Origin: Methanomassiliicoccus luminyensis B10
GTDB taxonomy: Archaea; Thermoplasmatota; Thermoplasmata; Methanomassiliicoccales; Methanomassiliicoccaceae
Length of the DNA stretch: 34,612 nucleotides
NCBI RefSeq assembly: GCF_000308215.1
Contig: NZ_CAJE01000001.1
Span: 1-34,612, forward strand
Direction: 5' to 3'
The notes under the pieces are model-generated. The model was not told the origin of the DNA and did not search any database. It saw only the letters and a list, made by a program, of their open reading frames with translations. This document shows, piece after piece, positions 1 through 34,612 of the stretch. A program made the position numbers and the translations under genes. Position 1 is the first letter of the stretch, and every line of letters begins with the position of its first letter.

Positions 1-47
1 GAGTGTCAGAAAGGATTAAGCAATCTCTCCCGCATCCATTTGTTCGG

Positions 48-794
48 ATGAAGGTCATAGGGATCATGACCAAGAACTTCCGCTTCTTCTACGAGCTGGT
101 CCAGCTCATGAAGGAAAGGAAGGAGCATTTCGTGGCCCTGGATTTCGGGGAGGACATCCCCGACACGGTGGGCGTGGTGATCACCACCGCCGAGGAGAAG
201 TACAAGGTCAAGTTCCGCAAGGTGGTCGCCGGTGACCAGCCGGAGATCGTGCTGGACATGGCCCGCAACCAGCTAAGGGGGCGAGAGAGCTTTGACCTCC
301 TGGTGGTCGGGATCGATCCGGGGATGAGGCCCGGGCTTGCCATCATAGGGGACGGCCGCGTCCTGGCGGCCGAGACGGTCAGCTCGCCGGAGCAGGTGGT
401 CGACCAGATCGCCCGCTTCCGCAGGTGCTACCGCCACGGGCGCATCATCGCCAGGGTGGGGCACGGGGACCGGACCAACCGCAACCGGGTCATCCGATCC
501 ATCTGGAACTCCGTCGACGACGTGGAGGTGGTGGACGAGAGGGGCACCACCCGCCGCACCGAGGAGCCGGACGCCGATGCCGCCGTCTCCATCGCACTGT
601 CGTCAGGATACCGGATGCCCTTCCCCCCGGAGGTGCAGCCGACCCCCGGGGAGGTGAAGGACATCCAGCGCCTCAGCCGCATCGAGAGCGGAGGCAAGGT
701 TACCATCACTCACGAGCTGGCGGAGGCGGTGGCCAAGGGCGAGATCACTTTGCCTCAGGCTCTGACGGAACAGGGCAGAAAGTCCTCTCGATGA
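48..794 (+). CDS. RuvC/RNase H-fold archaeal protein of unknown function
   Basis: About 248 residues. The C-terminal two thirds look like a RuvC/YqgF-type RNase H fold: a first strand with the motif VVGIDPG (about residues 86-92), a following strand with RVLAAETV, and a late acidic motif DADAAVSIAL that could supply the third metal ligand. The N-terminal 70 residues form a separate small alpha/beta region. I chose the ATG at 48 because an AT-rich box (GGATTAAG, 13-20) lies about 30 nt upstream, which fits a leaderless start. A GTG at position 3 is also in frame, and the gene could extend beyond the window edge. It converges on deoA with a 50-nt overlap. A nuclease or nucleic-acid-binding role is inferred from the fold only. 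Confidence 0.6.
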   Translation: MKVIGIMTKNFRFFYELVQLMKERKEHFVALDFGEDIPDTVGVVITTAEEKYKVKFRKVVAGDQPEIVLDMARNQLRGRESFDLLVVGIDPGMRPGLAIIGDGRVLAAETVSSPEQVVDQIARFRRCYRHGRIIARVGHGDRTNRNRVIRSIWNSVDDVEVVDERGTTRRTEEPDADAAVSIALSSGYRMPFPPEVQPTPGEVKDIQRLSRIESGGKVTITHELAEAVAKGEITLPQALTEQGRKSSR

Positions 795-2310
795 CCTCGG
801 TCTTGCTGATGTACGGCAGCTTCTGCAGGATCATGCCCTCCACCGTCATGGGCTCGAACTTCCTGGACAGCTCGATGGCCTGGTCCAGCTTGGCCTTGTT
901 GTCCGCGTAGATGGTGAACAGCGGCTGCCCCTCGCACACGCGGTTCCCGCGCTTCATGTGCAGCAGGATCCCGGCCCCCTTGTCCTTGGGCGCGCCGGCG
1001 GCGCGGGCGAGCTGGACCAGCTGCTTGTTCTTTATGGCGTTGACGTAGCCGGTCTCGCGCGACACTATGTCGTAGGTGTACTTTCCGACCGGGATGTCCT
1101 CGGACTTGATGTTGGGGTCCCCGCCCTGAGCGGCCACGATCTCCCGGAACTTCTTGAGAGCTTCCCCTGAGGCCAGGATCTCCCGGGCCTTCCCTTCGCC
1201 TCCCTTTATGCCCCCCATGTCCAGGAGCATGCCCGCCATCCCGGCGGCCTTCTCGATGACGCTGCTGGGGTGCTGGTTCCCCTCCAGGATGGATATCGCC
1301 TCCCTGGCCTCCAGGGCCGGGCCGATGGCGCGGCCCACCGGCTGATCGCCGTAGGTGATGGCTGCCTCCACATGTATGCCGAGCTTGTCCCCGAGCTCCA
1401 CGAAGTCCTTGGCGAAGGCCTGGGCCTTCTCCATGGTGGGGACCTTGGTGCCCTCGCCCACCGGGATGTCTATGACCAGGAAGTCCGCTCCCACGGCCTT
1501 CTTCTTGGACATGACCGATGCCAGCAGCTGGGCGTGGGGGTCTATGCCCAGGGGATGCTCGACCCTGATGATGACGTCATCAGCGGGGGCCAGGTTCATC
1601 GACCCGCCCCACGCCAGGGTGCCGCCGACGGACTCGGCGATGCTGCGGAGCTTGTTGGAATCGAGGTCCACGTTGGCGAAGACCTCCACGATGTCCGCGG
1701 TGCCGGCCGCCGAGCTGATGGCCCGGGACGATGTCTTGGGTATCAGCAGGCCCGCCGCCGCCACTATCGGGACCACGATGAGGGTGATCTTGTTCCCGGG
1801 GCTTCCGCCGATGGAGTGGAAGTCGAACACCGGGGAGCGGTCGAACTGGATGGTCTCGCCCGTCTCCACCATCGCCTCCGTGAGATCGGCGGTCTCCCTT
1901 ATGTTCATCCCGTTGATCTCCAGCGAGGTAACGTAGGCGGTGAGCTCGACGTTGCTGAGGGTGCGCTCGGCGATGTCGTTCACGATGGCGCGTATCTCCG
2001 CGGTGGTCAGCTCCTTACCGGCCATCTTCTTCTTGATGAAGTCCACCGAGGCCGGGCGGGAGGTGCCGACGACCTCGATGACCTCGTCGGGGTCCGGGCC
2101 CAGCAGCTTGTACGCCCGGCCCAGGATGCCGACCTCGCCCTTGTTGACCACGGTGTCGGTGGTCTGTACGATGAACACCATGGAGTTCCTCTCGTGCTTT
2201 ATCCTCACGCGGTCCTGCTCGCGGACCCCCAGCTCCCTGGCGTCCTCGTCGTGCAATACGCAGGTGTGCTCCGCCGTTTCCATGTCGATGTACTTTGCCT
2301 TGAGCTGCAT
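745..2310 (-). CDS. deoA: AMP phosphorylase
   Basis: 521 residues, close to the roughly 500 usual for archaeal AMP phosphorylases. It is longer than bacterial thymidine phosphorylase because of the N-terminal domain of about 85 residues that typifies the archaeal enzyme. The nucleoside-phosphorylase signature KTSSRAISSAAGTADIVEV is intact, and the glycine-rich HSIGGSPGNK phosphate loop precedes it. The enzyme converts AMP and phosphate to adenine and ribose-1,5-bisphosphate, the first step of the archaeal AMP pathway. It is the last gene of the operon R15P isomerase-RuBisCO-deoA and starts 4 nt after the RuBisCO stop. Its C-terminal coding end overlaps the convergent RuvC-fold gene by 50 nt. 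Confidence 0.93.
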   Translation of the reverse strand: MQLKAKYIDMETAEHTCVLHDEDARELGVREQDRVRIKHERNSMVFIVQTTDTVVNKGEVGILGRAYKLLGPDPDEVIEVVGTSRPASVDFIKKKMAGKELTTAEIRAIVNDIAERTLSNVELTAYVTSLEINGMNIRETADLTEAMVETGETIQFDRSPVFDFHSIGGSPGNKITLIVVPIVAAAGLLIPKTSSRAISSAAGTADIVEVFANVDLDSNKLRSIAESVGGTLAWGGSMNLAPADDVIIRVEHPLGIDPHAQLLASVMSKKKAVGADFLVIDIPVGEGTKVPTMEKAQAFAKDFVELGDKLGIHVEAAITYGDQPVGRAIGPALEAREAISILEGNQHPSSVIEKAAGMAGMLLDMGGIKGGEGKAREILASGEALKKFREIVAAQGGDPNIKSEDIPVGKYTYDIVSRETGYVNAIKNKQLVQLARAAGAPKDKGAGILLHMKRGNRVCEGQPLFTIYADNKAKLDQAIELSRKFEPMTVEGMILQKLPYISKTEVIERTFCPVPSEPEAK

Positions 2311-2314
2311 GTAA

Positions 2315-3553
2315 TCACTTCCACTTCATCATCGCTTCGCGCAGTTCCTTGTGGTCCTTGGAGTATTCGCTGAACGGTATGTTCAGGAAGGCCGCGTCCA
2401 CCGCCTGGGCCATGGCCTTGGCCCCGCCCCGCACGCCGCCGGGGTGCCCGGCCACGCCGCCGCCGGCCTGTATCTGGACGTCGGTACCGGTGATCTTGAC
2501 CAGCGGCTCGATGAGCGCCGGGTGCATCCCTCCGGAGCAGACCGGCATGGTCTGCTTGTACGGCAGCTCGGGACCGACGCAGGCCTCCTGGTTGGCCAGG
2601 TCCTCGGTCGGGGAGCCTTTCATCTTGCCCACGCCGAAGGTCCCCACGTGCAGGGCGTCCCCGCCGCACATGCGCACCAGCTTGGCGAAGACCACCATCG
2701 CCACTCCCATGTCCTTGTTCCTGGTGATGGCGCCGTGCATGGTCCTGTGGACGTGGATGGGCAGCTTGATGGAAGGGTCCTCGGCCAGCGCCTGCACCGC
2801 GGCGAACCCGCAGGTGATGACATCGACCATGAGCTCCGATGCTCCGAGATCCTGGGCCCGCTCGGCCACCTCCACGATCTTCTCGCCGTTGGTGGACACG
2901 TTGATAGCGTGCATCATGCGATGCCCCGTTTCCGCCTTCACGCGGTCGATGGCCTCGGCGATCGCTACGACGCGGTCCTCGAGGGGGCAGAACTTCTGGT
3001 TGGACAGCGTCTCGTCGTCCTTGCCGTTGGTCAGCCCGCCCATCCCGGCCTCGTAGATGTAGTCGGCCATCCCTTTCGGGGGCAGCCCGATCTTCGGCTT
3101 GACTATCGTCCCCACCAGCGGCTTCTCCGGCCTCTTGAGGATGTCCCTCATCCCCTGGATCCCGAACTTGGGGCCCTTGAACTCCCGGAGCATGCTCTGG
3201 GGAAAGAACACGTCCTCCAGGCGCACCCCCCTGATGGCCTCCAGGCCGAACAGGTTGCCGGAGATGACGCTGAGTATCTGGGGCACCCCGCCGATGTCCA
3301 GGCTGAAGTCGTCCGCGGGGTACGCGATCGTCGCCACGTTGCCCTGGATGTCGGTGACGAACCCGCTGTACTTCTCGAATATCTCATCGTTGAGGGTGGA
3401 GAGCCCGGTCCACGTGCCGGTGGACTGCTCGGTGGCGATGGCCGCGGCGGCCAGCTTGATGTCCAGATCGGTGGTGATCTTGTACTTGCAGATGACGAAC
3501 GCGTCCGGGTCGACCTTCTCTCCCAGGCGCAGGTACTTCTCCGAATATTCCAT
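2315..3553 (-). CDS. rbcL: Ribulose-1,5-bisphosphate carboxylase, form III large subunit
   Basis: 412 residues, short like form III enzymes, and no small-subunit gene is visible. Active-site elements are present in order: E42 with STGTW (45-49), GN at 99-100, KPK (152-154), the carbamylated-lysine motif KDDE with K178, HVHRTMHG (H267-H273), HVGT (H302), the loop-6 lysine in GKMKG (K310), SGG (340-342) and GGG (364-366). It fixes CO2 on ribulose-1,5-bisphosphate to give two 3-phosphoglycerates. The start is ATG 2 nt after the R15P isomerase stop. The open frame runs upstream to 4291, but that part is the shadow of the neighbouring gene. The three residues before the carbamylated lysine (TNG) differ from the usual D-F/L-T/I pattern. 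Confidence 0.94.
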   Translation of the reverse strand: MEYSEKYLRLGEKVDPDAFVICKYKITTDLDIKLAAAAIATEQSTGTWTGLSTLNDEIFEKYSGFVTDIQGNVATIAYPADDFSLDIGGVPQILSVISGNLFGLEAIRGVRLEDVFFPQSMLREFKGPKFGIQGMRDILKRPEKPLVGTIVKPKIGLPPKGMADYIYEAGMGGLTNGKDDETLSNQKFCPLEDRVVAIAEAIDRVKAETGHRMMHAINVSTNGEKIVEVAERAQDLGASELMVDVITCGFAAVQALAEDPSIKLPIHVHRTMHGAITRNKDMGVAMVVFAKLVRMCGGDALHVGTFGVGKMKGSPTEDLANQEACVGPELPYKQTMPVCSGGMHPALIEPLVKITGTDVQIQAGGGVAGHPGGVRGGAKAMAQAVDAAFLNIPFSEYSKDHKELREAMMKWK

Positions 3554-3555
3554 GG

Positions 3556-4485
3556 TCAGTCCTCCGTTTCGAACAGGCTGTCCGGCCCTATCTCCTTGAC
3601 GATCACTTCGTAAGCGGCATATGGCGAGATCAGGCCGATCTCGGTGACTATGGAGTCGATGAGCTCCGGAGGGGTAGCGTCGAACACCGGGTTGCGGACC
3701 CCCACGCCCTCGGGCAGCAGCTTCGGGTCGATGACCTCCGAAGCGTCCCTCTCCTCGATCTCCACCAGCTCCCCGTGCATGGTCTTGGGCGAGAACTTGT
3801 AGGTCTCGGCGCACACGATGAACGGCACCCTGGCCTCCCTGGCCGCCAGAGCGACCTGGGACGTCCCTACCTTGTTGATCAGCGCCCCGTTGGAGCATAC
3901 GGTGTCCGCTCCGACCACGACGACATCGATGTCCTTCATGATCCACCGCACCGCGCTGTCGATGATGAGGGTCGAGGGGACCCCGGCGGCGGCGAGGTCG
4001 CGGACCGTCAGCAGGCCCTGCCTCCAGGGGCGGGACTCGGTGGCGTAGACCTTGATCTTCTTCCCGTCGGCGTGGGCGGCCTTGATTACTCCCAGGGCCG
4101 CCTTGCTGTTGCAATGGGTCAGAACGGTATCGCCGTCGCGGATGCGCCGCGAGCCGATGCGCCCGATCACCTCCACCGCCCTGCTGGACCTGGCCACGAA
4201 CGAATCGGCGTTCTTCACCACGAGGTCGCGGAGGTCGGCGGCGCTCTCCGCCCCCGAGGTGCCGCGCATGGTGGCCTGGACCGCGTTCCACAGCGATATG
4301 GCGGTCGGCCTGGAATCCACCAGCGTCCGCTGGCCGTCGGCGAGCAGCTTCCGGAGCTTCCCCAGGTCATCACCCTGGTAGTCCAGCGCCTGCTGCTTGA
4401 GGGCCTCGGCGGCACTGCGCGCTATGAGCCCGGCGCCCCGGACCTTCATGGTCTTGATCGAATCGGCGATCTCTATGACTCCCAT
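3556..4485 (-). CDS. Ribose-1,5-bisphosphate isomerase (eIF2B-like family)
   Basis: 309 residues of the eIF2B-alpha/MTNA-like isomerase family. The RGAG near the N-terminus (16-19), the catalytic cysteine in THCNS (C125) and the aspartate in VVVGADTV (D194) match in spacing the Cys and Asp known for the Thermococcus R15P isomerase. It turns ribose-1,5-bisphosphate into ribulose-1,5-bisphosphate, linking AMP phosphorylase to RuBisCO. It is the first gene of the three-gene operon. I chose the ATG at 4485 because GAGGGG lies just upstream; an in-frame ATG at 4506 would add seven residues. A TATA-like AACTATATGA lies at about 4521-4531. Confidence 0.92.
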   Translation of the reverse strand: MGVIEIADSIKTMKVRGAGLIARSAAEALKQQALDYQGDDLGKLRKLLADGQRTLVDSRPTAISLWNAVQATMRGTSGAESAADLRDLVVKNADSFVARSSRAVEVIGRIGSRRIRDGDTVLTHCNSKAALGVIKAAHADGKKIKVYATESRPWRQGLLTVRDLAAAGVPSTLIIDSAVRWIMKDIDVVVVGADTVCSNGALINKVGTSQVALAAREARVPFIVCAETYKFSPKTMHGELVEIEERDASEVIDPKLLPEGVGVRNPVFDATPPELIDSIVTEIGLISPYAAYEVIVKEIGPDSLFETED

Positions 4486-4527
4486 CGTTCCCCTCGAACC
4501 TCCCATGTTCCGGGGATGTCATATAGT

Positions 4528-6249
4528 TTAGGTCGTACGCTGTCTGGTGAATACCTTGCGCACCCTGTCGATACTGTATGTATTGAGAATATCCCCCGGC
4601 TCCAGCCAAGCCCGGCGGGCGGTGCCCACGGCCAGCTCCATATTGTCGAAATGACCCAGGCTGTGGGCGTCGGTGCCGATGCACATCATCACGCCGCGCT
4701 CCTTCGCTCTCCGGCAATTGAGGTCATTGAGGTCCAGCCGGTCGGGGAAGCCGTTGAGCTCGAGGAGAACGCCCTTGCTCTGGGCCTCGTCCATCACTCT
4801 GTCCAGGTCGATGTCGTACCCCGGCCGCTTTCCGATCAGGCGGCCGGTAGGATGGCCGAGTATGTTCATCTCTTCGTTCGACATGGCCGTCAGCACCCTG
4901 TCGGTCATCTCTCTCCGGTCCATCTTGAACCGCGAGTGCACCGAGCCGATGACGTAGTCCAGCTGGGCCAGGACGTCATCCGGGTAGTCGAGCGAACCGT
5001 CCTCCAGGATGTCCACCTCGGCCCCGCGCAGCACCGGGAAGCCCAGCTCATCGCTCAATTGACGGGCCTCCTCCACCGACGCGAGGAGGTAGTCGATGCT
5101 CAGCCCCCCGGCGATGCGCAGCGACTGCGAGTGGTCGGTGACGCCGATGTACCGGTACCCTCTCCGCTCGGCCTCCTCGGCGACCTCCCGCATGGTCGCT
5201 CTGCCGTCGCTCATGCTGGTGTGCACGTGGAAGTCGCCCTTGATGTCCTCCATGCTGACCAGGTTCGGGAGCCGATGCTCCAGGGCCGCTTCGATCTCCC
5301 CGCGGTCCTCCCTCATCTCCGGTGGCATGGGGTCCATTCCCAGCAGGCGGTAGATGCCGTCCTCGTCGCTCCCCGCCACCAGGGCGTCATCGTCCTTGCG
5401 GAACACCCCGTACTCGTTGAGCTTGTAGCCCTTCTGGATGGCGATGCGCCGCAGCTTCACGTTGTGCTCCTTGGACCCGGTGAAGTACTGGAGAGCGGCC
5501 CCGTAGCTCTCACGGGGCACCACCCTAAGGTCCACCTGGGTGCCGTCGGCCAGGCGCACCGACGCCTTGGTCCCGCCCCTGGCGATCACGGACGCGACCT
5601 GGGGGTGGGCGACGAACAGGTCCATGACCTTGTCGGGGCTGTCGCTACCGGCCAGGATGTCGATGTCCCCCACGGTCTCGCGCATTCGGCGCAAGCTCCC
5701 GGCCAAGCTCACGGCATGGGTGTGCCCCCTCATCCTGAGGTGCTCGGCGATGTCCCTGGCGATGGGGTAGGCATGTCCCAGGGGCATCCGGCCGGACTGC
5801 TTCTCCACCAGCGCGATGCCCTTGAGGATGTTCTCCTCCGACCTCTCCCCGAACCCCTTCAGGCCCCTTATCCGGTGGGACAGCGCGGCCTCCTTCAGCT
5901 CCTGGAGGCTGTTCACCCCCAGCTCCTGGCGGAGCCGAATGACCGATCTCGGTCCTACATCGGGCACGCTCATCAGCTGCACCAGCCCGGCGGGGAACTC
6001 CTGCCGCAGCTTCTCCAGCTCGGTGGACCGCCCCGTTCCCACGAGCTCCTTGATCTTCTTGGCGATGCTCTCCCCCACCCCCGGGATGGAGTCCAGATTC
6101 CCCTCCGCGACGAGGTCCTGGACATCCCTGCCCAGGTCTTCCACGCTCTGGGCCGCCTTCCGATAAGCGTTCCGCTTGAACACGTCCCCCTTGAGGTCCA
6201 TCAGCTCGGCGAACTCGTACAGCATCTGGGCGATCTCGGCGTTGTTCAT
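4528..6249 (-). CDS. polX: DNA polymerase X family protein with PHP domain
   Basis: 573 residues, the usual length for bacterial/archaeal PolX. Helix-hairpin-helix motifs are seen at IPGVGESIAKKI (55-66) and VPDVGPRSV (95-103). The nucleotidyltransferase site is GSLRR with D195 and D197 in GDIDIL and D240 in TQVDLRV. The C-terminal PHP phosphoesterase domain starts at HVHTSMSDG (341-349) and keeps VTDHS, GAEVDI, GSVHS, GHPTGR and GTDAH, so both metal sites appear intact. It probably acts in gap-filling base excision repair with 3'-end processing. Start: ATG at 6249, preceded by AGGCGG; the open frame continues upstream but reaches into the gdhA promoter. It is divergent from gdhA. Confidence 0.92.
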   Translation of the reverse strand: MNNAEIAQMLYEFAELMDLKGDVFKRNAYRKAAQSVEDLGRDVQDLVAEGNLDSIPGVGESIAKKIKELVGTGRSTELEKLRQEFPAGLVQLMSVPDVGPRSVIRLRQELGVNSLQELKEAALSHRIRGLKGFGERSEENILKGIALVEKQSGRMPLGHAYPIARDIAEHLRMRGHTHAVSLAGSLRRMRETVGDIDILAGSDSPDKVMDLFVAHPQVASVIARGGTKASVRLADGTQVDLRVVPRESYGAALQYFTGSKEHNVKLRRIAIQKGYKLNEYGVFRKDDDALVAGSDEDGIYRLLGMDPMPPEMREDRGEIEAALEHRLPNLVSMEDIKGDFHVHTSMSDGRATMREVAEEAERRGYRYIGVTDHSQSLRIAGGLSIDYLLASVEEARQLSDELGFPVLRGAEVDILEDGSLDYPDDVLAQLDYVIGSVHSRFKMDRREMTDRVLTAMSNEEMNILGHPTGRLIGKRPGYDIDLDRVMDEAQSKGVLLELNGFPDRLDLNDLNCRRAKERGVMMCIGTDAHSLGHFDNMELAVGTARRAWLEPGDILNTYSIDRVRKVFTRQRTT

Positions 6250-6347
6250 GACCCGCCTGCCTGGAGCGTTCGTTCCGGCATCCCTTTGATGGGCTTGCAT
6301 GATATTTAGACTGCGGCCGGAGGAGCTGGCTCTCCTCTCCTGCTCAG

Positions 6348-6355
6348 CTATAAAT
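6348..6355 (+). promoter_or_regulatory. TATA box of the glutamate dehydrogenase gene
   Basis: The sequence CTATAAAT lies in the 160-bp divergent region between polX and gdhA. A transcription start about 26 nt downstream (near 6375) would leave a leader of about 35 nt carrying GGAGG in front of the ATG at 6410. Inference from archaeal promoter spacing. Confidence 0.6.
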
Positions 6356-6409
6356 GTCCCTGGGTCGATACGAATGTTCGAGAAGGTCGGCCAGCCACGG
6401 AGGCAACGC

Positions 6410-7660
6410 ATGGAAAAGAGCAACCCATACCAGGTCGCGATCAGCCAGGTGAGGAACGTCGGGAGGATATTGGGCCTTGACGAAGGCATGATAGAGATCC
6501 TCACCAAGCCCAAGCGGGAGTTCACGGTGAACTTCCCGGTGAAGATGGACGATGGCAGCATCAAGGTCTTCACCGGCTACCGGGTCCAGCACAGCATCGC
6601 CAGGGGGCCGTGCAAGGGAGGCGTCCGTTATCACCCCGGCGTCACCCTGGACGAGGTCCGGGCGCTGTCCATGTGGATGACCTGGAAGTGCGCTACGGTG
6701 GGGCTCCCCTTCGGCGGGGCCAAGGGCGGGGTGATCTGCGATCCCAAGAAGATGAGCAAGGGCGAGCTGGAGCGGATGACCAGAAGGTTCACCACCGAGA
6801 TCGCGCCCATCATCGGCCCCCATGAGGACATCCTCGCGCCTGATGTGTACACCGACGCTCAAACGATGGCGTGGATCATGGACACCTACTCCATGGGGGC
6901 AGGGTATTCCGTCCCGGGAGTGGTGACGGGGAAGCCCATCCACCTGGGAGGTTCGGAAGGAAGGGAGGAGGCGACCTCCCGAGGGGTCATGTATTGCATC
7001 AGGGAGGCGATGAACGTCAACGACATCGACCCCCAGCGGTCCACCGTGGCCATCCAGGGGTTCGGCAATGTCGGCAAGAACGCCGCCCGGCTGCTCAAGG
7101 ACGAGCTGGGGGCGAGGATCGTGGCGGTGTCCGACTCCTCGGGCGGGGTGCACGACCCCGCCGGCCTGGACCTGGAGGCGCTGGAGGCGCACAAGAAGGC
7201 CACCGGCTCGGTCAAGGGCTTCAAGGGAGCGCGGGACATCACCAACGAGGAGGTCCTGGAGCTGGAGTGCACCGTGCTGGTGCCCGCCGCCCTGGAGGGC
7301 GTGATCGACGCCGGCAACGCCGGAAAGATCAAGGCGCGGATCGTGGCCGAGGGGGCCAACGGGCCGACCTCGCCGGAGGCGGACAGGATACTGTTCGAGA
7401 GGGGCATCACCCTGGTCCCGGACATCCTGTGCAACGCCGGGGGCGTCACCGTCTCGTACTTCGAATGGGTGCAGGACCTCCAGTACCTGTTCTGGTCGGC
7501 CGGGGAGATAAAGAACCGCCTCAATCAGATCATGACCTATGCCTTCGCCAAGGTGTACGCCACCGCGAGGTCGAGGAACGTGGACATGCGCACCGCCGCC
7601 TACATCCTGGCGGTCCAGGAAGTGGTCAAGGCTACCAAGGAGCGGGGCATTTATCCCTGA
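6410..7660 (+). CDS. gdhA: Glutamate dehydrogenase
   Basis: 416 residues, as expected for the hexameric archaeal/bacterial family. It shows the substrate and catalytic region KGGVRYHPGV followed by MTWKCATVGLPFGGAKGGV, the nucleotide-binding turn GFGNVG in VAIQGFGNVGKNA, and the C-terminal PAALEGVI and EGANGPTSPEAD blocks. The reaction is reversible oxidative deamination of glutamate to 2-oxoglutarate and ammonia; the cofactor preference cannot be read from sequence alone. Start: the ATG at 6410 has CACGGAGG upstream with good spacing. An in-frame ATG at 6299 would add 37 residues that the family lacks and would include the TATA box. The HTH regulator follows 26 bp downstream and may be cotranscribed. 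Confidence 0.95.
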   Translation: MEKSNPYQVAISQVRNVGRILGLDEGMIEILTKPKREFTVNFPVKMDDGSIKVFTGYRVQHSIARGPCKGGVRYHPGVTLDEVRALSMWMTWKCATVGLPFGGAKGGVICDPKKMSKGELERMTRRFTTEIAPIIGPHEDILAPDVYTDAQTMAWIMDTYSMGAGYSVPGVVTGKPIHLGGSEGREEATSRGVMYCIREAMNVNDIDPQRSTVAIQGFGNVGKNAARLLKDELGARIVAVSDSSGGVHDPAGLDLEALEAHKKATGSVKGFKGARDITNEEVLELECTVLVPAALEGVIDAGNAGKIKARIVAEGANGPTSPEADRILFERGITLVPDILCNAGGVTVSYFEWVQDLQYLFWSAGEIKNRLNQIMTYAFAKVYATARSRNVDMRTAAYILAVQEVVKATKERGIYP

Positions 7661-7686
7661 TGACGTCTTCCGGATGCCGATAGGTC

Positions 7687-8322
7687 ATGATGGAAGCGGT
7701 AGTCTCACTTTCCCTGCCCGACAACTGGATAACCGACGTGGTGGAGCAGTTCCCCTCGGTCATCAAGGTGATCGATTCAAAGACATCCTCCAACGGCGTG
7801 AGGGACCTCGTGCAGATCGAGGTGGAGAACGAGGATGACCTCCCCAAGGTCATCGAGCAGGTCCGCAACAACCCCAACATATTCAACGTGGACATCAGCG
7901 CCATCGACCGGGGAAAGGCCCTGGCCGTCTTCTCCACCAACCAGTGCATGGTGTGCCGCCTGCTTGCCGGGACGGAATGCTTCCTGACCGGCTCGACCAC
8001 CCGGAACGGGAGGATGAGCTGGACCATGCTGGTCACCGAGAAGAAGGCCCTGCAGGACCTGATCGCGAACCTGGAGAAGCTGCAGGCCGGCCCCAAGCTG
8101 GTCAAGCTGACCGAGATCGCCGGGACCGACGAGCTCACTCAGCGCCAGGAGCAGATCACGCGGATGGCCTACGAGCGCGGCTACTTCGATTTCCCCCGCA
8201 AGGTGGCCCTCCGGGACCTCGCCAAGGCCTTCGGGATATCGACCTCTACGCTGTCGGAGATATTGCGAAAAGGGCAGCGCCGCATCATGACGAGGTACTT
8301 CTCGGAGCACCGCCAGTACTGA
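7687..8322 (+). CDS. Bacterio-opsin-activator-type HTH transcriptional regulator with cysteine cluster
   Basis: 211 residues. The C-terminal region (about 152-205) is an HTH-10-type domain as in haloarchaeal Bat-like regulators: LTQRQEQITRMAYERGYFDFPRK, then a recognition region ALRDLAKAFGISTSTLSEILRKG. The N-terminal part alternates beta strands and helices, like a small ligand-sensing domain. In the middle sit C87, C90 and C98 (CMVC, then seven residues, then C), which could bind metal or sense redox state. It lies 26 bp after gdhA on the same strand, so it may regulate nitrogen metabolism or be cotranscribed with gdhA; both are inference. Two adjacent ATG codons (7687 and 7690) are possible starts. 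Confidence 0.8.
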   Translation: MMEAVVSLSLPDNWITDVVEQFPSVIKVIDSKTSSNGVRDLVQIEVENEDDLPKVIEQVRNNPNIFNVDISAIDRGKALAVFSTNQCMVCRLLAGTECFLTGSTTRNGRMSWTMLVTEKKALQDLIANLEKLQAGPKLVKLTEIAGTDELTQRQEQITRMAYERGYFDFPRKVALRDLAKAFGISTSTLSEILRKGQRRIMTRYFSEHRQY

Positions 8323-8380
8323 GATCTTTGACATCTGGCTCTCCATCCGGGCGGGGAAGGGGATCTGCGAATTCCAAGAA

Positions 8381-8390
8381 CTTATAAATA
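8381..8390 (+). promoter_or_regulatory. TATA box of alba
   Basis: CTTATAAATA is a near-ideal archaeal TATA element. A start about 26 nt on (near 8410) would place the GTG at 8424 behind a leader of about 13 nt and would exclude the in-frame TTG at 8400 as start codon. Confidence 0.65.
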
Positions 8391-8423
8391 ACCCCCTCGT
8401 TGGTTGGACCGGCGGGGACCGAA

Positions 8424-8696
8424 GTGTCGGACGACAATACCATCTACATAGGGAAGAAGCCGACCATGAACTACGTGCTGGCAGTGGTCACCCAGTTCAA
8501 CGGCGGCTCCAACGATGTCATCATCAAGGCCAGGGGGAAGGCCATCAGCCGGGCGGTGGACGTGGCGGAGATAGTGCGCCGCCGCTTCATCAAGGAAGCG
8601 CAGGTCAGGGACATCAAGATCGACACCGAGGTGCTTTCCGCCAGTTCGGGGGAGAGTGCCAACGTGTCCTCCATCATCATCAGCATGGGCCGGTGA
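8424..8696 (+). CDS. albA: Alba family DNA/RNA-binding protein
   Basis: 90 residues, the normal Alba length. The start region [19 protein letters not shown] carries the conserved lysine pair that contacts nucleic acid. The following segments [21 protein letters not shown] and the C-terminal beta hairpin with VSSIIISMG complete the IF3-C-like fold. It is a dimeric chromatin- and RNA-binding protein. I chose GTG at 8424: it follows GGCGGGGACC and sits correctly behind the TATA box. A TTG at 8400 would add eight residues but lies before the predicted transcription start. Confidence 0.93.
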
Positions 8697-8717
8697 CGCG
8701 GCGAGGCCCTCGCGAGG

Positions 8718-9425
8718 TCACAGCACCGCGGCGGTGTTGCATTCCAGGTTGCTCATGACCTTCTGGTCCACGGCCGAGGGGTTGATGGCCAGCAGCAGGA
8801 TGCTGCGCGAGGTTATGGCCAGGTCCACCATCGACTGCAGGAACTTCAGCACGTTGTTCAGATCGTTCTGCACGATGAGGTACTCCGTCCCCTCCAGGAG
8901 CACCACGCCGCCTTCCGCCTCCTTCATGAACCCGCGGGCCAGGGTGATCATGCGCCCCATGTCCGAGGGCGAGATGCACGGGTATGGAGAGGCCGATTCC
9001 CCGTTCTCCTGCCTGGTCAGCCAGTATGATGTGGTCCCCGGGCCGATGGCGGCCTGGTAGTCCCCGGGGAAGCGGCGGGTGATGCACAGCCCCCTGCCCC
9101 CCTCGGAGGTCAGCTCGCTGAACATGTTGACGGCGCGCTCGACGCCGGTGCCCTGGACGATGTACGCCCGCCCGGCGGCGATCCTCGGCGCGGCCCTGCG
9201 GGCCGGCACCTTCTCGAACAGGTCCACTCCGTTCTGGTCCCTGATGACGCGCTTCTTGTCCTTTATGTTCTGTCCGATCGACGAGCGCTTGCTCTTGGCC
9301 ATGACCTGGATCTCCCGGGGGCTGTACCCGCGGGTGGTGAGGCCGATGAGGTCGTCCCAGGCCTGGTTAAGGCCGTCCTCGTACCCTTTAATGTAGCCCT
9401 TGAAATAATCCTGTCCTTCTGACAC
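8718..9425 (-). CDS. DUF835 domain protein
   Basis: About 235 residues. The C-terminal 150 residues resemble the archaeal DUF835 domain: a strand with RAYIVQGTG, an ITRRFPGDYQ region, a DMGRMITLARGFMKEAEGGVVLLEGTEYLIVQND segment read here in pieces, then LKFLQSMVDLAITSRSILLLAINPSAVD. This pattern looks like a degenerate RecA/KaiC-type strand order with signalling use. The N-terminal 60 residues are charged and helical (YFKGYIKGYEDGL, then KSKRSSIGQNIKDKKRVIRD). Start: GTG at 9425 sits about 30 nt from a TTTTTATC box (about 9456-9463), fitting a leaderless start; TTG at 9443 is an alternative. It converges on alba with a 21-bp gap. Function unknown. Confidence 0.65.
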   Translation of the reverse strand: MSEGQDYFKGYIKGYEDGLNQAWDDLIGLTTRGYSPREIQVMAKSKRSSIGQNIKDKKRVIRDQNGVDLFEKVPARRAAPRIAAGRAYIVQGTGVERAVNMFSELTSEGGRGLCITRRFPGDYQAAIGPGTTSYWLTRQENGESASPYPCISPSDMGRMITLARGFMKEAEGGVVLLEGTEYLIVQNDLNNVLKFLQSMVDLAITSRSILLLAINPSAVDQKVMSNLECNTAAVL

Positions 9426-9708
9426 TGCATCCCGGGATTGCAATCACCTACGCGGATAAAAATGTTCTTTGGTCCCTTCGCGAAAAAAGAAGACCCACTC
9501 GCGCCTCGGCCGCTGCGCGGTCAGGACGTCGGCGGGTCATCCAGCAGTGCCAGCATGAGCGCTGGCCGTCGCCCCGGCCTGCTTGATTGATCGCCCCGAC
9601 CCTGGCCGTCCTCTTGCCAGATCATCGGCCGCATGCCGCCATGCTGCGACGTTTTCTCCGGCAGGACGATACAAAGACTTAATGCGCTTCTCGACGTAGG
9701 GGCACTTC

Positions 9709-11238
9709 ATGGGACGCCGGGCACGTTTCCGGGGGGCCAAGGCCACCCCTAAGACCCTGGAGAAGGACCTTCTCGAGAAGTCGAGGCTTTTGGCGGAGGA
9801 CCCTTCCTTGCTCATGCCCGAATGCGCCGAGGGCTGCCGGGGCTGCGAGCTTAGGAAGCACATCGAGAAGATGGAGAAGGTGTCGGAGAACCGACACAAC
9901 GAGCGAAAGCTCGACTTTGCCATGAACTGGGGCGACCAGCTCGTCCGGGCGTACGCGGCCACGATATCCCTGCACCTCGCCGGGAAGGTGCCGTACCTGG
10001 CGATAGCCCGCACTCCCATGGGGGAGGTGTCCTATGCGGTTCGAGGGAAGGTGGAGAGGGATAAGCTCATCGGTGTCCAGCATTACGACAATCCCGAGCT
10101 GAGGCTGATGGCGCTGTGGAAGATCGCGGAGAGCAACAACCTTCACATCTATTCCACGCAGGAGAAGGCCGTCTGCAGCCCACACGGCCCCCGGCCTCCC
10201 GCCGAGTACGTGGAGGAAATGCTCGCGGAGCTCCCCTACGACGTGGACGATGAAGGCAAATGCCCCCACCCCAAGGTCGAGGAGCGCTTGCTGATCAGGT
10301 GGAAGGGCGCCGATGTCGTCATCAGCGTGTGCCCGTCCTGCGTCAAGGATTCCAACACCGTCCACATCCTGGCCAGCCGGATCGCCGCCAAGGTGCCGAC
10401 CGATGACTTCGACGTGGAGGTCATGACCGGGCTCAAGTGCACCTCCGACTGCGCGAGCTGCGGGGTGAAGGGAGCCTCGGACCTCAGCAAGGAACTTAAA
10501 GCGAAGTACCTCAAGGGCGAGCTGAACGATTCGGCCCTGCTCGAAGCGGCCTCCAAGGAGAGGCTGGAGCGCATCCGCAAGAACGAGGATGAGGTGTACC
10601 TCATCGGCGAGGAGTGTTTCGGCCAGGACAAGCAGCGGTTCCTGGCGGCGCTGAGGGGGAGCGACGCGGAGAAGGAAGCGATATCCAAGCTGATCTCCTC
10701 GCGCAAGCTGTGCATCCTCTCGCGCACGGACCAGGCCGCCAACCTCATCACCGACCTGTGGCCCCAGCACCGCGACGAACTCCTCGCCCAGGTGGCGTCC
10801 CCGGACGTGGTCAAGAAGGTCCTCGCGGAACGCTCCGAGCTCACCCCGTCCCAGATGGTGGTGGAGGCGTACCGCATGGAGAAGTTCAGGGGGATCGAGG
10901 CCACCCTGCCGCGGTACCGCAAGCTCGGCCCGGTAGGCTCCTACGCCGACCGGCTTGCCAAGGTATGCAAGACCGAGGGGAAGGAGGCGGCGCTGCGCCA
11001 GATCGAGAAAGGCAAGGGCACCGATCACAAGCTCCGCTCGGTATCCTTCGCGTTCATCGCCGCGCTGGGGGAAGGGCAGGGCAAGCAGTGGCAGTTCACC
11101 CGGGAGGAATCGGACTTCGGCGCGTACCTCGCCCCCTTCGCCCAGAAGCTCATCGAGGAGAGCGGGGAAGGCTACGCCGACGCGCTGAAGCTGCTCCTGG
11201 AAGCGTCCGGGGCGATGGAAGAGGTCGAGCGCGCTTAA
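9709..11238 (+). CDS. Conserved-looking cysteine-rich protein of unknown function
   Basis: 509 residues that I do not recognise. The N-terminal half holds ten cysteines in four groups: C39/C43/C46 (CAEGCRGC), C156 and C185 each followed closely by His (CSPH, CPHP), C208/C211 (CPSC) and C244/C248/C251 (CTSDCASC). That pattern suggests bound zinc or iron-sulfur clusters. A hydrophobic stretch AYAATISLHLAGKVPYLAIA (81-100) looks like a buried strand-helix rather than a membrane span. The C-terminal half is helical and charged. The ATG is about 27 nt after an ACTTAATG box (9677-9684), as for a leaderless start. Its stop overlaps the stop of convergent taw2 by the 4-bp palindrome TTAA. It may belong to an uncharacterised archaeal DUF family. 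Confidence 0.7.
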   Translation: MGRRARFRGAKATPKTLEKDLLEKSRLLAEDPSLLMPECAEGCRGCELRKHIEKMEKVSENRHNERKLDFAMNWGDQLVRAYAATISLHLAGKVPYLAIARTPMGEVSYAVRGKVERDKLIGVQHYDNPELRLMALWKIAESNNLHIYSTQEKAVCSPHGPRPPAEYVEEMLAELPYDVDDEGKCPHPKVEERLLIRWKGADVVISVCPSCVKDSNTVHILASRIAAKVPTDDFDVEVMTGLKCTSDCASCGVKGASDLSKELKAKYLKGELNDSALLEAASKERLERIRKNEDEVYLIGEECFGQDKQRFLAALRGSDAEKEAISKLISSRKLCILSRTDQAANLITDLWPQHRDELLAQVASPDVVKKVLAERSELTPSQMVVEAYRMEKFRGIEATLPRYRKLGPVGSYADRLAKVCKTEGKEAALRQIEKGKGTDHKLRSVSFAFIAALGEGQGKQWQFTREESDFGAYLAPFAQKLIEESGEGYADALKLLLEASGAMEEVERA

Positions 11239-12257
11239 TCGAGAACTTTGATGTCCAGCACCATGTGCGAGACGCCGGGGGAGTAGGACTTCACTTCCTT
11301 CATCAGCATGACCTCGTAGCGTCGGCCCTTCGACGCTCTGGCAACGTTGTCCAGGGCCATCTGCGGCCACACCTCCAGCGGGAAGGTGTCCTGATAGTGG
11401 ATGGTGCCGCCCGGCTTGACGAGATCGAACGCCTTCTCCAAGTGCTCGCCGGTCGTTCGAACGTATCCCATGATGACTCGGTCGGCGATCCTCTCCCCGG
11501 GCAGCTCCCTGTTGTCCCCGTGGAACAGCTGCACGACCTTCTCCACGCGGTTAAGCCGAACGTTCTCCTGGAGATATCGGAATGCCAGGGGGTTGATCTC
11601 GCAGGCGATGACCTTCGACGCGCCGGTATGCACCGCCAGCGGCAAAGTGAAGTAGCCGATGCCGGCGAACATATCGACGACGGTCTCCCCGGCGCAGTCG
11701 AGCGCGGCCATGCGCAGCTTCTCATCGATGTTCCCGGAGGAGAACATCAGCTTGGCGGCGTCCAGCTTATAGTATATGCCGTTCTCGAAGTGCACTGTCT
11801 CGGTGTCGGTGCCGTACAGGACCTCCATCTCCGGCGTCCTGTACACCCCCCTGATCCTGCCGACCTCACGGATCACCGCTTTGGCCTTGAGGACCTTGGC
11901 GTAGGAAGCCGCGGCCTCCCCGGCGTATGGCTCCAGCTGCTCCGGCACGCGGATGATGATGACATCGCCGATGTGCTCCCAGCGCTGCGGAAGAAGGGAC
12001 TTCAGTTCCTCGGGGATGTCGGCGGCCTCGGCCGCCAGCTCCTGGGGGGAACGGTAGAAGGTCCGTTCCTGGGCCTGCCCGTCCACGATGGATATGCCAA
12101 GCTCCCGCTGCAGTTCCGGGTCCGGCTCGGCGCGAAGAGGCAGGAGGACATTTCCATCCTCCTCGAATATGCGGAGGTCCTTGCGCACCAGCCCCCTGCG
12201 GAACAGCTTCTTGCGCGCCGCCTCGGCGCGGTCGCGGGGGACCTTGGCTAGCATCAT
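11235..12257 (-). CDS. taw2: tRNA(Phe) wyosine 3-amino-3-carboxypropyltransferase (Taw2/Tyw2 type)
   Basis: 340 residues of the Trm5/Tyw2 family. The SAM-binding motif I is VVDMFAGIGYFTLPLA, and a central segment LLPQRWEHIGDVIIIRVPE is typical of the family. The motif after strand 4 is DRVIMGYV, followed by GGTIHYQD. This matches the archaeal Tyw2 enzyme, which transfers the aminocarboxypropyl group of SAM to 4-demethylwyosine-37. Trm5 methyltransferases have an N-L/P-P type motif there, so I reject a Trm5 call. Start: the first of two ATGs, about 27 nt after a CTATTTCAC (minus-strand GTGAAATAG) box at about 12280-12288, suggests a leaderless transcript. Confidence 0.85.
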   Translation of the reverse strand: MMLAKVPRDRAEAARKKLFRRGLVRKDLRIFEEDGNVLLPLRAEPDPELQRELGISIVDGQAQERTFYRSPQELAAEAADIPEELKSLLPQRWEHIGDVIIIRVPEQLEPYAGEAAASYAKVLKAKAVIREVGRIRGVYRTPEMEVLYGTDTETVHFENGIYYKLDAAKLMFSSGNIDEKLRMAALDCAGETVVDMFAGIGYFTLPLAVHTGASKVIACEINPLAFRYLQENVRLNRVEKVVQLFHGDNRELPGERIADRVIMGYVRTTGEHLEKAFDLVKPGGTIHYQDTFPLEVWPQMALDNVARASKGRRYEVMLMKEVKSYSPGVSHMVLDIKVLD

Positions 12258-12372
12258 CGGGCCAACTAAAAGTGCGGGGCTATTTCACCCTTTGCTCGGA
12301 AGAACTCGAGCCTTGGGGCCTTTCGAGCTGGCTCATATTTTCCATCAGCTAAAATTCAATAGTCCGAACAAC

Positions 12373-13065
12373 ATGTGGAAGCGCTTGAGCATGAGCGAGA
12401 CGGTCCTGTTCAGAGAAAGACTTCCTAAATACGTATTCAACAGTAGCAAAACGAATACCAAATCCTTGAAGATGTACCAATGGTCTTTCCGTCCGATAGC
12501 TGCCGGTCTGTTCCTGGGATCCCTATATGTACTGCTCGATCCCCAGGCTAAAGAATGGTCAGACCCTGGTGCGTTTATATTTGCGATGATCCTGGCCTGG
12601 ACGGCAATCTTGTTGCAACTTTATAGAACAGAAAATCGCGACAAGGACACATTGGACGGCAGCTTAGCGACCACTATCTTCGAGGACCGCATATCTATCC
12701 CGCCAAGGCTCCGTCGAAAGTTGATCGGCAGACCTGATTATGTCCGTAAAGAGAAGATCGACCGTATCAGGATCAGGAGGGACTATGGCTTCCAGTACAT
12801 CACGGAAAATGAGCCGGTTTACTGGGCCGACGCCCCCACTGGCCTCGTGATAGTAACGAGGTCGGGAAAGAAGGTAAGCTTGGGCAATAAGCCTCCCAGC
12901 ACGGTGAGGGAAATCGTTGATGTCCTGATCCATCACTGGAACGTCCGGGTCGAGGACCCGGGATCAGGCATGGGTCGAGGGACGATAATAAAAGACCATG
13001 GGTCCGCCGGCGAATACTCCTTCGAAGAGATCATGAATATGAACTTGTTCGAATGGAAGGACTAG
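12373..13065 (+). CDS. Two-TM membrane protein with PH-like cytosolic domain
   Basis: About 230 residues, not assignable to a named family. Two hydrophobic spans lie at about residues 38-56 (PIAAGLFLGSLYVLL) and 66-83 (GAFIFAMILAWTAILLQLY). The soluble remainder has a pattern of short strands ending in a helix: IFEDRISIP, KIDRIRIRRDYG, GLVIVTRSGKKVSLG, then TVREIVDVLIHHW. That looks like the small bacterial PH-like domains that follow paired membrane spans. The gene is AT-richer than its neighbours and uses more A/T-ending codons, so it may have been acquired. ATG at 12373 or 12391 could be the start. Its stop shares the palindrome CTAG with the convergent reductase gene. Confidence 0.55.
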   Translation: MWKRLSMSETVLFRERLPKYVFNSSKTNTKSLKMYQWSFRPIAAGLFLGSLYVLLDPQAKEWSDPGAFIFAMILAWTAILLQLYRTENRDKDTLDGSLATTIFEDRISIPPRLRRKLIGRPDYVRKEKIDRIRIRRDYGFQYITENEPVYWADAPTGLVIVTRSGKKVSLGNKPPSTVREIVDVLIHHWNVRVEDPGSGMGRGTIIKDHGSAGEYSFEEIMNMNLFEWKD

Positions 13066-14234
13066 GACTTCCTCAGCAGCGACCCCAGCGCCTGCGGCGA
13101 GAACTTGATCAATGTCGGCACGGTCTTCAGCATGGGGCGGGCAAGCTTTGAAGGGAAGTCGATGTCACCGGTGGACAGCACCTCCTTGGCGTCGTCGCGG
13201 TCCATCATCCGTCCCACCTCGTCGAGCTTCTGGTCGCTCATCTTGGTATAGACCTTGCGCACCAGCATGCCCCGCTCCAGCTCTTTCCCGATGTCCGACC
13301 TCCACCTCTGCTCGTAGGACGAAAGATAGGAAGCGCTGACGTCGCCCTCCTCCAGGGCGTCCACCGCGGTCATGGCGGCCCACTTGGCCGCCCGCATTCC
13401 CGTGAAGAGCCCCCCGCCGGACAGCGGCTTGGTCTGCGCGGCGGCGTCCCCGACGATGAGGACATTGTCGGCATGAGTGATCTTGGGAGGGCCGATGGGG
13501 ATCACCCCGGAGTAGGTGCGCAGCCGCTCGGCCCCCTGCAGCCCTCTCTTCCTAATAAGCTCGGAAAGGAACTTGCTGGGTGCCCCGGCCCCGTTGGACA
13601 CGCACAGCCCTACACGAGTAAAATCGCCGCAGGGCAGCACCCAGGCGAAGAAGCCGGGGGCCACGTTCTTGCCCAGATACACTTCCACTTGAGATTGGAT
13701 GTCCAGCACGGTGTCCAGGTCGACCTGCATCCCCCGCACGGTCTCCTTGGCCGGGCCGATGCCAGCCGCCGCCCCCACCGTGGACTTGTAGCCGTCCGCG
13801 CCGATGATCAGGGAGGTGGTCAGCTCTTCCTTGCCCTTCGGCCCCTCCAGGCGCACCCTCGCCTTCGCCCCCTCCTTCCGGAACCCCACGAACTTGCGGC
13901 CGGTGAGGACATCGGCGCCCTCATCGATGGCCCGGTCGCAGCAGTGGCGGTCGAAGGTGGTGCGGTCGATGACCATGGCCTTGACCTCGTTGGACATGAC
14001 GTCGAGGACCCTCCCCCCCGGGAAGAACAGCTTGAACCCGCTGATGGCGTTGATGACGGAACTCTCGCCCCCGGCCATCTCCACCACGCGGGGATGGACG
14101 AGCCCGGTGCACTGCACCGGCGTGCCTACCTCGGGATGCTCCTCCACCACCAGCGTGGAGAAGGAAGCGGTCTGAGCGGCCACGGTGCTGCCCACCGGAC
14201 CGCCGCCCACCACCACCAGCTCGGGATCCTCCAT
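13062..14234 (-). CDS. Geranylgeranyl reductase family FAD-dependent oxidoreductase
   Basis: 390 residues, the length of archaeal digeranylgeranylglycerophospholipid reductases. The N-terminal FAD-binding motif is VVVGGGPVGSTVAA, followed by PVQCTGLV, which resembles the cysteine-containing active-site loop of geranylgeranyl reductases. The second FAD motif is VLIVGDAAAQTKPLSGGGLFTGM, read as GDAA plus a glycine-rich turn. The family saturates the isoprenoid chains of archaeal membrane lipids, but it also includes other flavoprotein hydroxylase-like members, so the substrate is inference. A minus-strand GTAAAATA box at about 14258-14265 lies 27 nt from the ATG, fitting a leaderless start. Confidence 0.8.
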   Translation of the reverse strand: MEDPELVVVGGGPVGSTVAAQTASFSTLVVEEHPEVGTPVQCTGLVHPRVVEMAGGESSVINAISGFKLFFPGGRVLDVMSNEVKAMVIDRTTFDRHCCDRAIDEGADVLTGRKFVGFRKEGAKARVRLEGPKGKEELTTSLIIGADGYKSTVGAAAGIGPAKETVRGMQVDLDTVLDIQSQVEVYLGKNVAPGFFAWVLPCGDFTRVGLCVSNGAGAPSKFLSELIRKRGLQGAERLRTYSGVIPIGPPKITHADNVLIVGDAAAQTKPLSGGGLFTGMRAAKWAAMTAVDALEEGDVSASYLSSYEQRWRSDIGKELERGMLVRKVYTKMSDQKLDEVGRMMDRDDAKEVLSTGDIDFPSKLARPMLKTVPTLIKFSPQALGSLLRKS

Positions 14235-14283
14235 GGCCCAGAGAGAACAAATGCGGCTATTTTACCCTTTCCGGGAAAGAAGC

Positions 14284-14934
14284 TCAAGGCTTCTTGGGCA
14301 CCTTGGCCCAATCGTCCTGGAACTTCTTGATCCCATTGTCCGTAAGAGGATGATTGAACATCTTCTTCAGAACGTCGTACGGAATGGTGGCAATGTGCGC
14401 GCCCAGCTGCGCCGCCTCGACCACGTGGATGGGGTCGCGCACCGACGCCACGATGACCTCGGTGTCGAAGTCGTAGTTGTCCAGGATGTTCATGATCTCG
14501 GAGATGAGCTTCATGCCGTCCTGGCCGATGTCGTCCAGGCGGCCCACGAACGGGGACACGTACCTTGCCCCGGCCTTGGCTGCCAGCAGCGCCTGCGCGG
14601 CCGAGAAGATGAGGGTCATGTTGACCGGGATGTCCTCGTTGGCCAGGGTCTTGGTGGCCTTCAGGCCCTCCTCGGTCATGGGGACCTTGATGACCACGTT
14701 CCTGTTGATCTTGGCCAGCTCCCTCGCTTCCGCCACCATGTCGGCGGCCTTGGTGCTCATGACCTCGGCGCTGATGGGCCCGTCAACGAGCTTGCATATC
14801 TCCCCCACCAGGGTCCTGAAGTCGGTGTTCTCCTTGGCCACCAGGGAGGGGTTGGTGGTGACCCCGTCCAGGATCCCCCAGCTGTTCACTTCCTTTATCT
14901 TGTCCAGGTTAGCGGTGTCGATGAATATCTTCAT
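14284..14934 (-). CDS. tal: Transaldolase / fructose-6-phosphate aldolase-type
   Basis: 216 residues, the size of the short transaldolase (TalC/FSA, MipB) subfamily. The chain opens with [13 protein letters not shown] and the GVTTNPSL motif. The Schiff-base lysine is K83 in VVIKVPMT, and [10 protein letters not shown] forms the phosphate-binding segment. It shifts a dihydroxyacetone unit between sugar phosphates. The start codon overlaps the transketolase C-subunit stop as ATGA, and together with tktN and tktC the operon supplies a non-oxidative pentose phosphate branch. In a genome with RuBisCO of the AMP pathway this may be the route to pentoses. Whether it acts as transaldolase or as F6P aldolase cannot be told from sequence. 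Confidence 0.9.
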
Positions 14935-15878
14935 TGCTTCTTCCTCCTGATGACGTCCTCGGCCGCGGCGGCCACCTTTTCACTGGTAAGCCCGTAGCGG
15001 CGCATCAGCGCCTCGCTCTCCCCGGACTCTCCGAAGCAGGCGGGGGTGCCGATCCTTCTCTGCGGGACGGGATGGTGGTCGCCGAGGAACTCGCTGACCG
15101 CTCCTCCCAGGCCCGATTCTATGGAATGCTCTTCCGCCGTCACTACCCCGCCGGTCTTCCTGACCGAGCGGAGCAGCGTCTCGCCGTCCAGCGGCTTGAT
15201 CGTCGACATGTTGATGACCTCGGCGGATATGCCCTTGGCCTGCAGCTCCTCGGCCGCGTCGGCGCATATCGCCACCATCTGCCCGCACCCCACCAGGGTG
15301 ACGTCGGTACCTTCCCTGATGACGGTGGCCTTCCCGATGGTGAACGGCGAGTCCATGGTGGTGACCATCGGCACGTCCGATCGTCCCAGCCTGACATAGC
15401 AGGGCCCATTGTGCTCGGCGACGGCCTTCACGGCCTTGTACGCTTCCACCCCGTCGGCGGGAACGATGACGGTCATGTTGGGGAGCACCCTCATGAGGGC
15501 GATGTCCTCCAGGGCCTGGTGCGTCGCCCCGTCCGGTCCTACGGTGATGCCGGCGTGGGTGGCGACGATCTTGACATTGAGGTTCGAATAGGCGATGGAC
15601 TGCCTGATCTGGTCCCAGCACCTCCCCGTCGCGAACACCGCGAAGGTCGAGGCGAAGACGGTCTTCCCTGAAACGGCCAGCCCGGCGGCGGTGCCCATGA
15701 GGTTCTGCTCGGCGATGCCGCAGTTGAAGAACCGCTCGGGGAACTTCTTGGCGAAATCGACCGTCCGGGTGGACGAGGAGAGGTCTCCGTCCAGCACCAC
15801 CACGTCGGTGCGCGCCTTCCCGATCTCGACGAGGGCGTTGCCGTACTCCTTCCTCTGGCTGGTATAGACCCACTTCAT
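14931..15878 (-). CDS. Transketolase, C-terminal subunit
   Basis: 315 residues, corresponding to the pyrimidine-binding and C-terminal domains of transketolase. The catalytic glutamate that activates thiamine diphosphate is E57 in [16 protein letters not shown]. The downstream [21 protein letters not shown] loop and the [13 protein letters not shown] region are typical of split archaeal transketolases. It pairs with the N-terminal subunit encoded immediately upstream to make one functional enzyme. Both junctions in this operon are 4-nt ATGA overlaps, pointing to translational coupling. Confidence 0.93.
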
Positions 15879-16711
15879 TGCGGTTCCCCCAGTTCCTTCA
15901 GGGCGATGCGGTACTCGTCCTGGTTGGGCGCCTTCCCGTGGAAAGCCACGGCGCCCTCCATGAACGACACGCCCTTTCCCTTGATGGTGTTGGCGATGAT
16001 CACGGTCGGCTTGCCGGTGACCTGCTTGGCCTTATCGCATGCTTCGAGTATCTGCCTCATGTCATGCCCATTGATCTCGATGACGTTCCAGCCGAAGGCC
16101 CTCCACTTGTCGCCCAGGGGCTCCAGTGACATTATCTGCTCGGTCGGTCCGTCGATCTGCATCCTGTTGCGGTCGATGATGGCGGTGACGTTGTCGATCT
16201 TGTAATGGGATGCCAGCATGGCCGCCTCCCAGTTCTGGCCCTCCTGCATCTCCCCGTCTCCGCACAGGCAATAGATGCGGGTGGCGCGGCGGTCCAGCTT
16301 GGCCGCCAGGCCCATGCCGTTGGCTACGCTCAGTCCTTGTCCCAAGGAACCGGTGGAGATCTCGATACCAGGGGTCTTCCTGCGGCAGGGATGCCCCTGC
16401 AGGTGCGAGCCCAGCTGGCGTAGCGACGTCAGGTCCTTCACCGGGAAGTACCCTGCCTCGGCCAGCGCTGCGTAGTACGCCGGCGCGGCGTGCCCCTTGG
16501 ACAATACCAGCTTGTCCCGGCCCTCCCACTTGGGATCATCGGGGCGGTGCTTCATGACCTTGAAGAAAAGAGCGGCAATGATGTCAGCGTAGGAAAGGGA
16601 GCCCCCGGGGTGCCCGGACTGCGCGGCATAGGTCATCTTGATGACGTGCCTGCGGATCAGATTCGCTTTTGCCTCCAGGGTCTTGATGGTCTGCTCGTCG
16701 TATAAGGTCAA
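15875..16711 (-). CDS. Transketolase, N-terminal subunit
   Basis: 278 residues, the thiamine diphosphate-binding half. Conserved parts are SGHPGGSLS (32-40), LSKGHAAPAYYAAL (70-83), the STGSLGQGLS segment (119-128) and the ThDP/Mg motif GDGEMQEGQNWEAAM from residue 151. The start codon is TTG: AGGTG lies about eight bases upstream, the encoded beginning MTLYDEQTIKTLEAKAN is natural for the family, and no ATG precedes the conserved region. A TATA-like CTTTTTAATC on the minus strand lies at about 16760-16770. It is the first gene of tktN-tktC-tal. Confidence 0.92.
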   Translation of the reverse strand: MTLYDEQTIKTLEAKANLIRRHVIKMTYAAQSGHPGGSLSYADIIAALFFKVMKHRPDDPKWEGRDKLVLSKGHAAPAYYAALAEAGYFPVKDLTSLRQLGSHLQGHPCRRKTPGIEISTGSLGQGLSVANGMGLAAKLDRRATRIYCLCGDGEMQEGQNWEAAMLASHYKIDNVTAIIDRNRMQIDGPTEQIMSLEPLGDKWRAFGWNVIEINGHDMRQILEACDKAKQVTGKPTVIIANTIKGKGVSFMEGAVAFHGKAPNQDEYRIALKELGEPQ

Positions 16712-16877
16712 ATTGGTACACCTTCGTGGGGAGGGGATTGGTGAATAATCGGGCCGTGATTAAAAAGCTTTTGGAGCAACAGCCCATGCATCCAGATTAT
16801 GCCTCGCCTCGCCGGTCCGGCGGCCGATGTGAGCGATGGGGGAAGGAAAAGGAAATGGTTGAAGGAGGGCGGGAAGA

Positions 16878-17615
16878 TCAATCGCTCTCGATCCTCGGCG
16901 CCAGCAGGTAGTTGACGCTGCCCTTCTTGTCCGCTATGTCGAACTGCAGCTTCACCGGGTAGTCGCTGCCCAGGTTGATGGACACCACCGACCCTCCGGG
17001 TATGGAGCGCACCATATTGGAGAAGTAGTCCAGGGGGAACAGGCTCCTCACCTTCTCATCGCACTCGATGGAGATCAGCAGCTCCTTGGGCAGCTTCAGG
17101 CTGACCGAATCGGTGTCGCCCTCGGAGAACATCTCGAAACCGTCGGGAGAAGCGGTCAGGGCGATGTGGTCCGAGACGGACTCGGCGGCGCGGATGCCCT
17201 TCTGCAGCTCGTCGGAGGTGACGGCGATCTTGGTCGGGAGGCTGACGTTCGGCACCTTGGGGTCGTTCATCCCGGTGGTGTCGACCAGGTTCATGCGCCG
17301 GGTGATGTTGCCGACGTGGAGCACCAAGCGGTTCTTGTCCTCGTCCTGCTCCATCTCGATGACGTCGCCGGAGCGGGCCAGCCTCAGGACCTCCTTGATC
17401 TTGTCCAGGTCCACCCCGATCTCGGTGTCGTCGGCGGAGAACTCCTCGAAGGCGGTCCTCTCCACCCTCATGTCCACCATGGCCACGTGGGCCGGGTCGA
17501 CGGCCTTCAGTTCCATACCCTCCGGGTCGATCTTGAACTTCGCCTCGTCAACAAGGGTCGAGACCACATCGACAATGCCTTTCAGGGTCTCAGATTTGAT
17601 TTTCGCGTGAAACAT
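16878..17615 (-). CDS. pcn: DNA polymerase sliding clamp PCNA
   Basis: 245 residues, normal for archaeal PCNA. It starts FHAKIKSETLKGIVDVVSTLVDEAKF, shows the internal EGMELKAVDPAHVAMVDM segment, the interdomain connector near GMNDPKVPNVSLP, and a C-terminal PVKLQFDIADKKGSVNYLLAPRIE, all typical (quoted in parts). As a homotrimer it tethers replicative polymerase and repair factors to DNA. It follows tfs on the same strand after a 76-bp gap. That gap contains AT-rich boxes and a GGGGGAAA just before the ATG, so it may have its own promoter as well as read-through from tfs. Confidence 0.95.
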   Translation of the reverse strand: MFHAKIKSETLKGIVDVVSTLVDEAKFKIDPEGMELKAVDPAHVAMVDMRVERTAFEEFSADDTEIGVDLDKIKEVLRLARSGDVIEMEQDEDKNRLVLHVGNITRRMNLVDTTGMNDPKVPNVSLPTKIAVTSDELQKGIRAAESVSDHIALTASPDGFEMFSEGDTDSVSLKLPKELLISIECDEKVRSLFPLDYFSNMVRSIPGGSVVSINLGSDYPVKLQFDIADKKGSVNYLLAPRIESD

Positions 17616-17691
17616 TAATTTCCCCCGGCTAAATATGTTTTGAAGGTAAAGCGGTTGCCCATCATAAACCTTTCAGTAAAGATGGGCCAGT

Positions 17692-18003
17692 TCAGTACTT
17701 TCTCCACCTGTGCCCGCACTTGCAGCAGGTGAGGAAGGTCGTCTCCGGTTCGTCCGATTTCCTGGTCTGCCTAAGATACCAATAGGCCTCGTTGTGCCCG
17801 CACTTGGGGCAGGTAACGTTGGTCTTGGGCATCACGCCCTCGATGCCGTCAACTACTGGGCAGTCCTCTACCTCTTTCTTCTTCTGGACCGTCTTGATGG
17901 TCTGTCCTCCGGCCACCGGCTCCTGGTGGCCGCACTTGCACGTCACCACGCCGTCCTTGGCCTGGGTCGGGAACAGAAGCGATCCGCACTTCGAACAGAA
18001 CAT
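17692..18003 (-). CDS. tfs: Transcription factor S
   Basis: 103 residues, the standard TFS length. The N-terminal zinc ribbon uses C3, C6, C22 and C24. The C-terminal ribbon uses C65, C68, C93 and C96. The catalytic acidic loop DE (D84-E85, in KSDEPET) is present, so this should be a cleavage-competent factor that rescues backtracked RNA polymerase. Start: ATG at 18003; the longer open frame beyond it is not family-like and contains the promoter. A TATA element on the minus strand (CTTTTATA, about 18038-18045) lies about 38 nt upstream. PCNA follows downstream. Confidence 0.95.
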   Translation of the reverse strand: MFCSKCGSLLFPTQAKDGVVTCKCGHQEPVAGGQTIKTVQKKKEVEDCPVVDGIEGVMPKTNVTCPKCGHNEAYWYLRQTRKSDEPETTFLTCCKCGHRWRKY

Positions 18004-18036
18004 GATTATTTCGCCGGTCTTCCCAAAATCAGCCTT

Positions 18037-18045
18037 GTATAAAAG
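18037..18045 (-). promoter_or_regulatory. TATA box of tfs (and possibly pcn)
   Basis: On the minus strand the sequence reads CTTTTATAC. The expected transcription start near 18015 gives a leader of about 12 nt before the tfs ATG at 18003. Confidence 0.6.
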
Positions 18046-18310
18046 GGTTCCCCGCAGGTCTTGACCGGATACGAAAAAGGTGCGCCAAGCACCCCCGCGT
18101 TCAGGGAGAACGGTGTTGAAGCGAATGGCAGCCCGTACGGCGTTGCGCGTAGGGCACCATGCGGTGTCCGATGCCGCCGGGACCTGCCTGCTGGTCAAGG
18201 CAGGGGGCTCGGGACTGTCAAGGCCCGCATGTTCTCACGATCGGAGCATTGACCGTTCCAGCGTCCTCCAGTCCCCGGGACCGCCGGCGCCCATCGGACC
18301 GGGTCCTGGC

Positions 18311-19234
18311 TCAGATGAACTCCCAGTCCGTCTTCTCCTCGCTGCTGCGGCGGACCGGGCGGGCCTCTTCCGCCGCCCTCCTCTGGACCCTGCGTTCCAC
18401 GCCCTTCTGCTGCTGGCTCATGGACTGCGCCCTCTCCCTCATGGCCCTGCGCTCCCTCATGGCGATGGGGTCCTCCTCCTCGACGATCTCCCTCCTGGCG
18501 GTGCGGAAGGGCATGGGTTCGACGTCCGTCATGGGCTCCGCGCCTATCATCCTGAGGTCCTCGAACCCGAGGGGCTGCCTGCCCCTGCGCTCCACCGTCC
18601 GGGCCTCCGGGGCGTTATTTCTGTTACCCTCCACGATTATGGTGGTGCTGGTCCCCCTGCTCATGCGGGCCAGGAGCTCCAGCTCCCTCCTGTTCTGCTG
18701 GGAGAGCACCCCGCCGATGTAGGCGAACGCCACGGTGGTGACGTAGCTCTCCAGGCCGACGTTGGACGCCGCGTGCAGGGATGTGAAGAAGGAGGTCAGG
18801 TACATGTCCACGAACTCGATGTACGGCTGCATCACCGGGACGTTCGTGGCGATGAGCGCCGCGATGGCCTCCGGGCTGAGGTCTATGCCGTAGATGACGG
18901 TGGGCAGGACGCTCCACTTCACCAGGGTGCTGATGATGAAGATGAACACTACCGGGAACAGCGCCGCGATCACGCCCTTCCAGGGCGCCCCGGCCCTTCG
19001 CCCCCCCACATACCCGGCTATCATCTGGCCGAATATGGGCAGCCACCACAGCAGGAGCGACAGGGTGAAGGTGTACTTCATGGCGCTCCAGAAGCTATAG
19101 GTGACGGGACCGTCGAACTTCTTGGCCTCCTCGTCGTCATAAGTGTCGGAAAGATGATAGACCCCGCTGCGGACCAGCGAGCTGGTCGTCTCATCATCTA
19201 TCCTCGTTCCCTTCCGTAATAGAGGCACTCCCAT
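18311..19234 (-). CDS. Multi-pass membrane protein with charged cytoplasmic tail, unknown function
   Basis: About 307 residues that I cannot assign. Hydrophobic segments occur at about residues 50-75 (YSFWSAMKYTFTLSLLLWW onward), 85-110 (VIAALFPVVFIFIISTLV) and further weaker segments around LSPEAIAALIATNVPVM and YVTTVAFAYIGGVLS. The arrangement resembles small integral proteins with about four spans. The last 110 residues are strongly charged, with arginine/glutamate-rich helices (ERRAMRERAQSMSQQQKGV), and end DWEFI. ATG at 19234 follows GGGGG; a TTG at 19261 is in frame but lies at the predicted transcription start. The short leader contains the 18-bp palindrome described separately. A zinc or catalytic signature is not visible. 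Confidence 0.6.
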   Translation of the reverse strand: MGVPLLRKGTRIDDETTSSLVRSGVYHLSDTYDDEEAKKFDGPVTYSFWSAMKYTFTLSLLLWWLPIFGQMIAGYVGGRRAGAPWKGVIAALFPVVFIFIISTLVKWSVLPTVIYGIDLSPEAIAALIATNVPVMQPYIEFVDMYLTSFFTSLHAASNVGLESYVTTVAFAYIGGVLSQQNRRELELLARMSRGTSTTIIVEGNRNNAPEARTVERRGRQPLGFEDLRMIGAEPMTDVEPMPFRTARREIVEEEDPIAMRERRAMRERAQSMSQQQKGVERRVQRRAAEEARPVRRSSEEKTDWEFI

Positions 19235-19241
19235 CCCCCGG

Positions 19242-19259
19242 GTCGGACATATGTCCGAC
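19242..19259. promoter_or_regulatory. 18-bp perfect palindrome at a predicted transcription start
   Basis: GTCGGACATATGTCCGAC is its own reverse complement over all 18 bases. The minus-strand TATA box of the membrane-protein gene (CATTTATAG, about 19282-19290) predicts transcription to begin near 19260, so the palindrome covers roughly +1 to +18, right before the start codon at 19234. With no loop it is a poor RNA hairpin and a good homodimer operator. Inference from position and symmetry. Confidence 0.6.
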
Positions 19260-19329
19260 AAAGGGAGCTATGGCGCGGTGACTATAAATGTCTTAGCATG
19301 CTGCCCGCCGGAAATAGAACAAGCCAGCG

Positions 19330-19728
19330 TCAGGGCAGGTGGTAGTGCATGCCGCTGTCGATAAGCGCCTTCTTGGTGCTGGCCAAGGTGACCGCGGTAG
19401 GCATGGTGCGGTGCCTCAATATCTCGTCCAGCGGCATGTCCAGGTACTCGGCGAAGACCTTCAGGCGGTCCAGGGGGAAGGGCTGCTTCCCCAGCATGAT
19501 CTGTCTGACGCTCCACCCGGGGTGGACCCGGGAGCGGTAGCCCAGTTCCCGCCCCAGCTGATTCACGCTCCCGGCCTTCTCGATGCCTGTCTTGAAAAGC
19601 ACGACCCGAAAGCTCGAGGCCAGCCAGACCTTGTCATCCTGCTTGCTGTTGGTCCAGGGCAGCTCTCCCATAACATTGTTCTCTGACACGAGAACATCGA
19701 ATTCGAAGGAGGTTATTATCCTTTGCAT
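19330..19728 (-). CDS. Small HTH (Xre/Cro-like) DNA-binding protein
   Basis: 132 residues. The segment from about 52 to 105 reads as an HTH of the Xre type: GSVNQLGRELGYRSRV, then WSVRQIMLGKQPFPLDRLK, then VFAEYLDMPLDEILRHR, which is the usual helix pattern with a final LDEIL. The N-terminal 45 residues are of unknown fold. ATG at 19728 or at 19671 (MGELPWT) may be the start; neither has a clear ribosome-binding site. A minus-strand AT box (about 19797-19810) shared with the divergent yjbQ promoter suggests a leader of about 45 nt. It points at the palindrome-controlled membrane gene 95 bp downstream and could regulate it; inference. Confidence 0.6.
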   Translation of the reverse strand: MQRIITSFEFDVLVSENNVMGELPWTNSKQDDKVWLASSFRVVLFKTGIEKAGSVNQLGRELGYRSRVHPGWSVRQIMLGKQPFPLDRLKVFAEYLDMPLDEILRHRTMPTAVTLASTKKALIDSGMHYHLP

Positions 19729-19800
19729 TTCGGTTCGGGGATGGATGAAGCATCATCGCGGCCAGCGGTGGATGGATGCTCTCGGACCACGAACATCAAA

Positions 19801-19837
19801 TTAAAATACTCTACTTTTAGTAGCGGTTGCAGTAGAG
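19801..19837 (+). promoter_or_regulatory. Promoter and dyad upstream of the YjbQ-like gene
   Basis: TTAAAATAC (19801-19809) can serve as a TATA element for the plus-strand gene at 19844 and, read on the other strand, for the HTH gene. It is followed by CTCTAC (19809-19814) and the inverse GTAGAG (19832-19837), with a nested CTAC/GTAG pair (19811-19814, 19820-19823). The dyad spans the predicted start, so a repressor site is possible. Confidence 0.4.
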
Positions 19838-19843
19838 AGACGC

Positions 19844-20263
19844 ATGGGGAACTATAGAAAGGTCCTTAATATCAAGACCGCATCGGAAGGCGATATAGTC
19901 GACCTTACCGGTCATTTAAGGGAGGCGGTGGCGGCGTCCCGTCTAAAGGACGGCCTGGCCTGCGTGTTCGTCGGCCATTCCACCGCCGGCCTGTTCACCA
20001 TCGAGAACGAGGAAGGTCTCCAGAAAGACATGAGGGATGCCCTGCAGCGCCTGTTCCCCAAGGAGATGGACTACGACCATCACCGGCGGTGGGGCGACGG
20101 CAACGGGCATTCCCACATCCGCTCCTCGTTCCTTGGAACGTCCATGACGGTGCCCTTCCACGACGGTACCCTCGACCTGGGCACCTGGCAGCAGGTGGTC
20201 CTGATGGAGCTGGACAACCGCGGAAGGGACAGAAAGGTAATTGTACAGATCCTTGGAGATTAA
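19844..20263 (+). CDS. YjbQ/UPF0047 family protein
   Basis: 139 residues, the family length. The conserved VGHSTAGLFTIENEEG block, the DYDHHRRWGDGNGHSHIRSSFLG metal-site region (quoted in part: HH, then GNGHSH) and the C-terminal GTWQQVVLMELDNRGRDRKVIVQILG strands are all typical. Members are described as having a secondary thiamine-phosphate synthase activity in bacteria; the physiological role in archaea is unclear. Cotranscribed with the beta-CASP nuclease, whose ribosome-binding site begins right after this stop codon. Confidence 0.88.
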   Translation: MGNYRKVLNIKTASEGDIVDLTGHLREAVAASRLKDGLACVFVGHSTAGLFTIENEEGLQKDMRDALQRLFPKEMDYDHHRRWGDGNGHSHIRSSFLGTSMTVPFHDGTLDLGTWQQVVLMELDNRGRDRKVIVQILGD

Positions 20264-20278
20264 AAGGAGGTAAATGAT

Positions 20279-21529
20279 ATGAAAATCAAGTTCTTAGGCG
20301 GCGCAGATGTGGTCGGGAGGATGGGTATGCTCCTCCAGAACAAGGGTGCTACCCTGCTCTTCGAATATGGAATGACTGCGTCCAAGCCCCCCCAGTACCC
20401 GCTGGCCGCTCCTCCGGTGGACATGGCGTTCCTGACGCACAGCCACCTGGACCACTGCGGCATGATGCCCTGGCTATGCGGCAAATATGACACCGAGGTC
20501 GTGGCCACCCCCACCACCATAGATGTGGCGGAGCTGCTGGTGCGCGACTCCCTGAAGGTCGCCGATGCCGAGGGGTACCCGAAGCCATACGACGAGCAGG
20601 ACATCCGGACCATGATGCGCAACATGACCCCCATGACCTACGGCGAGGTCATGGACGTGGGAGGCTTCGAGGTCGAACTGCACCCCGCCGGGCACCTGCC
20701 CGGCGCCGCCATGTACGAGCTGCGAGGCGAAAGCACTACCATGTTCACCGGGGACATCCACACCTACAACATGAGGCTGGTGTGGGGCGCCCACCCGGTA
20801 AAGGTCGACAACCTCATCATCGAGGGCACCTACTCCGGACGCCTGCACCCCGACCGCATGAAGACCGAGTACGAGCTGATCGAGAAGGTCAAGGAGGTCG
20901 TGGAGCGGGGCGGTAGGGCCATCCTGCCGTGCTTCGCGGTGGGCCGCACCCAGGAGCTGATGCTCATACTCAAGGACCTCAAGTACAACATGTGGGTCGA
21001 CGGGATGGGGAAGGCCATCACCCGGCACTACCTGGAGCGGCCGGAGTACATCCGTTCGGAGAAGGCCCTCAAGGCGGCCCGGCGGAAGTTCCACGAGGTG
21101 CGCACTCCCCAGGACCGCAAGCAGGCCCGCAAGGAGGCCCAGGTCATCGTCACTACCGGAGGCATGCTGGACGGCGGCCCCGTACTGTCGTACATCGACG
21201 ACGTGAAGGACGATCCCCGCAGCGCCATCCTGCTGAGCGGCTACCAGGTCGAGGAGTCCAACGGCTACAGGCTGCTGAGGGACGGCTTCATAGAGGTGCA
21301 GGCGGTGAAGGAAGAGCTCAAGAGGCCGGTGAAGATCAAGTGCGAGGTCAAGAAGTACGACCTCAGCGCGCACGCCGACCAGAACGAGCTGCTGGCGTTC
21401 ATCAGGGCCTGCGACCCCGAGAAGGTAATCATCATGCACTCCGATGATCGCGAGCCTCTCGCCCAGGCGGTCCGGGGAGAGGGCCTGCAGGTCCTCCTCC
21501 CCAAGGCGGAGGAAGAGATCGAGCTATAA
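20279..21529 (+). CDS. Archaeal beta-CASP metallo-beta-lactamase ribonuclease (aCPSF2-like)
   Basis: 416 residues. Metallo-beta-lactamase motifs are HSHLDH (motif 2), GHLPGAA (motif 3) and TGDIH (motif 4). The beta-CASP cap shows EGTYSGR (motif A), the PCFAVGRTQELMLIL segment, GYQVEESNGYRL, SAHAD (motif B) and a motif C histidine in MHSDD. Without N-terminal KH domains it is not aCPSF1; aCPSF2 or an RNase J-type enzyme fits better. The expected role is RNA 3'-end processing or decay in the cytoplasm. A strong ribosome-binding site AAGGAGGT lies at 20264-20271, 7 nt before the ATG. Confidence 0.88.
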   Translation: MKIKFLGGADVVGRMGMLLQNKGATLLFEYGMTASKPPQYPLAAPPVDMAFLTHSHLDHCGMMPWLCGKYDTEVVATPTTIDVAELLVRDSLKVADAEGYPKPYDEQDIRTMMRNMTPMTYGEVMDVGGFEVELHPAGHLPGAAMYELRGESTTMFTGDIHTYNMRLVWGAHPVKVDNLIIEGTYSGRLHPDRMKTEYELIEKVKEVVERGGRAILPCFAVGRTQELMLILKDLKYNMWVDGMGKAITRHYLERPEYIRSEKALKAARRKFHEVRTPQDRKQARKEAQVIVTTGGMLDGGPVLSYIDDVKDDPRSAILLSGYQVEESNGYRLLRDGFIEVQAVKEELKRPVKIKCEVKKYDLSAHADQNELLAFIRACDPEKVIIMHSDDREPLAQAVRGEGLQVLLPKAEEEIEL

Positions 21530-21572
21530 GCCGGGTGGATTTAATACCCCGACGCCCCATCCGCGATATGAC

Positions 21573-22403
21573 ATGAGCATCAGGGAGTTCCTTCAGGAGG
21601 ACAGGGGCTTCGGGGACATCACCTCGGACGCCCTCATCGGCGAGCAGTCCGGCACCGCCTCCGTCAGGACCGGCGAGGCCTGCGTGCTGGCCGGCCTGGA
21701 GGAGGCCATCGAGGTGTTCCGGACCCTCGGTCTGGAGACCGTCCCCGGCGCCAAGGACGGCGACACCCTGGCCGAGGGGGCCGAGGTCCTGGTCATCAGG
21801 GGCCGGCTGAAGGACATCCTGCTGGGGGAGAGGCTGGCGCTCAACTTCCTCATGCGCATGTCCGGGATCGCCACTGCCACCGCGGAGGTGCAGGCGGCGG
21901 TCAGGAAGGTCAGCCCGAGGACCAGGGTGGCGGCTACGCGCAAGACCACCCCGGGGTTCCGGTTCTATGAGAAGAAGGCCGTCTCGCTCGGCGGCGGCGA
22001 TCCTCACCGTTATCGTCTGGACGACGCCATTCTGATCAAGGACAACCACCTCAGGATCGTCGGCAGCGTGTCCGATGCGGTCCTGAAGGCCAAGCAGGCC
22101 TCCTTCACCAAGAAGGTGGAGGTCGAGGTGGAGTCCCTCGGCGACGCCAAGGTAGCGGCCCAGGCTGGGGCGGACATCATTCTCCTGGACAATATGGCCC
22201 CTGAGCAGGCGAAGGAATGCGCTGACGCCATAAGGGCCATCGACCCCCGTGTGCTGGTGGAAGTATCCGGGAGGATCACTCCGGAATCGGCCCCGCGGTA
22301 CGCGGAAGCGGGCGTGGACATAATCTCCCTGGGGTGGCTGACCCACTCCTCCCGGGCGGTCCACTTCTCCCTGGACGTTCTCGACGTCACCGCTGCAGAT
22401 TGA
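21573..22403 (+). CDS. nadC: Nicotinate-nucleotide pyrophosphorylase (carboxylating)
   Basis: 276 residues, the family size. It begins IREFLQEDRGFGDITSDAL, has the central GERLALNFLMRMSGIATATA, the phosphoribosyl-binding TRKTTPGFRFYEKKAVSLGGG region (in parts), HRYRLDDAILIKDNHL, and the C-terminal EVEVESLGDAK and LLDNMAPEQ and VEVSGRI motifs. It converts quinolinate and PRPP to nicotinate mononucleotide in NAD synthesis. The ATG is at 21573 with a TTTAATAC box about 30 nt upstream, so leaderless. No nadA or nadB is in the window. Its last 17 nt overlap hdrB on the other strand. Confidence 0.94.
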   Translation: MSIREFLQEDRGFGDITSDALIGEQSGTASVRTGEACVLAGLEEAIEVFRTLGLETVPGAKDGDTLAEGAEVLVIRGRLKDILLGERLALNFLMRMSGIATATAEVQAAVRKVSPRTRVAATRKTTPGFRFYEKKAVSLGGGDPHRYRLDDAILIKDNHLRIVGSVSDAVLKAKQASFTKKVEVEVESLGDAKVAAQAGADIILLDNMAPEQAKECADAIRAIDPRVLVEVSGRITPESAPRYAEAGVDIISLGWLTHSSRAVHFSLDVLDVTAAD

Positions 22404-23220
22404 GCTTGTTGCGGTGGTACTGCATTCCTATCCTGGACGGCTCCGCCCCGAACGCCAGTGCCAGCAGCTCCGACAGGTGGAGCACCGGCAGGCCGTCCTT
22501 CTGCTTGAGGTCCAGCTGCACGAAGCAGAACGGGCAGGGCGTCAATATCGCCGCCGCCCCGGAGGGCCGGAAGCCGGACACCGCATCGGCCAGGATGGCG
22601 GAGGACAGCTCGTCGTCGATGCCCGACAGCCCGCCCCCGCAGCATTTCGGCCAGTCCTCGCCCGCCACCACCTCGGCGCCGGTCCAGGAGGCTATCCTGC
22701 TCAAGGTCTCCGGACGGAAGGACCGGTCCACCTTCAACACCTCGCTCGGCCTCACCATGTGGCAGCCGGGGTGGGAGGCCAGCTTCAGATCGGTCAGCGG
22801 GTTGACGACGCGCGAGCGCACTCCCTCCTCTCTTTCAGCGAGGAACCCGGCCAGGTGGCGCACCTCCGCGTCCCCCCGGTACTCCCGGCCGATCTCTCTC
22901 AGCACCGCGTTGACCTCTCTCTTCCTCGCCTCGTCCTCGAGAGCGTGCTGCGCCTCCCGGAGGGACATGTAGCAGCCGTTGCACAGCGTCAGGATGTCCC
23001 TCCCGCCCTCCTCGGCGATGGAAAGGAGGCGGGCGGCCGAGGCCAGCCAGGTATCCCGGGCCAGGCTCTTCAATCCGATGGGCTCCACGCAGCAGGTGGC
23101 CTGCGGCAGGTCCGAGTGCTCCACGCCGAGCCGGTCCAGCACGAAGCGCGACGATGCTTCCAGGAACGGCAGCCTGGTGGGGATGAGGCAGCCGCTGAAG
23201 AGGTAGAGCGGCCGGTTCAT
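22387..23220 (-). CDS. hdrB: Heterodisulfide reductase subunit B-like protein
   Basis: 277 residues with two CCG domains: C11, C43-C44, C80/C83 (CNGC) and C153, C193-C194 (CCGGG), C229/C232 (CPFC). In HdrB these hold the non-cubane iron-sulfur clusters that reduce a disulfide substrate. It overlaps hdrC by ATGA, so the two are translated together as HdrBC. No hdrA is adjacent, although the mvhD and HdrD-like genes are close by on the same strand. The substrate (CoM-S-S-CoB or another disulfide) cannot be read from the sequence. Confidence 0.87.
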   Translation of the reverse strand: MNRPLYLFSGCLIPTRLPFLEASSRFVLDRLGVEHSDLPQATCCVEPIGLKSLARDTWLASAARLLSIAEEGGRDILTLCNGCYMSLREAQHALEDEARKREVNAVLREIGREYRGDAEVRHLAGFLAEREEGVRSRVVNPLTDLKLASHPGCHMVRPSEVLKVDRSFRPETLSRIASWTGAEVVAGEDWPKCCGGGLSGIDDELSSAILADAVSGFRPSGAAAILTPCPFCFVQLDLKQKDGLPVLHLSELLALAFGAEPSRIGMQYHRNKLNLQR

Positions 23221-23696
23221 TCCCTCAGCCTCCCCAGCCCGGTGCGGCGGCAGATCTCCCCGACCTCCCGCACCGCCTCCGCCGAGACCTCCATATCATC
23301 CAGGCCCAGCTCCTTGCGCATCTTCCTGGTCATGCCGGTCTTGGGGAAGCAGATGCCGGTCTGCATGAACCGCTTGGCCTCCTCGCCGAGGTACGGGGGG
23401 CGGTTCCCGGCCTCGGAAGCGAGCTCGCGCAGGCGCGCCACCACTTCGCCCGGTCCGGCCCCGGAAGGGCAGCGCTCGGAGCAGGACATGCATGCCGCGC
23501 ACAGCCACACGCTCCTCTCGCTCCGGACGTCCACCGCCCCCAGGGAGGCGCGCGCCATCAGCTCCGCCGGGCGTATGCCCCCTCGCGCCTGGCTAGGGCA
23601 TACCGAAGCGCAGGCCCCGCACTGCTGGCAGCGATGCAGCTCACTGCCCCTGTTCAGGTCCCGGGCCACGCTGGGGTCCTCGGCGGTCCTCCTCAC
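23217..23696 (-). CDS. hdrC: Heterodisulfide reductase subunit C-like protein
   Basis: 159 residues carrying two CxxCxxCxxxC ferredoxin motifs: C23/C26/C29/C33 (CQQCGACASVC) and C66/C69/C72/C76 (CAACMSCSERC), each followed by P or near it, for two [4Fe-4S] clusters. It passes electrons to HdrB. Start is GTG at 23696 with GGAGG upstream. The remaining 80 residues, including GICFPKTGMTRKMRKELG, match the HdrC C-terminal helices. Confidence 0.87.
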   Translation of the reverse strand: MRRTAEDPSVARDLNRGSELHRCQQCGACASVCPSQARGGIRPAELMARASLGAVDVRSERSVWLCAACMSCSERCPSGAGPGEVVARLRELASEAGNRPPYLGEEAKRFMQTGICFPKTGMTRKMRKELGLDDMEVSAEAVREVGEICRRTGLGRLRE

Positions 23697-23801
23697 GCCC
23701 CCTCCAACGCCGCCCGCCGTTTTCTACTTTCCCCGCCCCGCGCCGGAATGCGAAGCGCCGGACGGAGGGCTTATTAGCCGGTCAACGCCCTAACGGGACC
23801 C

Positions 23802-23972
23802 ATGGACATCGAGAAGGAGAAGTGCCAGTTCTGCGGGAGGCCCGCCAAGGTCTTCCAGTTCGCCGCCTTCATCTGTGACCGCGACGAGTGCGTGGAGAAA
23901 GCGAAGTTCGAGAGGGGCGGCCCCGCCGGGCACATCAAGAGGAAGCACGAGCAAGAGGCCGGGAAGCACTGA
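23802..23972 (+). CDS. 56-residue zinc-finger-like protein
   Basis: A small gene on the opposite strand between hdrC and the DUF488 gene. The protein begins MDIEKEKCQFCGRPAKVF. It has C8 and C11, then C25 and C30 (CDRDEC), and ends in a basic tail rich in His and Lys (HIKRKHEQE). CxxC...CxxxxC suggests a zinc site. A TTATTAG box (about 23770-23777) lies about 28 nt upstream, so the message is probably leaderless. Its stop codon abuts the DUF488 stop at 23973 with no gap. Function unknown; nucleic-acid binding is a guess. Confidence 0.65.
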   Translation: MDIEKEKCQFCGRPAKVFQFAAFICDRDECVEKAKFERGGPAGHIKRKHEQEAGKH

Positions 23973-24398
23973 TCACAGGTGGACAACGTCCATCCCGTCC
24001 TCGGCCAGCCTCTCGGCGATGAGGCCGCGGTGGCAGTCCTTGAAGTCCCGCTCGAAGCACAGCAGGACCGAAGGCCTGTCGCTGACGATCTTGAGAAGCT
24101 GTTCGTAGGTCCCGCGCTCCTCCTTGAGGTGCTCCAGGTACCTGAACCGGTATTCCTCCGGGTCGATGATGGCCCTGCGCAGCTCCTTGGGAGTGCCGAG
24201 CTCGGGCATGTGAACGTATTCGACCCCGGTGCGCTCCAGCGCCTCCCTCAGGGGCCTCTGGGAGAACCCCTTCCTCCGGGAGTACGGGGATTCTCTGACA
24301 TCGATGAGCACCTCCAGGCCGTACGACCTGACCAGCGAAAGGATGTCCTGCAGCGTTCGTCCTTCATAGCCAACGGTCCAGACCCGAGAGGATGGCAT
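23973..24398 (-). CDS. DUF488 family protein
   Basis: 141 residues. Typical family features are an N-terminal WTVGYEGRTLQDILSLV, the VLIDVRESPYSRRKGFSQ block, an EYVHMPELGTPKELR segment, and a final VLLCFERDFKDCHRGLIAERL with a Cys-His pair. The family is widespread in bacteria and archaea, has no established biochemical role, and resembles a small Rossmann-like fold. It follows the HdrD-like gene on the same strand after 22 bp, so it is likely in the same transcript. Confidence 0.88.
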   Translation of the reverse strand: MPSSRVWTVGYEGRTLQDILSLVRSYGLEVLIDVRESPYSRRKGFSQRPLREALERTGVEYVHMPELGTPKELRRAIIDPEEYRFRYLEHLKEERGTYEQLLKIVSDRPSVLLCFERDFKDCHRGLIAERLAEDGMDVVHL

Positions 24399-24420
24399 CG
24401 CCGGTATATCGTCCTCGCAC

Positions 24421-25548
24421 CTATTTGTTTCTCAGCGCTCTCGCCGCCAGGACGTGGATGTCGTCGACGGCGACGCTCCTATCTAGATCGCCTCCATGGT
24501 GAAAGTTCGCACAAGATAGGTGCACCAGGCACTTCGGGCACGCCGTGACCAGGCGGTCGGCGCCGGTCGCCCCCGCCTCGTTCAGCCGCTCCATCTGCAC
24601 TTTCCTGGCGGTGCGGTCGCAGTTGACCCACCCGGCGGTGCCGCAGCACACGCTGGACCGTCCGGACCGCGGCATGTCCCGGAGGCTCCCCAGCCGCGCT
24701 ATGATCTCCCTCGGCTCCGTTATGATGCCGGACCCCCTGCTCAGCCGGCAAGGGTCCTGGTAAGTGTAGGTCCCGCCATTGCTTTCAATCTCGACCCCGC
24801 CCCTCTTCAGCCCCTCCGCAGCGACCTCGATCACGCTACGCACCCTGAACGGCAGCCTCCCGAACCGCCCAGGGTACAGGTCCCTCCAGGTGACCAGGCA
24901 CTCGGGGCAGAACGCCACCATCTCCTCGATGCCCTGGGCCTCCGCCGCTTCGATGTTCAGCAGGGCGAGCTTCTCGAACGTCTCGCTGTCGCCAAGCCAG
25001 TGGGAGTCGTGCCCGCAGCACCGCTCCGACGGCAGCAGCCTTGGCCGGATGCCGCAGGCGTTCAGCAGCCTGACCGCGGAGCGCGGTATCTCCAGCAGGT
25101 CCGGGCGGAAATGGCGGAACACCACGTTGAAGTAGGGGACGCACCCCACGAACAGGAGGGTGGGCGAAGCATCATCGAACTTTAGGTCCGGCGTCGTCCA
25201 GCTCCCTCCCTTTGGCGAGAGGCCCCGCCGGGCCGACAGCTCCCTGATGTTGCCGAGAACCCCATGGTGCGCGGGGAGCGGCGGGCTGTCCCGCCGCATC
25301 TGCGAGCGGGCCGCCCGTACGAACTCCAGGAAGTCCACCCCGCTGGTGCACGCCTCGGAGCAGGAGCCGCAGGACGCGCAGGCCCACAGCCCACCAGGCT
25401 CAACGCCCCCGCCGGACATGATGCCCTCGATCACGCTCCGGGGACTGAAGGAATCGTAGCGGTGCGCGGCCGGACAGGAGTAGGTGCACCGGCCGCAGCC
25501 GACGCACTCCTCCGCGCCGAACCGGCGGACCAGCCCCTCAAGCTCCGT
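24421..25548 (-). CDS. HdrD-like iron-sulfur oxidoreductase (HdrC-HdrB fusion type), apparent ACG start
   Basis: 375 residues when read from the ACG at 25548. Two ferredoxin motifs lie at C15/C18/C21/C25 (CVGCGRCTYSC) and C57/C60/C63/C67 (CASCGSCSEAC). Two CCG domains follow: C136, C177-178 (CCGH), C214/C217 and C267, C301-302 (CCGT), C337/C340. This is the HdrD arrangement, a thiol/disulfide or related redox subunit. The first ATG, GTG or TTG in frame (GTG at 25434) would delete the whole first cluster. An AGGAGG (25556-25561) lies 7 nt before ACG, exactly where an ATG would be expected, and 38 in-frame codons upstream of the GTG read as good protein (GLVRRFGAEECVGCGRC). It overlaps the end of mvhD by 11 nt. 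Start assignment is inference; a sequencing error ATG to ACG is possible. Confidence 0.75.
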   Translation of the reverse strand, partial: TELEGLVRRFGAEECVGCGRCTYSCPAAHRYDSFSPRSVIEGIMSGGGVEPGGLWACASCGSCSEACTSGVDFLEFVRAARSQMRRDSPPLPAHHGVLGNIRELSARRGLSPKGGSWTTPDLKFDDASPTLLFVGCVPYFNVVFRHFRPDLLEIPRSAVRLLNACGIRPRLLPSERCCGHDSHWLGDSETFEKLALLNIEAAEAQGIEEMVAFCPECLVTWRDLYPGRFGRLPFRVRSVIEVAAEGLKRGGVEIESNGGTYTYQDPCRLSRGSGIITEPREIIARLGSLRDMPRSGRSSVCCGTAGWVNCDRTARKVQMERLNEAGATGADRLVTACPKCLVHLSCANFHHGGDLDRSVAVDDIHVLAARALRNK

Positions 25549-25990
25549 CGCGATCCCTCCTCAGTGGCCCCATGGCCTTGACCGCCGAGGTGAACTCGTC
25601 CACGGTGGACGCGAACAGGTCCCCCTCCGACGCGGAGATCCATCGCAGCAGCAGCCGCTCCTTCCCTATTCCCAGCAGCTCCAGCAGCTCCCTGGTCTCG
25701 CCCACGCGGACCTCCTCCCTCACGTTCCCGGAGGCGTAGTGGCAGTCCCCGATGTGGCAGCCCAGCACCATGACGCCGTCCGCTCCTCTGCGGAAGCACT
25801 CCGTGATCAGCCCTCCGTCCACCCGGCTGGAGCACATGACCCTGATGACCCTGACGTTGGCCGGCATCTGCCGCCTCGACGCTCCGGCCAGATCAGCCCC
25901 GGCGTAGGAGCACCAGTTGCAGCAGAACGCCACGATCCGGGGCTCCCAGCCCCGCTCCCCCTCCTTGGCTGGGCTTGTCGCGTCGGTCAT
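25538..25990 (-). CDS. mvhD: MvhD/FrhD-type [2Fe-2S] delta subunit
   Basis: 150 residues, matching the methyl-viologen-reducing hydrogenase delta-subunit family. The cysteines C23/C24/C27 (CCNWCSYAGAD), C53 (MCSSRV) and C78/C83 (GCHIGDCHY) form the family pattern for one [2Fe-2S] cluster. The protein normally links HdrA to an electron donor such as a hydrogenase or formate dehydrogenase. Start: ATG at 25990 with GGGGAG upstream. The minus-strand GGTATTTTGG box (about 26021-26031) is a likely TATA element. It is the first gene of the mvhD - HdrD-like - DUF488 transcript. Confidence 0.88.
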   Translation of the reverse strand: MTDATSPAKEGERGWEPRIVAFCCNWCSYAGADLAGASRRQMPANVRVIRVMCSSRVDGGLITECFRRGADGVMVLGCHIGDCHYASGNVREEVRVGETRELLELLGIGKERLLLRWISASEGDLFASTVDEFTSAVKAMGPLRRDRDGA

Positions 25991-26120
25991 GGCATCTCCC
26001 CGCCGGGTACGGCTTCCTGGCCAAAATACCTTTTCTGCGCACCTCCTGCGGGGGCCCCTTTCCAGGATTTCGGCCATCTCATGGCAAGGATTAAGTGGCC
26101 CCAGGCCGTGATGAGTTCGA

Positions 26121-26822
26121 ATGAGGATCATCGGCTTCATCAAGACATCGCTGCTGGACTGGGACGGCCATGTGGTGTCGTCCGTCTACCTTCCCGGATG
26201 CAACTTCCGCTGCCCCTATTGCCACAACCCCGACGTGGTGCTGCGGTCCGAGACCTTCGACGAGGTGCCCTTCTCGGAGGTGGAGGAGTACGTCCGCTCC
26301 AACAAGGACTTCCTCGACGGAGTGGTGGTGACCGGCGGCGAGCCCACCCTCCACAAGGACCTCCCCGATCTTCTCCGCAGGATCAAGGACCTGGGCGTGA
26401 AGGTCAAGCTGGACACCAACGGTTCCAACCCGGGGATGCTGGGGGATCTCATCGAGGCCGGGCTGGTGGACTACGTGGCCATGGACCTCAAGGGGCCGCT
26501 GAACGAGAAGTACGCCGACGTCGTGGGAGTGGACGTCAAGCTCGACGACATCAAGCGCTCCATCGAACTGCTGGAGACCTCTGGGGTGGACCACGAGTAC
26601 CGCACCACCGTGGTGCCGGTGCTGCTGACCCCGGGCGACATCGAGTCGATGGCCGCGTACATCGGGGGCACCAAGAAGTACGCCCTGCAGCAGTTCCGCC
26701 CGGGGCACACTCTGGACCCCAGCATGTCGATGGTGAAGCCGTACCCGCAGGGGACCATGCTCGGCATCGCCGAGACCGCCAAGAGGTACGTGCGCAAGGT
26801 GGTGCTCCGCGGGGACGTGTGA
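26121..26822 (+). CDS. nrdG: Anaerobic ribonucleotide reductase-activating protein (radical SAM)
   Basis: 233 residues. The radical SAM cluster motif is C27/C31/C34 (CNFRCPYC), followed by GGEPTLHKDL, KLDTNGSNP and VAMDLKGPL, as in NrdG and pyruvate-formate-lyase activases of this archaeal class. It generates the glycyl radical of class III ribonucleotide reductase; the reductase gene is not in the window. A GGATTAAG box (26089-26096) lies about 28 nt before the ATG, fitting a leaderless start. An alternative identity is a general activase for another glycyl radical enzyme. Confidence 0.85.
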   Translation: MRIIGFIKTSLLDWDGHVVSSVYLPGCNFRCPYCHNPDVVLRSETFDEVPFSEVEEYVRSNKDFLDGVVVTGGEPTLHKDLPDLLRRIKDLGVKVKLDTNGSNPGMLGDLIEAGLVDYVAMDLKGPLNEKYADVVGVDVKLDDIKRSIELLETSGVDHEYRTTVVPVLLTPGDIESMAAYIGGTKKYALQQFRPGHTLDPSMSMVKPYPQGTMLGIAETAKRYVRKVVLRGDV

Positions 26823-26869
26823 GCGCATTATCATTTCTCGTTCTCAGTAATACAAATCGGGCCGAGAGC

Positions 26870-26880
26870 TTTTTTATTCT
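26870..26880 (+). terminator. T-rich putative terminator after nrdG
   Basis: A T-rich run (TTTTTTATTCT) lies 48 bp after the nrdG stop in an AT-rich gap. Archaeal RNA polymerase terminates at such U-tracts. It may also serve as an upstream promoter element for the next gene. Confidence 0.35.
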
Positions 26881-26930
26881 CCAATTCATCGAAATATAGA
26901 ATAATCCTCAGATGAAAATGGTGGTGTAGC

Positions 26931-27962
26931 ATGGCAAAGGTCTTTACATGTCCGCACTGCGGGGCCGGTGCAGGCCCCCACGATTCCCAGTGCTGGCGCT
27001 GTGGCGGATCGCTCACGGCGCCGGTAACGGCAGCCCCCAGGCCGGCCGCGCCGGGGATAAGGGAGATCAGCAAGAGCAACTTCGACGCCGCCCCTGTGGT
27101 CAAGCCCGCGGTCAGGGATGTGGTCGGCGCGTACGGCAGGGAGAAGGAGCTGCGGGACAAGGAAAGGGCCCTGCAGGCCGAGATGGAGTCCCTGGAATCG
27201 CAGAACCGCAAGGTGGAGAAGCTCTTCCGGAAGCTGGACGAGGAGAAGAGGTCGCTGGAAACGCTGAAGGCCAGCCTCAGCGCCCGCGAGGACGAGCTCT
27301 ATACCAAGGCCGCCATCCTCCAGAGCGCCATGCACGCCGCCGATGTCCAGCCCAAGACCGGCGGCCCCCTGTACGAAAGCGGCAGCCTGGACGCGGTGGA
27401 CCCGGAACCGGTCCTGGCCATGGAGAAGGCCCGCCTCCGCCAGGAGCTGGAGAAAGAGATGGCGGACCAGCTTGATCGGATCACCCAGCTGGAGGAGAGC
27501 CTCAGTGCTCAGGAGGACGAGCTCTATACCAAGGCCGCCATTCTCCAGAGTGCCATGAGGTCCACCGACGACCCCCGGAACGCCGGGAGCACCTCCAAGA
27601 ACGCCAGCATATTATATCTGGCGGCGGGCGGCGACCTGGAGCCCGTGCTGGTCCTGGAGAGGTCCCGGATGCGCAAGAAGATCGAGAGCGAGATGGCCGA
27701 GCAGTTCCAGCGCCTCGCCGAGCGGGAGGCCGGGATGAAGTCGGCGTACGCGCAGATGGGGGCCGGGGCCGTGGTGGTCAGCGGTCTCCCCGACAGCCTG
27801 GAGTCCGCCCTCGCCTGTGTGCGGTGCCTCAAGACGGTGGAGGGAGGGGCGGACACCCGTTACTTCCGCCTGACCCGCGTCAATGGCGTACTGACGCTGA
27901 CCGGGGTCGACGCAAATGCCGAGGTCCCGGCCAGGGACGAGAACGCCCCGGCCGACCGGTGA
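26931..27962 (+). CDS. Zinc-ribbon coiled-coil protein with internal duplication
   Basis: 343 residues. An N-terminal zinc ribbon uses C7/C10 (CPHCG) and C21/C24 (CWRCGG). A proline/alanine-rich linker follows, then a long charged coiled coil from about 65 to 270. The coiled coil contains a tandem duplication of about 75 residues: SLSAREDELYTKAAILQSAM (115-134) recurs as SLSAQEDELYTKAAILQSAM (190-209), and each copy ends with a DPEPVL/DLEPVL and a charged helix. The C-terminal 70 residues form a small alpha/beta domain (VVVSGLPDSLESALACV). Function unknown. A KaiC-like ATPase gene follows 100 bp downstream. Confidence 0.7.
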   Translation: MAKVFTCPHCGAGAGPHDSQCWRCGGSLTAPVTAAPRPAAPGIREISKSNFDAAPVVKPAVRDVVGAYGREKELRDKERALQAEMESLESQNRKVEKLFRKLDEEKRSLETLKASLSAREDELYTKAAILQSAMHAADVQPKTGGPLYESGSLDAVDPEPVLAMEKARLRQELEKEMADQLDRITQLEESLSAQEDELYTKAAILQSAMRSTDDPRNAGSTSKNASILYLAAGGDLEPVLVLERSRMRKKIESEMAEQFQRLAEREAGMKSAYAQMGAGAVVVSGLPDSLESALACVRCLKTVEGGADTRYFRLTRVNGVLTLTGVDANAEVPARDENAPADR

Positions 27963-28061
27963 GCCTGCAATGCCCCGAGACCACGGCGCATCTTACCCGC
28001 TGCGCGGCACTTCACATAAGTTAAATAGCCTGACGCCGATTCGCCGGCCAGAGGTGGTGCG

Positions 28062-28775
28062 TTGCAGATAGAGCGCGTCAAGACCTACATCCAGAATTTT
28101 GATGAGGTCCTTCAGGGGGGCATACCCAAGAACACGGTGGTGCTTATCACCGGCACCCCCGGCACCATGAAGTCCTCCATCGCATACAGCATACTCTATC
28201 ACAACGCGCTGGAGAACGGCACCCGCTCGGTCTTCATGACCCTGGAGCAGTCCAGGGAGCACCTCATGCAGCAGATGGAGTGCATGGGCCTCGACGACAA
28301 GCGGGCCCAGGACTACATACAGGTGCTGGACCTGAGCCTCATCAGGAAGTCCCTGACCCAGCTCAGCGCCAAGGGGACCTGGATGCAGATCTTCAAGATG
28401 TACGCCGACAACCTCAAGCAGAGCTTCGACTACGACATACTGGTGGTCGACTCCCTGGACGTCCTGGAGATGGTCGCCCAGATGGAGGAGGACCGGCGCA
28501 ACGAGCTGTTCTACCTCTTCGACTGGCTGAGGAACCTGGACGTAACCTCGCTGCTGATCTCCGAGACGACCCCGGACAACATCTTCGACCGGCGCAATGA
28601 TGAAGGGTACCTCGCCGACGGAATAATCTCCGTCAAGCTCCAGGAGTTCGGCGAGACCGACGTGCAGAGGCGCATACGCTGCATCAAGCTGAGAAGCACC
28701 AACCACAAGACGGGCTACTTCTCCCTGCTGTTCACGGACGGCAGGTTCCGGGCCACCCAGGTCATATCCGAGTGA
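28062..28775 (+). CDS. KaiC/RAD55-like RecA-fold ATPase
   Basis: 237 residues, a single RecA/KaiC domain. Walker A is GTPGTMKSS (31-39), the catalytic glutamate lies in FMTLEQS (E62 region), and Walker B is DILVVDSLD (D130). The C-terminal RIRCIKLRSTNHKTGYFSLLF is typical of the family strand. Such proteins often act in archaeal signalling with partner sensors. The start is TTG: it follows GAGGTGGTG (28051-28059), and the encoded beginning QIERVKTYIQNFDEVLQGGIP is a normal KaiC start. TATA-like TTAAATA lies at about 28020-28026. No second KaiC domain is present. Confidence 0.85.
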   Translation: MQIERVKTYIQNFDEVLQGGIPKNTVVLITGTPGTMKSSIAYSILYHNALENGTRSVFMTLEQSREHLMQQMECMGLDDKRAQDYIQVLDLSLIRKSLTQLSAKGTWMQIFKMYADNLKQSFDYDILVVDSLDVLEMVAQMEEDRRNELFYLFDWLRNLDVTSLLISETTPDNIFDRRNDEGYLADGIISVKLQEFGETDVQRRIRCIKLRSTNHKTGYFSLLFTDGRFRATQVISE

Positions 28776-28805
28776 CCCGGCCGCTCAAAGGTCCGCTGTC
28801 AGCTC

Positions 28806-29156
28806 TCAGCCGATCTGTCTGAGGTTCGAAGCGGTGTTCCTCAGGGACTTGGCGGCGGTGGCGAAGAACTCGTCGCCCCTTATGGTATCGCAGGTCCTGG
28901 CGGCGCTGTCGAACACTTCATCCGCGGCCGGGATTATCCGCCTGAGGTACGGCGATCCCCTGAGCATATACCTCTCGCAAAGTTCGGCTATGCCGGCCGC
29001 GTCCATGAGCACGCCGAGGACGTCCATCTGGGACCTCTCCCCTCCCATCTTGATGCCATGCATCACCGTCTCTACGCATATGTCCCGGGTGTCCCTGCAT
29101 GACGCGATGGTCCTGTCCACGAACTCCATGTTGCTTCTTTCCATCATCATAGACAT
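28806..29156 (-). CDS. DUF326-like four-helix protein with most cysteines lost
   Basis: 116 residues. The central region KMGGERSQMDVLGVLMDAAGIAELCERYMLRGSPYLRRI matches in spacing the conserved part of DUF326/copper-storage four-helix proteins (MGG, about 16 residues, then xxFMLRGSPxxxR), read here in pieces. Only C20, C27, C60 and C89 remain; positions that are cysteine in typical members are Ala, Leu, Thr or Phe. It may be a structural relative that no longer binds many copper ions. Start: ATG at 29156 with AGGAGG about 10 nt upstream. The longer open frame beyond it is unlikely to be translated. Confidence 0.55.
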   Translation of the reverse strand: MSMMMERSNMEFVDRTIASCRDTRDICVETVMHGIKMGGERSQMDVLGVLMDAAGIAELCERYMLRGSPYLRRIIPAADEVFDSAARTCDTIRGDEFFATAAKSLRNTASNLRQIG

Positions 29157-29429
29157 GTTCTCGTACTCCTCCTTTCGGTCTGGAACGTCCCAGACGCGGC
29201 TCGGGCCGGACGATCGCGCCCAAACGCGCCGGGCGAGCGGCCAGGACCGAGGCCTATACTTCGTCCGGAAACCACGAGTATTTGTTTGTTGCATCACCGC
29301 AGCTGCGGAATGAGGGCATATGGTCGATTATTCATCGGCGGGTCAGCGCCGGGGACCGCTGAATCCGCCAATGCCAGATGGTACCAGTCGGCAAAAGTAC
29401 ATATACGGCTGATGGGTTCAGCTTTTTGC

Positions 29430-29502
29430 GGGCTCATGGTCTAGCGGCTATGACGTCTCCTTCACACGGAGAAGGTCGCCGGTTCGAATCCGGCTGAGCC
29501 CA
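29430..29502 (+). tRNA. tRNA-Val (anticodon CAC)
   Basis: A complete cloverleaf: acceptor GGGCTCA pairs perfectly with TGAGCCC, discriminator A. The D arm pairs GTC with GAC, the anticodon stem TCTCC pairs with GGAGA around the loop TTCACAC (anticodon CAC, reads GUG), and the T arm GCCGG pairs with CCGGC around TTCGAAT. No intron and no encoded CCA. A TACATATA box (about 29397-29404) lies about 30 nt upstream. A tyrosine recombinase gene begins 39 bp after it, pointing back to the tRNA, so the 3' part is a likely attachment site. Confidence 0.95.
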
Positions 29503-29541
29503 CTCACACTCTTATCCAGACAATTATCATCGAAATTCAAT

Positions 29542-30534
29542 TCAAACGGTTTTTCCGTTCATAGCCAGTTCGTCAAGGAACATACGGTTGTACGCTTCAT
29601 TGACGTTGGCGAACGCAGGGTCGGCTCGGGCACGGCAATAGTACCGTTCCGTCGTCTTTGTCGAAGCGTGCCTCATCGATTGCGATACCTGTTCTATCGG
29701 GACTCCCTCGTCCAGGGCGAGCTGTCCGCCGGTCGGCCGGAAGTCCTTCCACTTGAAAGTGATCCCGGCTTCCTGCATTACTTGCTTCTTCAATCGGCCG
29801 AACGCCTGCTGAGTGTAGTTGTTGACACCTTTGCAGGAGACGGCCGGGATCAAGGGCTCGGCGCTCTTGATGCCCTTGGACTGAAGCATCTCGTTCCTGG
29901 CCTTGATGAAATCTAGGACAAATGGCCTCAGGACGTCGGGGATCGGCAGGCGCTTTACTTCACCGTATATTCCCTTGCCTTTCGGATTGGCCACCAGGAA
30001 GGTCCACTTCCTCGTATCCAAGTCTCGTAGCGAGGATAGTTGCAGCTCTCCCGGCCTTAACTGTAGGAAGGTGAGCATGGCGGTGGCGAAGCGACAGGCT
30101 TCGCCTTTCCAGCCACCAACTTGCCTGCAAGCCTGGAGGACCGCTATCAGGTCCTCGCGGTACAGGGAATAAGGTTCTTGGTTATCGCTGCCTATCCGTA
30201 TCCGTCCGTCCTTGAGCATGTCCTCGACCAAACGATTCTTGCATTCCAAGCACACGTCCTTCAACAGTTGCATCTGCTTCCTGAGCGTCGAACGCTTTGG
30301 AGGTTTCCCCCTTACATCGCGGTTCTTCAGCGCCAGGAAGATCTCTATGATGTCGTCCTCCGTGAACCTGGAGGGGTTCGAGGTGCTTATCTTGCCCGAG
30401 CTGTAGAGCTTGTGAATGATCGAAGCCATGAAGTGCAGTTTGCGCTCACGTTCATCGATCGTCCCTTCGCCCAAACGAGCCCGGGCACGTTTCAGGTATC
30501 GTCGATAAGCGCACACGAAGGGGTATCGACCCAT
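29542..30534 (-). CDS. Tyrosine recombinase (integrase)
   Basis: 330 residues. An N-terminal SAM-like core-binding region (about 1-110) precedes the catalytic domain: R160 in LRPGEL, a lysine in the NPKGKG beta hairpin (185-189), R266 in KDFRPTGGQ, H289 in MRHAST, and the nucleophile Y298 or Y299 in TTERYY. The box II histidine usual before R266 is replaced by lysine (K263), seen in some archaeal recombinases. ATG at 30534 follows AGAGGT; the frame is open upstream to 30741 but that stretch looks unlike the family. The gene ends 39 bp after the tRNA-Val gene, as in elements integrated into tRNA genes. It is AT-richer than the core genes to the left. Confidence 0.88.
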   Translation of the reverse strand: MGRYPFVCAYRRYLKRARARLGEGTIDERERKLHFMASIIHKLYSSGKISTSNPSRFTEDDIIEIFLALKNRDVRGKPPKRSTLRKQMQLLKDVCLECKNRLVEDMLKDGRIRIGSDNQEPYSLYREDLIAVLQACRQVGGWKGEACRFATAMLTFLQLRPGELQLSSLRDLDTRKWTFLVANPKGKGIYGEVKRLPIPDVLRPFVLDFIKARNEMLQSKGIKSAEPLIPAVSCKGVNNYTQQAFGRLKKQVMQEAGITFKWKDFRPTGGQLALDEGVPIEQVSQSMRHASTKTTERYYCRARADPAFANVNEAYNRMFLDELAMNGKTV

Positions 30535-30888
30535 GGTCTTACCTCTCGGGCGTCTATCCGCTGAACCACGTCCCTGGCCATTCTGGGTTCGCCCATCACG
30601 GCAGGAGCGCTGTTTAGCGGAGGCGAGTTGTTCACAGCGTGGTGATATCCTCGCCTCGGGAGCGAGAGGGCGATTTGAGAAGGATAAAGCTTCGCCCGAT
30701 GAATCATCGAATTTTTTCGGTCGCTCCCTCCGTTCCGGCATTCCCCGTCCTCTCCAGCAGGACGAAAGTCGGAAAGAGAGGGGTAGAGAGAGAATCTCTT
30801 TCGGTTCTTTCGAACTCTTTTATCTCAGACTAATGTCGATTAGGCATCGCCGTATTTATATGATTTTTGATTGAAAAAGCAGTCTGGC

Positions 30889-30927
30889 AATTAATTATTA
30901 ATCGAGCGGGAGAATTAATAATTAATT
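30889..30927. repeat. Inverted repeat, 14-bp perfect arms, 11-bp loop
   Basis: AATTAATTATTAAT (30889-30902) and ATTAATAATTAATT (30914-30927) are exact inverse complements around a GC-rich 11-base loop CGAGCGGGAGA. Long AT-only arms with a GC loop are unusual in this GC-rich chromosome. Confidence 0.8.
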
Positions 30928-30946
30928 CGATCTAGAACGTGAATGT

Positions 30947-30963
30947 GATATCAACTAGATATC
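30947..30963. repeat. Paired GATATC sites, 11 bp apart
   Basis: GATATC occurs at 30947-30952 and 30958-30963, one helical turn apart, just left of the CGATAA dyads. Each is a 6-bp palindrome. Possible part of a binding array; weak on its own. Confidence 0.35.
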
Positions 30964-30973
30964 AGACGACCGC

Positions 30974-31016
30974 CGATAAGCGTACTCTTATCGGATCGAT
31001 AAGGGGCCGGTTATCG
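30974..31016. promoter_or_regulatory. Two CGATAA-N8-TTATCG dyads, 23-bp period
   Basis: CGATAA-N8-TTATCG occurs at 30974-30993 and again at 30997-31016, with different spacers. The first extends to an 8-bp match (CCGATAAG with CTTATCGG). Two identical dyads in phase look like paired operators or arm-type sites for a dimeric protein. The reader is unknown. Confidence 0.6.
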
Positions 31017-31121
31017 AGGGATGGATGTACCATTACTTTCAAGATTTTGTATGTGTTTTTGAAGGCGGATTATGTTTAAATCGAGGCCCTCGCATCGTTT
31101 ACGAGAGTAAGCTATCGATTG

Positions 31122-31142
31122 CGTTTTGTCTATGACAAAACG
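31122..31142. repeat. Inverted repeat with 9-bp arms
   Basis: CGTTTTGTC and GACAAAACG flank the three bases TAT. All nine positions pair. It lies 36 bp before a possible short reading frame and 140 bp before the DUF4209-like start; a recombination core, an operator or a hairpin are possible. Confidence 0.6.
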
Positions 31143-31280
31143 TAGCACTGGATAGGCTTTGTTGGAGTACCTTTCTCATGTACACACGTATGGAGCTATC
31201 TGAAAACGGAAGATGGCTGAAGTTGACCCTGAAATCAGCGACTAATAAAATTATTAATCAACGAATCGTTAGGATGGTTA

Positions 31281-33167
31281 ATGGACCCTTATTCTAGGGA
31301 GACGGTTCATCAAAAGATTAATGAGATTATCAATAGGCCAGTTGAGTACATCTACATGTGGGAAGCCATCTCAGAGCTAGCTGATTTGCGTAAAACCGCT
31401 CAAGATAATTCAGATACTGAAGCTGTTCAAGAACTTGATTGGGAATATGATCTTCTTCTATATCCTGTATTTGGCAGCAAGGTCCAATATGAAGGAAAAG
31501 AAGTCAGTCCTATAGCCAATAAATGGGAATACTATCTGGAACGGACCGATAAATTTACCAATCCGTTTTCGAACCTGCCATTCTGTCAATGGAGGAAGGA
31601 GGCAGTAGATTACTACAGAAGGAGATTCATTGAGACAACCAACAATTTCGCTAAAGCCAGATACTCCTTTGCTTTAATGACGCTTAGTTCAGGAAAAGAT
31701 AAATTCATATTCGCAAAGGAATCATACGAATGCTGGCTTAAAACTGCCGAAGAATACGTATCGAATGACGGTGACAATGGATCGTACGAGATTGTACCAT
31801 TAGCCTATGGGCTTGCACTAAGAATGTCACTAGAATTTGGTCAGATGCAATGGGCAATGACCGCATTTTCTTCCTTATCGGAGTCCATCACTAAAACGAT
31901 TGATTATGAGTGGAGGGGCTGGACTCTCGATATTCTTAGACTTTTCGTAAAGCATGTGGGCACTCTAGAAGGACCGAGGGAGAACAAAGAACGAATAGGC
32001 ACCATGAAATCCAGGCTCATATCTCAATTAAGAGACCTGATTGAGAAAAGCCCAGCAGATGGTGATTACCAACTTGTAAGATGTTACATCGAAGTGTTGG
32101 TTGGGTTAGTGGATGAAGACGAGGCTTATATTCTAATGAAGAGAGCTGCTGAAACGCATATCACACAGGGAAATGGAGCACAAGAGGGGCTAGCACGTTA
32201 TACATTTTATGGATGGGGTTTGAAGGCATACAAGGAGATTCAGGATCGATTTCCTAGAGACAGGGATGATACACAGGCAAGAATAGATTTCATAACCAAA
32301 ATAATGAAGGAACAGATTGAAAAAATAGAGTGGGAGGACATTTCTGTTAGTTTTACCGTAGATGATCCAGTCAAGAAATATATCGCCGAATTAAAAGGAC
32401 TTGAGCATGGTGTTCTTGACAAAATTCTTGATGATACATCTGGTCTAATGGACATAGAAAAGGCCAGGGCCCTGACCCTTAAACAGAAGGAAACGGCACC
32501 ACTTGCATTCATTTTCCCCGTTTCAGTACAGAATGAAGAAAGTACGGTTAGAGAGCATCGCTCGGAGGACTCTCTTCTCGATTATAATGCTAGGAGAAAT
32601 ATCGTAATGTCCATTAAATTCTTTGAAATTCTATTTGTCAATGTTATGCGTGAAACGCAAGATAAGATTGTTGAGGATGGCGACATCGATAGGCTTCTTT
32701 CAGAGTCTCGCATTTCGGACATTAAACCTACTTTGGAGATTGGCTTCAAATCCATGCTGAAGACCCCGCCTGATCACCTCGTCGCTGCTCACATGCTCAC
32801 GCCATATCTTGAGGAAATCATTCGCAGAATCGTAATTGCAAATGGGATGGAAGATCGAGTGGTGGAGTGGGAGCGACAGATGGGTAGCGAGGAAAAAACC
32901 ATCTCATTTAGGAAGATAGATTTGGGCGGGCTTCTAAGGAACAATGAAGTCCGTACATTGCTGGGAACAGAGTTTACAGATTCCTTAAAGACCTTCCTTG
33001 TGGAGCAGGACCAAATCAATTATCGGAATCTACTCCTCCATGGGTTAATTCCTGCCAATAAAATAGGCGTTTTTGATACATATTTTCTTGTCTATTCACT
33101 GCTTAGACTAATCAGAATTCTTAGCCAGTCGCCTTCTCCTGCTAGACTGGAATTAAAAAGTAATTAG
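31281..33167 (+). CDS. DUF4209-like protein with HEPN-type RNxxxH motif
   Basis: 628 residues, mostly alpha helical, AT-rich and unlike the neighbouring core genes in codon use. Near the C-terminus the motif RNLLLHG (R582 to H587) matches the RNxxxHG signature of the DUF4209 domain and also the Rx4H catalytic signature of HEPN ribonucleases. The preceding helices (LAAHMLTPYLEEIIRRIV about residue 510) and the final helix IGVFDTYFLVYSLLRLIRIL fit a four-helix HEPN-like bundle. The N-terminal 450 residues are helical, perhaps a repeat scaffold, with no recognised catalytic motif. ATG at 31281 follows AGGATGGT. It stands alone, next to an integrase, so a defence or abortive-infection ribonuclease is plausible, but this is inference. 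Confidence 0.65.
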   Translation: MDPYSRETVHQKINEIINRPVEYIYMWEAISELADLRKTAQDNSDTEAVQELDWEYDLLLYPVFGSKVQYEGKEVSPIANKWEYYLERTDKFTNPFSNLPFCQWRKEAVDYYRRRFIETTNNFAKARYSFALMTLSSGKDKFIFAKESYECWLKTAEEYVSNDGDNGSYEIVPLAYGLALRMSLEFGQMQWAMTAFSSLSESITKTIDYEWRGWTLDILRLFVKHVGTLEGPRENKERIGTMKSRLISQLRDLIEKSPADGDYQLVRCYIEVLVGLVDEDEAYILMKRAAETHITQGNGAQEGLARYTFYGWGLKAYKEIQDRFPRDRDDTQARIDFITKIMKEQIEKIEWEDISVSFTVDDPVKKYIAELKGLEHGVLDKILDDTSGLMDIEKARALTLKQKETAPLAFIFPVSVQNEESTVREHRSEDSLLDYNARRNIVMSIKFFEILFVNVMRETQDKIVEDGDIDRLLSESRISDIKPTLEIGFKSMLKTPPDHLVAAHMLTPYLEEIIRRIVIANGMEDRVVEWERQMGSEEKTISFRKIDLGGLLRNNEVRTLLGTEFTDSLKTFLVEQDQINYRNLLLHGLIPANKIGVFDTYFLVYSLLRLIRILSQSPSPARLELKSN

Positions 33168-33241
33168 ATTACCTTTCAAGATTGGACAGAGCTATAAGTT
33201 ATCATCGGAGCATGCAGGTTAGAAAAATTTGGTGATTGAAT

Positions 33242-33820
33242 GTGTATTGCTCGAACTGCGGCACCTTGAATCGAGACGAGGCTAGCTATTGCGTGAATTG
33301 CGGGACAGCTTTAGGCGTGGCCAAACGCCAAGCCGAGAGAGAACAACTGTTACAGACGATTGCCGACGGCGGTATCGATTTGCTCCCTACTATCGAAGAC
33401 GTACCACTAGTGCTCAAAGGAAAAGACAGGTGCATCATGGCCCTGGATAACGTCCAGTTGTACGAGAGCAGGATGGTGCGGGAGTATGTAGGCGGGTCGA
33501 GAGGCGTCAGTGTCAGGATAATGAAGGGAGTGAACTACAGGGTCGGCGGTTTCTCCGGCCACTCGGAATCGCACCCAGAACTGCGGCAGATAGATGTTGG
33601 AAAGCTCTACATAACGACCAAACGGTTCGCTTATTCTGGATCAATTTCAAACACCCGCATTGATATTCCAATATCCAATATCGAGTCCCTGACCGTATAC
33701 TCAGACGCCATAGAAATCGGACGAAAAGGAAAACAGAGAAAGGAGTTTTATACAGGTATCGACGGACCCTATGCCCAAGCGGTTTTAGCCGGGGCGATTA
33801 ACTCATTTTCTAAATCATAG
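33242..33820 (+). CDS. Zinc-ribbon protein with PH-like C-terminal domain
   Basis: 192 residues. The N-terminal zinc ribbon uses CSNCGT and CVNCGTALG, the common CxxCG pair. A short helical stretch follows, then a beta-rich region (LVLKGKDRCIMALDNVQLYESR, KLYITTKRFAYSGSIS, RIDIPISNIESLTVYSDAIEIG) with a final helix, resembling the PH/GRAM-like fold of proteins with an initial zinc ribbon. I prefer GTG at 33242, giving MYCSNCGTLN, with GGTGAT five bases upstream; a TTG at 33236 is in frame. Function unknown. It is part of the integrase-side gene group. Confidence 0.65.
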   Translation: MYCSNCGTLNRDEASYCVNCGTALGVAKRQAEREQLLQTIADGGIDLLPTIEDVPLVLKGKDRCIMALDNVQLYESRMVREYVGGSRGVSVRIMKGVNYRVGGFSGHSESHPELRQIDVGKLYITTKRFAYSGSISNTRIDIPISNIESLTVYSDAIEIGRKGKQRKEFYTGIDGPYAQAVLAGAINSFSKS

Positions 33821-34126
33821 GCATCTCGATTCGTAGACGCTGTTTCCAGGGCTATGGGGCCATTGGTTTGCAGGCGTCTGATTTTCATTCAGAGCCGCTT
33901 TGTAAAGCTTGTAGTTCTTCTGGGATTCGAAAAGACAATAGACTGCAAAGATCAATGGGATGATGGCTATTGGGGACCCGTTTCTAGCACTAGCCCCTCC
34001 GAGCGCAAAGCCAATAAGAACCCCATAGAACCATCGCTCGTATGTTATCTTGTGTCCCTTGGCTTTCGGAGACAGCTCTTCCTTCTTACTTGACATCCTA
34101 TCAGCTCTCCCATTGGGCTTATTCAT
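33815..34126 (-). CDS. Small two-TM membrane protein
   Basis: About 103 residues. A charged N-terminus is followed by YERWFYGVLIGFALGGASA and SPIAIIPLIFAVYCLFE, two likely membrane spans, and a short hydrophilic tail. ATG at 34126 or 34096 may be the start. It overlaps the end of the convergent zinc-ribbon gene by 6 nt. I do not recognise the family. Confidence 0.5.
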   Translation of the reverse strand: MNKPNGRADRMSSKKEELSPKAKGHKITYERWFYGVLIGFALGGASARNGSPIAIIPLIFAVYCLFESQKNYKLYKAALNENQTPANQWPHSPGNSVYESRCL

Positions 34127-34194
34127 TGATTTACATTCTCTTCGCACTTCTCACAGAACACCGCGTTAACGGACGTTCGCTGGACCTCAACGTT

Positions 34195-34593
34195 TTATTG
34201 CTTTTCCCCTGGTTCTTGTGCCGCGCTTGGGGGAGGGACAGATGGCGGTCTCGTTTTGCGAGAATATTTCGATATCCTTAGGTCGTAGACGATGGCCGAG
34301 GCAACACCGGCAATGAGCAGGATGGCTGCAATGAATCCGAGCACAGTCGCCAGACCGGAATACGGGTAGGTCAGGTATGTCTGGGTGATGATTGTCCCGT
34401 CGACGGGGATATATCTGTAGTTGGTTACAGAATAATTACCCGAGTAAAGCGCAATCGCTCCCAGAACGATGGCTAAACCAACCACCATCAATCCCTCGTT
34501 GCGCCACTTCACCGGCCGGAGATCGAGGCCGCAGTATTGGCACGTCCCTTTATACTCAGGCATGGTCGATTTACATACTGGACAGGTCTTCAT
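34195..34593 (-). CDS. Zinc-ribbon membrane protein
   Basis: 132 residues. The N-terminal zinc ribbon uses CPVC and CQYCG. Two membrane spans follow: EGLMVVGLAIVLGAIALY and LATVLGFIAAILLIAGVASAIVY, separated by a loop of about 30 residues with several tyrosines. A proline-rich charged tail ends the chain. The zinc ribbon before membrane spans is a common archaeal design of unknown role. It lies on the minus strand, 68 bp upstream of the small membrane-protein gene, with which it may share a transcript. Confidence 0.6.
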   Translation of the reverse strand: MKTCPVCKSTMPEYKGTCQYCGLDLRPVKWRNEGLMVVGLAIVLGAIALYSGNYSVTNYRYIPVDGTIITQTYLTYPYSGLATVLGFIAAILLIAGVASAIVYDLRISKYSRKTRPPSVPPPSAAQEPGEKQ

Positions 34594-34612
34594 GGCATCA
34601 TCTGGCCTCTAA

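Follow-up and report, generated by a model that had tools for sequence, protein, structure and literature searches.

The AT-rich gene for a 628-residue protein beside a tRNA-Val gene of the archaeon Methanomassiliicoccus luminyensis B10 raises the question of what a predicted ribonuclease of the HEPN superfamily does on an archaeal mobile island, and whether it serves the cell or the island. To our knowledge, antiviral defence in archaea beyond CRISPR and restriction is poorly known. Here, we report that a known candidate defence family gains a new archaeal member in this protein. We consider it probable that the gene encodes an antiviral effector that works on its own, with a solenoid sensor joined to an RNase, and that belongs to the DUF4209 (C6orf70/ERMARD-type) HEPN family, catalogued as PDC-S39. 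The kinds of known defence system are left unchanged by this finding. Its contribution is a one-gene HEPN candidate whose mobile island is definable and whose host is probably a methanogen cultured from the human gut, together with a link between archaeal restriction loci and the DUF4209 family, to which the human C6orf70/ERMARD gene also belongs. Should the gene prove active, it would make a simple one-gene system to test. The window, by which we mean the whole stretch of 34,612 nucleotides analysed, is an entire contig, and its features are collected in Table 1.

Table 1. Features of the tRNA-Val island and of the DUF4209 gene (window coordinates)
Feature	Position	Strand	Basis or remark
tRNA-Val(CAC), attachment-site gene	29430..29503	+	ARAGORN
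Left attachment core CCGGCTGAGCCCACTCA	29490..29506	+	repeated at C15, C3:1661, C17:3467 and C17:5288
Tyrosine recombinase	29542..30534 (probable true start 30534; longest ORF to 30741)	-	Phage_integrase match and paralogue
DUF4209 / PDC-S39 family protein gene	31281..33167	+	intact ORF, ATG start, 628 codons
N-terminal alpha-solenoid, TPR-like, proposed sensor, residues about 105-347	31593..32321	+	AlphaFold helix pairs
C-terminal HEPN (DUF4209) domain, residues about 482-616	32724..33128	+	Pfam match 537-595, widened by conservation in relatives
E511-x3-R515, HEPN Ex3[KR] motif	32811..32825	+	invariant in nine aligned homologues
RNLLLHG (residues 582-588), predicted catalytic motif R582, N583, H587, G588	33024..33044	+	homologue conservation
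Zinc-ribbon protein, 194 aa, island cargo	33236..33820	+	Pfam Zn_Ribbon_1, 32.2 bits

Family assignment and predicted catalytic motifs

The first-pass annotation, made from the sequence alone, had described an AT-rich gene of 628 residues with RNLLLHG at its C-terminus, and the reading frame, composition and motif position all check out. The GC content of the gene is 0.416 (0.41 at third positions) against 0.635 for positions 1-29000 of the window. The integrase has a GC content of 0.556, with 0.71 at third positions, so that the DUF4209 gene looks the more foreign of the two. Membership of DUF4209 was likewise borne out: PF13910 matched residues 537-595 with 27.1 bits (E 4e-6), above its curated gathering cut-off of 22.3 bits, and the motif is therefore more than a chance occurrence. 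In a Pfam scan of the host genome (2,620,233 bases in 26 contigs) the same ORF scored 30.8 bits (E 5e-7) and was the sole DUF4209 gene. No NCBIfam family was found for the protein.

Two PADLOC-DB models of the candidate family PDC-S39, PDLC05011 and PDLC05012, also matched the protein, with E-values of 3.2e-11 and 4.4e-13. PDC-S39 is a single-gene phage defence candidate whose members have a similar length and the same C-terminal domain. In the window protein, the stretch that scores best is confined to the HEPN part (residues 498-613). All eight homologues scanned also match the models, the more distant ones over most of the profile and of the protein length; the archaeal clade has an N-terminal block of its own. 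PDC families are candidates by guilt-by-embedding, most of them without an experimental test (PMC12988326); a position in or beside a known defence system is the way they were discovered and need not hold for each member. S39 goes unmentioned in the main text of that study of 7747 archaeal genomes (PMC12988326) and appears in passing among PADLOC's calls for Pseudomonas PAO1 (PMC11878078). The literature searched contained no experimental test of phage or virus protection by any PDC-S39 protein.

The HEPN superfamily of ribonucleases is defined by an Rx4-6H site with a polar residue following the arginine, is often aided by an upstream Ex3[KR] motif and employs a metal-free RNase chemistry (PMC3710099). 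R582, N583 and H587 of the window protein conform to the former and E511-x3-R515 to the latter. Apart from the start, just these columns are invariant across the nine aligned homologues: E55, L408, F489, E511, R515, G522, N580, R582, H587 and G588. The Rx4H signature and the Ex3R signature of HEPN domains are thus both invariant; at position 583 eight of the nine have N and one has Q. An RN/RQ-x3-HG motif occurs in all 13 relatives.

The HEPN reading of the domain is thus right yet not new, since a 2013 study had already placed DUF4209, as the human C6orf70 family, in the HEPN RNase superfamily (PMC3710099), and the protein falls within the catalogued PDC-S39; novelty is not supported. In that account the family has TPR fusions, occurs in restriction-modification operons and is given as bacterial in origin with transfer to eukaryotes (PMC3710099). 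The window protein resembles it in the RNxxxHG and Ex3R motifs, the predicted helical-repeat N-terminus and the restriction context of its relatives, and differs in that both the protein and its clade are archaeal. The notion that the family is absent from archaea is contradicted by the further archaeal members found here, which widen the listed range. A single transmembrane region is a feature of the eukaryotic C6orf70/ERMARD proteins.

Predicted structure

In the full-length AlphaFold model, built on a four-row alignment (mean pLDDT 70.9), the helices of residues about 105-347 are arranged in pairs, with most blocks reaching pLDDT 70-93. Foldseek listed helical-repeat proteins for the N-terminal part, none of them at E below 0.001. 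Together these point to a probable helical repeat, in line with the helical N-terminus first proposed. The C-terminal domain is modelled as helical, but the RNLLLHG region (residues 577-593) has a pLDDT below 50. A separate model of residues 428-628 (pLDDT 67.9) had no significant fold match in the PDB; the HEPN structure 2hsb came at rank 48 with a non-significant E of 3.5 and a TM score of 0.43 by target length. A sequence search of the PDB gave nothing significant for the DUF4209 protein.

The integrase island

The CCGGCTGAGCCCACTCA core is the 3' end of the tRNA-Val(CAC) gene, and its repetition on contig C15, on C3 and twice on C17 indicates that the island is real. The recombinase scored 22.7 bits against Phage_integrase, below the cut-off of 27.1, and is 93% identical over 330 aa to an integrase adjoining tRNA-Val(GAC) on C15. 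Because this paralogue begins MGRYPFV, the window recombinase likely has the shorter extent given in Table 1. The archaeal integrase island of the first-pass annotation is in this way supported by tRNA gene, recombinase and repeated core alike. No further copy of the core was found to the right of 29490 in the window, which stops at 34612, still inside the island and 1.4 kb past the DUF4209 gene; where the island ends on the right, and what else it may carry, is consequently out of view. Leaving aside the integrase reading region, the interval from integrase to DUF4209 gene contains no ORF longer than 46 aa, and downstream follow the zinc-ribbon gene and two small ORFs on the minus strand. Since the partners known from relatives (below) also lack a homologue in the window, the earlier observation of no partner gene beside the DUF4209 gene holds. 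Scans for promoters and terminators gave counts near or modestly above chance and play no part in the argument.

The zinc-ribbon protein combines its N-terminal ribbon with a weak GRAM/Vps36 PH-like similarity, an unusual pairing on an archaeal mobile island.

Relatives and their neighbourhoods

A single-protein pattern search of genome contigs gave no close relatives; an alignment-based search gave three full-length ones at 33-36% identity, in metagenome-assembled genomes (MAGs) of Thermoplasmatota (locus L007, on the same contig as L006), Micrarchaeota (L008) and Pacearchaeota (L009). The window protein and these three form one clade with support 100/100, marked by the conserved N-terminal block, and the window protein has its longest branch (1.25 vs 0.37-0.50). 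More distant full-length relatives, at 15-20% identity, occur in the phyla of L009 and L008 (L032, L034, L035 and L036) and on bacterial plasmids. The survey covered archaeal genomes and bacterial plasmids, and a closer relative may exist on a bacterial chromosome. Among 390 Thermoplasmatota genomes a relative was found in two by the full-length profile and in three by Pfam, and the family is present in 5 of 327 genomes of the phylum of L009 and in 3 of 245 of that of L008. No other searched genome of the host's taxonomic family has the gene; together with the rare and patchy occurrence, this is how an accessory gene that moves horizontally is distributed. Viral contigs searched with four queries and a phage collection searched by tblastn contained no relative, so at the sensitivity of these searches there is no sign of viruses as its carriers.

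The defence role that had been suggested is backed both by the PDC-S39 family and by the restriction and nuclease genes that neighbour the relatives. In L008 the DUF4209 gene lies between HsdM/HsdS and HsdR, and in L009 between HsdR and HsdS, in both cases within a type I restriction locus. It adjoins a C5 methylase and an NgoFVII-type enzyme in L032, and Schlafen-AlbA and SAP proteins in L034, while NOV_C and a D12 methylase are found near it in L036. The Pontibacter copy adjoins a YhcG nuclease and a NERD protein, and a DNA methylase and a helicase lie near that of Aeromonas. Restriction or nuclease neighbours were seen in 7 of the 13 loci viewed (L005, L008, L009, L032, L034, L036 and L037), a raw count uncorrected for background. 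Several copies on bacterial plasmids had no defence neighbours, and the Thermoplasmatota relative L007 had no restriction neighbours. Plasmid members lie beside recombinases or IS elements. Neither a restriction gene nor another defence gene lies beside the DUF4209 gene within the window.

Two of the relatives have a possible partner. In L006 (2778-3731, minus strand) and L008 (5085-5999, plus strand), a gene whose product has about 310 aa runs into the start of the DUF4209 gene. The two products have a short C-terminal stretch in common (BLASTP E 4e-6 in a single comparison), end in an Rx4H motif (RNNLIH, RTTFAH) and GQFLxWCxxNG, and match no Pfam or PADLOC family. They may represent a second HEPN family coupled to DUF4209. 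A 94-aa protein gene takes the overlapping position in L009. No remnant of either upstream partner was found in the window.

Proposed mechanism and alternatives

As a stand-alone antiviral effector, the protein would bind, through its N-terminal helical solenoid, a protein or nucleic acid that signals infection, and until that moment this TPR-like sensor would keep the HEPN RNase inactive. The C-terminal HEPN domain would then cut RNA without a metal, probably in dimeric form, by means of R582, N583 and H587, with E511 and R515 in a presumed supporting role, and RNA cleavage may lead to growth arrest or cell death before the virus spreads. The gene would have arrived by horizontal transfer on the tRNA-Val integrase island and would act without a neighbouring partner.

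The main rival is an orphaned restriction guard resembling PrrC, the ancestor of which was held inactive by a type I complex and freed when a virus disabled that complex, and from which the window copy has become separated, its partner being lost or lying beyond the contig end. PrrC and RloC anticodon nucleases also carry a C-terminal HEPN RNase, as predicted here, behind a large regulatory region, and PrrC is embedded in type I restriction loci as are some DUF4209 relatives, among them two of the three closest (L008 and L009); such a role has been proposed for restriction-linked HEPN families (PMC3710099). The predicted alpha-solenoid N-terminus of the window protein is nevertheless unlike the ABC ATPase of PrrC and RloC. 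A PrrC-type guard would be expected to share its locus with type I restriction genes; the window has none, the host genome has only marginal partial domain matches and no convincing type I system, and plasmid members as well as the Thermoplasmatota relative exist without restriction neighbours. We therefore regard the orphaned guard as unlikely, if worth keeping in mind. A related and bolder proposal, which we put forward as a distinctly speculative one, is that an archaeal branch with its own N-terminal sensor block guards type I restriction, that some of its members are translationally coupled with the uncatalogued HEPN-like protein of about 310 aa as a two-RNase guard, and that the window copy became independent on a mobile island.

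The location of the gene also suggests a selfish function, that of an addiction-type toxin serving the retention of the mobile element instead of the defence of the cell. Toxin-antitoxin pairs commonly include HEPN toxins (PMC3710099), an integrase island carries the gene, and the recombinases and IS elements beside the plasmid members fit the same picture; yet no antitoxin-like gene adjoins, the upstream interval is empty of any sizeable ORF and the partners of the relatives have no counterpart in the window, which makes a stabiliser of the island rather improbable. Membership of the same HEPN family as C6orf70/ERMARD (PMC3710099) would agree with a house-keeping or stress-response enzyme of RNA processing, as proposed for the eukaryotic protein, but a patchy, horizontally mobile distribution, a foreign composition and absence from the searched genomes of the host's family make this very improbable. 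The length of its branch and the lack of the restriction context seen in two relatives might hint at a catalytically dead or decaying gene, an explanation to which we give hardly any weight, as the frame of 628 codons is intact and all predicted catalytic residues are kept at 33-36% identity to the relatives.

Related islands and a HEPN-only ORF

A sister island on C15 (158146-170000, L020) is located at tRNA-Val(GAC), where the 93%-identical integrase is followed by Cas1, DUF968 (HNH-like) and a 956-aa protein. Its consideration as a new casposon was dropped, a family 2 casposon of M. luminyensis being already listed (PMC4046053), and the island fits that earlier description. Extra copies of the core at C3:1661 (L018), C17:3467 and C17:5288 (L019) lie beside AT-rich stretches and short integrase-end remnants. 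Probably they mark where islands of this family end on the right, or are relics of such islands, and one of them could be the right end not seen for the island in the window. In a genome of the same phylum as L009, a 143-aa ORF (L031:7687-8118) adjoining a Bro-N protein consists of the HEPN part alone, representing a truncated copy or else a free-standing domain.
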